Positions 1 through 64,000 of a stretch of DNA of 64,000 nt are shown here, piece after piece. The notes under the pieces are model-generated. The model made no database searches. It was not told where the DNA came from and saw nothing but the letters and a program-made list of their open reading frames with translations. This stretch comes from Natronospirillum operosum (GTDB taxonomy: Bacteria; Pseudomonadota; Gammaproteobacteria; Pseudomonadales; Natronospirillaceae): contig NZ_SRMF01000001.1 of assembly GCF_004768465.1 (NCBI RefSeq), positions 969,893-1,033,892 of the forward strand, read 5' to 3'. A program made the translations under genes and the position numbers. Position 1 is the first letter of the stretch; every line of letters starts with the position of its first letter.

Positions 1-186
1 CAGGCTGCGCTGGCTGCGGATTCACTGCCCGAACTGGTACAACGGCATGGTATCAGCCAATGCCAGGTGCTGGCGGCGGACTGTGCTGCCCTCGGGCTGA
101 CCATGCCGGCAGACATGGCGGCACTGGACGATCTGGCGTGGGTCGAGGCCATTGCAGTTGCGACAGGAGGCGTCATACAGTGGTAA
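1..186 (+). CDS. tusB: Sulfurtransferase complex subunit TusB (DsrH-like), C-terminal part
   Basis: Only the last 61 codons lie in the window; the gene begins off the left edge. The visible frame ends in GGVIQW before TAA. It resembles the tail of DsrH/TusB proteins: a VLAADCAALGL segment for the typical VLaeDlaARGL, an acidic stretch, and a short hydrophobic end. TusB forms the TusBCD hexamer that passes persulfide sulfur to TusE during 2-thiolation of tRNA wobble uridine. The call leans strongly on the next gene, which is clearly tusE. The stop overlaps the tusE start by one base (TAATG), so the two are translationally coupled in one operon. Confidence 0.75.
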   Translation, partial: QAALAADSLPELVQRHGISQCQVLAADCAALGLTMPADMAALDDLAWVEAIAVATGGVIQW

Positions 187-521
187 TGGCACTGCAACTG
201 GACAACCGAACCATTGCCCTTGATAACGACGGCTTTCTGCGTCACACCGACGACTGGACGCCCGAACTGGCGCATCTGATTGCACGCGAACTGGTCGGCG
301 TCGAATTGGGCGAGGACCACTGGCCCGTGCTGACGCTGCTGCGCGAGCTCTACTTCGACTATGATCTGGCGCCGGCCAACCGCCAACTGGTCAAGGCAGT
401 GCGCGAGCGACTGGGCCGGGACAAGGGGTCATCCATCTATCTGATGTCCCTGTTCGGCGGCAGCCCGGCCAAGGATGCGGCCCGCATCGCCGGGTTGCCC
501 AAACCCCCGCACTGCCTGTGA
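186..521 (+). CDS. tusE: Sulfur relay protein TusE (DsrC/DsvC family)
   Basis: This 111-residue protein has the DsrC/TusE fold signature: N-terminal DNDGFLRHTDDWTPELA, central EDHWPVLTLLRELYFDY, and a C-terminal end KPPHCL with the active cysteine next to last. TusE accepts persulfide sulfur from TusBCD and presents it to MnmA for tRNA 2-thiouridine synthesis. The second cysteine of dissimilatory DsrC proteins, about ten residues upstream of the terminal one, is absent. That favours the TusE role over sulfur oxidation. The ATG at 186 was chosen because it overlaps the tusB stop and gives the usual family length; the open frame upstream is the tusB region read in another frame. Confidence 0.93.
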   Translation: MALQLDNRTIALDNDGFLRHTDDWTPELAHLIARELVGVELGEDHWPVLTLLRELYFDYDLAPANRQLVKAVRERLGRDKGSSIYLMSLFGGSPAKDAARIAGLPKPPHCL

Positions 522-549
522 CAGGCAGTACCAGACAAGATCGGAAATC

Positions 550-1530
550 ATGACCGAAGAACATCCTTTCACATCCTATGTACGCACTCTGGGCCGCGGC
601 AAGACCAGCAGCCGAAACCTGACGCAGCAGGAAGCGCATGACGCCATGCGGCTGATCATGCAGGGCGACGTGCACCGGGAGCAACTGGGTGCTTTTCTGA
701 TGCTGCTGCGCGTCAAGGAAGAAACTGCCGAGGAGCTGGCCGGTTTCTGCACCGGCGTACAGGCAGCATGGACACCACTGCCAGAGCGCAGTGTGGATAT
801 CGACTGGTCCTGCTATGCAGGCAAGAAACGCCAACTGCCCTGGCTGGTACTGGTGCAGCTTCTGCTGTCCGAACTGGGCTACCGACAGTGCATCCATGGC
901 ACGCGCGGACATACGCCGGGCCGGCTGTATGTACAGGATGTCTATGCAGAGCTTGGCTTTCCGGTACTGCCTTCCCGCACCGAACTGGACGCCTGGGACC
1001 CATCCGACCTGGCCTTTCTGCCGCTGTCGGTGCTGGCGCCACGGCTGGAAGAGATCATCCAGTTGCGCCATATCCTCGGTTTGCGTTCACCGGTACACAG
1101 TTTCTGCCGGCTGCTTAATCCATTTGCCGCCCCCACTGTTCTGCAGGCCATATTCCACCCCGGCTATCATGTGCTGCACCAGGGTGCGGCGGCGCTGCTG
1201 AACTACCCGGTGTCACTGGTGATCAAGGGCGACAGCGGTGAGTTCGAACGCAACCCGCATGCAGACCTGACGCTGTACTGGGCCCGTGGCTCACAGACGG
1301 AAGAAACCACCCTGCCCCGGGTATTTTCCGAGCGGGCGGAGCGGCCGGAAACACTGGATATCAGAGACCTGGTGCAGGTCTGGCGTGGCGAAGCCAGGGA
1401 CCGCTATGGCGAAGCGGCGGTCATCCATACGCTGACCCTGGCGCTGATGGCGCATCTGACGCTGGCTGAACCGGAGGCCCGGATGCAGGCTGAAGTGGCG
1501 TGGCAGGAGCGCAATCGGAGTCTGCTGTAG
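550..1530 (+). CDS. ybiB: Glycosyltransferase family 3 protein YbiB (TrpD2-like)
   Basis: This 326-residue protein resembles anthranilate phosphoribosyltransferase. The N-terminal helical part (SRNLTQQEAHDAMRLIM, EQLGAFLMLLRVKEET) matches the family-3 N-domain, followed by a phosphoribosyltransferase-like alpha/beta domain. YbiB/TrpD2 proteins lack tryptophan-synthesis function and have been described as nucleic-acid binding. No trp gene is nearby. It lies 28 bases after tusE in the same direction, as in many gammaproteobacteria, so it is probably in the tus operon. The ATG at 550 was chosen over upstream in-frame starts because those fall inside tusE. Its physiological role is not established. 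Confidence 0.82.
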   Translation: MTEEHPFTSYVRTLGRGKTSSRNLTQQEAHDAMRLIMQGDVHREQLGAFLMLLRVKEETAEELAGFCTGVQAAWTPLPERSVDIDWSCYAGKKRQLPWLVLVQLLLSELGYRQCIHGTRGHTPGRLYVQDVYAELGFPVLPSRTELDAWDPSDLAFLPLSVLAPRLEEIIQLRHILGLRSPVHSFCRLLNPFAAPTVLQAIFHPGYHVLHQGAAALLNYPVSLVIKGDSGEFERNPHADLTLYWARGSQTEETTLPRVFSERAERPETLDIRDLVQVWRGEARDRYGEAAVIHTLTLALMAHLTLAEPEARMQAEVAWQERNRSLL

Positions 1531-1566
1531 GTTTTCCGGCGCGCCCGTTTACGGCTCCGGTCTCCA

Positions 1567-2208
1567 TTAAAGGCTTTCCAGCCAGCCCTGCTGGGCCTGC
1601 AGACGGGCCCTGAGTTGCGGCCAGACTTCGGCCTTGCGCAGCCCGCGCGGGCGCAGGTCATGGTTGCCGTCAGCCACCCAGTCCACACTGATGCCATCAG
1701 GCAATGCGAGGGCCTCGACGGTATCCCGGTCACCCATGGGGTCTCGCGTGCCCTGCACGATGCGCAGGGGGGCACACAGAGCCGGAAGATGTTCTGTCCG
1801 CAGCCGATCCGGCTTGCCGGGTGGATGAAACGGGTAACCCAGGGCCAGAATGCCGGCCGGCCGCGAGCGCTGTGATGGCCAACGTGTGGTCGTGGTCAGC
1901 ATGGACAACAGACGACCCCCCATGGATTTTCCGGCCAGAACCAGCGGTAGCTTGTCTGTGACAGGCAGCGCCGCCAGTATCTCTGTCAGTTCCGGCAGCA
2001 GCCGGTCTGCCCGTGGTGGGGGCCGCCGCCGACCGTCTTCACGACGGCGGGCCATATACTCGAGTTCGGTGCGCATGACCGACCAGCCCAGTGCACATAA
2101 AGCGGCTGCGGCCTCGTTCATCCAGTCACTGTCTGCCGGAGCACCGGCGCCATGCAGCAGCAGGATCTGCCCCCTTGGCTGCGCCGCCCGGTCATGCCAC
2201 CACTTCAT
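1567..2208 (-). CDS. Small alpha/beta hydrolase (KANL3/Tex30-type)
   Basis: This 213-residue protein has a complete alpha/beta-hydrolase core: LLLHGAGAPADSDWM near the N-terminus, the nucleophile elbow GKSMGGR (Ser in GxSxG, about residue 94), an acid region near IVQGTRDPMGD, and a late GNHDL carrying the catalytic histidine. The layout fits the Tex30/KANL3-like group of short hydrolases; the substrate is unknown. Its ATG overlaps the stop of the upstream DUF1566 gene as ATGA, so the two are probably cotranscribed and translationally coupled. No signal peptide is seen, so it should act in the cytoplasm. Confidence 0.8.
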   Translation of the reverse strand: MKWWHDRAAQPRGQILLLHGAGAPADSDWMNEAAAALCALGWSVMRTELEYMARRREDGRRRPPPRADRLLPELTEILAALPVTDKLPLVLAGKSMGGRLLSMLTTTTRWPSQRSRPAGILALGYPFHPPGKPDRLRTEHLPALCAPLRIVQGTRDPMGDRDTVEALALPDGISVDWVADGNHDLRPRGLRKAEVWPQLRARLQAQQGWLESL

Positions 2209-2798
2209 TCCAGATCCCGCACCAGGCGCAGGGCGAATTGCTCATCCCGGTCCCGATGAAAGGAGCCGCCGCTGCGGAAAAACACCCCCAGGCTGCCAAA
2301 GGACAAAAAGGGGCTGGGCGAGTAGGACCAGAACATGACTTCCGGCGTTTTGGGGAATACCTGAGGCAGGATGGTCGGGCTCAGAAAGGCACCGTCACAG
2401 CGGTATCCGCCGTCCGTATTGTCCGGTCCCTGGCGGCGCCCCGAGCTGCAGTGGACCAGATCCCGAAGCTCGTGAATGGTGGGCATGCGCCAGTCGTCAT
2501 GACCGGACAGGGTGCTGGTTCTGGCGGCATGTCTGGCCTCGTTCCAGGTCAATTGCTCGGGTTCACCCACACAGTCGTCATCGTCCCAGGTCTGCCCCAG
2601 TGCACAGACAGCCCACATCAGGCCCAGCCGTTCATCGGTCACCGTGCCGTCACCATGCCGGGTGAACTCCTCAACCTCCCGCGTGGGCTCATGCGCCTGC
2701 GCATTACCCAGCAGGGTCAATGGCAGCGCAACAGCCATCAGGGCACATCTCAGGATAGCGGTGTCGATGCGATCCGTTACCTTCATTGATGCCAGCAT
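2205..2798 (-). CDS. Secreted DUF1566 (Lcl C-terminal domain) protein
   Basis: The 197-residue product starts with a signal peptide (hydrophobic LMAVALPLTLLGNAQA) and continues as one DUF1566/Lcl domain. Diagnostic pieces are GDGTVTDERLGLMW, DDWRMPTIHELRDLV and a late FALRLVRD. Four cysteines in the mature part could form disulfides. Lcl-type domains occur in surface and periplasmic proteins, some binding glycans; no function is known here. I chose the ATG at 2798 because a GGAAT-type ribosome site lies upstream. The longer in-frame version reaches back into the QTMAN gene and the ATG at 2786 has no obvious site. It lies 59 bases after the QTMAN gene. Confidence 0.75.
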   Translation of the reverse strand: MLASMKVTDRIDTAILRCALMAVALPLTLLGNAQAHEPTREVEEFTRHGDGTVTDERLGLMWAVCALGQTWDDDDCVGEPEQLTWNEARHAARTSTLSGHDDWRMPTIHELRDLVHCSSGRRQGPDNTDGGYRCDGAFLSPTILPQVFPKTPEVMFWSYSPSPFLSFGSLGVFFRSGGSFHRDRDEQFALRLVRDLE

Positions 2799-2857
2799 TG
2801 AAGTATTATTCCTGTCTGTAGTCTGATCGGTAGAAAGAACGAGTCTGACGCCTGGCA

Positions 2858-3931
2858 TCAGACCAGACCATCGTATAGCGCATGCGTATATTGTGCCAGC
2901 ATTGCGGGCCATTCCCAGTGCTCTATCGAGGGCGCGGGAGGCCGCTGGTCCGGGTTCTCCAGCCAGTTCCCAAGCTGCTGTACCAGCGCTTCCACGGACC
3001 CCTGATAACGGTACTGCGGACCATAGAACTCCGGATAGCAAAGGCGATCCGGTACCAGCGGGATGCTGCCGGCCTGCACGGCCTCCAGCATGGCCAGACC
3101 CTGAAACTCGTGCAGTGCGGTCGAGACGACGATGGCCGAACGCTGCAACAGGGCTTCATAGTCCGCCCGTGGCTGATGCCCCCATGCCTCAATTCGGTGC
3201 GCGAGTTGCAGCTGCGCCTGCGCAAACACCTCCGGCTGCTGGCGGAAGGTCTGGCCAGCCACAGCCAGACGAAAGTCGAACCCTTGCCGGTCCAGTTCCG
3301 TGCAGGCCGCGAAGAAGGCCTTCGGCTGCTTGTCGTATTCCCAGCGGTGGTTCCACAGAATCAGCGGGGCTGCATCAGGGTCGGCTAATCCGACGTCTGC
3401 CCGGTTGGTACGGGGTTCCAGCGGCACCGGCAGGACTCGGGACCGAGCCGCCAGCTGTTCGATGAATGACAGGTCCAGACGTTCCGGCATGCGTCGCATG
3501 AACTGCTCCAGACCACACAGATAGGTATCCCGGTTGTAGACCGAATTGAACAGCAGGCAGTCGGCCACCAGGCCGGCATAGAGACTGACCATCAGTGGCT
3601 CGGCGCGACGCTTCTGCCCGGGTGACAGTGGATACTCGAACTGATTTTCGTGGAAATACAGTACCTTGCGGGACTTTCCCAGATTCGGGTAGAGGCCGAT
3701 CAAGGTGGCCAGGTCGACCATGGAGGTGGCCAGTACCAGGTCATAGTCCTGCTCCAGCACTGCCCCGGACTCGGTGTGCCAGTGCAGCGGGTTGCCGCGC
3801 ATGCGCCAGGCAAAGTGCCGCCCGGGCAGCTGCAGCAGCGTCCAGTCGACCTCATCCAGCCAACGCATGACGCCAGCGGCCCAGCGGCGGTGGCTGTCGG
3901 TATGATAGGCAGAGAGCAGCAATGCTCGCAT
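2858..3931 (-). CDS. Probable tRNA-queuosine alpha-mannosyltransferase (QTMAN/GTDC1 family)
   Basis: This 357-residue protein matches the DUF3524 glycosyltransferase group. The N-terminus MRALLLSAYHTDSHRRWAAG and the stretch YFHENQFEYPLSP are hallmarks of that family. A GT-B style C-terminal domain follows, with ILWNHRWEYDKQP, an AVAGQTF strand and the donor-site motif STALHEFQGLAMLEAVQAG. The vertebrate member QTMAN attaches mannose to queuosine at the tRNA-Asp wobble position. The bacterial protein is assigned by family resemblance, so acceptor and donor are inferred. It is the first gene of a minus-strand group with the DUF1566 protein and the hydrolase. No queuosine synthesis gene lies in this window. 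Confidence 0.78.
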   Translation of the reverse strand: MRALLLSAYHTDSHRRWAAGVMRWLDEVDWTLLQLPGRHFAWRMRGNPLHWHTESGAVLEQDYDLVLATSMVDLATLIGLYPNLGKSRKVLYFHENQFEYPLSPGQKRRAEPLMVSLYAGLVADCLLFNSVYNRDTYLCGLEQFMRRMPERLDLSFIEQLAARSRVLPVPLEPRTNRADVGLADPDAAPLILWNHRWEYDKQPKAFFAACTELDRQGFDFRLAVAGQTFRQQPEVFAQAQLQLAHRIEAWGHQPRADYEALLQRSAIVVSTALHEFQGLAMLEAVQAGSIPLVPDRLCYPEFYGPQYRYQGSVEALVQQLGNWLENPDQRPPAPSIEHWEWPAMLAQYTHALYDGLV

Positions 3932-4057
3932 CAGGTTTGCTGTGTCCTCCGTTGTTCTAACATCGCCAAGCTTGTGTGGATGCCTTCACTCTATAGAGCA
4001 TGTCGGACCGTCGCCAGGCTCGGGTACAGGCCCTGTGAGTCCGAGCTGGTTGCCAAG
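3932..4057. other. Upstream region of the QTMAN gene
   Basis: This short stretch precedes the QTMAN start on the minus strand and runs up to the first palindromic element. Reading on the minus strand, an AGGACAC ribosome site lies close to the start codon. A CTATAGAG stretch near 3990 is a possible -10 but has no clear -35. Nothing else is recognisable here. Confidence 0.4.
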
Positions 4058-4180
4058 GCCGCCTGATGGCGGGGTGTGCTGACCGCAGACACGCAAAAAA
4101 ACGTCGTCCCTGACAGCTCGAGCACGGCCGTCCCTGGCCGTGCACGGTCTGCGGTTCAGCACACCACCGCCCGGCGGCCG
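4058..4180. repeat. Long imperfect inverted repeat
   Basis: Arms of about 33 bases face each other across a loop of about 56 bases. The core arm GGTGTGCTG-ACCGCAGAC (4072-4090) pairs with GTCTGCGG-TTCAGCACACC (4147-4165). Pairing resumes further out as GGCCGCC (4058-4064) with GGCGGCC (4174-4180). Small indels interrupt both arms. The loop has its own hairpin, GCACGGCC-GTCCCT-GGCCGTGC. No protein frame here looks real. It could be a degenerate miniature element or a strong RNA or DNA secondary structure; nothing seen decides between these. Confidence 0.7.
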
Positions 4181-4228
4181 CGCCTGCAGCGCCAACTTCT
4201 GGAAGGCACTCAATTTACGCGAAGCAAA

Positions 4229-4317
4229 TGTAGCGAGGGACGCAAGTCCCGATTGGGCCGACAGGCCCACGGGAGGGGCGGCTGCGCCACCCATCGCGAC
4301 TCGCGTCGCTCGCTACA
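4229..4317. repeat. Multi-hairpin palindromic element 1 (REP/BIME-like)
   Basis: Outer arms TGTAGCGAG and CTCGCTACA are perfectly complementary and enclose four compact hairpins. These are GGGAC-GCAA-GTCCC (4237-4250), GGGCC-GACA-GGCCC (4255-4268), GGGCGGC-TGC-GCCACCC (4276-4292, one mismatch) and GCGAC-TCGC-GTCGC (4296-4309). This cloverleaf-like design resembles dispersed REP-type elements of gammaproteobacteria. Family membership cannot be shown without other copies, and no second copy of the full element is in this window. Confidence 0.72.
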
Positions 4318-4330
4318 ACCGAGGCTCTTC

Positions 4331-4397
4331 TGCAGGCGGTGCGACCCGACGTTTCGGGGCTTACTCACGCATGCGTGGCCGAGGGCCACCGCCTACA
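4331..4397. repeat. Multi-hairpin palindromic element 2
   Basis: Outer arms TGCAGGCGGTG and CACCGCCTACA (one mismatch) enclose CCCGA-CGTT-TCGGG (4345-4358), the perfect 12-base palindrome CACGCATGCGTG (4366-4377) and TGGCC-GAG-GGCCA (4376-4388). The plan is the same as the element 13 bases upstream, but the sequence differs, so the two appear to be related in design rather than direct copies. Confidence 0.65.
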
Positions 4398-4438
4398 AGG
4401 GTAAGGAGGTACGGTTCGATCAGCACCAAACCCACCGA

Positions 4439-4466
4439 CAAAAAAGGCGCCCGCAGGCGCCTTTCA
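4439..4466 (-). terminator. Rho-independent terminator of the sdh-suc operon
   Basis: Read on the minus strand this is AAGGCGCC, loop TGCG, GGCGCCTT, then a T-run, 28 bases past the sucD stop. The plus strand has A residues before the stem and CTTTC after it, so termination is expected mainly for minus-strand transcripts coming from sucD. Confidence 0.88.
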
Positions 4467-4493
4467 ATCAGGTTGCACAAGGCGCCCTGAGGA

Positions 4494-5366
4494 TTACCAG
4501 CCGGTGGCGGCCTTCAGGCCTTCACCGATCTCGGCCAGGCTGCGCACCGTCTTCACGCCGGCATCTTCCAGCGCCGCGAACTTCTCGTCCGCTGTGCCCT
4601 TGCCGCCGGAGATGATGGCACCGGCATGACCCATGCGCTTGCCCTTGGGCGCCGTGACGCCGGCAATATAGGCCACGACAGGCTTGGTCACATTGGCCTT
4701 GATGTAGGCCGCAGCTTCCTCTTCAGCGGTACCGCCGATCTCGCCGATCATCACGATGGCTTCGGTCTGCGGATCATTCTGAAACAGCTCCAGAATGTCG
4801 ATGAAGTTAGAGCCCGGAATCGGGTCGCCGCCAATACCCACACAGGAAGACTGGCCGTAGCCGAAGTCCGTGGTCTGCTTGACCGCTTCATAGGTCAGGG
4901 TACCGGAGCGCGACACAATGCCGACCTTGCCGGGCTTGTGGATATGGCCCGGCATGATGCCGATCTTGCTTTCGCCCGGAGTGATCACACCAGGGCAGTT
5001 GGGGCCGATCAGGCGCACACCCAGCTCGTCACACTTGACCTTGACGTCCAGCATGTCCAGTGTCGGGATGCCTTCCGTGATGCAGACCACCAGCTTGATG
5101 CCGGCATTGGCGGCTTCGAGGATGGAGTCCTTGCAGAACGGCGCCGGTACATAGATGACCGAGGCCTCGGCGCCAGTCTGCTCGACCGCTTCGCGGACCG
5201 TGTTGAACACCGGCAGGCCGAGATGCGTCTGGCCGCCCTTGCCCGGTGTTACACCACCAACCATGTTGGTGCCGTACTCGATGGCCTGCTCGGAGTGGAA
5301 GGTACCCTGGGCACCGGTAAAGCCCTGACAGATGACCTTGGTGTCCTTAGTCAACAAAACGCTCAT
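4494..5366 (-). CDS. sucD: Succinyl-CoA synthetase (ADP-forming) alpha subunit
   Basis: This 290-residue protein is full length and highly conserved. It has the CoA-binding Rossmann start ([19 protein letters not shown]), GGVTPGKGG, the ligase segment [14 protein letters not shown] and the phosphohistidine region [14 protein letters not shown]. With SucC it converts succinyl-CoA to succinate with nucleotide phosphorylation. It is the last gene of the sdh-suc cluster. Its start overlaps the sucC stop by one base (TAATG), and a terminator follows it directly. Confidence 0.97.
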
Positions 5367-6532
5367 TACGCACCCTCCGCTGCTTTAACCACTGACTGGG
5401 CAGCTTCCGTCAGACCGCTGGCGGCAATGATGTTCAGCCCACTGTCAGCCAGCTTTTCTCTGCCCTTCTCGGCGTTGTTGCCTTCCAGACGCACCACGAC
5501 CGGCACCTTGACGCCGACCTGCTCTACCGCACCAATGATGCCTTCGGCAATCATGTCGCAGCGCACAATGCCGCCGAAGATGTTGACCAGCACCGCCTTG
5601 ACGCTGTCATCCGACAGGATGATCTTGAAGGCCTCGGCCACACGTTCCTTGGTGGCGCCACCGCCGACATCCAGGAAGTTGGCCGGCTCGCCGCCGTTCA
5701 GCTTGATGGTGTCCATGGTACCCATGGCCAGACCGGCGCCATTGACCATGCAGCCGATGTTGCCGTCCAGGGCCACATAGTTGAGTTCCCAGGAGGCGGC
5801 TTCGGCTTCACGCGGATCTTCCTGGCTGGGGTCACCCATGGCCTGCAGGTCCTTGTGGCGATACAGCGCATTGGAGTCGATCACGATCTTGGCATCCAGA
5901 CAATGCAGGTTGCCCTGATCGGTGATGACCAGCGGGTTGATCTCCAGCAGGGCCAGATCCTTGTCCTGAAACAGCTGTGCCAGACCCAGGAAAATCTTCG
6001 TGAACTGCTTGATCTGTTCACCCTGCAAACCCAGTTGGAAGGCGATATCTCGCGCCTGATAGGGCTGCGCGCCGACCAGCGGATCAACCTCTGCTTTCAG
6101 AATCTTTTCCGGTGTCTCTTCAGCCACCTTCTCGATTTCCACGCCGCCCTCGGTGGACGCCATGAACACGATGCGACGGGTGGAGCGGTCCACCACCGCA
6201 CCCAGATACAGTTCCTGATCGATATCAGTCAGACTTTCCACCAGAATCTTGCTGACCGGCTGACCGTCTTCATCAGTCTGGTAGGTGACCAGGCGCTGGC
6301 CCAGCCACTTGTCGGCGAAAGCGCGGATCTCGTCTTCGCTGTTGACCAGCTTGACGCCGCCGGCCTTGCCGCGACCACCGGCGTGCACCTGAGCCTTGAC
6401 AACCCAGGCAGTACCGCCAATCTTGCGGGCCGCTTCTGCAGCCTCGTCTGCGCTGTCACAGGCATAGCCCTCTGACACCGGCAGACCATAGTCACGAAAC
6501 AGCTGTTTGCCCTGATATTCGTGTAAGTTCAT
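5366..6532 (-). CDS. sucC: Succinyl-CoA synthetase (ADP-forming) beta subunit
   Basis: This 388-residue protein has the expected length and start [12 protein letters not shown]. An ATP-grasp domain follows ([26 protein letters not shown]), then the C-terminal ligase domain with [18 protein letters not shown] and [10 protein letters not shown]. It binds nucleotide and the succinate phosphate, pairing with SucD. The only purine-rich stretch upstream, AAAGG, ends one base before the ATG, unusually close for a ribosome site, although the conserved N-terminus leaves little doubt about the start. A hairpin with a short T-rich tail lies between lpd and this gene. Confidence 0.97.
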
Positions 6533-6580
6533 ACCTTTAAAACCGTTAGTTGGCTGGCCTCACCAGGCAGCGAGGCCAAT

Positions 6581-6605
6581 GACAGAAAGGCACCCGAAGG
6601 TGCCT
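6581..6605 (-). terminator. Hairpin between lpd and sucC, possible attenuator
   Basis: On the minus strand, AGGCACC-TTCG-GGTGCCT is followed by TTTCTGTC. The stem is strong, with a stable UUCG-type loop, but the T-run is broken. Placed between lpd and sucC inside an otherwise continuous gene block, it may reduce or process transcription into sucCD rather than end it. Confidence 0.6.
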
Positions 6606-6634
6606 GCGTTTCCGGCTACGGCGCTTTCCTTGAC

Positions 6635-8083
<1,449 letters not shown>

Positions 8084-8118
8084 CTATGGATAATCAGTGA
8101 ATTTCGATTCAGTTCAGG

Positions 8119-9462
8119 TCATACATCCAGCAGAATACGGGCCGGATCTTCAAGCAATTCCTTGATGGTGACCAGGAACTGCACCGCTTCCTTGCCGTCG
8201 ATCATGCGGTGATCATACGACAGGGCCAGATACATCATGGGCAGGATTTCGACCTGACCGTTTACCGCCATCGGGCGCTCCTGAATCTTGTGCATGCCCA
8301 TGATGGCGGTCTGCGGCGGATTCAGAATGGGCGTGGACATCAGCGAGCCGAACACACCACCATTGGAAATGGTGAAGGTACCACCCTGCATTTCGTCAAT
8401 TGAGACCTGTCCTTTCTGCGCCCGCGCACCGAAATCACGGATCTGGGTTTCGATTTCCGCCAGGCCCATGGAATCTGCATCGCGCAGTACCGGCACCACC
8501 AGGCCACGGTCGGAACTGACCGCAACACCGACATCGTAGTAGCCATGGTAGACCACGTCATCGCCGTCAATGGAGGCATTGACGTCGGGGAAGCGTTTCA
8601 GGGCCTCGGTAGCCGCCTTCACGAAGAAGGACATGAAGCCCAGGCGTGCGCCGTTGTGCGTCTTCTCGAACAGCTCCTTGTAGCGTGAGCGCAGCTCCAT
8701 TACCGGCTTCATGTTGACCTCGTTGTAGGTGGTCAGCATGGCTGCGTTCTGCTGCGCTTCGACCAGGCGCTTGGCAATGGTCTTGCGCAGGCGGGTCATG
8801 GGCACGCGTTTTTCGGTGCGTTCACCGCCGTCACCGACGGGTGCTGCACCGGAGAACTGGATGTTCATGCCGGGTGCGGAGTGACGAGGACCTTCGTCTT
8901 TCGGCCGATCCGGTGCATGCTGAGCACTCTGATAGGCCATCACATCCTCTTTGGTGATGCGACCGCCCTTGCCGGTGCCCTTGATGCGAGTAGCATCCAG
9001 GCTGTACTCATCGACCATCCGGCGCGCCGCCGGGCTGAGCAGCTTGTCGGCTTCCTCGGCGCTCAGCCTGGGGCCATCGTCGGCCTTGTCCGATGACTTG
9101 TCGGCAGCGGACTTCTCAGCGGCCGCAGCACTGCTGTCTTCTTTCTTCTCTTGCTTGTCCTGCTTCTGCGACTTGTCGGATTCTTTCTTGTCGTCCGCCC
9201 CCGAATCACCACCGTCACCGGCAGCGCCTTCCTCGAAGGTGGCAATCACCATTTCGCTTTCTACCGTGGCACCTTCGTCGTGCAGGATTTCCTTGATGAC
9301 ACCGTCAGCTGGCGCGGTGACTTCAAGTACCACCTTGTCGGTTTCGATGTCGACCAGCAGGTCGTCCCGCTTACAGGTTTCGCCCGGTTTTTTGTGCCAG
9401 GTAGCGATACTACCGTCAGCAACAGACTCCGGAAACTGCGGGGCTTTGATGTCGATGGGCAT
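8119..9462 (-). CDS. sucB: 2-oxoglutarate dehydrogenase E2, dihydrolipoamide succinyltransferase
   Basis: This 447-residue protein is somewhat longer than the E. coli enzyme (about 405) because of its first linker. It has one lipoyl domain (residues 1-80, lipoyl lysine K43 in ETDKVV) and a very charged Asp/Lys/Glu/Ser/Ala linker (about 80-150). A peripheral subunit-binding domain follows ([23 protein letters not shown]), then the catalytic domain ending in [16 protein letters not shown] with the active-site His. It transfers succinyl groups to CoA. AAGGAA eight bases before the ATG supports the start; sucA lies 38 bases upstream. Confidence 0.97.
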
Positions 9463-9500
9463 GCTCAGTTCCTTAAATCAGTTACGCTACGCTTCGATGC

Positions 9501-12350
9501 TTACTTTTTGGGGTATATCAGGGCGTCTTCGATCAGCCGCTTCTGTTGTTCCAGGTGCAGCTTCATATAGCCCGCAGCCGGGGCTGCTGATGCTTCGCGG
9601 CCGGCAAACCCGAGGTAGTTGTCCGGATTGTGGCGCGACACGACATAACGCATATGATGCTGACTGCTGTACCAGGCACCCTGGTTCATCGGCTCTTCCT
9701 GACACCAGACCACGTCCTCGCAGTTGCGGAACGGAGCAAGGGCTTTCTGCAGGGCCTCTTCCGGGAACGGGTACAGCTGTTCGATCCGAATGATGGCGAC
9801 GTTGGTGATGTTCTCACTGCGTCGATATTCGACCAGATCGTAGTAGACCTTGCCGGAGCAGAACACCACACGCTGCACGTCTTCCGGCTTGATGCTGCTG
9901 TCGGTTTCACCGATTACAGTGTGGAAGTGGCCCTCGGCCAGTGCTTCCAGATCCGACACCGCAGCCTTGTGCCGCAGCAGGCTCTTTGGCGACATGACCA
10001 CCAGCGGTTTGCGCAGATTACGCAGCACCTGACGGCGCAGCATATGATAAACCTGTGCCGGCGTGGTGGGAACACAGACCTGAATGTTCTGCTCTGCACA
10101 CATCTGCAGGAAGCGTTCAAGGCGGGCTGAAGAGTGCTCTGGGCCCTGCCCTTCATAGCCGTGCGGCAACAGCATGACCAGGCCGCACAGACGGCCCCAC
10201 TTGTGTTCGCCGCTGGTGATGAACTGATCGATCACCACCTGGGCCCCATTGGCAAAATCACCAAACTGGGCTTCCCAGATTACCAGGGTGTCCGGCTTGG
10301 TGGTGGCATAGCCGTATTCAAAGGCCAGTACGGCCTCTTCCGACAGGAAGGAGTCATACACCTCGAATACAGGCTGCCCTTCATAGAGGTTCTGCAGCGG
10401 CACATATTGAGTACCGTCTTTCGAGTTGTGCAGTACCGCATGGCGGTGGGCAAAGGTGCCCCGGCCTGAGTCCTGGCCGACCAGACGCACCGGAACCCCC
10501 TCCTTGAGCAAGGTGGCATAGGCCAGTGTTTCGCCGTAGCCCCAGTTGATCGGGGTGGCGCCGGCCGTCATCTTGTCCCGGTCGCTGATGATCTTCTGCA
10601 CCTGCTTCTGCACCGGGAAGCTCTCGGGGATGACGTTCATGTCACGCCCGATCTGCTGTAGTTCCTTCAGCTCAATTGAGGTGTCGTAATAGTCTTCCAC
10701 CGGCTGGTTCAGATAGGGCGCCCAGTCGACAAAAAGCGACTTGTTGGGCTCCTTGACCAGTGCCTTGGCCACATGTTCGCCGTTGTCCAAGGCATCGCGA
10801 TAATTGTCGGCAAAGGTTTTGACGTCACTGTCTTCCAGTACGCCTTCATTCACCAGTTGCTGGGAGTACAGGGCCAGCGAACTCGGTTGAGAACGGATCT
10901 TGCTGTACATGACCGGCTGCGTCATGGCCGGCTCATCGGCTTCGTTGTGCCCGCGGCGACGGTAACAGACCAGATCGATCACCACATCCTTGCGGAAGGT
11001 GTTGCGGTAGTCGACAGCCAGTTGGGTCACAAAGATCACCGCTTCCGGGTCATCCCCATTGACATGGAAAATGGGCGCCTGGACCATTTTGGCCACATCC
11101 GTGCAGTACTCGGTCGAGCGCATGTCTTCGCGCCGGGAGGTGGTAAAGCCAACCTGGTTGTTGATGATCAGGTGGATGGTACCGCCGGTGCGGAAGGCTC
11201 GGGTCTGCGACATCTGGAAGGTTTCCATGACCACGCCCTGCCCGGCAAAGGCAGCGTCACCATGAATATTGACCGGCACCACCAGCGAACCGCCCGGATC
11301 GTCACGACGGTCCTGGCGGGCCCGTACCGACCCGACCACTACCGGTGCTGCAATTTCCAGGTGTGACGGGTTGAACGCCAGCGCCAAGTGAACTTCTCCG
11401 CCTGTGGTCATCACGTTGGACGAGAAGCCCTGGTGATACTTGACATCGCCTGAGCCCATCTCGAGGAAGGACTTGCCCTCGAACTCGTCAAAGAGATCGC
11501 GCGGGCTCTTGCCCAGAATATTGACCAGCATGTTCAGCCGGCCGCGGTGGGCCATGCCGATGACGATCTCGCGCGCGCCGTAGGAGCCGCAGCGCTGAAT
11601 CAGCTCGTCAATGGCCGGAATCAGGGTTTCGCCGCCTTCGAGACCGAAGCGCTTGGTGCCCGGATACTTGGAGCCCAGATATTTCTCCAGCCCCTCGGCC
11701 GCGGTGAGGCGTTCGAACAGATGCAGACGGGCATCCTGGCTCAGTTTGGGCTTGGAGCGCACCGACTCCATGCGCTGTTCGATCCAGCGCCGTTCGGTGG
11801 TATCGACAATATGGGTGAACTCGGCACCGATGCTGCCACAGTAGGTGTCGCGCAGGGCCTGCACGATTTCCTTGAGGGGCGCTTCTTCCTTGCCGATATA
11901 GAGGTTGCTGCAGTTGAAGACGGTGTCTTCATCGGCCTCGGTGAGGCCATGAAAGCGCGGGTCCAGATCGGGAACCAGAGGTCGTTCCAGCAAACCCAGC
12001 GGATCCAGATCGGCTTCCTGGTGGCCGCGAAAGCGGTAGGCGGTACCCAGTTGGTGCACCAGTACCTGCTTGCGCTCGTGTTCCGAGGTAATACTCGGCG
12101 CAACAGTACCGACACGGCCACCGGTGCGGGATTTGCCCAGCAACAGAAAATGGTCCCGGATCGGTTTGTGCGGTGTATCCGTGCGAACCTGATCGTTGAC
12201 ACTGGGGAGTTTGTCGAACTCGTGACGCCACTCTTCAGGCACCGCATTCGGGTCCTGCAGATAGGTCTCGAACAGCTCTTCGAGGTACTTGTGATTACCT
12301 CCCGCCAGGTGGGACAGCGCCCACTGCTGCTCCATGGTGCGTTCAGTCAT
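9501..12350 (-). CDS. sucA: 2-oxoglutarate dehydrogenase E1 component
   Basis: This 949-residue thiamine-diphosphate enzyme opens with the short N-terminal E2-binding arm (HLAGGNHKYLEELFETYLQDPNAVPEEW, split here between its halves). Signature segments include GMAHRGRLNMLVN, GDAAFAGQGVV for the ThDP site, CYRRRGHNEADEP, and the C-terminal QEEPMNQGAW. It decarboxylates 2-oxoglutarate and passes the succinyl group to SucB. AGGTAGAG nine bases before the ATG supports the start. A hairpin with a T-rich tail separates it from sdhB, so sucAB may be partly independent of sdhCDAB. Confidence 0.97.
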   Translation of the reverse strand: MTERTMEQQWALSHLAGGNHKYLEELFETYLQDPNAVPEEWRHEFDKLPSVNDQVRTDTPHKPIRDHFLLLGKSRTGGRVGTVAPSITSEHERKQVLVHQLGTAYRFRGHQEADLDPLGLLERPLVPDLDPRFHGLTEADEDTVFNCSNLYIGKEEAPLKEIVQALRDTYCGSIGAEFTHIVDTTERRWIEQRMESVRSKPKLSQDARLHLFERLTAAEGLEKYLGSKYPGTKRFGLEGGETLIPAIDELIQRCGSYGAREIVIGMAHRGRLNMLVNILGKSPRDLFDEFEGKSFLEMGSGDVKYHQGFSSNVMTTGGEVHLALAFNPSHLEIAAPVVVGSVRARQDRRDDPGGSLVVPVNIHGDAAFAGQGVVMETFQMSQTRAFRTGGTIHLIINNQVGFTTSRREDMRSTEYCTDVAKMVQAPIFHVNGDDPEAVIFVTQLAVDYRNTFRKDVVIDLVCYRRRGHNEADEPAMTQPVMYSKIRSQPSSLALYSQQLVNEGVLEDSDVKTFADNYRDALDNGEHVAKALVKEPNKSLFVDWAPYLNQPVEDYYDTSIELKELQQIGRDMNVIPESFPVQKQVQKIISDRDKMTAGATPINWGYGETLAYATLLKEGVPVRLVGQDSGRGTFAHRHAVLHNSKDGTQYVPLQNLYEGQPVFEVYDSFLSEEAVLAFEYGYATTKPDTLVIWEAQFGDFANGAQVVIDQFITSGEHKWGRLCGLVMLLPHGYEGQGPEHSSARLERFLQMCAEQNIQVCVPTTPAQVYHMLRRQVLRNLRKPLVVMSPKSLLRHKAAVSDLEALAEGHFHTVIGETDSSIKPEDVQRVVFCSGKVYYDLVEYRRSENITNVAIIRIEQLYPFPEEALQKALAPFRNCEDVVWCQEEPMNQGAWYSSQHHMRYVVSRHNPDNYLGFAGREASAAPAAGYMKLHLEQQKRLIEDALIYPKK

Positions 12351-12402
12351 TGTGCTCTACCTTGCGATGCGATAGCTGCAACCTGTAATTCAGGCATAAA
12401 CC

Positions 12403-12429
12403 CAAAAAGAAAGCGACCCGTCAGGTCGC
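12403..12429 (-). terminator. Terminator-like hairpin overlapping the sdhB stop
   Basis: On the minus strand the stem is GCGACC-TGACG-GGTCGC, followed by TTTCTTTTT. The sdhB stop codon TGA lies in the loop, so a ribosome finishing sdhB would cover the stem. That suits partial, translation-sensitive attenuation between sdhCDAB and sucAB. The structure is seen directly; the regulatory reading is inference. Confidence 0.65.
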
Positions 12430-13128
12430 ATTCTTCAAAAGCATGGAACGAATGTGGCCAATGGCCCGGGTCGGGTTCAACCCCTTGGGACAGACGTTCA
12501 CACAGTTCATGATACCGCGACAGCGGAATACGCTGAAGGGATCATCCAGTTCCGAAAGACGTTCTTCGGTGGCGTTGTCCCGACTGTCAGCCAGGAAACG
12601 ATAGGCCTGCAGCAGCCCCGCCGGCCCCACGAACCGCTCCGGATTCCACCAGAAAGACGGGCAGGAAGTGGAACAACAGGCACAGAGTATACACTCATAA
12701 AGGCCATCAAGCTTGGCCCGGTCTTCGGGCGACTGCAGACGCTCAATGGCCGGCGCCGGCTCGTTGTTCTGCAGATACGGCTTGACCTTCTCGTACTGCT
12801 GGTAGAACAGCGACATGTCAATCACCAAGTCACGAATGACCGGCAGGCCGGGCAAGGGCCGCAATACCAGCTTTTTCTTGCCGTTCAGCGCCTCTGACAT
12901 CGGCGTAATACAGGCCAGGCCGTTACGGCCGTTGATGTTCATGCCGTCGGAGCCGCAGACACCCTCCCGGCAGGAACGCCGGAAGGACAATGTCACGTCC
13001 TGCTCTTTCAGCAGGTTGAGTACATCCAGAACCATCAGATCCTTGCCTTCCGGCAGATCCAGCGTGTAGTCCTGCATGTAGGGTTTCTGATCCGTTTCCG
13101 GGTTGTAGCGATACACTGATACCTGCAT
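12421..13128 (-). CDS. sdhB: Succinate dehydrogenase iron-sulfur subunit
   Basis: This 235-residue protein carries all three Fe-S cluster regions. They are the 2Fe-2S loop SCREGVCGSDGMNINGRNGL followed by AC, the 4Fe-4S ligands in CILCACCSTSCPSFWW, and the 3Fe-4S group in CRGIMNCVNVCPKGLNP. It wires electrons from SdhA FAD to the quinone site at the membrane face. GGAG eight bases before the ATG marks the start, 11 bases after sdhA. The stop codon sits in the loop of a terminator-like hairpin. Confidence 0.97.
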   Translation of the reverse strand: MQVSVYRYNPETDQKPYMQDYTLDLPEGKDLMVLDVLNLLKEQDVTLSFRRSCREGVCGSDGMNINGRNGLACITPMSEALNGKKKLVLRPLPGLPVIRDLVIDMSLFYQQYEKVKPYLQNNEPAPAIERLQSPEDRAKLDGLYECILCACCSTSCPSFWWNPERFVGPAGLLQAYRFLADSRDNATEERLSELDDPFSVFRCRGIMNCVNVCPKGLNPTRAIGHIRSMLLKNAT

Positions 13129-13139
13129 GCCTGATACTC

Positions 13140-14912
13140 CTAGTAGGTCCGAATCATGGGTTCGAACGTCTCGACCGTGGTCGGGGCAAAGTTCACATCA
13201 CGCTTGCGGATAGACTTGTCGGCCGGGTAGAACATGGTGTGACACAGCCAGTTCTCGTCATCCCGCTCGGTGTAATCTTCACGGGCGTGGGCACCGCGGC
13301 TCTCGGTGCGCACCTCCGCTGCAACCGCGGTGGCTTCCGCCACTTCCAGCAGGTTGGTCAACTCCAGCGCCTCGATACGAGCGGTATTGAAGGCCTGACT
13401 CTTGTCTTCCAGCACCACGTTGTTGACCCGCTCACGCAGCTCTTCCAGTTTCTTGCGGCCTTCCTGCATGCTCTTGCCTTCGCGGAACACGCCGAAATAA
13501 AGCTGCATGGTGTTCTGCAGATCCTTGCGGACATCAGCCACTTTCTCGCCTGTCTTGCGGCTCTCTATCTCCTGCAGGCGGGCTGTGGCAGCATCAATGT
13601 CGCTCTGTGAGGCCGCGCGGGATTCATAGCCCTCGCGCAGAGACTTGTCGATGGCCAGACCGGCAGCGCGTCCGAAGACCACCAGATCCAGCAGCGAATT
13701 GCCGCCCAGACGGTTGGCGCCGTGCACGGATACGCAGGCCGCCTCACCACAGGCATAGAGACCATTGATGATCTGGTCATTGCCGTCCTTGTCCTGCATC
13801 AGCGCCTGCCCGCCGATATTGGTCGGGATGCCACCCATCATGTAGTGACAGGTTGGCACCACCGGAATGGGTTCCTTCACCGGGTCGGCATGCGCAAAGG
13901 TGCGTGACAGTTCGAGAATGCCCGGCAGCTTTTCGTTCAGAACCTTCTCACCCAGGTGATCCAGCTTCAGGTACACATGGTCGCCGTCCGGACCACAGCC
14001 CCGCCCTTCCAGAATTTCCAGAATCATCGAACGAGCGACGACGTCGCGGCCGGCCAGATCTTTGGCGTTGGGCGCGTAACGCTCCATGAAGCGCTCGCCA
14101 TCCTTGTTGATCAGATAGCCGCCCTCACCCCGACAGCCTTCGGTGACCAGGGTGCCGGCACCGTGGATACCGGTCGGGTGGAACTGCCACATTTCCATGT
14201 CCTGCACCGGGTAGCCGGCGCGCAGCGCCATGCCGATGCCGTCGCCGGTATTGATCAGCGCATTGGTTGTGGAAGCATAGATGCGCCCGGCACCACCAGT
14301 GGCAAACACAGTCGCACGTGCCTTCAGGTAGACCTGCTCGCCGGTTTCAATACAGATGGCTGTCACGCCCACTACGGTGTCATCCTGGTTCCTGACCAGA
14401 TCGACCGCATACCATTCATTGAGGAAGTTGGTGCCGGCCTTCAGATTGCCCTGATACAGGGTATGCAACAGGGCGTGACCAGTCCGGTCGGCAGCGGCAC
14501 AGGTACGGGCAGCCTGCCCGCCCTTGCCGAAATCCTTCGACTGACCACCAAAGGGGCGCTGGTAGATGCGGCCATTCTCCGTACGGGAGAACGGCAGCCC
14601 CATATGGTCCAGTTCGAACACCGCCTGCGGGCCGACACTGCACATGTATTCGATGGCTTCCTGGTCACCGATATAGTCGGAGCCCTTGACGGTGTCGTAC
14701 ATGTGCCAGCGCCAGTCATCATTCGGGTCCGAACTGGCAATGGCACAGGTGATGCCGCCCTGGGCGGAAACAGTGTGTGAGCGGGTCGGAAAAACCTTCG
14801 ACACGACCGCAGTCTTGAAGCCTGATTCCGCCAATTGCAGGGCTGCACGCAGGCCTGCACCACCACCGCCCACGATGACGGCGTCAAAATCCATGGTTCT
14901 GATATTGCTCAT
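13140..14912 (-). CDS. sdhA: Succinate dehydrogenase flavoprotein subunit
   Basis: This 590-residue protein has the usual length. The FAD Rossmann motif [19 protein letters not shown] is followed by the covalent-FAD histidine H46 in [10 protein letters not shown]. Substrate and capping residues lie in [21 protein letters not shown], with [19 protein letters not shown] further on. It oxidises succinate to fumarate. The frame stays open further upstream into sdhD. I chose the ATG at 14912, preceded by GGGGTG and giving the family length; the ATG at 14894 has no ribosome site. Confidence 0.97.
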
Positions 14913-14917
14913 GTCAG

Positions 14918-15268
14918 TTACACACCCCAAACTGCGTCGAAGGTAACAATCAGATAGATAAAGAGCACCAGAATGACAGCCAACTGCACCAGGATCCGCA
15001 CAGCCGTATTGCTCTTCAGATAATCTGTGGTGGCGGTCCAGATGCCGATCCAGGCATGCGCTACAAAGGAGAGCACGGCCAGTACCGTAAAGATCTTCAT
15101 CCACCCTTGGGCAAACAGGCCACTCCAGGCCTCATACGACCATTCCGGCAGAGCCAGAAACCAGACCACAAGAAACAGCGTGTAGGCGGCCAGGATAACT
15201 GCAGATACGCGCTGTACCAGCCAGTCGGCCACACCATTTCCGGTAAAACTGGTGATGTTCTTTACCAT
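14918..15268 (-). CDS. sdhD: Succinate dehydrogenase membrane anchor subunit D
   Basis: This 116-residue protein has three predicted membrane helices (about 17-37, 54-75 and 92-113). The [16 protein letters not shown] segment contains the conserved histidine and the quinone-site Asp-Tyr pair. With SdhC it binds haem b and quinone and anchors the complex in the inner membrane. It overlaps the end of sdhC by seven bases, indicating translational coupling, and ends five bases before sdhA. Confidence 0.93.
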
Positions 15269-15636
15269 ACCCAGACTCCTGCCAGAACAATGAGAACGAT
15301 GCTGATCAGCACGGCAAGCTGAGACATCAGTTTGCCGCCTTCGAGGGTTTCACCGATGCCGGTGTCCATGATCAGGTGCTTGATACCCATCACGAAGTGA
15401 TAGGCCAGAGCTGCCAGCAGACCCCAAAGGATCAGCTTGCCCAGCCAGTGCTCGGCAGCCGCAGTTGCGGTCGCGAAGCCTTCGGGGGAAGACAGGGATG
15501 CCTGCAGAAACCACACGGCAAAGGCAGCGCCTACAAAAAAGGCAATACCGGAAATTCGATGCAGTATGGAAGTGATGGCAGTGATCGGGAAGGAGATGGT
15601 CGTGAGTTCAAGATTAACGGGTCTGTCTGCTTTCAC
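15262..15636 (-). CDS. sdhC: Succinate dehydrogenase cytochrome b556 subunit C
   Basis: This 124-residue protein starts with the family opening KADRPVNLELTTISFPITA. It has SILHRISGI at the quinone site and YHFVMGIKHLIMD containing the haem-ligand histidine, across three membrane helices. I chose the GTG at 15636, which gives the standard N-terminus. The in-frame ATG at 15699 would add 21 atypical, charged residues and lies in the leader. It is the first gene of the operon, about 135 bases downstream of the predicted transcription start. Confidence 0.93.
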   Translation of the reverse strand: MKADRPVNLELTTISFPITAITSILHRISGIAFFVGAAFAVWFLQASLSSPEGFATATAAAEHWLGKLILWGLLAALAYHFVMGIKHLIMDTGIGETLEGGKLMSQLAVLISIVLIVLAGVWVW

Positions 15637-15776
15637 GGCTGAAGACGCTCTCTCTCTTTTTGGGTGAGGGTGCCGCACACCTTTCGGTGCCATGCACACG
15701 AAGCCCAGGGGGGCCAGGACCGCCCGAAACCCCTGAGTAAGTCGGGCTTTCAGGCGGGGTCCAGAAAACTGGGGCG

Positions 15777-15805
15777 ATTATAGTGCCCGCCCCCGGCAAT
15801 TACAA
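15777..15805 (-). promoter_or_regulatory. Sigma-70-like promoter of the sdh-suc operon
   Basis: On the minus strand TTGTAA (15800-15805), a 17-base spacer and a perfect TATAAT (15777-15782) lie about 140 bases before the sdhC start. The resulting leader is GC-rich and contains a GCCCGA/TCGGGC stem, leaving room for post-transcriptional control. Confidence 0.8.
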
Positions 15806-15833
15806 ATGCCTGACGAACGCCTGCGACCAAAGT

Positions 15834-15892
15834 GGCACCTGGACCAGGGTGCCGCATGACCAAAACGGTGCAAGGCATCAGGGTTTGCACCG
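15834..15892. promoter_or_regulatory. Two inverted repeats between the sdh and gltA promoters
   Basis: GGCACC-TGGACCA-GGGTGCC (15834-15853) and the perfect 8-base inverted repeat CGGTGCAA/TTGCACCG with an 11-base loop (15866-15892) lie in the roughly 150 bases separating the divergent promoters. Their position suits a shared operator, but no known regulator motif was recognised. Confidence 0.45.
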
Positions 15893-15954
15893 CTGGGGTG
15901 CTCGTTACCATAGCGCGGCACTATGCACCCTATGCGGTTCTACCAATGACTGAT

Positions 15955-15982
15955 TTGACAAACGGAGGCCTGACTCTATAGT
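15955..15982 (+). promoter_or_regulatory. Sigma-70-like promoter of gltA
   Basis: A perfect TTGACA (15955-15960), a 16-base spacer and TATAGT (15977-15982) lie about 85 bases before the gltA ATG. This is the best -35/-10 pair in the intergenic region on this strand. Confidence 0.82.
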
Positions 15983-16065
15983 TGTGCGGATTTTTCAAAG
16001 CTCTGTTGTCAGATTCTGGTAGAATTCCGGCGACACAACGACTAGAAGAGCCTTAGGAGGCCCCC

Positions 16066-17343
16066 ATGGCAGATAAGAAAGCAACGCTGACCATAGACGG
16101 CATGGAGCCCATTGAACTACCCGTCTACTCGGGCACGATGGGTCCGGACGTCGTGGATGTCAGAAACCTGGTCAAGAAAGGTCTGTTCACCTATGACCCT
16201 GGCTTCGTTTCCACCGCGTCCTGCGAATCCAACATCACCTATATTGACGGCGGCAAGGGCCTGCTGCTGCACCGGGGATACCCTATCGAGGAACTGGCAG
16301 AGAACGCCGACTATCTCGAAACCTGCTTCCTGCTGCTGTACGGAGAGCTGCCAACGGCCGAGCAGATTGAAGAATTCCGTTCCACCATCACCCACCACAC
16401 CATGGTGCACGAGCAGATTCACAGCTTCTTCCACGGTTTCCGTCGCGACTCGCACCCCATGGCCATCATGGTGGCGGTAGTCGGTGCCCTGGCAGCGTTC
16501 TACCACGACTCGCTGGACATCACGGACCCGGAGCACCGCGAGATCACTGCCCACCGCCTGATCTCCAAGATGCCGACCATTGCCGCCATGGTGTACAAGT
16601 ACACCATCGGCCAGCCCTTTGCCTATCCGCGCAATGATCTGGACTATGCCAGCAATTTCCTCTACATGATGTTCTCCAACCCCTGTGAGGAATACCAGGT
16701 CAACCCGGTGCTGGCCAAGGCCATGGACAAGATTTTCATCTTGCACGCAGATCACGAGCAGAACGCCTCCACTTCCACTGTACGGCTGACCGGCTCGACC
16801 GGGGCCAACCCATTCGCCTGTATCTCGTCGGGCATTGCAGCGCTCTGGGGGCCAGCTCACGGCGGTGCCAACGAGGCGGTACTGGCGATGCTGGAAGAAA
16901 TCGGCCATGAAGACAATATCGAAACCTTTATCGAGAAGGCCAAGGACAAGGATGACCCGTTCCGCCTGATGGGCTTCGGGCACCGGGTCTACAAGAACTA
17001 CGACCCCAGGGCCAAAGTGATGAAGCAGCACTGCGACAACGTGCTGGCCGAACTGGGCGTGCGCAATGACCCGCTGCTGCGGATTGCCACCCGGCTGGAG
17101 AAGATTGCGCTGGAAGACGACTATTTCGTCGAACGCAAGCTGTTCCCCAATGTCGACTTCTATTCCGGCATTATTCTGCGTGCCATCGGCATTCCGACGT
17201 CCATGTTCACGGTCATCTTTGCCATCGGGCGTACGCCGGGCTGGATTGCCCACTGGAAGGAACTGGTAGAAGGCAAGTATCGTATCGGGCGTCCGCGTCA
17301 GTTGTACACGGGCGAGACGCAGCGACCCATGCCGAAACGCTGA
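16066..17343 (+). CDS. gltA: Citrate synthase (type II, hexameric class)
   Basis: This 425-residue enzyme condenses oxaloacetate and acetyl-CoA. The catalytic features are [12 protein letters not shown] with the active His, [14 protein letters not shown] with the second His, and NVDFYSGI containing the catalytic Asp. An N-terminal beta-domain with [21 protein letters not shown] marks the NADH-sensitive type II class of Gram-negative bacteria. A perfect AGGAGG five bases before the ATG indicates strong translation. It is divergent from sdhCDAB-sucABCD across a compact promoter region, and a terminator follows it. Confidence 0.98.
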
Positions 17344-17365
17344 CGACAGCCAGCCTGTCGCGCAA

Positions 17366-17394
17366 CAAAAAGCCTCCCTTGCGGAGGCTTTTTT
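17366..17394. terminator. Bidirectional terminator between gltA and topA
   Basis: AAAAAGCCTCC-CTTGC-GGAGGCTTTTTT has A and T runs on both sides of a strong stem, 23 bases after gltA and 43 bases beyond the topA stop. It can serve both converging genes. Confidence 0.9.
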
Positions 17395-17436
17395 GTGTCT
17401 GTCGGTGCCACTCGGCCCGGACGGACTCAAGTCAGG

Positions 17437-20148
17437 TCAGGCGGTCGACTTGCTGGACCCCTTGCCCGTGCTCTTTCTCGCAGTTGCCTTTTTGGCTACA
17501 GGCTTTTTCTTCGCTGCGGCCTTTTTCTTCGGCTTCTGTTCTACCCAGCGCCCGTTCTCGCAGAAGGCGCGCCACTTGGTATCCTTGCCTTCCTTTTCGG
17601 AAGACAGGTAGTGTTCCTGCGTTTTCCTGGCGTAGCGGATCAGCGTCGGGTTGCCCTGATCATCCTCGGTCGGGCCGGAAAACAGATAGCTGTATTTCGG
17701 ATCGATCTCGTCCTTGTGCGGCAGAATCTCCTGCAGCAGCGGTGCCCGGGTTTCCCGGTTCTTGGGAAACTGGCTGGCGGCCAGGAACAGACCGGCGGCG
17801 CCATCACGCAGCACATAGGTGTCATCCACCTTCTGGCACTGCAGCTCCGGCATCGGCACCGGATCCATCTTGGGTGGTGCCGGCTCTCCGTTGCGCAGCA
17901 GTTTGCGCGTATTCCTGCATTCGCTGTTGGTGCAGTCGAAGTACTTGCCGAAACGGCCTGTCTTCAGCTGCATTTCGGAGCCGCACTTGTCGCATTCCAG
18001 GGTCGGGCCGTCATAGCCCTTGAGCCGGAAGCGCCCGGTTTCCATCTGGAAGCCGTCACAGTCCGGATTGTTGCCACAGATGTGCAGCTTGCGGCCTTCG
18101 TCCAGAATGTAGGCATCCATTGACGCTTCGCACTTGTGACAGCGGCGCTTCTGCCGCAGTTCACGGGCCTCTGCCTCGTCATCGTTCTGATCTTCCACGA
18201 AGTCATCGGCCGGCAGGAGATTCAGCGTCTGCTTGCAGCGCTCCTTGGGCGGCAGGTTGTAGCCTGAACAGCCCAGGAACACACCGGTACTGCCGGTGCG
18301 GATCATCATGTGTCGGCCACAGGCCGGACATTCGATATCTGTCGCCGTCGGCGCATTGGCCCGCATGCCCTGCTCGGCGCTGTCGGCGCGCTCAAGCTGC
18401 TGGCTGAAATCGCGATAGAAACGGTCCAGTTCTTCTTTCCAGTTGCGCTCGCCATTGGCAATGCCATCCAGCGTCTCTTCCATGCGCGCGGTAAAATCGA
18501 AATTCATCAGGTCGGTAAAGCTTTCGGCCAGACGATGGGTCACGATCTCGCCCATCTTCTCGGCATAGAAGCGCCGATTCTCAAGCTTGACGTAACCCCG
18601 GTCCTGAATGGTCGAGATAATGGAGGCATAGGTCGACGGGCGACCGATACCGCGTTTCTCGAGTTCCTTGACCAGCGTGGCTTCGGTAAAGCGCGCCGGC
18701 GGCTTGGTAAAGTGCTGCTGACTGTTGATCGCATCCACGGCCAGGTTCTCACCCACCTTGACGTCGGGCAACTCCTGATCTTCGTTGCTGCGTGGTACCG
18801 ACATGACGCGGGTGTAACCGTCAAACTTCAGAATACGGCCCTTGGCGCGCAGCTGATAGCTGCCCGCTTCAGCCGTAATGGCGGTGCTCAGGTACTGGGC
18901 CGGGGTCATCTGGCAGGCTACAAAGCGGCGCCAGATCAGGTCGTACAGGCGCAGGGCATCCTGTTCCATATCCTGCAGGGCAGCGCTGCGACGCGTGGCA
19001 TCCGTCGGACGAATGGCTTCGTGAGCTTCCTGGGCACCGTCCTGACTGCTGTAGCGATTCGGCTTTTCCGGCAGATACGGCTGACCGTATTCATCCCGAA
19101 TCAACGTGCGCACCGTTTCCACCGCATCCGCACTCAGATTGGTGGAGTCGGTACGCATGTAGGTGATGTGGCCGGCCTCATACAGGCGCTGCGCCATCAT
19201 CATGGTTTTCTTGACGCTGAAGCCCAGGCGGTTGCTGGCCGCCTGCTGCAGCGTCGACGTAATAAAGGGCGCATGCGGACGTGACTGGGTCGGACGATCG
19301 GAACGATCGGCAATGGTCAGCGCGCCGGCCGCCCGCAGCGCCTCCTCGTGCTGCCGTGTATCGGCTTCATTGGTGGGGCGATAGTCCTCACCCGCAACCT
19401 TGTGCACCTTGACCTGCAGCGCGTCCTGTCCGGCCGTACGGGTATCCACCAGGGTATCCCAGTATTCTTCCGGCACGAATTTGCGAATGTCCTGCTCTTT
19501 CTCGACGATCAGGCGCACGGCCACACTCTGCACGCGACCGGCCGACAGCCCACGTGCCACCTTCTTCCACAGCAGCGGCGACACCATGTAACCCACGATG
19601 CGGTCGAGAAAGCGACGTGCCTGCTGGGCATTCACGCGACTGACATTGAGATCGCTGGGGCGCGAGAAGGCTTCCTGAATGGCTTTCTTGGTGATTTCGC
19701 TGAATACCACCCGCTTGTAGGGAGCCACATCGCCAATGGCTTCTTTCAGATGCCAGGCAATAGCCTCTCCTTCGCGGTCAAGGTCCGTCGCCAGATAGAT
19801 CTGGTCGGCATCCCGGGCCAGGCGACGCAGTTCGTCAACGACCTTTTCCTTGCCGGGCAGTATTTCGTAGCGGGCTGACCAGTTGTTGTCCGGATCGACA
19901 CCCATGCGGGCGATCAGCTGTTCATGCGCTTTCTTCTTCTTGTACTGCTCTTTCTCTTCCGGCGGCAACGCCCTGGTCGCCGCAGCCTGTCGCGCGCGCT
20001 CCTTGGGGTCGGCCTTGCTGCCCTGCCCCGAAGTTGGCAAGTCCCGAATATGACCGACACTGGACTTCACGACAAACTGATTGCCCAGGTACTTGTTGAT
20101 GGTCTTGGCCTTGGCCGGCGACTCGACGATGACTAGCGACTTTCCCAT
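17437..20148 (-). CDS. topA: DNA topoisomerase I
   Basis: This type IA topoisomerase of about 903 residues relaxes negative supercoils. It begins [17 protein letters not shown] (Toprim, with [15 protein letters not shown]) and has the active tyrosine near residue 330 in [13 protein letters not shown]. At the C-terminus are three four-cysteine zinc ribbons ([24 protein letters not shown]) and a Lys/Ala-rich tail. I chose the ATG at 20148 for the conserved N-terminus; a TTG four codons upstream is also possible. It is divergent from the uncharacterised gene at 20326. Confidence 0.96.
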
Positions 20149-20325
20149 AAATGCTGACAAATGCCTTTGCTTGGAATGGTCTGAAGTGCAGATAATGCCC
20201 CTGAAGGCGGCGAGATATAACGGTTTGCAAGGCTGAGGTCAAGCACCAGACTTGTCGAATTGCAGACTGGACAGCTAAAGATGCTAGACTGAACAGGCCT
20301 CTGAACAACCTGACAGGGACCTTCT

Positions 20326-21252
20326 ATGTGGTTTTTTCTCTTCACGATGCTCCTGGTCGTGATCCTGGTGGCCGCAATATGGATGGGACGCCAGGCCGCC
20401 GAACGCGAACGGGAAGAACTGGAGCAGCGACAACAGGCGCGCCAGTTCAAACACCGACTCGAAGAAATCAATGACGTGGCCCAGGCCCTGATTACCTATG
20501 ACGGCGACAGCCTGCTGCTGGAAGCCATTGGCCAGTTTCGAATCAACCAGATCAAATCCCGGCTCGATATTCTGGGGGAAGTCGAGGGCGACCCGAACGG
20601 GGAACTGGCCACCGCCCAGACCTTCCTGACCGAACTGCCCGAAACGCTGGAAAAGCAGAAATCCAGACTGCCCGATGAAGAGCATGAACTGAACCAGATG
20701 AAAAAACTGCTGTTCAAGGGTATCAAGCTGATCAAGCTCATGCAGTCACATGGCGAGATCAGCGACAGCGAAGCCCTGGATCATGCCAGGCGCCTGCGCA
20801 TCCGCCTGCTCAAGGCGGAGGTCAACGCCTATATCCAGCAGGGTCGCTCGGTGCTGGAGAGTGGTGAGCGCTCGAAAGCAGCCGCCTACTTCAAGCACGC
20901 CAAGGAAATGCTCGTCGCCACCAGCCTGAGATTCCCGGAACGGGCCAGCATGATCAAGCGCATTTCCAGAATGATCTGGGGCATCTATTCTTCCCACGAG
21001 GATGGTGACGAGCTGCAGGAAGATCTGGATCTGACGGAAGACGAACGACCGGACGCTGATGAGTCCGCCGAGGATATTGTCGCCCGGGAAAGTGCTTCAC
21101 TGGCCACTGAGGCAGGCACCTATCAGGGGCAAAGCGAAACGGAACCGGCGCCGCAGGCAGCCGCACCCAGGGGTGCGGAGAAACCCGGGGACACGAAGCA
21201 GGACCCCCCGGCAGACAGTCCGGCGCGCAAGCAGCAGTCGACTGGCAACTAA
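20326..21252 (+). CDS. Uncharacterised membrane-anchored coiled-coil protein
   Basis: I do not recognise this 308-residue protein. It has one N-terminal membrane helix ([18 protein letters not shown], residues 3-20) followed by a Glu/Gln/Arg-rich coiled-coil segment (about 22-55). A helical body to about residue 220 includes a TPR-like stretch ([20 protein letters not shown]). The tail from about 225 is acidic and Pro/Ala-rich and looks disordered. AGGGA six bases before the ATG supports the start. It lies between divergent topA and convergent fadA, where Pseudomonas also carries uncharacterised genes. A bidirectional terminator follows. Confidence 0.8.
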
Positions 21253-21265
21253 ACACGGAGCGCCA

Positions 21266-21290
21266 AAAAACGGCCCGCAAGGGCCGTTTT
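21266..21290. terminator. Bidirectional terminator between the 20326 gene and fadA
   Basis: AAAACGGCCC-GCAA-GGGCCGTTTT is a perfect 10-base stem with A/T ends, 13 bases after the upstream stop and 23 bases beyond the fadA stop. Confidence 0.92.
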
Positions 21291-21313
21291 CAGCTATCGC
21301 TCATGGTCCAGGT

Positions 21314-24659
<3,346 letters not shown>

Positions 24660-24721
24660 AAGGTTGCTCCGTTGTCGACGTTATAGGGTACGGGGCTGTT
24701 GCCCACGCCAAACGCATGATT

Positions 24722-24735
24722 TAAACGCTTGTTTG
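24722..24735. promoter_or_regulatory. PsrA-type operator candidate upstream of fadBA
   Basis: TAAAC-GCTT-GTTTG fits the palindromic AAAC-N2-4-GTTT core described for PsrA, the TetR-family fatty-acid sensor of Pseudomonas, about 65 bases before fadB. The sequence match and position are direct; binding by PsrA is inferred, and psrA itself is not in the window. Confidence 0.55.
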
Positions 24736-24821
24736 AATTCTGGCTACAAGATGCTCCGAGCCGGCGGGTCGGTCAATGCCTGCCGGGCAGTCCTGTCAGT
24801 ATAGCGAGCAGATAAGGGTTG

Positions 24822-25346
24822 TCAGACCGGATTTGATGAAATTACTTCATAAAGATCCTGCAGCGTCTCGGCAAACACCCTCTGCAGCGCCTGGATCCTG
24901 TTATCCGCATCCCTTTCTTCAATGCACAGAGCCACGCCGTCGGGCAGCACCACCAGACAGTCGACCCAGTCCGGCAGCGCCTGCAGGGCCGCACTGAGCC
25001 GCTGTTGCTCGGCGCCCCGCAAGCGGAACGTCGGGTCTTTCCAGACCCAGCCATAGGGCAGGCCCATGCCACTCTCACCGGTGCTGCGCACCACGGTCAG
25101 CTCGGGCAGGCTGGGCCGGGTGCTGCCCCGTACCCGTTTCTTGTAGGCCGTCAGCAGGCGGGTCTGCCCATCGATGCGGCCGCGCTCACTGGTGTCGGGA
25201 ACGGATACCGTGGTCACTGAAAAGCCGGCCTGCATGGCCTGCTGACGCATACTGGCCCGGCGCCGGTCACTCTTGCTCGGCTGCGCCCAGAGCAGCGAGC
25301 CCACAGCACTGAGTATCAATATGGCGGCAACCAGGGAGGCGGTCAT
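24822..25346 (-). CDS. Uncharacterised protein with N-terminal membrane segment
   Basis: I do not recognise this 174-residue protein. Residues 3-21 (ASLVAAILILSAVGSLLWA) form a signal anchor or uncleaved membrane helix, followed by a basic stretch KSDRRRASMRQQAM. The rest is soluble with a conserved-looking core LPYGWVWKDPTFRL. Its ATG overlaps the stop of the DUF6901-like gene (ATGA), so the two are translationally coupled and probably act together. No catalytic motif is evident. Confidence 0.7.
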   Translation of the reverse strand: MTASLVAAILILSAVGSLLWAQPSKSDRRRASMRQQAMQAGFSVTTVSVPDTSERGRIDGQTRLLTAYKKRVRGSTRPSLPELTVVRSTGESGMGLPYGWVWKDPTFRLRGAEQQRLSAALQALPDWVDCLVVLPDGVALCIEERDADNRIQALQRVFAETLQDLYEVISSNPV

Positions 25347-26077
25347 GGCAGGCTCGACTCCTGGTTGCTCGGGCGTACACCCTCATAGGGTGAAATATCC
25401 GATTCCGCCATGAAAGCATGTCGGACCTTCTGCAACTGAGCTTCCAGTGAATAGGACACACTGGACGCCATGGCAAAGAAACTGAGCAGCGCTTTCAGGT
25501 TGGATTCGCCTTCACAGCCGGCGTTGACCCGCTGCCACATGGCCTGATTCACCAGTTGCAGTTCGTTGTTCAGTTCCACCAGACCGTGCAGGGTCCAGTC
25601 AGCCTGATGGTCGGCCTGATGATGGAAGTACTGCCGCAGCAGATAGGTGCCCACGCTGCGGATAATGAACTCCTCCTGCGATGCAAACGGCAGATGCGTG
25701 TAGGCCATGGGCTTGAGCTTGTTCAGAATCGGACAGGCGCAATTGGCCATCAGCAGCCCCATCAGTGAGCGCAGCCCTTCTTCCAGCCCGGTGATCTTGT
25801 GATATTGCCGTGCCGGAGACTCCACAGTGACAGTAACCCGCTGCGTCGCCGGCAGGGCACTGAAATCCTCAACCACCTGCTGAATATCCACCGCCGCCGG
25901 ACAGCGGGCATCCTGGTCCTTGTCCAGCGGGCAATTGGAACACTGGTGATAGGCCAAACGGGTCCAGCGGGCAGGCTCTGCTGCGCGCGTGGTACCGGTC
26001 TCGCCCTGCCCTGTTGCAATGATGTACTCCAGGGGCTGCGCCTGGTCCGCCAGCTCAAAGCGGTATCGAATCGCCAT
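25343..26077 (-). CDS. DUF6901-like conserved protein with a cysteine cluster
   Basis: This 244-residue cytoplasmic protein starts MAIRYRFELADQ. Its cysteine group is CSNCPLDKDQDARCPAA with later NCACPI, which could bind a metal or Fe-S cluster. The second half is helical (SYSLEAQLQKVRHAFMAESD near the end). I place it with the DUF6901 type from memory of that cysteine pattern, so the family name is tentative. It is coupled to the following membrane-segment protein and lies 32 bases after uup in the same direction. Confidence 0.6.
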   Translation of the reverse strand: MAIRYRFELADQAQPLEYIIATGQGETGTTRAAEPARWTRLAYHQCSNCPLDKDQDARCPAAVDIQQVVEDFSALPATQRVTVTVESPARQYHKITGLEEGLRSLMGLLMANCACPILNKLKPMAYTHLPFASQEEFIIRSVGTYLLRQYFHHQADHQADWTLHGLVELNNELQLVNQAMWQRVNAGCEGESNLKALLSFFAMASSVSYSLEAQLQKVRHAFMAESDISPYEGVRPSNQESSLP

Positions 26078-26109
26078 AACTACCTCGGTTCTTGTTGTCT
26101 TTGCAGCCT

Positions 26110-28014
26110 CTATCCCGAAACCTGTTCCTCCAGTTCCAGCCAGCGCTCCATGGCAGCATCAAGCTGAGCCTGATATTCACTGAGCTGTTCGAGTACCGAG
26201 TGGACCTGGTCGGGATCACCCTGATAGAAGGCCGGATCCGCTACCACCTGTTCCTGCTCTGCAATCAGTTGCTCCAGCTGCTCTATGTGCGCCGGCAACT
26301 GGTCATATTCACGCTGAATCTTGTAACTCAGTTTGCCGGGGCGCTTTCCCTTTCTAGCATGGTTGGAGCCCTCAGACCGACTCTGGCGCGACCCTACAAT
26401 CGTATTTTGTGTAGTTTTGTGACCCGTGACACGCTGACGCTGCAGCCATTCCTGCCACTCCCGGTAGCCACCCACCAGCGGCACCACCTCGCCACCACCC
26501 GGCAGACCCCAGACCCGTGTTGCCACATTGTCGATAAAGTAACGGTCGTGACTGATCAGAATGACGGTACCGGAAAACTCGGTAATCAGTTCTTCCAGCA
26601 GTTCGAGCGTGTCGATATCCAGATCGTTGCTCGGCTCGTCAAGCACCAGCAGGTTGGCTGGCTGACTGAACAGCCGGGCCAGCAGCAGACGATTGGCTTC
26701 GCCCCCGCTCAGCGTCTTGACCGGACTGCGCGCCTGTGCCGGGCTGAACAGAAAGCGCTCCAGCCAGCTGATGATATGCACCCGCTGGCCGTTGATATCG
26801 ATGAAGTCGCGGCCCTCTGACACCGTGTCCATCACGGTACGCTCAGGGTCAAGCTGATGGCGCCCCTGATCGAAGTAGGCGACCTCCAGCCCGGTGCCCG
26901 CCCGCACCTGTCCGCTGTCGGGTTCCAACTGCCCCAGCAGCAGCCGCACCAGGGTGGTCTTGCCAACCCCGTTCGGCCCCAGCAGAGCCACGGTGTCACC
27001 ACGCATCACCTCGGTACTGAAATGGCTGACAATCGGCCGCTCCGGGTAGGAGAAACTCAGATCCTTCAGTTCGAACACCAGGCGACCGCTGCGTTCGGCC
27101 TCGGCCAGGCTCATGCGGGCGGAGCCGCCGACCTCACGCCTTTCAGCCCGCTGCTGACGCAGTGCCTGCAGGCGGCGCACGCGGCCTTCATTACGTGTTC
27201 GCCGGGCCTTGATACCCTGACGAATCCAGACTTCTTCCGCTTTCAGCCTGCGATCAAACTCGGCATTCTGCTCGGCCTCGATGCGCAGCCGATCCTCCCG
27301 CGCCGCCAGAAAGGTTTCATAGGGCGCCGGATATCGATGCAGTGTGCTGCGATCCAGTTCTATGATGTGGTCGGCCACGGCATCGATAAACTGGCGATCG
27401 TGACTGATAAAAATCACCAACCCGCGAAAATCGCGCAGCCAGTTTTCCAGGCCTTCTATGCTTTTGATATCGAGATGGTTGGTCGGTTCGTCCAGCAGCA
27501 ATACATTGGGGTCCAGGATCAGGGCACGCGCCACCAGCGCCTTGCGTCGCCAGCCACCGGACAGCTCCGACAGCCGCGTGTCGGCCTGCAGTTCAAACTG
27601 GGTCAGAGCCGATTCCGCCCGCTGCTCCAGATTCCAGGCCATGTGATCATCGAGCCACTGCTGCAGCCGCTCAACGGCTTTCGATTCCGGGTCCTGCCGC
27701 AGCGCGGCCTGGTAATCCAGCAGTTTGCGGCCGGCTTCACCGGCGCCGGCCATGATGAATTCGTACAGCGTTTCCCCGCTGGGCTTGGGCAGTTCCTGCG
27801 GCACATAACCGATGACGGCATCTTCAGACCAACCGACACGCCCCTGGTCCGGTGTTTCCACACCGGCCAGCAGCCGCATCAGGGTACTCTTGCCCTCCCC
27901 GTTGCGGCCGACCAGGCACAGGCGTTCATCAGTGGACTGCTGCCAGTCGACGCCTTCCAGCACCGGTGCCGACCCATAGGCATGATGCAGGGACTGTAAA
28001 GAAAGTGTCAACAT
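26110..28014 (-). CDS. uup: ABC-F family ATPase Uup
   Basis: This protein of about 634 residues has two ABC ATPase domains without membrane segments. Walker A motifs are GRNGEGKST and GPNGVGKTT; the signature motifs are LSGGWRRK and LSGGEANR; Walker B regions are LLLDEPTN and LVLDEPSN. The linker and C-terminal coiled coil (HIEQLEQLIAEQEQVV) match Uup. ABC-F proteins act on ribosomes, and Uup also affects transposon excision and recombination intermediates. I chose the ATG at 28014 for homology to the family start and its 635-residue length; a longer version from 28050 has no ribosome site. Confidence 0.93.
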   Translation of the reverse strand: MLTLSLQSLHHAYGSAPVLEGVDWQQSTDERLCLVGRNGEGKSTLMRLLAGVETPDQGRVGWSEDAVIGYVPQELPKPSGETLYEFIMAGAGEAGRKLLDYQAALRQDPESKAVERLQQWLDDHMAWNLEQRAESALTQFELQADTRLSELSGGWRRKALVARALILDPNVLLLDEPTNHLDIKSIEGLENWLRDFRGLVIFISHDRQFIDAVADHIIELDRSTLHRYPAPYETFLAAREDRLRIEAEQNAEFDRRLKAEEVWIRQGIKARRTRNEGRVRRLQALRQQRAERREVGGSARMSLAEAERSGRLVFELKDLSFSYPERPIVSHFSTEVMRGDTVALLGPNGVGKTTLVRLLLGQLEPDSGQVRAGTGLEVAYFDQGRHQLDPERTVMDTVSEGRDFIDINGQRVHIISWLERFLFSPAQARSPVKTLSGGEANRLLLARLFSQPANLLVLDEPSNDLDIDTLELLEELITEFSGTVILISHDRYFIDNVATRVWGLPGGGEVVPLVGGYREWQEWLQRQRVTGHKTTQNTIVGSRQSRSEGSNHARKGKRPGKLSYKIQREYDQLPAHIEQLEQLIAEQEQVVADPAFYQGDPDQVHSVLEQLSEYQAQLDAAMERWLELEEQVSG

Positions 28015-28123
28015 GATAAGTATCAGGATTCCGAATTCATACAGCCCCATATACTAGCGCGACTATGCCTTCAGTGTCTGTGGTTCGGTCGCGAAGCCCT
28101 CTTATTTTGAACGGAAATTCTCC

Positions 28124-29182
28124 ATGAAACGATTCCTCGGCCAGGGCGCGGCCATTCTGATCATGTTGCTGTTGACAGTGTGGATGTACTCGGGTCTCGA
28201 TGCAGATCTGGCTCCCCCTGATTCCGTACAGTCCCCGGGTGATGATCAGTTGTCCCGAGTACAGGTTCGTACCTTGCTGGCCGAAGACACAGCGCGCACG
28301 CTGATCGTCAATGGCGAGACCCGCGTCAATCGCGAGGTATTGGTACGCGCTCAGGTGACCGGCACCATTGATCAGATTGCGGTCAGCCAGGGCGATCAGG
28401 TCAGCAGCGGCGACCTGCTGGCGGTCATTGATGAAGGTGACCTGCCCGATCAGTTGCTCTCGGCGCGCGCCCTGGAGCGTCAGCGTGAAGCGGAACTCGA
28501 CGGCGTGCGCAGGCTCGTGGAACGCGGTCTGCAGACCACGTCGGATCGGCGGGCAGCAGAAGCTCTGTTCGAGGATGCCGTGGCCAACCGGCGCAGTCTG
28601 GAACGGCAACTGGAGCGCACTCGCATCCATGCCCCCTTCGGTGGCGTGATCGAAGAGCGCTTTGTGGAACAGGGCTCCTATGTCAGCACCGGCGGCGAAG
28701 TCGTGCGCATACTCGACTATTCACCCCTGAAGATTCGCGCGCAGGTGTCCGAAAGCAGAATCGGCAGCCTGGCGTTGGGCAATGATGCGGAAATCACTTT
28801 GGTTACCGGTGATCGATTCATGGGGCGCATCAGCCATATCGGCACCCGAGCTCGGCCCGAGACCCGCACCTTTACCGTGGATATCGAAGCTACGGAAGCC
28901 GCTCCGGCAGTGGCCGGGGTAACGGCCGAGATTCGCTTCCCACTGGCGGCAGTCCGGGCGCACTTCGTGTCCCCTGCCCTGCTCAGTCTGAACGAACAGG
29001 GGGATCTCGCGCTCAAGCATCTGACTGCCGACGACCGGGTCGTTTCCTCTGCAGTGGAACTGGTGCGATCGTCCACCGATGGCATCTGGGTCACCGGACT
29101 GCCTGACGTGGCGCGGGTGATTACCGTGGGCCAGGGCTTCGTGGCCGTTGGACAGACAGTTGACGCGGTCGAGGCCAACTGA
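28124..29182 (+). CDS. RND efflux periplasmic adaptor (membrane fusion protein)
   Basis: This 352-residue protein has an N-terminal membrane anchor (GAAILIMLLLTVWMYSGL). The split lipoyl domain is VTGTIDQIAVSQGDQVSSGDLLAVID and IHAPFGGVIEERFVEQGSYV. A short alpha-hairpin lies between the halves, and beta-barrel and membrane-proximal domains follow. It bridges the inner-membrane pump to an outer-membrane channel. The hairpin is short for a member of this family. It ends two bases before the permease gene, and no outer-membrane channel gene is nearby, so a TolC-like protein elsewhere is expected. Confidence 0.92.
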   Translation: MKRFLGQGAAILIMLLLTVWMYSGLDADLAPPDSVQSPGDDQLSRVQVRTLLAEDTARTLIVNGETRVNREVLVRAQVTGTIDQIAVSQGDQVSSGDLLAVIDEGDLPDQLLSARALERQREAELDGVRRLVERGLQTTSDRRAAEALFEDAVANRRSLERQLERTRIHAPFGGVIEERFVEQGSYVSTGGEVVRILDYSPLKIRAQVSESRIGSLALGNDAEITLVTGDRFMGRISHIGTRARPETRTFTVDIEATEAAPAVAGVTAEIRFPLAAVRAHFVSPALLSLNEQGDLALKHLTADDRVVSSAVELVRSSTDGIWVTGLPDVARVITVGQGFVAVGQTVDAVEAN

Positions 29183-29184
29183 GC

Positions 29185-32100
29185 ATGGAAACCATCATCA
29201 ATGCCGCGCTGAACCGGGTCAGAACCGTCTTTCTGCTTTTCACGCTGGTCGTGGTCGCCGGCGCCTACGCGTTCAATACCATTCCCCGGGAATCCGAGCC
29301 GGACATCACCGTCCCCTGGATTTATGTCTCGGTGGGGCTGGAAGGCATTTCACCGCAGGACGCCGACCGCATGCTGGTCAACCCGATAGCCCAGGAAATC
29401 AGGGGACTCGACGGCCTGCGCGAATACACCTCTGTGGCCACTGAAGGCCATGCCTCCATCATCATGGAATTCCGTACCGGAGTGGACATTGATCAGGCTC
29501 TGGATGATGTCAGGCGCAAGGTCGATCGGGCCAAACCCAACCTGCCCAGCGGCGCCGACGACCCGACCGTCAACGAAATCAATCTGGCGCTGTTCCCGAT
29601 TCTCAATGTGAATCTGTTCGGTGAACTGGATGATCGCATCCTCTACACCATCGCCGAGCGTCTGCAGGAGGATCTGGAGGCACTGCCCGGAGTTCTGGAA
29701 GCGCCCATCATCGGCATCCGGGAGGAACTGGCCGAGATCATCGTCGATCCGGCCATGATGGCCAGCTACAACCTGTCCAATGAAGAACTGGTCGACCAGG
29801 TTCGGCGCAACAACCAACTGGTTACTGCCGGCAGCCTGGATACCGGGGCCGGTCGCTTTTCGGTCAAGGTGCCAGGGCTGATAGAGACCGAGGATGACAT
29901 TCTCAATCTGCCCATTCGTTCGACGCAGGACGCCGTGGTGCGATTCCAGGACATTGCCATCGGTCAGCGCACCTATGCCGATGCCACCCAGTACTCCAGA
30001 GTCAATGGTCAGCCGGCAGTGACGCTGGAAATCACCAAGCGCGTGGGCGAAAACATCATAGACACGGTGCGGGATGTAAAAGCCGTCGTGGAAGCGCAGC
30101 AAGGCGAATGGCCGGAAGGCCTGCAGGTCAGCTTTACCGCCGATCAGTCCGTCATGGTTGAAGAGACCCTGTCCGACCTGTTCAACAGTGTTGGGCTGGC
30201 CACCCTGCTGGTGGTCATTGTCATGCTCTGGACACTGGGTATCCGCACCTCCATTCTGGTCGGCATCTCCATACCCGCCTCGTTCCTGTGCGGCATTCTG
30301 CTGCTGTCGATCATGGGCCATACCCTGAACATCATTGTGCTCTTTTCGCTGATTCTGTGTGTGGGCATTCTGGTGGACGGAGCCATTGTGGTGACCGAGT
30401 ACGCCGACCGGCGGATGAGTTCAGGTGTGCCCAGGCTGAATGCCTTTCGGGAGGCGGCTACCCGGATGGCCTGGCCGGTCATATCGTCCACTCTAACCAC
30501 GCTGGCCGTTTTTGCACCGCTGCTGTTCTGGCCCGGCATCGTTGGGGAATTCATGGGCTTCATGCCGGTCACCGTGATTGTGACGCTGGGCAGCGCACTG
30601 GTGGTGGCCCTGATCGTGATGCCGGCGCTGGGGTCGGTCATTGGCAAGCCTGCGGTCATTTCCCAGCGCAAGGCAAACAACCTGATTGCCGCCAACCAGG
30701 GCAATGTAGAACGGATGACCGGCGCCGCCGGGCTCTACATTCGGGCGCTCAGGCAAATGCTGCGCGTGCCTTTGCTGGTGCTGGCGAGCGTCATCTTCAT
30801 CATCGCTTCGCTGGGCTATTTCTATGCCCAGTACGGTAAGGGGGTGGAATTCTTCCCCGAGATTGATTCGGACTTTGGCAGCATCGTGGTGCGCGCACGC
30901 GGTAACCTGTCACTCGATGAACGCGATGTGCTGGTACGACAGGTCGAGAATCACATCTTGCAGATGCCGGAAGTGCGTTCCGTCAACACGCGCACCTCGG
31001 CCTTTGAAATGCAGAACCAGGCAGCCGATACCATCGGTGTATTGCAGCTCGAACTGGTATCCTGGGAACACCGACCCACGGCACTTCAGGTCATGGACCA
31101 GATTGTGCGCGAGACCCGCCATATCCCGGGGATTGTGGTCGAGCGACAGGCGCTGGCGATGGGGCCGACGGCTGGGGTCGATATTCAGTTGGATCTGGTC
31201 TCCAATGACCTGGCAGCACTGACGGAAACCACCCGGGAACTGACTCGCCAACTGCAAAGTGACGGCCGCTATGTCGAGGTATCCAACAATCTGCCGCTGG
31301 AAGGGCTGGAGTGGCGGATCGACATAGACAGACAGGCAGCGAGTCGCTTTGACGCTGACCTTGCATCTGTCGGGGCGGCCATGCAGATGCTGACCACGGG
31401 CCTGACCATCGGTACCTATCGCCCGGCTGATGCCGATGAAGAACTCGATATCCGATTGCGCTACCCGTTCAGTGGTCGCGATCTGGACATGATCGACCGG
31501 CTGACCGTCACTGCCGGTGGCCAGCAGATTCCACTGTCCAACTTTATCGAACGTCGTGCGCAGAGCCCGGAGGGAGACTTGCGCCGTACCGACGGCAATC
31601 TGACCTACCGCATTGAAGCCAATGCAGCCCCCGATTATCTGGTGGCGGACCTGGTCGATGACATGAGCCGTCGGTTTGCAGAGATGCGAGCTGCAGGTGA
31701 GATTCCCGACAGCGTGGTGCCCCGCTTCCGGGGCGATCAGGAAGAACAGGATGAGGCAGCACAGTTCCTGTCCCTGGCCTTCATGGTGGCCATTTTCCTG
31801 ATGTTCGTGATTCTGGTAACGCAGTTCAACAGCCTGTATCAGGCGTTGCTGATCATGAGTGCCATCGTGTTTTCTTCGGCCGGTGTGTTGCTGGGTCTGC
31901 TGCTCACCGGACAACCCTTTGGCATTGTCATGGTGGGTGTGGCCATCATTGCTCTGGCCGGTATTGTGGTGAACAACAATATCGTATTGATCGACACCTA
32001 CAATGTGATACGTCGCCAGGGGGACAGCCCGACCAATGCCGCCATCAAGACCGCGGCACAGCGTCTGCGGCCGGTGCTGCTGACTTCAATAACAACCGTG

Positions 32101-32349
32101 CTCGGGCTGTTGCCCATGGCCCTGCAATTGAATATCGATCTGCTGGCGCGGACCATAACCGTTGGCGCTCCCGCCTCTCAGTGGTGGGCACAGCTGTCAA
32201 CAGCCATCGTGGGCGGACTGACCTTTGCGACGATTCTTACTCTGGTTCTGACGCCCTGTTTACTGGTGGGCGGGGATCACATGATCGAACGCTTGCGGGC
32301 TTTCAGGTTGCGGAAACCCGTTGAGTCGAGCGCGTCACAGGACGCATGA
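29185..32349 (+). CDS. RND efflux permease with atypical proton-relay residues
   Basis: This 1054-residue pump has the RND duplicated layout: membrane helix 1, a large periplasmic porter loop, six helices, then the same plan repeated. In helix 4 the usual Asp-Asp pair of HAE1 pumps is Asp398-Gly399 (GILVDGAIVV). In helix 10 the usual Lys is Asn930 (AGIVVNNNIV). It is the partner of the adaptor two bases upstream and should export hydrophobic or amphiphilic compounds with proton entry; substrates are unknown. The last 47 bases overlap the MOSC gene on the other strand. Confidence 0.94.
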   Translation: METIINAALNRVRTVFLLFTLVVVAGAYAFNTIPRESEPDITVPWIYVSVGLEGISPQDADRMLVNPIAQEIRGLDGLREYTSVATEGHASIIMEFRTGVDIDQALDDVRRKVDRAKPNLPSGADDPTVNEINLALFPILNVNLFGELDDRILYTIAERLQEDLEALPGVLEAPIIGIREELAEIIVDPAMMASYNLSNEELVDQVRRNNQLVTAGSLDTGAGRFSVKVPGLIETEDDILNLPIRSTQDAVVRFQDIAIGQRTYADATQYSRVNGQPAVTLEITKRVGENIIDTVRDVKAVVEAQQGEWPEGLQVSFTADQSVMVEETLSDLFNSVGLATLLVVIVMLWTLGIRTSILVGISIPASFLCGILLLSIMGHTLNIIVLFSLILCVGILVDGAIVVTEYADRRMSSGVPRLNAFREAATRMAWPVISSTLTTLAVFAPLLFWPGIVGEFMGFMPVTVIVTLGSALVVALIVMPALGSVIGKPAVISQRKANNLIAANQGNVERMTGAAGLYIRALRQMLRVPLLVLASVIFIIASLGYFYAQYGKGVEFFPEIDSDFGSIVVRARGNLSLDERDVLVRQVENHILQMPEVRSVNTRTSAFEMQNQAADTIGVLQLELVSWEHRPTALQVMDQIVRETRHIPGIVVERQALAMGPTAGVDIQLDLVSNDLAALTETTRELTRQLQSDGRYVEVSNNLPLEGLEWRIDIDRQAASRFDADLASVGAAMQMLTTGLTIGTYRPADADEELDIRLRYPFSGRDLDMIDRLTVTAGGQQIPLSNFIERRAQSPEGDLRRTDGNLTYRIEANAAPDYLVADLVDDMSRRFAEMRAAGEIPDSVVPRFRGDQEEQDEAAQFLSLAFMVAIFLMFVILVTQFNSLYQALLIMSAIVFSSAGVLLGLLLTGQPFGIVMVGVAIIALAGIVVNNNIVLIDTYNVIRRQGDSPTNAAIKTAAQRLRPVLLTSITTVLGLLPMALQLNIDLLARTITVGAPASQWWAQLSTAIVGGLTFATILTLVLTPCLLVGGDHMIERLRAFRLRKPVESSASQDA

Positions 32350-33142
32350 TCTCTCCCAGCATCAGGGGTGACTCTGCCAGCCCGGCCATGGCATTGACAC
32401 CGAACACCGGTTTGCCGCCGATGGCATTGTGCGCCAGGATATGGCGCAGCACTGTCGGCGTGCGCTCCTCAGTGCCAGGGCGCAGGGTGACCACGGCGCA
32501 GCGTTCGCAGGGTTTGACCAGGTTCAGGCGATGCTGGTCGCTCTCCAGTGCCGCCCAGTCATGCTCGGCCCAGGGCTCGCCGCCGCTGACCACCACATTG
32601 GGTCTGAAGCGGGCCATTTCCAGTGGCACGGGTGCATTCTGATTGAGTGCCTGCAGAGACTCTTCATGGCAGACCAGAAGCGGAAACCCATCGGCAAAAC
32701 CGACCTGCCCCCGAGCCCATTGCGCATTCACCGCTCGTGGCGCGTCAGTACGATAACGCACCAGTCGAACCGGCGTATCCAGATAATGACCAAGCCATTG
32801 GTTAACTGCCTGCGATGCCACTGACACCTGCACGGTATCGTGCCAGACCGTCACCTCCGTATCCTGAGTACAGTCTTCCGGGTTGACCGGGCACTGCTCT
32901 CCATCGGGAGCGGTGATACGCAACTGCTGCCCGAGCAGACTGGCGTGAAAGAGACCCAGCACAGGGGTTTTGCGCTGCGACATGAACTGCCCCTGCGCAT
33001 CGACCAACATCCAGCGACGGTCGTCGACTGGACCAGATTCATCGAAACGAAGTGAAGCGACCGGGTTGCCAGCCATACCCTTGACGGGATAGGTCCACAA
33101 CCCGGTAACCAGCAACTCCCTCACTGCGGGCTCCTCCGACAT
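32303..33142 (-). CDS. MOSC domain protein (YcbX-like, lacking the ferredoxin domain)
   Basis: This 279-residue protein begins with a MOSC N-terminal beta-barrel (GLWTYPVKGMAGNPV, DRRWMLVDAQGQFMSQR). It continues into the MOSC domain (RFRPNVVVSGGEPWAEHDW, KPCERCAVVTLRPGTEER). The Cys-x-x-Cys pair in KPCERC includes the cysteine position used for molybdenum cofactor in YcbX and mARC enzymes. The C-terminal 2Fe-2S domain of E. coli YcbX is missing, so an external electron donor would be needed. A role in reducing N-hydroxylated compounds is inferred. It overlaps the RND permease tail-to-tail by 47 bases. Confidence 0.85.
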   Translation of the reverse strand: MSEEPAVRELLVTGLWTYPVKGMAGNPVASLRFDESGPVDDRRWMLVDAQGQFMSQRKTPVLGLFHASLLGQQLRITAPDGEQCPVNPEDCTQDTEVTVWHDTVQVSVASQAVNQWLGHYLDTPVRLVRYRTDAPRAVNAQWARGQVGFADGFPLLVCHEESLQALNQNAPVPLEMARFRPNVVVSGGEPWAEHDWAALESDQHRLNLVKPCERCAVVTLRPGTEERTPTVLRHILAHNAIGGKPVFGVNAMAGLAESPLMLGEIMRPVTRSTQRVSAT

Positions 33143-33160
33143 GGGCGAGCCAGCAGAGTA

Positions 33161-34093
33161 TCACAAATCCGCGACGGCGCGAATGCGCTCCTGAACCAGT
33201 TTGGCCAGGTCTTCCGGATGGAATTTGGACAGGAAGGCGTCACAGCCAACCTTCTTCACCATGGCCTCGTTGAAGCTGCCGCTCAGGGAGGTATGCAGGG
33301 CAATAAAGAGATCCCGCAGTTGCGGATCCCGGCGGATTTCAGTAGTCAGCATGTAGCCGTCCATCACCGGCATTTCGGCATCGGTGACCAGCATCAGCAA
33401 TTTTTCCGCTACATTCTCACCGGCATCAGCCCAGGCGCGCAGACGCTCCAGACCCTTGGCCCCATCGGTGGCCTGGTGTACCACAATGCCGATACTTTCA
33501 AAGGTTGCCTTGGCCTGGGCCAGTGCGGTCAGCGAATCATCCACCATCAGTATCTCGCGCCCTGACGCCTGCGCCAGGACCTCTTCTTCCAGCACGCCGG
33601 CCGGAATATCGGTGACCGCCGGCTGTACTTCTGACAACACCTTCTCTACATCGATAATCTCGACAATGCGGTCTTCGTCATGGGTGATGGCCGTCAGGAA
33701 ATGGTGGCGCCCGGACCCGCTGGGCGGCGGTTTGATGTCTTCCCAGTTCATGTTGATGATGCGATCAACGCTGCCGACCACAAAGGCCTGCACGGCACTG
33801 TTGTATTCGGTCACAATGATGGTGGAATCAGGATTGATGTCCAGCGGGCGCAGTCCAATAGCCCGTGACAGATCATACACCGGCACCGCCATGCCACGCA
33901 GATGAACCACCCCGTGAATATTGGGGTGCTGATGCGGCATCACCGTAACCTTGGGCAGCGGGAGCACTTCCCTGACCTTGAACACATTGATGGCATAGGC
34001 CTGCTGACCTCTCAGGCTGAACAACAGCAACTCGAGCCGGTTCCTGCCGACCAGGTTGGTGCGGCTGTCAACGGAGCTGAGCAGATTGGACAT
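33161..34093 (-). CDS. cheV: Chemotaxis coupling protein CheV
   Basis: This 310-residue protein has an N-terminal CheW domain (LLLFSLRGQQAYAINVFKVREVL, NIHGVVHLRGMAVPVYDL). A C-terminal receiver follows, with the acidic pair in LMVDDS, the phospho-acceptor Asp in VTDAEMPVMDGY, and the switch residues Thr (HTS) and Lys (LSKFHP). CheV couples chemoreceptors to CheA, and phosphorylation is thought to tune adaptation. GGGGAG upstream supports the ATG. A chemoreceptor gene lies 5 kb away at 39286; other che genes are outside the window. Confidence 0.93.
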   Translation of the reverse strand: MSNLLSSVDSRTNLVGRNRLELLLFSLRGQQAYAINVFKVREVLPLPKVTVMPHQHPNIHGVVHLRGMAVPVYDLSRAIGLRPLDINPDSTIIVTEYNSAVQAFVVGSVDRIINMNWEDIKPPPSGSGRHHFLTAITHDEDRIVEIIDVEKVLSEVQPAVTDIPAGVLEEEVLAQASGREILMVDDSLTALAQAKATFESIGIVVHQATDGAKGLERLRAWADAGENVAEKLLMLVTDAEMPVMDGYMLTTEIRRDPQLRDLFIALHTSLSGSFNEAMVKKVGCDAFLSKFHPEDLAKLVQERIRAVADL

Positions 34094-34223
34094 GGGTTTG
34101 ACTCCCCTAAAGACAACCGCAGTATCGGTCTACTGGCACTACAATACCGCACAGCGCTTCCATTCGCAGCACTACCGTCGACGATCAGTCGCCAACTTGA
34201 ACTGTCAGGGCAGCGTGTACCGC

Positions 34224-34466
34224 CTACTCCTGCAGCAGTCGGGCCACGGCAGACGAATCAAAGGGCCAGTCCAGCGTGATCCCTGTCGGCCCATGCCGCA
34301 GGACCGGTATTCGGGTACCGTACAGGGTCAGCAGGCTTTCATCCTCGGCAATATCAATCAGCTCAACCTGACACTGACTGGCAGCCACGAATGGCAGCAG
34401 AACAGCCTCAGCCTGTTCGCAGAGATGACAGTGCGACGTCCCATATAAGGTGAGCTCGATGGGCAA
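34224..34466 (-). CDS. Glutaredoxin-like thiol-disulfide protein
   Basis: This 80-residue protein has a compact thioredoxin fold of the DUF836/glutaredoxin-like type. An N-terminal strand LTLYGTSHCHLCEQAEAVL carries the CxxC motif CHLC, and TRIPVL contains the cis-proline. The start is a TTG at 34466 with GGAG nine bases upstream; no ATG gives the complete first strand. It probably reduces disulfides in a cytoplasmic partner. It sits between cheV and the DUF5610 gene on the same strand with gaps of 130 and 59 bases. Confidence 0.82.
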   Translation of the reverse strand: MPIELTLYGTSHCHLCEQAEAVLLPFVAASQCQVELIDIAEDESLLTLYGTRIPVLRHGPTGITLDWPFDSSAVARLLQE

Positions 34467-34525
34467 GCCTGGTTACTCCAGCCAGGTGATCAAGGCCGCC
34501 ATTATAGCGACCTCGGCAGCCGGGG

Positions 34526-35635
34526 TCAGCCATCCAGTCTGCCCAATAGGACTTCAGCAAAATTCTGCTGTTCCGGCTTCTGCTTGGGATGCGCATTCAG
34601 CGCTTCTATCAGCGACTTGCTGTTCCAGTGATCGCCCTGGTTGCGCTGCAGGTCGCTCAGAGCCTGACCATACTGGCGGATCGGCATCATCCAGTCTTCG
34701 GCCCGGCCACCCGTCATTTCATCACCCATGGCAGCCATGCTGCTGTACTGCGCCACAGCCATGGTTTTCTGGGTCATGTTGAGGCTCATGGAGACCAGCG
34801 CATCGCCCTCCAGATCCAGCCGCTGAGCCTTGTCAAAGGCGGCTTCATACTGCCCGCTGTAGAACTTGTCGGCGATCTGGCCGACCTCTTCCAGCAGTGA
34901 CTCGATAGCCGCCATTTCTTCATCGCTGAGGTCACCTTCAACCATCAGCGAAAACTGTTCGCCCTGCCTGTCCTGCCAGGTCGCTGCCAACTCGCGTGCA
35001 TTTTCGCCCTGAGACTGAATCAGCTCCAGTGACTGGGACTGCGACCGGGCGGCGCTGATGGTAACAACGTCACCTTCGGCGGTCGTTACCGAGAACGAAA
35101 AACTGTCCTGCCGGCTGCTGGCCCCGGCGAAACGTGCCGACTCGACACCCTGGGCGGCCTGAGTGCTGACCAGGTCGGCCAGGCCCTGCGCGAAATCATC
35201 CAGCCGCGTATTGATGCCGGCACGGGCGTCGTCAATCACCGCGCCCAGTTCATCCGACATCAGACCCAGGCCCTTGATAATGTCCTGCGCATCACTGAAA
35301 CCCTTGTCGATGCCCTTTTGCGCGGCCTCTTTCATGGACGCCAGTTCTTCTTGCGAGGCACCCTGTGCCGCCGCCCGCTCGAGCGCCCGCTCGATCACGC
35401 TGCTGACATTGTCCACCACTGCCTGTGGGTCAAAGTTCTTCAGCACCTGATCGGGCGAGTCATAGCGCGACTGAATGCCATTGCCCAGCGTAACCTTGTC
35501 TGCAGACTCTGCAGTGTTCCTGTTCTGACCGGGTGCCGCTTCCCGCCCTGAACCTGCTCTGTCAGCACCATTACCGGTTCCGGGTCCGGAAGCGGGGGGC
35601 AGTGGCGCCTGCGCCGCATTAGGAATTCCAATCAT
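34526..35635 (-). CDS. DUF5610 domain protein
   Basis: This 369-residue protein starts with a disordered Pro/Gly/Ala-rich segment (1-50). A helical DUF5610-like domain follows (about 55-165; IERALERAAAQGASQEELASM, FSDAQDIIKGLGLM), then a second half with FSFSVTTAEGDVVTISAARSQSQ and LSLMVEGDLSDEEMAAIESLL. There is no signal peptide. The domain is uncharacterised. Its neighbours here are cheV and a glutaredoxin-like gene. Methionine-rich SLNMTQKTMAVAQYSSMAAMGDEMTG (split by eye, not contiguous motif) near the C-terminus is unusual. Confidence 0.75.
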   Translation of the reverse strand: MIGIPNAAQAPLPPASGPGTGNGADRAGSGREAAPGQNRNTAESADKVTLGNGIQSRYDSPDQVLKNFDPQAVVDNVSSVIERALERAAAQGASQEELASMKEAAQKGIDKGFSDAQDIIKGLGLMSDELGAVIDDARAGINTRLDDFAQGLADLVSTQAAQGVESARFAGASSRQDSFSFSVTTAEGDVVTISAARSQSQSLELIQSQGENARELAATWQDRQGEQFSLMVEGDLSDEEMAAIESLLEEVGQIADKFYSGQYEAAFDKAQRLDLEGDALVSMSLNMTQKTMAVAQYSSMAAMGDEMTGGRAEDWMMPIRQYGQALSDLQRNQGDHWNSKSLIEALNAHPKQKPEQQNFAEVLLGRLDG

Positions 35636-35859
35636 TGTCCGACTCCGCTATCGATCTCTTCGCTTGTCTTTAACGGCAGCGAAACAACAGACTTGACCCC
35701 GGCGGATGTAAAAAAATGTAGCGTCCTGACCGCCTGTCCTGCCAATCGCAAAACATCGGGACAACCCGGAAAAAAATTCATAACTGTGTGTAGTCAGACC
35801 ATATTAGCTGCTATGATGCGCGCTTTCTTTACACATTCATCGGATAACCAGAGAGAGCC

Positions 35860-36759
35860 ATGGCCCGACTTGATTCCCTGGTGATATTTACCACTGTCGT
35901 CAAAGCCAACAACTTCACCAATGCCGCTCATTCCCTGGGCCTGACGCCATCCGCTGTCAGCAAGCAGATCAGTCTGCTTGAAGACCGTCTGGGGGTCAGG
36001 CTGCTCAACCGGACAACCCGCAGTGTCAGTCCGACGGAAGCAGGCCAGCTGTTCTTCAATCGGTGCAACCGGATTCTGGAGGATCTGGAAGAAGCCGAGC
36101 ATATGGTCAAGGATCTGGACACCAGCCCCAAGGGGACGCTGAAGATCACCGCGACCCCAACCTTCGGGCGGGCCATGCTGATGAAGATATTCAGTGAATT
36201 CCTGCACGAGTATCCGGATGTCAATTTTGATCTGGTGCTGGCTGACAAGAGCCTGGACCTGGTGCGTGAAGGCATTGATCTGTCCATTCACCTCGGATCA
36301 TTGCAGGACAGCCGGCTGGTCGCGCGCCCGGTGGCCAAGCAGAACGTGATCATGTGCGCCACCCGACGTTATATCGAACTGCATGGCAGGCCCGATTCAC
36401 TGCAGGATCTCAACAACCATCACATGCTGATGGTGTCAGGCATCGACTATGCCGAGCCACGCTGGATCAAGCGCTTCATCAAGGAAGCCAACCTGCAGGA
36501 CAAGGAGCGGCGCTTTACCGTCAACGACCTCGACACCATGTGTGAGGCCTGTCTGCACGACATGGGCGTGGCTGCCCTGCCCACCTACATGATTCAGCAG
36601 GAACTGGATCAGGGCAGCCTGGAACACGTACTGCCCGAGGTGGTATTCCCCAAGCGCACCATCCACATCGTTTATCCGGAAAACCGGTATCTGTCAGCCA
36701 AGAGCCGAGCCTTCATCGACTTCATGGCAGATTACTTCGAGAAAAACGCACTACGCTGA
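35860..36759 (+). CDS. LysR-family transcriptional regulator
   Basis: This 299-residue regulator has an N-terminal winged helix-turn-helix (LVIFTTVVKANNFTNAAHSL, SAVSKQISLLEDRLGVRLLN) and a periplasmic-binding-like effector domain from about residue 90. It resembles the CrgA/AaeR-like group (TLKITATPTFGRAML, LSIHLGSLQDSRLVARPV). The effector is unknown. The divergent neighbour is the DUF5610 gene, 224 bases away, so regulation of that gene or of itself is possible but unproven. A terminator follows. Confidence 0.93.
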   Translation: MARLDSLVIFTTVVKANNFTNAAHSLGLTPSAVSKQISLLEDRLGVRLLNRTTRSVSPTEAGQLFFNRCNRILEDLEEAEHMVKDLDTSPKGTLKITATPTFGRAMLMKIFSEFLHEYPDVNFDLVLADKSLDLVREGIDLSIHLGSLQDSRLVARPVAKQNVIMCATRRYIELHGRPDSLQDLNNHHMLMVSGIDYAEPRWIKRFIKEANLQDKERRFTVNDLDTMCEACLHDMGVAALPTYMIQQELDQGSLEHVLPEVVFPKRTIHIVYPENRYLSAKSRAFIDFMADYFEKNALR

Positions 36760-36780
36760 CGTCTCCGCGTCAGCCCATAA

Positions 36781-36819
36781 AAAAACCGCCGCAGGGGGAA
36801 TCCCGACGGCGGTTTTTTT
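36781..36819. terminator. Bidirectional terminator between lysR and yajG
   Basis: AAAAACCGCCG, a loop containing GGGGGAATCCC, then CGGCGGTTTTTTT, 21 bases after the LysR stop. A and T runs on both sides let it serve yajG from the opposite strand as well. Confidence 0.9.
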
Positions 36820-36846
36820 GTCTGGCTGTCAGTTGCCGATGGGCCA

Positions 36847-37422
36847 TCAACGGCGCAGGAAGGTGTGCACGCGCTCGTCACGAATCAGACGATCCACGCT
36901 GCTGTTCAGCACTTCTTCCAGAAACTCGCGGTTGTTGTCAGCTGTAGGCCGGGTAACGCGGGTCTGGTTCTGGGCTGAACGATAGCTGCGTTCAAGGTAC
37001 CCGCGCGCGTCTTCGAGGCGCAGATCCAGTTCGGAAACCACCCGCACCTCGGAGCTCACGGTGCCGGTCTCGCGCTCATAACGCAGCGTGTTCAGATTGA
37101 CACGCATGGTGAAATCGGCATTGGATGATGACACCGTGTAACCGGCATTTTCCAGCTTGGTGGTCAGCAATGCTCTCAGGTCGGCGGCAATGTCATTGCT
37201 TGCCGTCAGTTTGGCCGACTCATCATAGGTACCACCCAGGGTGCCCAGATCGGTGGACGAGCGCCGATCGTTCACGGACAGATTAACGACCATGCCGCTG
37301 CGATCTGCAGACGGAAACTCTTCGCCGGAGGATGGTTCAATAGCCACTTCCTGCGGGGACACCGCACAGGCTGCCAAAAACAGTGTGGCGCCCAGCGCGG
37401 ATAGAATTCGGGTCAATTTCAT
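36847..37422 (-). CDS. yajG: YajG-family outer-membrane lipoprotein
   Basis: This 191-residue lipoprotein has a lipobox signal (ILSALGATLFLAACAVSP, cysteine at about residue 19). The YajG domain has VVNLSVNDRRSSTDLGTLGG, TTKLENAGYTV and a late FLEEVLNSSVDRLI. Ala after the cysteine is compatible with outer-membrane sorting. Its function is unknown; E. coli yajG lies near ampG. The start at 37422 was chosen for the CAGGAGAG ribosome site and the signal peptide; the upstream in-frame extension lacks both. YaaA lies 29 bases upstream in the same direction. Confidence 0.87.
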   Translation of the reverse strand: MKLTRILSALGATLFLAACAVSPQEVAIEPSSGEEFPSADRSGMVVNLSVNDRRSSTDLGTLGGTYDESAKLTASNDIAADLRALLTTKLENAGYTVSSSNADFTMRVNLNTLRYERETGTVSSEVRVVSELDLRLEDARGYLERSYRSAQNQTRVTRPTADNNREFLEEVLNSSVDRLIRDERVHTFLRR

Positions 37423-37451
37423 ACAAGACTCTCCTGATTGCTCACGCGTCC

Positions 37452-38222
37452 TTACCGACGCAAAAATACCCATTGGCCCCCTTCCTGCGAGGACTCCGGG
37501 CTGTAAGTGTAGTCTTCAAGATTGAAGTTTTTCAAATCTTCCGGATCGGAAATCCGGTGTCTGGCCATATACTGTACCATCAATCCGCGTGCTTTCTTGG
37601 CATAGAAGCTGATGACCTTGTATTTTCCGTTCTTCCAGTCCTTGAATACCGGCGTAATTACCTGAATGCCATCCAGATGTGGTTCGATACTGCGAAAATA
37701 TTCGTTTGATGCGAGATTGATCAGGACCGGCTCCTTGTGCTCTGCCAGCGTGGCCCGAACATGTTCGGCCAGACGCCGGCCCCAGAACTGATACAGATCC
37801 GAGCCTTGTTCGGTTGGCACCTTCTTGCCCATTTCCAGACGATACGGCAGAATCTGATCCTGTGGCCGCAGAATGCCGTACAACCCTGACAGTATACGCA
37901 GGTGCTGCTGCAGATAGCTGATGGCCTTCTGGTCCAGTTCGTAGGCGTTCAGGCCGGCATAGACATCACCCTTGAAGGCGAACATGGCGGCCCGAGCCTC
38001 TCCTGTGGGAAACGGCCACTGCCATGCACTGAAACGCTCCGCGTTCTGTTCGGCCAACTTGTCCGAGATGCCCATCAGGGATTTCAGATCAGCCGGCGAG
38101 TATTGCCGCATGACATCGACAAGCTCTGCTGAAGCCTGCGGAAACAGCGGGTCTGTTGGCTCATGGGGCGGTGTCGGCGTCTTGTAGTCCAGCGTTTTGG
38201 CTGGTGAAATCACAGCGAGCAT
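37452..38222 (-). CDS. yaaA: Peroxide stress protein YaaA (DUF328)
   Basis: This 256-residue protein starts MLAVISPAKTLDY and has the family core NAYELDQKAISYLQQHLRIL, GLYGILRPQD and YRLEMGKK. Positively charged cleft residues are spread along it. E. coli YaaA lowers intracellular iron and DNA damage during hydrogen peroxide stress and binds DNA. Length matches the family (about 258). GGAG eight bases before the ATG. It is probably cotranscribed with yajG and divergent from the metallo-hydrolase at 38301. Confidence 0.95.
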   Translation of the reverse strand: MLAVISPAKTLDYKTPTPPHEPTDPLFPQASAELVDVMRQYSPADLKSLMGISDKLAEQNAERFSAWQWPFPTGEARAAMFAFKGDVYAGLNAYELDQKAISYLQQHLRILSGLYGILRPQDQILPYRLEMGKKVPTEQGSDLYQFWGRRLAEHVRATLAEHKEPVLINLASNEYFRSIEPHLDGIQVITPVFKDWKNGKYKVISFYAKKARGLMVQYMARHRISDPEDLKNFNLEDYTYSPESSQEGGQWVFLRR

Positions 38223-38300
38223 GTTATCTCCGGTTCAAGGCAATCGTCTCAGGCGTTAATATCGGGGATGATGTACGCAGTCGCAAGGGGTCTGAGCACT

Positions 38301-39053
38301 ATGACACACTTAGTTCATCGCTATTTCGTTCCGGACAGCCTCCGGAACTACAACCATCTGGTCATTGCCGGGTCGCAGGCAGCCAGCATTGACCCGTTCA
38401 ACTGGGCACTGGCGCTGCAACAGGCTCGTTCTATGGGCGTGGAGATCACCGAGATCTGGCTGACCCATGGCCACGGCGATCACATCGCCGGTGTGCCCGA
38501 GCAATTTGATGGCCCGGTGCGCGGCCACCCGGACATTGGCAGTCGCTGCCAACTGACGCATCAACTGGAGGGTGACAGCCGGTTCGAGTTCAACGGCTAT
38601 CCGGTGCAAGTCATCGCCACGCCCGGTCACACCTTCGACCATGTCTGCTTCTTTCTGCCTGCCATTCCGGCCCTGGTGGCCGGCGACACCCTGTTCAATG
38701 CCGGTGTCGGCAACACCCGCAGCGGTGACACCGATACACTCTATGCAAGTATCGAGCGACTGAAGGCTCTGCCGGCCGCAACCCGGCTGTACAATGGCCA
38801 TGACTACATGCCCACCAATGTGCAGTTCACCGAATCCATAGTGGGCCCAACCGAAGTCACCCGCCGCTGGCAGGAGGCCTGTGCCAGTACCGATGAGCAC
38901 TCCCGACCAGTGACCACGCTGGGCGATGAGCAGGCACTCAACCTGTTTCTGCAACCCGAATCCGGCCAACTCAAGGCTGCCCTGGACCTGCCCGCTGACA
39001 GTTCCCCGCAAATGGTATTCCGGAGTCTGCGTCAACGGCGCGACCAGTGGTAA
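38301..39053 (+). CDS. Hydroxyacylglutathione hydrolase-like metallo-beta-lactamase fold protein
   Basis: This protein of about 250 residues is of glyoxalase II type. The metal-binding motif is LTHGHGDHIAGV, with ATPGHTFDHVCF, AGDTLFNAGVG and the late LYNGHDYMPTN. It should hydrolyse S-lactoylglutathione or a similar thioester with two metal ions. The C-terminal region is compatible with a GloB HAGH domain but its substrate residues are not conclusive. In the first metal motif the third position is Gly (THGHGDH) where GloB usually has THHHxDH, a real departure worth noting. I chose the ATG at 38301 over one 11 codons upstream. Confidence 0.82.
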   Translation: MTHLVHRYFVPDSLRNYNHLVIAGSQAASIDPFNWALALQQARSMGVEITEIWLTHGHGDHIAGVPEQFDGPVRGHPDIGSRCQLTHQLEGDSRFEFNGYPVQVIATPGHTFDHVCFFLPAIPALVAGDTLFNAGVGNTRSGDTDTLYASIERLKALPAATRLYNGHDYMPTNVQFTESIVGPTEVTRRWQEACASTDEHSRPVTTLGDEQALNLFLQPESGQLKAALDLPADSSPQMVFRSLRQRRDQW

Positions 39054-39072
39054 AGGCTACCCCTCCCCAAAG

Positions 39073-39137
39073 ACAGCCGGCCTCCACCCCCGGGGATGGA
39101 TTCCGGCCTCCACCCGTGGTGCGGCCAGCCCGGCTGT
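39073..39137. repeat. Palindrome with an internal direct repeat
   Basis: Outer arms ACAGCCGG (39073-39080) and CCGGCTGT (39130-39137) enclose two copies of CCGGCCTCCACCC (39077-39089 and 39103-39115). It follows the hydrolase stop by 19 bases and ends just before the chemoreceptor promoter. It may be a REP-like remnant or act as a terminator stem; there is no T-run. Confidence 0.55.
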
Positions 39138-39139
39138 AT

Positions 39140-39166
39140 TAAAGTTGCATAAAGACTACCCGATAA
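39140..39166 (+). promoter_or_regulatory. Sigma-28 (FliA) promoter of the chemoreceptor gene
   Basis: TAAAGTTG, 11 bases, then CCCGATAA matches the flagellar sigma-28 consensus TAAAGTTT-N11-GCCGATAA at 14 of 16 positions with exact spacing. It lies about 120 bases before the chemoreceptor ATG, which fits class III flagellar/chemotaxis expression. Confidence 0.85.
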
Positions 39167-39285
39167 GACAGACAACAACCTGCGTTTATGGTGGCGCTCT
39201 CAGGGAAGAACCAGATCAACGATCAGACTACAGCCGGACCTGCCGCCATAACCAATTACACACAATATGACAAGGTAGTTCGTCC

Positions 39286-41391
39286 ATGAGAATGACCGTA
39301 GTGCGCCGCACGGCTCTGGGGTTCATCCTGATCCTGGCCCTGATGACCGTCATAGCAGGTGCCGCCCTGCAGACGCAGCGTGCCACGGACCAGGGCATGA
39401 ATGAAATGACAGATCGGGTTCTGCCCCTGTTGCAGACCAGTTACAACCTGTTGATCACGGCTCAGAACATCAACAAGGCCATCTCCCAGCACGCTGCCGA
39501 AACCGGCTCGGAAGCGCTGACCACCTACGAACAGGAGTTCGAGCAGGAGGTGGCTCAGTACGACAACCTCTATACCGGGGTCGACTCCCAACTGAACACC
39601 CTGCCCGGCATGCGGGAGGCTCTGGTCAGCGCTGACGAGTATGTGCGCGCCATGGTGACCGATGGCGAAGAGCAACTGACGACTCATCGTGCCGCCCTTG
39701 ACGCCCGCTCCACCTATCAGGAAGAGGTGCAGACTGAAGCCTCGCGCTGGCTGCGCTTTCCCAACGACATGCAGATTGTCGATCGCGTGATCGAGGTGCT
39801 GGGTCAGCAGCAGGACCCGCAGGCCAGCCTGATCGCCGGCGATACCGGCTATGTACGGGAAAAAATCGACCTGGTGCGCACTGATCTGTCGCGTGCCGCT
39901 CTGATCATGGATGTGGAGGAACTGGAAAACATCCGCCGTCGCCTGCAGCAGGAAGTGGCCAACAGTCAGATCCGCATCGACCGGCTGGAGGAAAACAACG
40001 ACATCATCTTCCAGCGCCTGTCGCCCTATGTCGAGGTACTGGACCGTGCAGTCAATGACGATGCCGGTACTCTGGCTCTGCAACTTGAACTGCTGCGCCT
40101 GGAAACCCGCAGTCGCAACCTGCTGAACCGGATTGCCAGCGATATCAATGACGGCGTCGCCGGCCTGCAGGCGCTGACTGCCAGCATCGCCAGCCAGTCG
40201 GACCGCCTGCAATCGGATATCCAGCAGCGCAGCCAGACTGCCAGCCTGACCATTGCCGGTGTGTACGTGGTGTCACTGGTGCTGGCCATACTGACCATTG
40301 CCGGCCTGATTCGCAGTATCCGCAAGCCACTGCAGAGCATCGTTACCACTCTGGAAAACATCGCCGAGGGTGACCTGACACAGGCCATCACTCTGCGGGG
40401 TCGAGACGAGTTTTCCGATATTGCAGGTGGCATCAATACGCTCCGACAACGCCTGCGCGATATCCTGCACAACATCGCCACCACCTCGTCCCGGGTGTCT
40501 GCAGTGACCGAACAGGTCAGCGCTACCACCGAAGGCAACCGGGAGCGTCTGCGCAGTCAGAAGGAGCAGACCGACACTGTGGCCACAGCGGTGACCGAAA
40601 TGGAATCGGCGGCGTCAGAGGTAGCCACCAGCGCCGCCAATACGCTGGCTGAAGTGGAAAAAGTGCACACAGAAGCCCTTGACGGGCAGCGCAACATGCG
40701 CCTGAGCGTAGACGCCATCCAGTCACTGGAAAATGATCTGGAACGGGCCAGCCAGGTTATCAATGACCTCAATACCGAGTCCGAAAACATCGGCAGCATT
40801 CTCAATGTCATCAAGGGCATTGCCGAGCAAACCAACCTGCTGGCGCTGAACGCAGCCATCGAGGCGGCCCGGGCCGGTGAACAGGGGCGCGGCTTTGCCG
40901 TTGTAGCCGACGAGGTGCGAGACCTGGCCAGCAAGACCCAGAGCTCGACGGAAGAGATTTACGGCATGATTGAGGCTCTGCAGGGGCGTTCACAGGAAGC
41001 CGTGCAGATCATGGAAACCAACCGCCAGCAATCCCGCACCGTGGTCAGTCAGACGGAAGAGACCAGCCAGTCCATAGAAGCCATCCTGTCGGCACTGGGG
41101 CGCATCAATGACATGACCAGCCAGATCGCCACCGCCGCAGCAGAGCAGCAGACGGTAGCCGAAGATGTGTCCAGCAACACCGTGCTGATCGCTGACATGT
41201 CGGACGAAGTGGTGGTCAATGCGGCCCGCAATTCCGAGGCCTTCCGGACACTGGCCGAGCTGACGCGGGAGCAGGAGGCCCTGCTCGGGCGCTTTCGCTT
41301 TGCCGATGCCGAGCTCGGCACCGGCGAATCCGCCCCGGACCTGGATGCCGAGGTTTCAGCAACCGGGGAAAGGGACCCTCACCAGCAGTGA
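39286..41391 (+). CDS. Methyl-accepting chemotaxis protein
   Basis: This 701-residue chemoreceptor has membrane helix 1 (about 8-25) and a long helical periplasmic sensor (about 28-320). Membrane helix 2 is at 322-343 ([20 protein letters not shown]), with a HAMP domain to about 397. The cytoplasmic signalling hairpin has its tip at about 512, in [20 protein letters not shown]. There is no CheB/CheR pentapeptide at the end; the tail is acidic and disordered. The sensor is predominantly helical with repeated coiled-coil stretches and could be of the HBM/4HB type, but the ligand is unknown. A strong sigma-28 promoter precedes it. Confidence 0.94.
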
Positions 41392-41438
41392 TGACCCCGG
41401 CCAGCGCCCCGATAGTGGACGCCGGCCGGTACCCTGTT

Positions 41439-42476
41439 TCAGGGGCAGGGATTGGGCTGCGACAGATGTATCCGTTCGATCTCGGCCCGCACCTCATCGC
41501 TGAGGCGCAGGTCGGCTGACCCGATGTTGTCCTGCAGCTGTTCCACACTGGTGGCGCCGATGATATTGGTGGTCACGAAGGGCTGATCGTTGACAAAGGC
41601 CAGGGCCATCTGTGCCGGGTCCAGACCATGCTGCCGCGCCAGATCCACATACTGCCGGCTGGCGTTCTCGGCGACCTCCGAGGTATAGCGGCTGAAGCGG
41701 TCAAACAACGTCAGACGCGCACCGTCAGGCTTCCTGCCGCCCAGGTACTTGCCGCTCAGCACGCCGAAGGCCAGCGGCGAATAGGCCAGCAGACCCACCT
41801 GTTCCCGCATGGCCATCTCGGCCAGGCCCACTTCAAAGGTTCGGTTCAGCAGGTTGTAGGGGTTCTGAATCGATACGATGCGCTGCCCCTGTCCGGCTTC
41901 ACTCAGGCGCAGGTACTCGTGCACACCCCAGGGCGTTTCGTTGGACAGGCCGATATGGCGCACCTTGCCGCTGCGCACCAACTGGTCCAGAGCCATCAGG
42001 GTTTCTTCAATCTCGATGGCATCTTCATCGGTCTGGTGCTGATAGCCCAGTTGACCGAAAAAGTTCGTCTTCCGCTCCGGCCAGTGGATCTGGTACAGAT
42101 CCACATAGTCCGTCTGCAGGCGGCGCAGGCTGTCGTCCAGTGCCTGTTGCAACTGGGTGGCATTGAGTCTGGGGCCATCACGCAGATAGGGGAAGTTGTC
42201 CGAGCGCCCGGTCACCTTGGTGGCCAGGACCACCTTGTCACGCTGTCCGCGCCGGTGCAACCAGCTGCCCAGGTAACGTTCCGTGGCGCCCTGCGTTTCC
42301 GCCCGGGGCGGCACCGGGTACATCTCGGCTGCATCAATGAAGTTGACGCCCCGGTCGAGCGCATAGTCCAGTTGCTGATGTGCTTCAGCCTCGGTGTTCT
42401 GCTCACCCCAGGTCATGGTGCCCAGGCAGATTTTGGACACCCTGATGTCGGTATTGCCCAGCGTCCGATATTCCAT
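41439..42476 (-). CDS. tas: NADP(H)-dependent aldo/keto reductase (Tas family)
   Basis: This 345-residue TIM-barrel reductase starts MEYRTLGNTDIRVSKICLGTMTWG. It has FIDAAEMYPVPPR with the catalytic Asp-Tyr, VVLATKVTGR carrying the catalytic Lys, YQIHWPER with the His, and a C-terminal NADP site (VTTNIIGATSVEQLQDNI). Length and motifs match E. coli Tas, which suppresses tyrosine auxotrophy in starved cells; the natural substrate is uncertain. GGAGTAGG precedes the ATG. It is divergent from the small basic protein gene at 42549. Confidence 0.94.
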   Translation of the reverse strand: MEYRTLGNTDIRVSKICLGTMTWGEQNTEAEAHQQLDYALDRGVNFIDAAEMYPVPPRAETQGATERYLGSWLHRRGQRDKVVLATKVTGRSDNFPYLRDGPRLNATQLQQALDDSLRRLQTDYVDLYQIHWPERKTNFFGQLGYQHQTDEDAIEIEETLMALDQLVRSGKVRHIGLSNETPWGVHEYLRLSEAGQGQRIVSIQNPYNLLNRTFEVGLAEMAMREQVGLLAYSPLAFGVLSGKYLGGRKPDGARLTLFDRFSRYTSEVAENASRQYVDLARQHGLDPAQMALAFVNDQPFVTTNIIGATSVEQLQDNIGSADLRLSDEVRAEIERIHLSQPNPCP

Positions 42477-42548
42477 GCCTACTCCGTTCGTTGGTAAAGG
42501 TGCTACTATAAAGCAGCCCGAAATTTGTTTACAGGATTCCGCTTACGC

Positions 42549-42797
42549 ATGTCGAGAAAGAAGAAGACCCGCAGTCTCAAGGACAAACTCACGGTCAAGA
42601 CCGGCTCCAGGAAAAACTTTCTGAAGCCGGGACAGAAGGGTCAGATACCTTCCAAGAACAAGCTGGCCAAGCACACTCAGCGCCAGAAATCAGCTTATGA
42701 GAAATTCCTGGAGCAGCAGGCCCAGCAGGAGAATACGGACGACATCGAGAATGGATCCGCAATCGATCCTGGCGATGAGACCGATCATGAGCAATGA
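42549..42797 (+). CDS. Small bipolar (basic/acidic) hypothetical protein
   Basis: This 82-residue protein has a strongly basic N-terminal half (MSRKKKTRSLKDKLTVKTGS) and an acidic tail rich in Asp, Glu and Asn. The layout recalls YihI-like GTPase-activating proteins and other ribosome-associated small proteins, but it is much shorter than YihI and I cannot assign it. AGGA lies 12 bases before the ATG. The stop overlaps the start of the DUF1624 gene (ATGA), so it is translationally coupled to a membrane protein. The conserved reading frame and coupling argue that it is real. Confidence 0.65.
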   Translation: MSRKKKTRSLKDKLTVKTGSRKNFLKPGQKGQIPSKNKLAKHTQRQKSAYEKFLEQQAQQENTDDIENGSAIDPGDETDHEQ

Positions 42798-43552
42798 GTC
42801 TGACCATTCCGACCCCGAGCTGGCGTCATTATTTTGCCCTGAACCCGGATTCTGACCGGCGCTATCCCCTGCCCGACATCCTGCGCGGTGTGGCCATCGT
42901 GCTGATGATGCTGTTCCATGGCTGGTATGACCTGTCGGTGTTCGGTTTCGTCAGCATGGATTTTCAGGACCCGCTGGTCCGTGGCGTGCGCGGCATCATT
43001 GTCGGCCTGTTCTGTACCATGGCCGGCGCCAGTCTCTACTGGACACATGCCCGTGATTTCCGCTGGCACGCCCTGCTGCGACGGCAGGGCCAGTTGATAC
43101 TGGCTGCCCTGCTGCTGTCACTGTTCAGTCTGCTCGCCTACCCGGAGGCCTGGATCTACTTCGGCATCCTGCATTTCTTTGTGGTGGCTCTGCTGATCTC
43201 GCTGCCGCTGGTGCGCTGGCCCTTGCTGGCCGGGGTGCTGGGTGCCGCACTGGTGCTCGCCGAGCGTCTGGGTCTGCCCGGCAGCGACCCTTGGCTGCAC
43301 GACCATCTGCAACCCATACTGGGCCTGCCTGACGGCAGCATTGACCGCATGTATCTGCTGCCCTGGCTGGGCGTGGTCTGGATCGGCATCTGGCTGGCTC
43401 GGTTGCCACTGCTGCACAAGCCCATTGCTCCGGCTCTGCACCGCCAAACCCGCTGGCTCCGCTGGATGGGCCAGCGACCGCTCAGCCTCTACCTGATCCA
43501 CCAGCCCATTCTGTTCGGGCTGGCCGCCCTGCTCTGGCTGTTGACCCGGTAA
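42794..43552 (+). CDS. DUF1624 (heparan-alpha-glucosaminide N-acetyltransferase-like) membrane protein
   Basis: This 252-residue integral membrane protein has about seven helices. The family opening is LPDILRGVAIVLMMLFHGWYDLSVFGF (motif RGxAI...FH.xYD), followed by GLFCTMAGASLY and the late MGQRPLSLYLIHQPIL. The last His-Gln-Pro segment is typical of DUF1624 and acyltransferase-like proteins. The R...H motif suggests acyl transfer across the membrane, but no substrate is known. It is coupled to the 82-residue protein and converges on pepN, with seven bases between the stops. Confidence 0.85.
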   Translation: MSLTIPTPSWRHYFALNPDSDRRYPLPDILRGVAIVLMMLFHGWYDLSVFGFVSMDFQDPLVRGVRGIIVGLFCTMAGASLYWTHARDFRWHALLRRQGQLILAALLLSLFSLLAYPEAWIYFGILHFFVVALLISLPLVRWPLLAGVLGAALVLAERLGLPGSDPWLHDHLQPILGLPDGSIDRMYLLPWLGVVWIGIWLARLPLLHKPIAPALHRQTRWLRWMGQRPLSLYLIHQPILFGLAALLWLLTR

Positions 43553-43559
43553 ACCTTGC

Positions 43560-46199
43560 TCAGTCGCCCTGAAGGGTCTTGGAGACAATTTCGTAGACGC
43601 CATCCGACAGGCCATCCGGAGCCAGAATACGCTCCAGTTCCGCCTGCATGGCCGCCTGCACCGCCGGCACATAGCGCCGCCACTGGGTGAACGGCGTGCA
43701 CAGCCGGGCCGCAATCTGCGGGTTCATGCCATCCAGTTTCAGTATGGCATCGGCAAGAAAGCGATAACCACTGCCATCTGCGGCATGAAAACCTCGCGGA
43801 TTGCGCATGACAAAGGCACCGATCACGCTGCGTACCCGGTTGGGGTTATCCCAACTGAATGCTTCGTGCTGCATCAGTTGGTTGACCCCAGCCACAGTCA
43901 TGCCCGGTCTCTGGGCACAGATACCCAGCCATTGTTCCACCACCTGGGCATCACTCTTCCAGCGCTGCCAGAACTGCTCCATGGCCGTATCCCATTCGGT
44001 ATTGGCCACCTGTGACCAGAGCCGCAGGGCGCCCTGCTGCTCGGTCATGTTGTCGGCCCGCTCGAACAGCTCCCGGGCTGCCTGCCAGCCCGAATCATCG
44101 GCCAGCACTGTAGCGGCCAGCGCGCACAGATGCAGGGCGCGGCGTCCCGCCTGGCGGTGCTCGAAACGGTAGGGTTCATCGGCGCGCGTGGCGCTCAGCA
44201 CCTGCTGCCATTCGGCAGCCAGTTCACAGGCCAGCCAGGTACGCAGTTCGGTGTGTACCTGATCCAGTTGCAGCGGGTCCACCGGGCTGTATTGCTCGGC
44301 AATATAGGCCTGCGCCGGCAATTGCAGAATACGGGCCTTGACGGCCGGATCCAGCAGGCCGTCTGCCAGCACGGCACTGGTCGCAGACAGCAATGTCTGG
44401 CGCAGTTCGTCGGCCTCGCCTGCAGCCTGCTGCACCAGTGCCACCAGCGTGCGGGTGGCCAGGGTCTGCATGGCGCTCCAGCGGTTGAAGCTGTTGTCAT
44501 CGGCAATGACCAGCAGCTTCAGATCCTCACCGCTGTACGGGTAGTCGCAGACCACCGGCGCCGAAAAATCACGCAGCAGTGAAGGCACGGCCGGTTCGGT
44601 GACGTCGGACAGCACCAGACTGTCTTCTTCCGCGCGCAGGCTGAACACCTGGTTGGCAGCATCGAAGCCCGAGTGCTCGGTGGTGAAGCTCAGCGGCAGC
44701 CGGCTCTGTCGGCCCAGCAAGCCCAGTTTGACGGGTATATGGAAGGGCGCCTTGTCCGGCTGACCGGGAGTGGCCGGACAGGACTGGGCAAAGTGCAGCG
44801 TCAGCGTCTGCGCCGCGACATCATACTCGCTGGTCACATCCACCCGGGGCGTACCGGCCTGTTCATACCAGCGCCGGAATTGGGTCAGATCAATGCCGGA
44901 CACCTCCGCCATGCAGGCCACAAAGTCCTCCACCGTGACCGCCTGCCCGTCGAAACGCTCGAAATACAGATCGGAACCACGGCGGAAGGCTTCCGCCCCC
45001 AGCAAGGTGTGCAGCATGCGCACCACTTCGGCCCCTTTCTCGTACACGGTCAGGGTGTAGAAGTTGTTGATCTCGATATAGCTGTCCGGCCGTATCGGGT
45101 GCGCCATGGGGCCGGCATCCTCGGCGAACTGCTGGGTTCGCAGCAGGGTGACATCGTCCATTCGCTTGACTGCCCGCGCATGCATGTCGGCGGTAAACTC
45201 ACTGTCACGGAAAACGGTAAAGCCTTCCTTCAGGCTGAGCTGAAACCAGTCGCGGCAGGTCACCCGGTTACCACTCCAGTTGTGGAAGTACTCGTGGGCC
45301 ACAATGGCCTCGATAAGTTCAAAACCACCGTCGGTGGTGCTGCTTTCATCCGCCAGCACACAGGCCGAGTTGAAGATGTTGAGACCCTTGTTCTCCATGG
45401 CGCCCATGTTGAAGTGATCCACCGCGACAATCATGAACAGGTCCAGATCGTATTCGCGACCATACACCTGCTCATCCCAGCGCATGGCCCGCTTCAGCGC
45501 TTCCAGCGCAAAGCGCGTCTTGTGCCGGTTGTGCGGCTCGGTATAGAGCTTGAGATCCACAGACTTGCCGGAGGCCGTGGTAAAGCTGTCCTCGGTGCAG
45601 TCCAGAACGCCGGCGACCAGCGCAAACAGATAGCTCGGCTTGGGGAAGGGATCATGCCATTCGGCAAAATGCCGGTTGTTTTCCAGCGGCCCCATGCCGA
45701 CCGGGTTGCCGTTGGACAGCAGGCAGTCGTACTCGGACGGGGCCTCGACGCGGGTGGTGAAGACCGACAGCACATCCGGCCGATCCGGATAGGGCGTGAT
45801 CTGCCGAAACCCCTCCGCCTCGCACTGGGTGCAGTACATGCCACCGGATCGATACAGGCCTTCCAGGCGGGTGTTCTGATCCGGCAGCAGGCGCACCCGC
45901 GAGCGCACTTCGAAGTGGCTGGCACTGATGGCAGGCAGGATAAGGCTCTCCCCTTCCCGCACCGGGTCGGCCACCGCCGCACCATCGACTTCGATATGCT
46001 CCAGGGTCACTTCATCTCCGGCGTTCAGGATCAGGGCGCCGTGTTTGTCCAGCGCCGGGTTCGGGCGCATGACCAGGCGTGCTTCAACCAGTGCATGATC
46101 ATCGAATATCTGTACACAGAGATGAGTTTCATCGACCAGGTAGGCTGGCGGTGCATAGTCCTGCAAGCGGATGGGTTGATGCATGTCTTCGCTGCGCAT
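43560..46199 (-). CDS. pepN: Aminopeptidase N
   Basis: This 879-residue M1 metallopeptidase has the exopeptidase motif GAMENKGLNIF, the zinc site HEYFHNW-(18)-E (VAHEYFHNWSGNRVTCRDWF, then KEGFTVFRDSEF), and the C-terminal helical domain typical of the bacterial PepN class. It removes N-terminal residues from peptides in the cytoplasm. The length matches E. coli PepN (870). AGGTG seven bases before the ATG supports the start. The DUF2797 gene lies 54 bases upstream in the same direction. Confidence 0.97.
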   Translation of the reverse strand: MRSEDMHQPIRLQDYAPPAYLVDETHLCVQIFDDHALVEARLVMRPNPALDKHGALILNAGDEVTLEHIEVDGAAVADPVREGESLILPAISASHFEVRSRVRLLPDQNTRLEGLYRSGGMYCTQCEAEGFRQITPYPDRPDVLSVFTTRVEAPSEYDCLLSNGNPVGMGPLENNRHFAEWHDPFPKPSYLFALVAGVLDCTEDSFTTASGKSVDLKLYTEPHNRHKTRFALEALKRAMRWDEQVYGREYDLDLFMIVAVDHFNMGAMENKGLNIFNSACVLADESSTTDGGFELIEAIVAHEYFHNWSGNRVTCRDWFQLSLKEGFTVFRDSEFTADMHARAVKRMDDVTLLRTQQFAEDAGPMAHPIRPDSYIEINNFYTLTVYEKGAEVVRMLHTLLGAEAFRRGSDLYFERFDGQAVTVEDFVACMAEVSGIDLTQFRRWYEQAGTPRVDVTSEYDVAAQTLTLHFAQSCPATPGQPDKAPFHIPVKLGLLGRQSRLPLSFTTEHSGFDAANQVFSLRAEEDSLVLSDVTEPAVPSLLRDFSAPVVCDYPYSGEDLKLLVIADDNSFNRWSAMQTLATRTLVALVQQAAGEADELRQTLLSATSAVLADGLLDPAVKARILQLPAQAYIAEQYSPVDPLQLDQVHTELRTWLACELAAEWQQVLSATRADEPYRFEHRQAGRRALHLCALAATVLADDSGWQAARELFERADNMTEQQGALRLWSQVANTEWDTAMEQFWQRWKSDAQVVEQWLGICAQRPGMTVAGVNQLMQHEAFSWDNPNRVRSVIGAFVMRNPRGFHAADGSGYRFLADAILKLDGMNPQIAARLCTPFTQWRRYVPAVQAAMQAELERILAPDGLSDGVYEIVSKTLQGD

Positions 46200-46253
46200 G
46201 GTGTAACACCTGTTCCTGCATGATGGATGGAATACTGCTTGGATGGCCTGCGT

Positions 46254-47117
46254 TCAGGCCGCCTGTTCGAACCGTACCTCGTACCCGGTATAGCGGCGGA
46301 TATTGATAACGCCCGTGTCCAGTATCAGGTACTGCCCCTTGATCCCCAGGAGCACACCTTCAACCAGCGGGGTTTTGTCGAGGTTGAAAGACTGAATCTT
46401 GTCGGGGTAGCTATTGACCGGATAGATAACGGTATAAATACTGGCATTCTGAATCAGCTGAATCGCCTGTACGCCATGCTGGTTCTGCAAATCCGTCAGC
46501 TCACTGCGACAACTGCTGAACAACTCATCACGCACCGCCGCCAGATCGGCCTGTTCTGCCGGCCCCTTCAGCATCTGCCGCCAGTTGGTCTTGTCGGAGA
46601 TGTGCTGCCCCAGCAACACCTCCAGCAGCCCGGCCAGATAACGTGAGCGCACCCGAGCCACCGGAATCGCCGCTTCGGCGCCCTGGTCCACCCAGCGTGT
46701 CGGCACCTGGGTACCGCGCGTAATGCCCACCTTGACCTGGCCAGTATTGGCCAGATAGACAAAGTGAGTCTGGAAACAGTGTCTTTCGCCCCACTCCGGC
46801 TCGCGACAGGTGCCCTGATGAAAATGACACTTCTCCGGGCTCATGATGCAACTGTCGGCCTGCGCCAGCGTCATGAAATGGTCATAGCAGAAACCCTGGT
46901 AGCTCTTGCGGGTTTCCTTGCCGCAATACTGGCACAGAATGCGGCCGCTGAACTGCAGGCGCAAACGCTGCCCCAGCAACGGATTCAGATGTGTGCGGCT
47001 GTCACCCGCCTCCAGCCAGTAGTCCACGCCCTCCGGCCCTGCCCTCACCGGCATCTTGGTCAGGGGGCCAGACCCCAGTACCTGCCAGTCCTGCTGGCTG
47101 AACAGATCAGTGCTCAT
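46254..47117 (-). CDS. DUF2797 zinc-finger-containing protein
   Basis: This 287-residue protein has an N-terminal zinc-binding segment (ILCQYCGKETRKSYQGFCYDH). A second Cys/His-rich section follows (CIMSPEKCHFHQGTCREPEWGERHC, split by eye), then KVGITRGTQVPTRWVDQGA and a C-terminal region ending RYTGYEVRFEQAA. The KVGITR...RW...GA stretch resembles a GIY-YIG-like core (KVGxT...R...GA), known in DUF2797 proteins. No function is established. It overlaps yeaC by 11 bases, and the order yeaC-DUF2797-pepN is conserved in related bacteria. Confidence 0.85.
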   Translation of the reverse strand: MSTDLFSQQDWQVLGSGPLTKMPVRAGPEGVDYWLEAGDSRTHLNPLLGQRLRLQFSGRILCQYCGKETRKSYQGFCYDHFMTLAQADSCIMSPEKCHFHQGTCREPEWGERHCFQTHFVYLANTGQVKVGITRGTQVPTRWVDQGAEAAIPVARVRSRYLAGLLEVLLGQHISDKTNWRQMLKGPAEQADLAAVRDELFSSCRSELTDLQNQHGVQAIQLIQNASIYTVIYPVNSYPDKIQSFNLDKTPLVEGVLLGIKGQYLILDTGVINIRRYTGYEVRFEQAA

Positions 47118-47358
47118 ATCGCTTCACCGCTGGTATTTCCGCCGCGCCGGAACCGCAACTGGAACGATCAATGTAACCGGTACGCTGCTCGGGGGGCAGG
47201 TGAGCCGCCTCCCAGGTCAGCACGGTCTCCATGGTGGTCTGCTGTTGCTCCGGGGTCAGCACCTGCCCGTCCGGCCAATGCCCCAGAGCGAGTGCTTCGC
47301 GCATGCGGTCAATGATTTCACGCGGCAGTTGAGTCGCCGCCTCCGCAAAGGACGTCAT
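47107..47358 (-). CDS. yeaC: YeaC family protein (DUF1315)
   Basis: This 83-residue protein matches DUF1315: EIIDRMREALALGHWPDG near the N-terminus and ETVLTWEAAHLPPEQRTGYI in the middle, with a variable tail. It is small, soluble and of unknown function. GAGG ten bases before the ATG supports the start. It starts 12 bases after the NAD kinase gene and overlaps the next gene, so nadK-yeaC-DUF2797-pepN is probably one transcript. Confidence 0.9.
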   Translation of the reverse strand: MTSFAEAATQLPREIIDRMREALALGHWPDGQVLTPEQQQTTMETVLTWEAAHLPPEQRTGYIDRSSCGSGAAEIPAVKRYEH

Positions 47359-47370
47359 GATGATATTACC

Positions 47371-48273
47371 TCAGTCAGTGTCGTCACCCAGGCGTGAGCC
47401 CCAGCCGAGCTTGGTGCGACAGATTTCGTAATAGTTGTGCTGCTGCGGGTGCAACAGATGCAGTCTGTGTTGATGCTTGCCAATATGCAAGCGGTCACCG
47501 GGCCGGGTCTGCATGTGCTTTTGCGCATCACAGGCCACATGTGGTGACTCTTCATTGCTCGCGCCCAGATCAATACGGATACGGGCATTGCCGTCGATCA
47601 TCAGCGGCCGACTGGTCAGGCTGTGTGGAAACATGGGTACCAGCGAAATGGCATCCAGGCCCGGTTGCATGATGGGGCCGCCGGCCGACAGGGCATAGGC
47701 GGTAGAGCCGGTCGGCGTGGACACAATCAGCCCGTCCGAACGCTGCCGATAGACAAAGTGTTCGTCCACGTAGAGGTCGAACTCGATCATGCGGATCGAC
47801 TGCCCCGGGTGCAGCACCACATCATTGAGCGCGGTCTCCCGGCCTATCTCGACGCCATCCCGTTCCAGCACCGCTTCCAGCAGGAACCGGTGCTCCAGCA
47901 GGTAGCGGCCGTCCAGTACCGCGCTGACTTCGGTTTCCAGATCATCCGGCATGATATCGGTGAGAAAGCCGAGACGACCCCGGTTGATTCCGAGCATCGG
48001 TCTCTCGAAGCGCGCCATGTCGCGCGCCGCCCCCAGCAACGTACCGTCCCCGCCGACAACAATGATCAGGTCAGCCCACTGCCCCAGCAGGGCCTGGTCG
48101 GCAAACAGCTCGGCCGGGGTGTCAGCAGGCAGCATCTCCACCAGTGAAGACTCGAACCGACAGGAGCGCCCCTGCGCCTGTAACCAGGCCTGCAGCCGAT
48201 GCAGCGTGGCCCGCACACTGTCACTGCCCAGTCGGCCCAGTACCGCTATGTGGTGGAACGCCTGCGTTGCCAA
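47371..48273 (-). CDS. nadK: NAD kinase
   Basis: This 300-residue protein phosphorylates NAD to NADP. It has the diagnostic VVGGDGTLLGAARDMA, the domain join GINRGRLGFLTDI, and the substrate loop SDGLIVSTPTGSTAYALSAGGPI (motif core STPTGSTAY). The start is a TTG at 48273, with GGGAG seven bases upstream and the correct family N-terminus. It is divergent from the DUF1853 gene, 50 bases away, so their promoters overlap. Confidence 0.97.
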   Translation of the reverse strand: MATQAFHHIAVLGRLGSDSVRATLHRLQAWLQAQGRSCRFESSLVEMLPADTPAELFADQALLGQWADLIIVVGGDGTLLGAARDMARFERPMLGINRGRLGFLTDIMPDDLETEVSAVLDGRYLLEHRFLLEAVLERDGVEIGRETALNDVVLHPGQSIRMIEFDLYVDEHFVYRQRSDGLIVSTPTGSTAYALSAGGPIMQPGLDAISLVPMFPHSLTSRPLMIDGNARIRIDLGASNEESPHVACDAQKHMQTRPGDRLHIGKHQHRLHLLHPQQHNYYEICRTKLGWGSRLGDDTD

Positions 48274-48323
48274 TACAATGCTCCCGAATCAGCGCCAACC
48301 CCAAGAGGGGAAAGGATAGCAGA

Positions 48324-49190
48324 ATGCGCGAACCGACGGATAGCCTGCCCCCAGTTTTGCGCGACCTGTACTGGGCCATCAGCAGCCCGCCACCCATAAC
48401 GCTGCCTGACGGATTTCCCTGGCCGGACGAGCGTGCATTGCTGGGGCAGATGCTGAGCGACCCCGCTCAGGCCCGGCTCCTGGCAGCAGAGATCGAGCCC
48501 TGTCGTCAGCAGCGTCTGGGGCCCTATTTCGAGGCGCTGTGGCTGGCCTGGCTGCGTCATCATCCGCACTGGCAGTTGCGCCTGCACCACCTGCCCATCC
48601 GCAGTGGCGGCAGAACCCTGGGCGAGATTGATCTGGTGGTCGAAAACGCCGCCCGTGAACTGATCCATCTGGAACTGGCGGTCAAATTCTATCTGCGTGT
48701 GCCTGCATCGGAGTCGACCGATGCTCTGGCACAATGGATGGGGCCCGGACTGAAGGATACCCTGGCCCGCAAGCACCGGCATCTGCTGCAACACCAGTTG
48801 CCGCTGGGGCGTCATCCGCAAGTCATCAGCGCGCTGGGGCGTGCCCCGGATCAACATGCCATGCTGCTGCGCGGGCGCTTCTTCCAGCCCTGGTCCGGCC
48901 AGCCGCAGGACCTGCAGCAGGCGCCGGTCTGGATGACGCTAGGTGACTGTGGGCAGATCCCCGTGGATCGACGTATACTCACTCTGGAACGCAAAGACTG
49001 GCTGACCGGGCCGGATCGGATACACTGGCTGCCAGGACCGGACTGGCAACAGCAGATGGCAGACATGACGCGCCCGGTACAGGTCTGGATCGAAGCCCCG
49101 GAGCAGGCATCCGGCCAGCTATGGGCCTTTGTGGTGCCGGACAGCTGGCCTCGCCAGGCCCGCCAACTGCTGGCTGCAGACGGCGCCTGA
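48324..49190 (+). CDS. DUF1853 protein, possibly of PD-(D/E)XK nuclease-like fold
   Basis: This 288-residue protein belongs to DUF1853. It has an N-terminal helical part, LGPYFEALWLAWLRHH, the GEIDLVVENAA strand, HLELAVKFYL and the late DRRILTLERKDWLTG. Glu70, Asp103, Glu117 and Lys121 lie in the order E...D...E-x-x-x-K, reminiscent of PD-(D/E)XK nucleases, but the spacing of the last pair is irregular and no activity is established. The ATG at 48324 follows AAAGGATAG; the upstream extension overlaps nadK on the other strand. The DnaJ-related gene follows by 39 bases. Confidence 0.83.
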   Translation: MREPTDSLPPVLRDLYWAISSPPPITLPDGFPWPDERALLGQMLSDPAQARLLAAEIEPCRQQRLGPYFEALWLAWLRHHPHWQLRLHHLPIRSGGRTLGEIDLVVENAARELIHLELAVKFYLRVPASESTDALAQWMGPGLKDTLARKHRHLLQHQLPLGRHPQVISALGRAPDQHAMLLRGRFFQPWSGQPQDLQQAPVWMTLGDCGQIPVDRRILTLERKDWLTGPDRIHWLPGPDWQQQMADMTRPVQVWIEAPEQASGQLWAFVVPDSWPRQARQLLAADGA

Positions 49191-49229
49191 TCATTTGCAC
49201 CCGGCTCACCCCACCGCAGGAGCCTGCAG

Positions 49230-49808
49230 ATGGCTGACGACAGACTGCTCGCCCACTTGGACATCATCCTGCGCGAGCACCGCACCGGGATCAGCGAGTA
49301 TGAGCTGATGCAGCGTCTGGATGCAGAACCGCAAGCACCCTTCACCCGACCCGACATGCTGGACAGCTGGGTGCTGTTTCGCAGCCACTTCTGGCTGTTC
49401 CATCATCTGTACCTGCTGAAGCTGCAACTGGGCAGCGTGGGCGAAACTCTGGACATTGTGGCAACGCGAATCTGCCGTTTTCACACCCAGGATACGGCCA
49501 GCACGCAGACCGAGGTGGCCCCGGCGGACCCCATGCAGGAATACTATCTGGATCTGGACAACCTGGTGCGGGAAACGCCGGACAGTCTGCAGGCCAAACT
49601 GGATGCCTTCTGGCGCGGTCTGCAGGCGCCCGACAAGGTGCATGCCGACTGGGCCCTGTTCGACCTGAAACCGCCCGTCAGTGCACCAGCGCTGCGGCAA
49701 CGCTACCGCGCCCTGTGTCAGCGCCACCACCCCGATCGGGGCGGTGACGCCGTGCAGTTTCAGCAGGTACAGGCGGCCTATGCCCGCCTCAAGCCACTGG
49801 CAACCTGA
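49230..49808 (+). CDS. DnaJ-related protein with C-terminal J domain
   Basis: This 192-residue protein has an N-terminal DNAJ-related domain (LAHLDIILREHRTGISEYELM, SWVLFRSHFWLFHHLYLLKLQL). A C-terminal J domain carries the HPD motif in RALCQRHHPDRGGD. The J domain is at the end rather than the start, the usual arrangement of this family. It should stimulate a DnaK-type chaperone; clients are unknown. AGGAG eight bases before the ATG. Its TGA directly abuts the ppsA stop on the other strand as TGATCA, leaving no intergenic space. Confidence 0.88.
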   Translation: MADDRLLAHLDIILREHRTGISEYELMQRLDAEPQAPFTRPDMLDSWVLFRSHFWLFHHLYLLKLQLGSVGETLDIVATRICRFHTQDTASTQTEVAPADPMQEYYLDLDNLVRETPDSLQAKLDAFWRGLQAPDKVHADWALFDLKPPVSAPALRQRYRALCQRHHPDRGGDAVQFQQVQAAYARLKPLAT

Positions 49809-52184
49809 TCAGTCCTGATTCTTGGCCAGGAACAGCCAGGTGTCGAGCACCGAGTCCGGGTTCAGCGAAACACTGTCGATGCCCTGCTCCATCAGCCAGC
49901 GCGCCAGATCCGGATGATCGGACGGCCCCTGACCACAGATGCCGACATACTTGCCGGCATCCTTACAGGCCGTAATGGCCATGGACAACAGCTTCTTCAC
50001 CGCCGGGTTGCGCTCGTCGAACAGGTGGGCAATCAGGCCAGAGTCCCGGTCCAGGCCCAGTGTCAACTGAGTCAGATCATTGGAGCCGATGGAGAAGCCA
50101 TCGAAGTGCTGCAGAAACTCGTCGGCCAGCAGGGCATTGGACGGCAGCTCGCACATCATGATGATGCGCAGCCCGTTGTCGCCCCGGCGCAGACCATTTT
50201 CCGCCAGCAGCTCGTTGACCTGACGTGCCTCGTCCACAGTGCGCACAAAGGGCACCATGATCTCGACATTGGTCAGCTTCATCTCATCGCGCACACGCTT
50301 CAGCGCCCGGCACTCCAGCTCGAAGCAGCTTCTGAAGCTGTCGGCGATATAGCGCGACGCGCCGCGGAAACCGAGCATCGGGTTTTCTTCATGCGGCTCA
50401 TACTCGCTGCCGCCCAGCAGGTGTGCGTATTCGTTCGACTTGAAGTCGGACATGCGCACAATCACCTTCTTGGGGAAGAAAGCCGCCGCCAGCGTGGCCA
50501 CGCCTTCAGTCAGCTTGTCGACAAAGAAATCCACCGGCGACGCGTAGCCGGCAGTGCGTTCACGGATTTTCGCCTGCAGCGCCTCGGGCTGCTGATCAAA
50601 CTCGAGCAGCGCCTTGGGGTGCACACCGATCATGCGGTTGATGATGAACTCCAGGCGCGCCAGGCCGACCCCGGCATTGGGCAGAAACTGAAAGTCGAAA
50701 GCCCGGTCCGGGTTGCCGACATTCATCATGATGTCGAATGGCAGCGACGGCAGGCTGTCGAGATTGTCGCTCTTGTGCTCGAACTTCAGCAGACCGTCAT
50801 AGATAAAACCGGTATCCCCTTCGGCACAGCAGACCGTTACATCCTGACCACTCTGCAGTTTCGCCGTCACGTCACCACAACCGACAATGGCCGGAATGCC
50901 CAGCTCACGGGCAATGATGGCAGCATGGCAGGTACGCCCACCCCGATTGGTCACGATGGCGGCGGCCCGCTTCATCACCGGTTCCCAGTCCGGGTCGGTC
51001 ATGTCGGTAACCAGCACGTCTCCGGCCTGTACTTCATGCATGTCATCCAGGCTGGCCACGACACGCACGGTACCGGCACCGATGCGGTGACCGATGGCGC
51101 GGCCCTCGGCCAGCACCCGGCTTTTCTCTTCCAGCCGGTAACTCTCGACGGCGGCGCCCGCCTCGACCTGACTTTTCACTGTTTCCGGGCGCGCCTGCAC
51201 GATATACAGCTGTTTGTCATCACCGTCCTTTGCCCACTCGATATCCATCGGACGGCCGTAGTGCTTTTCAATGGTAATGGCGATACGGGCCAGTTCCTCG
51301 GCTTCCGCATCCGTGATACAGAAACGATTGCGATCGGCCTCATCCACCTCGACGGTTTCCACGGCATTGCCGGCACTGCCCTCTCCGGTGCAGATCATCT
51401 TGATGGCCTTGGAACCCAGGTTGCGGCGCAGAATCGCCGGCACGCCCTGACGTACCGTCGGCTTGTAGACATAGAACTCGTCCGGGTTGACCGCACCCTG
51501 TACCACGGTTTCACCCAGCCCATAGGCAGCCGTGATGAACACGGCCTGATTGAAGCCGGATTCGGTATCCAGTGTGAACATGACCCCGGAAGCACCGGTC
51601 TCGCTGCGGACCATGCGCTGGATGCCGGCCGACAGCGCAACCTGGCTGTGGGCAAAGCCCTTGTGTACCCGGTAGGAGATGGCCCGGTCGTTGTACAGGG
51701 AGGCAAACACCTCCTTGATGGCATGCTTGATATTGGCCAGGCCCTGAATATTCAGAAAGGTTTCCTGCTGACCGGCAAAGGAGGCGTCGGGCAGATCTTC
51801 GGCCGTAGCCGAGGAACGCACCGCTACCGGCATGTCGGCATCAGCGCCGGCCATGTGGGCAAAGGCCTCATCAATGGCCGCATTCAGGGCCGGGTTGAAG
51901 TCAGCCTCCATGATCCAGCTGCGGATGGTCTTGCCGGTCTCCAGCAGGGCCCGGGTATCATCCACATCCAGCGCATCCAGACGCTCGTTGATGCGATCGG
52001 CCAGGCCGTCATGGCGCAGGAAGTCACGGTACGCCTCGGCGGTGGTGGCGAAGCCGCCCGGCACACGCACACCGGCATCACTGAGCTGATGAATCATCTC
52101 GCCCAGCGAGGCGTTCTTGCCACCCACCTTGTCGACATCCGTCATGCGGGCCTGTTCGAGGGGGATGATGTAATTCTGTTGCAA
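49809..52184 (-). CDS. ppsA: Phosphoenolpyruvate synthase
   Basis: This 791-residue enzyme converts pyruvate and ATP to PEP. It has the nucleotide-binding start [14 protein letters not shown], the swivelling-domain phosphohistidine loop [18 protein letters not shown], and the PEP-binding TIM barrel ending [12 protein letters not shown] with the C-terminal Cys. The frame is open further upstream, but the best start is TTG at 52184 with CGGAGA about eight bases before it, giving the usual 791 residues. It is divergent from its regulator, ppsR, and its activity should be switched by that protein. Confidence 0.95.
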
Positions 52185-52410
52185 GGTAGTGTCTCCGTAG
52201 TGAGGTCGATTGAGTAGCCTGATTTGCCGCATGCGTGGGCGCATGTCTCGTTTTTGGGGAAACCGGGCGGATTACCATGCTCCCGCTTGTAACCCCCACT
52301 TTCATTAGCCTCCCGAAGCCCGATGATAAAGGACGCTGGCGTAAAAATACATTGACTCCGGCCGTTTATATGAAAAACTGGAAGCGAATTTTCTGTCTTG
52401 TTCCGGATTT

Positions 52411-53229
52411 ATGCGCAGAACCGCTTTTTTCCTTTCCGATGGTACCGGTATCACCGCCGAAACCCTGGGCAACAGCCTGCTGACCCAGTTCGAGGGCGTC
52501 CAGATCGAACGGGTTACCATCCCCTATGTCGACAACCCGGACAAGGCAGAGCTGGCCGTGGCTCGAATCAATACGGCAGCAGAACGGGATGGGGCGCCAC
52601 CCCTGGTTTTCGACACCATCGTCAAGCAGGATATCCGCAACAAGATCATGGCCTCCCGGGCCGTCTTCTTTGACGTGTTCGATACCTTTCTGAAACCCCT
52701 GGAGCAGCAACTCGGCATCAGCTCTTCCTATACTTCCGGCAAATGCCATTCCATCAATGAATTCAGCACCTATCATCGGCGCATAGAGTCGGTCAATTTT
52801 GCTCTGGACAACGACGACGGTGGTCGCCAGCAGGACTACGGCAAGGCCGACATCATCCTGATCGGCGTGTCGCGCTGCGGCAAGACTCCGACCTGCCTCT
52901 ACATGGCCCTGCAGTTCGGGATTCGCGCCGCCAATTATCCGCTGACGCAGGAAGATCTGGACCGCCCCGGCCTGCCGGATATCCTGCTGCGGCACCGGCA
53001 CAAGCTCTACGGCCTGACCATCGACCCTTTCCAACTGGCCTCTATCCGCCATGAGCGCCGCAACAACAGTCGTTATGCCTCGCTGGATCAGTGTGAATGG
53101 GAAGTCGACGAGGTGGAGCGCCGCTTTCGCGAGTTCGGCATCACCAGCATCAACACCACCCATTTCTCGATCGAGGAGATCGCCACGCGCATCATGGATG
53201 ACGTGGGGCTGGTACGGGGCGTAGCCTGA
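52411..53229 (+). CDS. ppsR: PEP synthase regulatory protein (bifunctional kinase/pyrophosphorylase)
   Basis: This 272-residue DUF299 protein starts [20 protein letters not shown] and has the P-loop [15 protein letters not shown] and [17 protein letters not shown]. It phosphorylates PEP synthase on a threonine using ADP and removes the phosphate by pyrophosphorolysis, so it controls gluconeogenic flux. The ATG at 52411 follows an AT-rich stretch with no clear Shine-Dalgarno. It is divergent from ppsA with 226 bases between the starts, the common arrangement in gammaproteobacteria. trmA follows by 42 bases. Confidence 0.95.
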
Positions 53230-53271
53230 GAGTAGAATCGCGCGCCGATTCCATAGTCAGGAGCCCTTGCA

Positions 53272-54369
53272 ATGTCCGATCGTCCCGGCCAGGTGTACCC
53301 CGATCAGTACCAGGCACAACTGACCGCCAAAAGCGCTCAGTTGCGGGATGAATTTGCCCCGTTCTGGACCGGCGAACCCGAAGTCCATGCCTCGCCCACG
53401 GCGCATTTTCGCATGCGTGCCGAGTTTCGTGTCTGGCATCAGGGCGAACGTACCTTCTTTGCCATGTTCGATCCGGCCAACCCGCGCGAACCCATCGAGA
53501 TGCCCGATTTTCCGGTCGGTTCGGAACGCATCAACGAGCTGATGGAGAAGTTGCTGGAGGCCATTCATGCCGAGCCTGAATTGCGCTATCGACTGTTTCA
53601 GGCCGAGTTTCTGACCACGCTGTCCGGTGATGCCCTGGTGACGCTGATCTACCATCGCAAGCTGGATGAGCAGTGGGATGCCGTCGCGCGACCGCTGGCT
53701 GCTCGGCTGCATATTGGGCTGATCGGGCGCAGCCGCAAACAGCGCCGTGTGCTGACGCGGGATCATGTGGACGAAGCACTGACCATCGACGGTCGCCAGT
53801 GGACCTTCCGCCAGATCGAAAACAGTTTCACCCAGCCCAACGCCCGCGTCTGCGAGCACATGGTGACCTGGGCCTGCGCCCGTGCCGCCGAATTTCCCCG
53901 GGGAGACCTGCTGGAACTGTATTGCGGCCTGGGCACCTTTACGCTGCCGCTGTCGCGGCATTTCAACCGTGTGCTGGCCACCGAGATCTCCAAGGTGTCG
54001 GTACGGGCCGCGCAGCACAATATCGAGGTCAACGGCATCGACAATGTGGTCATTGGCCGCATGTCCGCCGAGGATTTCAGCCAGGGCTGGCGCACCGGCG
54101 AAGGTCGGCGCATTCTCGACTATGATCTCCCTGGCTACCGGTTCTCCACCGTCTTTGTGGACCCGCCCCGGGCCGGACTGGATGCGGATACTGTAGAACT
54201 GGTCCGGCAGTTCGAGCGGATTCTCTACATTTCCTGCAACCCGGAAACTCTGCGCGCCAATGTCGAAGCCCTGCAGGACACTCATGAACTGACCCATCTG
54301 GCCCTGTTCGACCAGTTCCCCTACACCCATCATCGTGAAGCCGGGGCGGTACTGCAGCGCCGTGGCTGA
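53272..54369 (+). CDS. trmA: tRNA (uracil-5-)-methyltransferase
   Basis: This 365-residue enzyme makes m5U54 in the T-loop of tRNA with SAM. It has the SAM site LELYCGLGTFTLPLSRHF, the FVDPPRAGLD loop, and the nucleophilic cysteine and adjacent residues in ILYISCNPETLRAN. The C-terminal region includes DQFPYTHHREAG with the catalytic-base Glu. GGAGCCC before the ATG supports the start, 42 bases after ppsR. The stop codon lies inside the proposed start region of the next gene. Confidence 0.96.
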   Translation: MSDRPGQVYPDQYQAQLTAKSAQLRDEFAPFWTGEPEVHASPTAHFRMRAEFRVWHQGERTFFAMFDPANPREPIEMPDFPVGSERINELMEKLLEAIHAEPELRYRLFQAEFLTTLSGDALVTLIYHRKLDEQWDAVARPLAARLHIGLIGRSRKQRRVLTRDHVDEALTIDGRQWTFRQIENSFTQPNARVCEHMVTWACARAAEFPRGDLLELYCGLGTFTLPLSRHFNRVLATEISKVSVRAAQHNIEVNGIDNVVIGRMSAEDFSQGWRTGEGRRILDYDLPGYRFSTVFVDPPRAGLDADTVELVRQFERILYISCNPETLRANVEALQDTHELTHLALFDQFPYTHHREAGAVLQRRG

Positions 54370-55543
54370 TCTCGCGACCGCAAGCAGAAGGTTCGACGCC
54401 TCCCGCCTGCACTGGCTGGACCTGCTGCGTGGCAGCGCCGTACTGGGCATATTCTGGGTCAATGTGTTTCTGTTTGCCTGGCCCGAAACAGCGCTGGATC
54501 GCCCCCGGCTTTGGCTGGCTGATGACACTGTCGGCTGGTGGAGCTGGGCTGCCATGCATGTACTGGCCGAACAGAAGTTCATCAATCTGCTGGCGCTGGT
54601 ATTCGGCATGTCACTGGCGCTGTCTGATCAGCGCCATGGCACAGCCGAGGCAGATGCCCGGCAGCGCCGCCGCATGACGATACTGGCAATCCTCGGGCTG
54701 CTGCATGCCTGGCTGCTCTGGTGGGGTGACATCCTGTTTACCTATGCCTGTGCCGGCATGCTGGCCTGGTGGCTGCGTCACCGACCTGCCCACCAGTTGC
54801 TGACCCTGGGGGTACTGTTGTATGCCGTGCCGGCGCTGATGATGCTGGTGCTGGACCTTGCCGGCTTCTGGCACGCAGATACCCTGCCGGCCCCGGACCC
54901 GGCAGACTGGGCCGCCGAAATTGCGCTCTACCAGAGCAGCTGGTGGGCCCAGATGGCACACCGGGCGCCCACTGCCCTGCTCTGGCAGACCACCGGGCTG
55001 ATTACCGCTAGCCTGTGGCATGCGCTGGGCCTGATGCTGATCGGGCTGGCCCTGGTCCGGCTGCGCCTGTGGGCGCAATTGCCGGCAGCACGTCACTGGC
55101 CCTGGTCACTGGTGGTTGCGGGGGCACTGTTGATGACAGCCTCCGCCTACTGGCTCCGGCAGAGCGATGACCTGCAGTGGCGGCCGCTGCTGCTGGCTTT
55201 TCAGGCTCAGTACTGGGGCAGCCCTCTGATGACGGCCGGCTATGCTTGGCTGCTGTACCGCTGGTCCCTCAGCGGGTCCGCCCACAACCTGCAGGACCGC
55301 CTGAGCACGGTGGGGCAACTGGCGCTCTCGGTTTATCTGCTGCAGTCTGTACTGGCTACCCTGCTATTCTACGGGCATGGCCTGGGTCTGTTTGGACAAC
55401 TGCAGGCCATCGAACTGTTGCTGGTCGCTTTGGGCATGACGTGGCTATGGCTGTGGCTGTGTCCGCTGTGGCGGCGGCACCTGGGTACTGGCCCGGCGGA
55501 ACGACTCTGGCGTTATCTGGCCCACTATCGGATGAAAGAATGA
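54362..55543 (+). CDS. DUF418 domain membrane protein
   Basis: This protein of about 393 residues has about ten membrane helices. The family start LHWLDLLRGSAVLGIFWVNVF (motif LDxLRGxAxLGI) is followed by INLLALVFGMSLAL and a C-terminal DUF418 domain (VGQLALSVYLLQSVLATLLFY). Such proteins are often near uncharacterised transport or acylation genes, and the role is unknown. I chose the GTG at 54362, which overlaps the trmA stop; a longer ATG version from 54335 reaches further into trmA. Its stop overlaps the next start (ATGA). Confidence 0.82.
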   Translation: MADLATASRRFDASRLHWLDLLRGSAVLGIFWVNVFLFAWPETALDRPRLWLADDTVGWWSWAAMHVLAEQKFINLLALVFGMSLALSDQRHGTAEADARQRRRMTILAILGLLHAWLLWWGDILFTYACAGMLAWWLRHRPAHQLLTLGVLLYAVPALMMLVLDLAGFWHADTLPAPDPADWAAEIALYQSSWWAQMAHRAPTALLWQTTGLITASLWHALGLMLIGLALVRLRLWAQLPAARHWPWSLVVAGALLMTASAYWLRQSDDLQWRPLLLAFQAQYWGSPLMTAGYAWLLYRWSLSGSAHNLQDRLSTVGQLALSVYLLQSVLATLLFYGHGLGLFGQLQAIELLLVALGMTWLWLWLCPLWRRHLGTGPAERLWRYLAHYRMKE

Positions 55544-56448
55544 AACTGCCCCCGCTGCTCTCCATTCCCAAAACAGCACTGGTACTGAGACTGAGCCGTT
55601 TCAGTTGGCGCGTCAGCCGCAACTTCATTCGCAACCACGGCCTGCTGCTGGCCGGCGGCGTGGGTTACAACGTGCTGCTGTCCATCATCCCGATGCTGGG
55701 CCTGCTGGCGGTACTGATCACCCAACTGGTACCGGAAAAGCAGCTGTTCGCAGTGCTGTCCACTCAGGCCCGTCACATTGCGCCGGCACACTCCGGACTG
55801 ATTCTTGATGCCGTACAGGCTTTTCTCGATGCCCGCGAGCTGATCAGCATCGCCGGTTTCCTGCTGCTGGTGTTTTTCAGCAGTTTCGCCTTCCGCATGC
55901 TCGAAAGCGCCATAGCTGTCATCTTTCATCGCCCGCAGGAGCCGCGTCAGCGGCGGCGTTTCTGGGTCTCCGTGGTGCTGCCTTACGCCTTCATTCTGGT
56001 AGCCGGAGCAGCACTGCTGGCGCTGACCCTGCTGTTTACGCTGCTCAATACCCTGACCGACCAGATCAATGAGTGGCTTGAGGTCGAACTGCCCCTGACC
56101 TGGGCCATGGAAGGCATGGTCAACCTGTTCAGTTTTCTCGGCATGGTGGTACTGTTCAGTGCCATCTACAAGGTACTGCCGGAAATACAGGTAGCCTGGC
56201 GCCGGGCCGTGATCGGCGGCCTGGTGGCGGCCCTGCTGTGGGAAGGCGTGCGGGCCCTGCTGGTGTTCTACTTTACGCAGATTTCTTTCGTCAGTGTGAT
56301 CTATGGCTCTGTCACCGCGCTGATCATCATCCTGCTCAGCCTCGAAATTGCAGCTGTCATTCTGCTGCTGGGGGCTCAGGTCATTGCAGAGCTGGAGCGC
56401 AGTGAAGATGCAGGCCTGCCCTGGCATCAGGAGCCAGAGCAGAAGTAG
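55540..56448 (+). CDS. YihY/BrkB (UPF0761) inner-membrane protein
   Basis: This 302-residue membrane protein has about six helices. The YihY/BrkB core is LLLAGGVGYNVLLSIIPMLGLLAV, SFAFRMLESAIAVIF, WRRAVIGGLVAALLWE and YGSVTALIIILLSLEIAAVILLLGAQ. Once annotated as ribonuclease BN, it is now treated as an uncharacterised membrane protein, with BrkB described in Bordetella serum resistance. It is translationally coupled to the DUF418 gene by ATGA. It converges with the GGDEF-EAL gene, 34 bases away. Confidence 0.88.
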   Translation: MKLPPLLSIPKTALVLRLSRFSWRVSRNFIRNHGLLLAGGVGYNVLLSIIPMLGLLAVLITQLVPEKQLFAVLSTQARHIAPAHSGLILDAVQAFLDARELISIAGFLLLVFFSSFAFRMLESAIAVIFHRPQEPRQRRRFWVSVVLPYAFILVAGAALLALTLLFTLLNTLTDQINEWLEVELPLTWAMEGMVNLFSFLGMVVLFSAIYKVLPEIQVAWRRAVIGGLVAALLWEGVRALLVFYFTQISFVSVIYGSVTALIIILLSLEIAAVILLLGAQVIAELERSEDAGLPWHQEPEQK

Positions 56449-56482
56449 CGCCGGCAGCAGCAGCACCGGTGCAGGAACGCGG

Positions 56483-59227
56483 TCAGAGCGCGCCTCTGTT
56501 CAGCAGCGCCACCGGGTCCAGTTGCTCGATGGGCACAGGCCGACCATAGAAATAACCCTGATAGGCCCCACAGCCGTAGGAAGCCAGACAGTCTCGCTGC
56601 TCCCTCGTTTCGACACCTTCCGCTATCACCTCCAGGCCCAGGCCGCGGGCCAGAGACACTATGGTACGGGCGATATCGGCGTCATAAGGGTCGGTCAGCA
56701 GGTCACGCACGAAGGATTTGTCGATCTTGAGCTGATCCAACGGCAAGCGTTTCAGATAGCTCAGTGAAGAGTAGCCGGTGCCAAAGTCATCCAGCGCAAA
56801 GCGCACGCCCAACACCCGCAGACGCATCATCTTGTCGATACTGTCGTCGACATCTTCCAGCAGCATGCTCTCTGTCAACTCCAGCTTCAGCAGGCTGGCA
56901 TCAATGCGATGGCGCTGAATCACCTGCCCTACCTGATCGACAAAATCGGCCTGATGCAATTGCCGGGCACTGATATTGACCGCCAGTGTCAGGTCCTTCA
57001 GACCCGGCTGATGACGCCAGCGCGCGAGCTGAGCGCCGGCAGCATCCAGGACCTGGCGCCCCAGTTCGATGATCTGTCCATTGTCCTCGGCCACCGGAAT
57101 GAAATCGGCGGGTGCAATGATACCGCGTCGTCCGTGGTGCCATCGAATCAACAGTTCGAACCCGACCAGCTTTCCTGCTGCATCCACCTGCGGCTGGTAG
57201 TAGGGTATGAACTCGCCGTCCTCCAGGCCTTTCCTCATGTCACTGGCCAGCGCCACATACTCCAGCACCCTGGCCTGCATGCGCGGATTGAAGAAACGGC
57301 GGCCGTTGCGCGCCTCCTGCTTGGCCTGATACATCGCCAGTTCAGCCTGTTTGAGCAGGTCATCAACCTGTTCCACCTCACCCTGAAACAGCGTGATGCC
57401 CATGCTGGCATGTACAAAATGCTGCATGCCATCGACATCCAGAGCCCGATTGATGGCCTTCTGCAACAGGTTCACCACCCACTCTGCCTGCTGCAGGGCC
57501 ACAGTATCGGAGCTGCCCAGATCTTCCAGAATCAGACAGAACTCGTCGCCGCCTATCCGGGCAACGGTGTCATTGCGCTTGATGCAGTGAGCAAGCCGCT
57601 CCGCCATTGCCTTCAGCACCCGGTCACCCAGTTCGTGCCCGCGGGTGTCGTTGATGGTCTTGAAGTCGTCCAGATCAATATGAACCAGGGCCCCGTACTG
57701 AGTGCTGTCTGCCGACTTGAGCATGGCCTGATCAAGGCGCTCACGCAGCAACTGACGATTGGGCAGGCCTGTCAGTTGATCATAAAAGGCGAGCTGTTCA
57801 ATACGCCGCTCGGCTTCACGGGTTTCGGAGGTATCGATCAGCGTGGCCACATGGTTGGTAATGGTTTGCCCGTCACGGCCCAGTACCGCCGTCACGGAAA
57901 ACCACAACGGGAATGACTCGCCGCTGGCACGGCGACTCCAGACCTCTCCCTGCCAGGACTGTTCTGCTTGCAAACCAACGGCAATCTCGCCATGGACACT
58001 GATATCCTGATCGAACAGCTCTATCACCGTCAGGGGATGACCGATCACGGACTCGGGCCGATGCCCGGTGATTTCAACAAAGGCCCGGTTAACCCGCAGT
58101 ATGTTCTGTTCGGCATCGGTCACGACCATGCCATCAGCCGATTCAAACACCGTGGCCGCTATGTTCAGGTCTTCCACCATATTCTGCATGGCAAAGCCGA
58201 CTGTGTTGTATTCGTAGACGCCGCCAGGCTCGTACTGGGCGTCCCGTCGACCTGACTGGATCAATTGAATGAATCGGGTCAGGTTGCCTATGGCGCGCGA
58301 ATGATTGAGATTGAGCAGCATGGCCGCCAATAGCAGAAGCAGCAGAAAACCACCAGACAACAGCAGGAAAATACGCCAGTAGCTGTCAAACACCGCCGTA
58401 AACCGATTGTCCGAGAGCCCCACTGTAAGCCAGAGTGGAGCATTGACGCCTTCGATGGATATGGGCTGACGCAGGAAATAGTAGTCTCCGTCATGCACAA
58501 CCTCGCTGCTGCGCAACAGATCGAATTGACTGTAATCATCCATCTGGGCAATCAGCGGCCGCTGGCCATTGTCGATAATCAGCCGATCCAGGTCGGCACG
58601 GTCGGCCAGAAAGTTGATAAAGGACTGGTTGTCGCCGATGGCCAGCCCAACAAAAAGATAGCCGCGCAGGCGGATAGTGGCCGGGTCGAAAATGGGTGTG
58701 GCGCGCAACAGCACAGACTGCTGCGAAGCTTCGATCAGGCGCCAGTGGTTGGTGTAGAGAATCGGTGACCGCAAATGTTCCAGCAGCGGGCCGATATCAT
58801 AGAGCGGCAGGCCGGCATCGATGAGCAACTGGCTCTCATGATCCAGCAGAAACATGATGTCAAGATGCGCCCCCATGGCAGAATCCTGAAACAGGAAGGC
58901 CAGTTCGGAGGCAAAATCATCAAATTCCATCGGCTCGGCCGAGACCACATCGGCAAAAACGCGGTTGGCCGAAGCCCCCTGCAGGTAGACATCCAGCAGG
59001 TTCAACCGGGTTTCCAGCAGGCTTTCCAGAGTCCGGTGCTGTTGTTGCAGACTGTTCTCGATTTCCGCTTCCAGACCCTTCTGTGCAGTCTGCAGCGACC
59101 AGGCCATGGTGACCGCCACCGCCAGCAGGCTGAGCGCACCAAACAGCAGGCCGATGCGCGTGGTAAAGCGCAATTCCCAACGCGGTCTGCGTGGTCGTGC
59201 CGGGACGGGTGAATTACTGGTCATCAT
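56483..59227 (-). CDS. Membrane GGDEF-EAL protein with PAS domain
   Basis: This 914-residue signalling protein has membrane helices at about 27-47 and 288-308 flanking a periplasmic sensor. A PAS domain follows (about 350-470), then GGDEF with the intact motif IGGDEFCLIL near 556, and EAL from about 670. The EAL signature is Glu-Leu-Leu (GFELLIRWHHG). Other phosphodiesterase residues are present: NISARQL, LELTESMLLEDVDD, DDFGTGYSSLSYL, IAEGVETREQ. It could make, break or bind c-di-GMP, with the PAS and periplasmic parts as inputs. Confidence 0.92.
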   Translation of the reverse strand: MMTSNSPVPARPRRPRWELRFTTRIGLLFGALSLLAVAVTMAWSLQTAQKGLEAEIENSLQQQHRTLESLLETRLNLLDVYLQGASANRVFADVVSAEPMEFDDFASELAFLFQDSAMGAHLDIMFLLDHESQLLIDAGLPLYDIGPLLEHLRSPILYTNHWRLIEASQQSVLLRATPIFDPATIRLRGYLFVGLAIGDNQSFINFLADRADLDRLIIDNGQRPLIAQMDDYSQFDLLRSSEVVHDGDYYFLRQPISIEGVNAPLWLTVGLSDNRFTAVFDSYWRIFLLLSGGFLLLLLLAAMLLNLNHSRAIGNLTRFIQLIQSGRRDAQYEPGGVYEYNTVGFAMQNMVEDLNIAATVFESADGMVVTDAEQNILRVNRAFVEITGHRPESVIGHPLTVIELFDQDISVHGEIAVGLQAEQSWQGEVWSRRASGESFPLWFSVTAVLGRDGQTITNHVATLIDTSETREAERRIEQLAFYDQLTGLPNRQLLRERLDQAMLKSADSTQYGALVHIDLDDFKTINDTRGHELGDRVLKAMAERLAHCIKRNDTVARIGGDEFCLILEDLGSSDTVALQQAEWVVNLLQKAINRALDVDGMQHFVHASMGITLFQGEVEQVDDLLKQAELAMYQAKQEARNGRRFFNPRMQARVLEYVALASDMRKGLEDGEFIPYYQPQVDAAGKLVGFELLIRWHHGRRGIIAPADFIPVAEDNGQIIELGRQVLDAAGAQLARWRHQPGLKDLTLAVNISARQLHQADFVDQVGQVIQRHRIDASLLKLELTESMLLEDVDDSIDKMMRLRVLGVRFALDDFGTGYSSLSYLKRLPLDQLKIDKSFVRDLLTDPYDADIARTIVSLARGLGLEVIAEGVETREQRDCLASYGCGAYQGYFYGRPVPIEQLDPVALLNRGAL

Positions 59228-59375
59228 ACGAAGAATCAGCCTCTGCTACAGCCTGACAATGCCACTTCCCGATGAAGAATCGACCCTGTGAGCGACCCGG
59301 CTACTGCCTTGAGTGTAGATAGCGCCTCCCGAACTGTCCAGATCATGCAAAGACACAGCGTTTGTCTGCTGTCTG

Positions 59376-61586
59376 TCATGGGTGACGAATCTGCCAACAC
59401 TGGTGAATACGGCTGCGGCGCTGAAAATCAGGCGGGATGGAGGCCTGATGCCAGTCTTCCACTGCATACGCAGTCCTGACCTCTTCTGCCAGCCGGAAGC
59501 GCCGGAAGTTGTTGGAAAACAGCAGCACACCATCCGGTGCCAGGCGCGCCATGGTCAGTTGCAGCAGATGCGCCTGATCGCGCTGCACATCAAAGTCATG
59601 GTTCATGCGGGCAGAGTTGCTGAAGGTGGGCGGGTCCAGAAAGATCAGATCCCACTGTGCGTTCTGCTCGGCCAGCCAGACCAGGACATCCGCCCGGTGG
59701 AAGCCGTGTCGGTCAGCCGCCAGACCATTGTGCGCAAAGTTGCGCCTGGCCCAGTCCAGATAGGTGGCCGAAAGGTCGACACTGTCCACGCGCCGGGCCC
59801 CGCCCACTGCCGCATGCACACTGGCCATACCGGTATAGCAGAAAAGATTGAGCACCCGCAGGTTGCGGCTGTGCTGCTGAATCCAGAAGCGGGCCGGGCG
59901 ATGATCCAGAAACAGACCGGTATCCAGGTAGTCGAACAGGTTGACCTCAGCCCGCACACCATGTTCACGCACCAGTACCGTCTGACCGGTCTGATCCTGA
60001 CGCTGATACTGAGCACTGCCCTTTTGTGGTCGCCGCTGCTTGAGCGATATTCTTGCCGCCGGCACCTCAAGGGTGGCGCTCAGCGTGGCCACGGCATCTT
60101 CCAGCCGGCGGCGCGCCAGTGCGGGTTCGATGGTTGCCGGTGGCGCGTATTCCTGTACGTGCAGCCAATCCCCATAGCGATCCACAGCAATGGCATACTC
60201 GGGCAGGTCGGCGTCATAGAGCCGATAGGCATCGGTCACATCACTGCGCACAAACGCCTTGAGTCGACGCTGATTCTTGCGCAGTCGATTGGCCAGGTCC
60301 GGTATCACCTGAGGTTCACGGGTTTCCCGCGGTTGCAGGGTGTCGAAACGATACAGGGCACAGGCCAACTGACCATTCATGAACGCATGGCGGTGGTTGT
60401 AGAACAGCCCGGTGGCGCGTGCATCGGCGGTTTCCGGCAGCAATACGGCGCCACTGAACCGGGCCGGCAATTGCTGCATCCAGTCGCCCAGTGCCCGGTA
60501 CAGCGTCGCCAGGTCAGAATCGGCACCCAGGCGCTCGCCGTAAGGCGGGTTGACGATGACCAGCCCCTGCCCTGTCTCCGGATGCGCCGGCATCTGACGG
60601 ATATCGGCCTGGGTCCAGCGTGCCTCCGGCAGCCCCAGTTCACGCCAGCTCTGACGCGCCTGCGCGAACACCACGTCTGCACGGTCGTTGCCCCAGAACT
60701 CGAAGGCCTCCGCCCGTTGCTGGAGGGCCAGATCGCGGCGCGTGCGGGCTTCTTCGACCAGACTTTGCCACAGTGCCTCGTCATGACCCGGCCAGCGCGC
60801 ATTCAGGCTGTCAGTGCGCAGCAAACCGGGTGCCCAGTCAAAGGCAATCAGGGCGGCTTCCAGCAGCAAGGTGCCGGAACCGCACATCGGATCAATCAGG
60901 GTGACCTTCTGCACCCCCTCTTCCGGTATTTCCTGGTCGCCGGCGCGGGCGCACCAGTCGTGCCAGCCGGCACGCTGCAGCAGGGCTGCGGCCAGCGATT
61001 CACGCAAGGGGGCTGCGGCCGACTGCGGCCGATACTCCCGCGCATGCAGACTGCGCCCGGTCAGTTCCACCCCCAACTGCACCTGGTTCCGGTGCAGAGT
61101 CACCACCACCGTCAGGTCCGGATCATCACTGACCGAGGGGCGCACGCCGGTGCGCTCGCGGAACACGTCCACGATCTGATCCTTGACCCACTGGGCACCG
61201 AAATGACTGTTGCGGAACGTATCGGAGCGCCCGTTGAAACGTACCTTCAGGGTGCCCTCCGGTCGCATGTGCTGTGCCCAGTCCTGCACCCGGAGCAGTT
61301 CTGTCAGGACAGCGGTTTCCGGACTCTCACTGACATCGGCTGCCGACGACGAGAGCGCCTTGCCACGGCCCAGTCGGGCCTGCCCCAGTTGCAGGGTGAT
61401 GCGGCTGGCCAGGCGACTCCAGAGAACCACTCGATAGGCAACTGCCAGGTCGCCCTTGAAATGCGCGCCGGCGCGGCCCGGACGGACCGCCTCGGCGCCC
61501 AGACCGAGCAGTTCGTCGGCCAGCAGCGGCTCCAGATTGCGGGCACAGGCCACAAACCAGGTGGAATCGTCAGTTATTAGATGCAT
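59376..61586 (-). CDS. rlmL: Bifunctional 23S rRNA methyltransferase RlmKL
   Basis: This 736-residue protein has an N-terminal THUMP region and the RlmL domain with the SAM-linked IDPMCGSGTLLLEAALIA and the catalytic VNPPYGERLG (for m2G2445). The C-terminal RlmK domain has LNLFCYTGMASVHAA and FLDPPTFSNSARM (for m7G2069). Length fits the fused type (702 in E. coli). The ATG at 61586 gives the family start, though its ribosome site is weak. It is divergent from rmf across a 416-base gap. This links rRNA modification with ribosome hibernation, as in Pseudomonas. Confidence 0.95.
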   Translation of the reverse strand: MHLITDDSTWFVACARNLEPLLADELLGLGAEAVRPGRAGAHFKGDLAVAYRVVLWSRLASRITLQLGQARLGRGKALSSSAADVSESPETAVLTELLRVQDWAQHMRPEGTLKVRFNGRSDTFRNSHFGAQWVKDQIVDVFRERTGVRPSVSDDPDLTVVVTLHRNQVQLGVELTGRSLHAREYRPQSAAAPLRESLAAALLQRAGWHDWCARAGDQEIPEEGVQKVTLIDPMCGSGTLLLEAALIAFDWAPGLLRTDSLNARWPGHDEALWQSLVEEARTRRDLALQQRAEAFEFWGNDRADVVFAQARQSWRELGLPEARWTQADIRQMPAHPETGQGLVIVNPPYGERLGADSDLATLYRALGDWMQQLPARFSGAVLLPETADARATGLFYNHRHAFMNGQLACALYRFDTLQPRETREPQVIPDLANRLRKNQRRLKAFVRSDVTDAYRLYDADLPEYAIAVDRYGDWLHVQEYAPPATIEPALARRRLEDAVATLSATLEVPAARISLKQRRPQKGSAQYQRQDQTGQTVLVREHGVRAEVNLFDYLDTGLFLDHRPARFWIQQHSRNLRVLNLFCYTGMASVHAAVGGARRVDSVDLSATYLDWARRNFAHNGLAADRHGFHRADVLVWLAEQNAQWDLIFLDPPTFSNSARMNHDFDVQRDQAHLLQLTMARLAPDGVLLFSNNFRRFRLAEEVRTAYAVEDWHQASIPPDFQRRSRIHQCWQIRHP

Positions 61587-62002
61587 TGGGAATCAAAAAA
61601 ACCTTATAAATAGTTCAACGGCATAAAAAGCTCACATCGGCATTTCCGCCGTACCTGCCCGGAGCCCCGGCACAGGCCCCTGCGGGTCCAATATGAAAGC
61701 ACCCTGATAAAAACTCAAAATAAACAGTGATTGTCTTATAACAATTTGATTCTCGACAGCACTGCAGTGCCGGGGTACAAAAAACTCAGGACAGACGCAT
61801 GCAGTACCGACCCGGTACCCTTGCCTGACTGTCTCCGGCAGCCGTTGTTCTGGCTGTCCCAACACTGTGTCCGTACACAGTTCATCACAGCAGGGATCAG
61901 GAGGAGTATACAGGAAGCACTTCAGATACGGCACGTACAGCCTTGTTTTGCTGACGCTGCTGTGACCCATGATTCGTCCTACAAGCCAATGAGGTCGACC
62001 TT
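61587..62002. other. Gene-free gap between rlmL and rmf
   Basis: No convincing gene is present. AT-rich patches, including CTTATAAC near 61733, suggest promoter positions, but no clean -35/-10 pair was found. A strong AGGAGGAG at 61900-61907 is not followed by a start codon at usable distance. Short frames crossing this gap on both strands lack ribosome sites and protein-like composition. The gap may carry a long regulated leader for rmf. Confidence 0.5.
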
Positions 62003-62230
62003 ATGAAGCGACAGAAACGGAACCCAATGGAAAGAGCCTATCAGCGCGGATACCTGGCTGGACTGGAGGGGCGCTCGAAGTCCCGATGTCCCAAGCCCGA
62101 TGGCGCTGAACATCAGGAATGGATGAATGGCTGGCGCGAAGGCAGAGAAGATATGTGGAGTGGTTATCAGGGAGCCAGCGCAATCCATAAGGTGAACCGA
62201 GTCGTGTACCATCAGATCCATGATGGCTGA
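62003..62230 (+). CDS. rmf: Ribosome modulation factor
   Basis: This 75-residue protein opens MKRQKRNPMERAYQRGYLAG and has CPKPDGAEHQEWMNGWREGRED, the RMF core (R-x-Y-x-x-G...C...WxxGWReGR). RMF promotes 100S ribosome dimers in stationary phase. At 75 residues it is longer than E. coli RMF (55), with a C-terminal extension GASAIHKVNRVVYHQI, similar in kind to the longer Pseudomonas proteins. GAGG eight bases before the ATG supports the start. It is adjacent to rlmL and pyrD as in Pseudomonas. Confidence 0.95.
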   Translation: MKRQKRNPMERAYQRGYLAGLEGRSKSRCPKPDGAEHQEWMNGWREGREDMWSGYQGASAIHKVNRVVYHQIHDG

Positions 62231-62283
62231 TTGTTCAGACCCTTGAACCCAAGCAGGCCGCTGCGCGGCCTGCCGCAGTACCC

Positions 62284-63303
62284 CTAGCGAGCCCCCAGAA
62301 TGGCCACCTGAGCCTCCCGGATCAGCGCCGGCCCCTGATAGATCAAACCCGAATAGAGCTGCACCAGCTGAGCGCCGGCCTGGACCTTGCGTGCGGCACC
62401 TTCGCCCTGGACCACACCACCCACACCGATCACCGGCATGCGGCCCTGCAGATGACCGACCAGATCGGCCAGGGCCCGGGTGCTCAGGTCCAGCAGAGGT
62501 GCACCGCTGAGGCCGCCGGCTTCATCGGCATGGGGCTGACCGGCCACCAGGCTGCGTTCCACCGTGGTGTTAGTGGCAATAGCACCATCAACACCACTGT
62601 CCAGCAGTGTCTGTGCGACCAGTTCCAGCTCACCGGCGGTCATGTCCGGGGCAATCTTGACCAGCAGTGGCACCCGGCGCTGGTGGCGACCGTCAAGTTG
62701 ATCGCGCCGTTCAACCAACCGCCCCAGCAAGCGGGCCATGACCTCGCCAAACTGCAACGAGCGCAGGCCCGGCGTGTTCGGAGAAGACAGATTGACGGTG
62801 ATGTAATCGGCATACGGATGCACCGCCTGCAGACAGGCCAGATAGTCGTCAGCCGCCTGCTCCACCGGAGTGTCGATGTTCTTGCCGATATTGACCCCCA
62901 CAATGCCCTCGAAAGTGCGGCGCTGCAGATTCTTGACCAGATGGTCGACACCCCTGTTGTTGAACCCCATGCGGTTGATCAGCGCCTCGGCGGCGGGCAG
63001 ACGAAACAGGCGGGGCGCCGGATTACCGGGCTGCGGTCGTGGCGTCACGGTACCCACTTCGACATGGCCGAAGCCCAGCGCCCCCAAGGCGTCAATATAG
63101 TCACCGTTCTTATCCAGACCCGCCGCCAGACCGACTCGATTGGGAAAGGACAGGCCCCACAGGTTGACCGGGTCTGCCGGCACGCGATCCGTGACCAGGC
63201 CGGTCAGGCGCAGTCGATGCAGAGCGCCCAGCCAGTCCAGGGTCTGTTCATGAGCCAGTTCCGCATCCAGACGAAACAGCACGGGGCGCAGCAGTGAATA
63301 CAT
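62284..63303 (-). CDS. pyrD: Dihydroorotate dehydrogenase (quinone), class 2
   Basis: This 339-residue FMN enzyme oxidises dihydroorotate to orotate with quinone at the inner membrane. It has the amphipathic N-terminal helix (MYSLLRPVLFRLDAELAHE) that reaches the membrane, NRVGLAAGLDKNGD, VNLSSPNTPGLRSLQ with the catalytic Ser in place of the class 1 Cys, and VGGVVQGEGAARK at the FMN site. I chose the ATG at 63303, with AAGGA about ten bases upstream; a GTG six codons earlier (63321) is also possible. Confidence 0.96.
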   Translation of the reverse strand: MYSLLRPVLFRLDAELAHEQTLDWLGALHRLRLTGLVTDRVPADPVNLWGLSFPNRVGLAAGLDKNGDYIDALGALGFGHVEVGTVTPRPQPGNPAPRLFRLPAAEALINRMGFNNRGVDHLVKNLQRRTFEGIVGVNIGKNIDTPVEQAADDYLACLQAVHPYADYITVNLSSPNTPGLRSLQFGEVMARLLGRLVERRDQLDGRHQRRVPLLVKIAPDMTAGELELVAQTLLDSGVDGAIATNTTVERSLVAGQPHADEAGGLSGAPLLDLSTRALADLVGHLQGRMPVIGVGGVVQGEGAARKVQAGAQLVQLYSGLIYQGPALIREAQVAILGAR

Positions 63304-63397
63304 GGGCGACCGATCCTTCACTTTCCACCGGCGATGCGGGATGCACCGCCGTGGAGCGCATTATAGTGGCTACAGTGAAGCCCGTCACCCGAGGCGG

Positions 63398-64000
63398 TCA
63401 AACAGGCTGCTGCTGCCGCTCCAGCAACGTCTTCAGTTCCGGGATGCAGCTGCCGCAGTTGGTGCCACAGCGCAGGGACTGACCCAGCGCCTGCACCGAC
63501 CGGCAACCCTGCTCGCCGATTGCACTCTGAATCTCGTTGCGCCCCACCTGATAACAACTGCAGACGATGGGCCCGGGATCCGCTACGCCGCCACTGCGCC
63601 CGGCCAGCAGATCCCGTCGATCGGCCGTTTCCAGCTCCGCAGCCAGCAACTGGTCCACCCACTCCGGATTGACTTCCGGCAGCCGGGGCTGCAGCCAGAT
63701 GACCGCGCTCAGGCGACCGTCCAGAAATGCCGCAACCCGTTCCGTCTCGGCATAGGCATCCACAAAGCTCTGGAACTGGGCCGCCGGCCAGCGCTGCTGC
63801 AGCCACTCCCGGCCGGAGAACGCCTCCACCGCTATCTGATAGAGGGTGCCGCCACTCAGGTCACGGCGAATCCAGGCAGGCCAGGGCGGGTCAGCCAGAG
63901 CTTGCGGCAACCAGCAGAAACCCTGACGGCTCGGTGTCCAGGGGCTCACACTGACCACCGCATGCTTGAGCTCCGGCTGACCGGATATTGGGTCCACATG
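63398..64000 (-). CDS. Assimilatory nitrate reductase large subunit, C-terminal part (NasA type)
   Basis: Only about 200 C-terminal codons are visible; the frame continues past the right edge, with no start inside. DPISGQPELKHAVVSVSPW is typical of the end of the molybdopterin-binding domain. The following segment ends with a BFD-like 2Fe-2S domain: IVCSCYQVGRNEIQSAI and LRCGTNCGSCIPELKTLL supply the four cysteines. This combination marks the NasA/NarB nitrate reductases of the assimilatory pathway that take electrons from NADH- or ferredoxin-dependent partners. Its neighbours lie outside the window. Confidence 0.85.
   Translation of the reverse strand, partial: HVDPISGQPELKHAVVSVSPWTPSRQGFCWLPQALADPPWPAWIRRDLSGGTLYQIAVEAFSGREWLQQRWPAAQFQSFVDAYAETERVAAFLDGRLSAVIWLQPRLPEVNPEWVDQLLAAELETADRRDLLAGRSGGVADPGPIVCSCYQVGRNEIQSAIGEQGCRSVQALGQSLRCGTNCGSCIPELKTLLERQQQPV

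Follow-up and report, generated by a model that had tools for sequence, protein, structure and literature searches.

Behind the gene read as sucD, the genome of Natronospirillum operosum carries two adjacent palindromic elements, and the question is to what kind of repeat they belong and how they came to lie there. They are found in a window of 64,000 nucleotides (contig NZ_SRMF01000001.1, positions 969,893 to 1,033,892). A first-pass annotation of this window had located both correctly, with lengths of 89 and 67 bases. The bounds that it drew cut a larger repeat, as homology to other loci spans approximately 4002 to 4419 and its depth is down to 1 past about 4419. We consider it very probable that elements 1 and 2 are dimers of two different REPs of the GTAG superfamily, which lie inside a larger composite with a further hairpin, M2, and which would have been spread by a RAYT transposase (Table 1). 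That they are newly found members of the GTAG REP/BIME kind is strongly supported.

Layout of the composite repeat

The genome searched comprises 4.34 Mb in 32 contigs and is 98.8% complete; the copy analyses rest on 360 kb of fetched loci that were picked for holding copies, not on the whole genome. Within these 360 kb module M1 gave 54 profile hits and module M3 gave 19, chiefly onto its first half. Folded as minus-strand RNA, the whole of 4002-4419 reached a z of -7.5. The window copy of the composite looks truncated near 4419 and would thus lack its right-hand M2 end; the likeness of positions 4398 to 4419 to such an end was judged by eye against the locus C12:335k.

REP-B, spacer and REP-A could be aligned at seven loci, which had been selected for having both families and include the window. 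Five of the seven have closely kept the 13-base spacer; it is less well preserved at the C27 locus and has diverged at that of C2. Nine of the 67 REP-A dimers are accompanied by a REP-B hit at a distance of 8-30 bp, and modules M1 or M2 occur within 250 bp of 24 of the 67 and of 13 of the 15 REP-B dimers. The terminator-like hairpin outside the repeat also adjoins the sucD homologue in the sister genome. An empty site is not readable at this locus because the sister contig ends about 50 bp behind the sucD homologue (L227:1-51, G001:C51), where the window has the repeat. Several other contigs of the sister genome end within M2 copies.

Table 1. Features of the composite repeat and its flanks (positions in the window)
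Feature	Position	Strand	Basis or remark
Open reading frame	2858-3931	minus	One flank of both elements
Open reading frame read as sucD	4494-5366	minus	Other flank of both elements
Module M1, composite outer end, CGGACCGTCGCC...CTGTGAG	4002-4039	plus	Repeated part by blastn against fetched loci
Module M2, three-way-junction hairpin	4071-4166	minus	Model R1, RNA fold, pair counts
M2 tip loops		minus	Both read CAGGGACG, Csr/Rsm-like
Module M3, 3' arm of M2 outer stem plus linker toward REP-A	4151-4228		Profile hits
Element 1, REP-A dimer (BIME/REPIN), GTAG ends outward	4229-4317		
REP-A unit GTAGCGAGGGACGCAAGTCCCGAT	4230-4253	plus	
Inner linker of the dimer, two small hairpins	4254-4292		Fold
REP-A unit GTAGCGAGCGACGCGAGTCGCGAT, other stem type, hence heterodimer	4293-4316	minus	
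Spacer, REP-A dimer to REP-B dimer	4318-4330		Alignment of 7 chosen loci including the window
Element 2, imperfect REP-B dimer	4331-4397		
REP-B unit GTAGGCGGTGGCCCTCGGCCACGCAT	4371-4396	minus	
Last repeated bases	4398-4419		Resemble the start of the right-hand M2 end in other copies
GC-rich hairpin and T-run, likely terminator of the upstream operon	4440-4464	minus	Read from sequence; outside the repeat

Two REP families and a RAYT gene

Folded as DNA, element 1 forms an almost uninterrupted hairpin that includes two small inner ones (-35.2 kcal/mol, z -6.5; equalled by none of 200 shuffles); it has 93 matches in the genome at E <= 0.001, many of them partial. Its core, GTAGCGA-GxxAC-loop-GTxxC-GAT, designated REP-A, occurs in 142 exact-pattern copies (61 + 81); the reversed control pattern gave none. 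The fold of element 2 is weak (z -1.5; 16 of 200 shuffles were as good), with complementary outer arms and small hairpins present. Its genome matches at E <= 0.001 number 49, again with many partial ones, and its core GTAGGCTGTGGCCCTYGGCCACGCA was found at 65 sites with up to 3 mismatches in 304 kb of loci fetched from its own genome. Both elements recur in the genome, so that these are not palindromes that arose by chance.

A fully paired 5-bp stem is present in 145 of 160 REP-A cores from the fetched loci. Only the two variable stem pairs count as evidence, because the search pattern fixes or narrows the other stem letters. They are paired in 146 of the 160 cores, compared with 62.1 expected if the two sides were independent, and the copies being related, fewer independent events than 160 lie behind this figure. 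The stem types are GGGAC/GTCCC (67), GCGAC/GTCGC (55) and GGCAC/GTGCC (20). Where two REP-A units lie no more than 110 bp apart, GTAG points outward in 42 pairs and inward in 11, while 31 pairs have both units in the same direction. Heterodimers account for 33 of the 42 outward pairs, GCGAC being combined with GGGAC in 24 and with GGCAC in nine, and element 1 of the window is one such GCGAC heterodimer.

Two unusual arrays were also seen. Six tandem REP-A dimers follow each other with a period of about 118-121 bp at L070:15246-15928 (G000:C1:509245-509927), and five REP-A units stand head to tail at 25-bp spacing at L071:1868-1991 (G000:C1:433867-433990), four of these five carrying unmatched stem types such as GCGAC with GTCCC. 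The idea that the dimers had been inserted in target palindromes, leaving inverted flanks, was unsupported for REP-A (65 dimers, permutation p 0.09) and likewise for REP-B (15 dimers, p 0.998).

For placement counts, genes were called with a simple codon-usage caller. Of 127 repeat clusters, all modules included, a single one lies inside a called open reading frame. The flanking genes run in the same direction at 65 clusters, are convergent at 40 and divergent at seven, and 14 clusters are without a called flank; in the same-direction set the clusters start at a median of 29 bp past the gene upstream of them, with a median of 151 bp left before the gene that follows. The baseline, given by intergenic gaps of more than 60 bp in the window, is 12 same-direction, five convergent and eight divergent, a small sample which includes the present gap. 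Intergenic placement, mostly behind genes, is REP-like.

These observations bear out the suggestion of the first-pass annotation that the elements are of a REP/BIME type, since the copies are dispersed between genes, the REP-A stems vary in a compensatory manner and outward pairs prevail. The genome search for dispersed copies that it proposed returned the matches given above, and its preference for a shared design over a recent duplication agrees with two different REP families that recur together. Other parts held for one element only. Near-complete pairing is true of element 1, while the fold of element 2 is not clearly above chance; the common plan of complementary arms and small hairpins does extend to element 2, though this starts with TGCAG rather than TGTAG. 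Compensatory changes were found in REP-A, whereas the stems of REP-B hardly vary among copies. The possibility that the elements occur only here, without compensation, is thereby excluded for element 1; element 2, too, has copies.

The mobilisation by a RAYT considered in the same annotation found partial support. One Y1-transposase gene was found in the genome; it is a RAYT by NCBIfam NF047646 (E 2.9e-34) and is related to the solved TnpArep (PDB 4er8, E 1.1e-4). The REPs around it, however, belong to a third family, REP-C, of which four exact units (GTAGGAGCTCGCCCCGCGAGCGAT) surround the gene and ten occur genome-wide. Its flanks carry neither REP-A nor REP-B, so that it is not accompanied by REPs of either family under study; degenerate REP-A units lie about 700 bp away, past other sequence. 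As REP-C resembles REP-A in layout (GTAG, stem-loop, GAT), action of this RAYT in trans on REP-A is possible. According to PMC8266576, swapping the stem had a moderate effect in a group-3 RAYT system and loop changes a severe one, and it is the loops, too, in which REP-A and REP-C differ. A second RAYT could hide in an assembly gap, since seven contigs (C8, C10, C11, C27, C29, C32 and C1) have such a repeat about 450 bp or less from an end.

We infer that REP-A and REP-B are mobilised by a RAYT. Both would spread as non-autonomous single-stranded hairpins that are processed in trans by a RAYT (HUH/Y1) transposase, which may be the one present, one since lost or one hidden by an assembly gap. 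Copies at the 3' ends of genes would probably be near neutral. What counts against this explanation is that none of the 37 relatives searched, among them the single same-genus genome (91% complete), has the exact REP-A pattern, which leaves the origin of REP-A unexplained. The lone match elsewhere, in a Chloroflexi MAG of a species-level collection from which the own genome was possibly excluded, was taken as chance.

Dimers with GTAG outward and a habit of forming heterodimers are known for GTAG REPs (Di Nocera et al. 2013, PMC3733652). As far as the text of that survey goes, the present repeats are like the GTAG superfamily in the GTAG end, the stem-loop, the short unpaired GAT tail and the complementary stem subfamilies, and also in outward dimers, heterodimers, location behind genes and the presence of several families in one genome. 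In a comparison with this text, the consensus sequences being in figures, REP-A and REP-B were not matched to any listed family, and they are unlike those described in it in forming an A-spacer-B composite joined to M2 hairpins. In the account of REPINs in Pseudomonas fluorescens (Bertels and Rainey 2011, PMC3116915) we likewise find the dimer as the unit, a structured linker, compensatory changes and tandem clusters, and a clover-like fold is discussed; each RAYT there, however, lies beside its own REPIN cluster, whereas here two of three families are without a RAYT in the assembly. REP dimers regularly inside another palindrome are also mentioned for GTAG-15 of A. variabilis and CGTC-1 of H. 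neapolitanus in the text of PMC3733652. Unlike these, the outer hairpin is here a separate structured family present in many genomes, while REP-A is in none of the 37 relatives.

The M2 hairpin

The window copy of M2 matches model R1 with E 2.7e-23, and the minus-strand RNA of 4058-4180 folds with a z of -7.3. From 65 profile hits in this genome 43 copies were aligned, 14 partial ones and eight of unequal length (the window copy among them) having been dropped. Across these 43 other copies, 99.4% of the 903 pair cells of the 21-pair three-way junction are preserved. Cells changed on both sides number 160 compared with 54.8 in shuffles, pairs changed on both sides 11 compared with 8.8 (5 of 500 shuffles as high), and the covariation score is 0.486 compared with 0.169 (slid controls 0.008-0.063), where the structure was derived from the same 43 sequences and related copies inflate the contrast with the shuffles. 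The count of pair types does not stand out from the shuffles (20 compared with 19.0; 174 of 500). Within this genome the outer stems are of a few shared types.

Other genera provide an independent check. Among 293 genomes of the order, 78 have a match to model R1 at E <= 1e-4, and 36 of 119 genera are represented, the own included; as no more than 14 candidates were scored in any genome, copy numbers are lower bounds. Over the phylum it was found in nine of 299 genomes, all nine inside the same class (the share of the 299 outside that class is not given). Allowing up to 2 mismatches, the M2 pattern has 56 copies here and 16 in the same-genus genome, and none in 20 other genomes of the family. 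Among 64 R1 matches elsewhere, stems were counted in 52, ten weaker matches and two duplicates being left out; six of the 52 are without the core pattern, and 46 copies from 11 genomes were kept. Half of their outer stems exceed 27.5 bp (the median), and 52 of the 1202 pairs counted are mismatched, figures that include a spurious 3-bp stem (L262:1047) and one of 8 bp (L266:836). The inner 12-mers are distinct in 44 of the 46 copies, though copies within one genus share arm parts and are not all independent. The long stems in other genera are mostly locus-specific.

Neighbouring M2 copies less than 500 bp apart are arranged plus-minus in 17 cases here, plus-plus in one and minus-plus in none; in relatives all 11 of 11 are plus-minus. 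Outward-facing pairs about 60-116 bp apart, in which the partners have different stems, were seen in other genera (L239, L241, L247 and L285). At eleven loci the sequence between paired copies is REP-A, REP-B, REP-C-like or something else. An orthologous locus in the sister species retains the M1-M2 hairpin with compensated stem differences, while its core is different and without REP-A, and at a second locus several compensated pairs distinguish the M2 tip stems of the two species. As the hairpin is kept in the sister, M2 at these loci predates the split of the two species.

Rfam 15 gave no match at gathering score in the window and five sub-gathering matches in 3932-4493 (best E 0.025); none reached threshold on M2 at nine loci of other genomes. 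Beside one M2 copy of another genus (L242:952-1082) a SAM-I/IV riboswitch is just over its Rfam gathering score. At about G000:C23:209590-209670 and C1:1061906-1061969 another palindrome (like tcaggcccagggacgggcctga), also with a TCCCT/AGGGA loop, interrupts or alters M2 hairpins. A phage origin was discarded, as the M2 pattern is absent from viral contigs and one relative's M2 copy has no match in phages; this copy does have matches in two plasmids, with an identity of 75.6%. No description of the family was found in the literature searched, which covered few subscription papers, and the search with a sequence string was swamped by unrelated ones. M2 is apparently a structured repeat undescribed so far.

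The strand on which M2 folds can be read from its mismatches. In relatives 27 of them are G-U on the minus strand (A-C as modelled), one is G-U on the plus strand and 24 are of other kinds. Counted as distinct contexts the figures are 26, 1 and 21, and the minus-strand G-U kind is seen in nine of 11 genomes. The 49 related copies of this genome have 60 A-C, three G-U and 73 other mismatches, in a noisier gapped alignment with 167 gap positions. From this one-sidedness we take the minus strand to be the one whose fold is kept.

Alternative readings and what M2 may mean

It might be thought that M2, and not the REPs, is the functional unit: a dispersed RNA of the minus strand with two CANGGANG-type loops, which would bind CsrA/RsmA as a decoy or as a site within a transcript, REP-A and REP-B being passengers. 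We regard this as possible, if on balance doubtful. The wobble pattern speaks for it, as does a structure kept over 43 copies with changes on both sides and found across 36 genera. The loops speak for it too: of 45 copies from relatives, 43 have CA(N)GGANG in both loops of the minus strand and 24 have strict CANGGANG in both, as do 47 of the 51 copies of this genome. The Rsm motif is CANGGANG, and CATGGATG is a mutation-tested site in cfcR of P. putida (PMC6849547); a 'long palindromic region' was among the intergenic RNA obtained by Rsm pull-downs in that species (PMC7937890). The Rsm consensus was, however, matched to the loops only after these had been seen, the pair-type measure of covariation lies within the shuffle range, and tolerance of G-T may equally reflect single-stranded DNA. 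Mutation biased between the strands could also contribute to the asymmetry, yet would hardly produce 26 against 1. Nor does the folding strand follow the transcription of the neighbours, being the same in 15 cases and opposite in 21 between same-direction genes of this genome (4 and 10 among single copies). In relatives it is the same in 22 and opposite in 17 (58 copies, 39 of them in same-direction contexts), by which M2 as a 3'-UTR element of fixed orientation is unsupported.

RNAs of the RsmX/Y/Z type bind Csr/Rsm proteins. M2 is like such RNAs, going by the motif in PMC6849547, in its ANGGAN loops closed by C-G and in having more than one site per RNA; it is unlike them in being dispersed, multi-copy and intergenic, with long stems that are locus-specific in other genera and with putative binding. 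A wider proposal, which we think somewhat unlikely, is that M2 represents an undescribed, order-wide family of dispersed RNAs with a three-way tip, two Csr/Rsm-type loops and stems that are rebuilt at each locus and yet stay paired. Genomes would thereby have many scattered CsrA/RsmA sites, often as outward pairs so that read-through from either side would yield one, and REPs would land there.

It is unlikely that the composite is a MITE-like unit with opposed M2 hairpins as its ends, REP dimers as inserts or cargo and one transposase moving the whole. The nearly constant plus-minus arrangement of neighbouring M2 copies would suit such a unit, as would the eight of 67 REP-A dimers inside an outward M2 frame and a core which varies among loci and, at one orthologous locus, even between two species. 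In other genera, nevertheless, the outer stems are mostly locus-specific and not shared terminal repeats, 29 of 65 M2 copies here are without a partner within 600 bp (some perhaps for missing fetched sequence), and neither a transposase for the composite nor target-site duplications, for which the search was not systematic, were identified. Locus-specific inverted flanks were seen at two M2 frames (C28:89k and C12:335k); others share module sequence or little. We consider it very improbable that the stretch is mainly the terminator of the suc operon or a 3' structure that stabilises its mRNA. It is true that 96 bp separate the end of element 2 from the upstream gene, that on the minus strand a T-run comes after M2 and that the repeats of this genome cluster behind genes, but a separate terminator-like hairpin precedes the repeat, and a terminator role leaves copy number and species restriction unexplained. 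M2 as an oriented terminator was rejected, as the orientation of the T-run is independent of transcription (the 15 and 21 cases above).

On the reading that we prefer, dimers of two GTAG REPs within a composite, elements 1 and 2 are ordinary in kind, and the recurrence of two GTAG families beside a third hairpin makes a useful example of palindromes nested in one another. Of more consequence than the REP elements is the M2 family. Its strand-specific wobble pattern makes the question of RNA versus DNA directly testable. If M2 binds CsrA/RsmA, a dispersed repeat unmatched in Rfam 15, the single RNA catalogue searched, would influence how much of a global regulator is free, and, if this is true, unexplained palindromic intergenic peaks in Rsm pull-downs might be accounted for.
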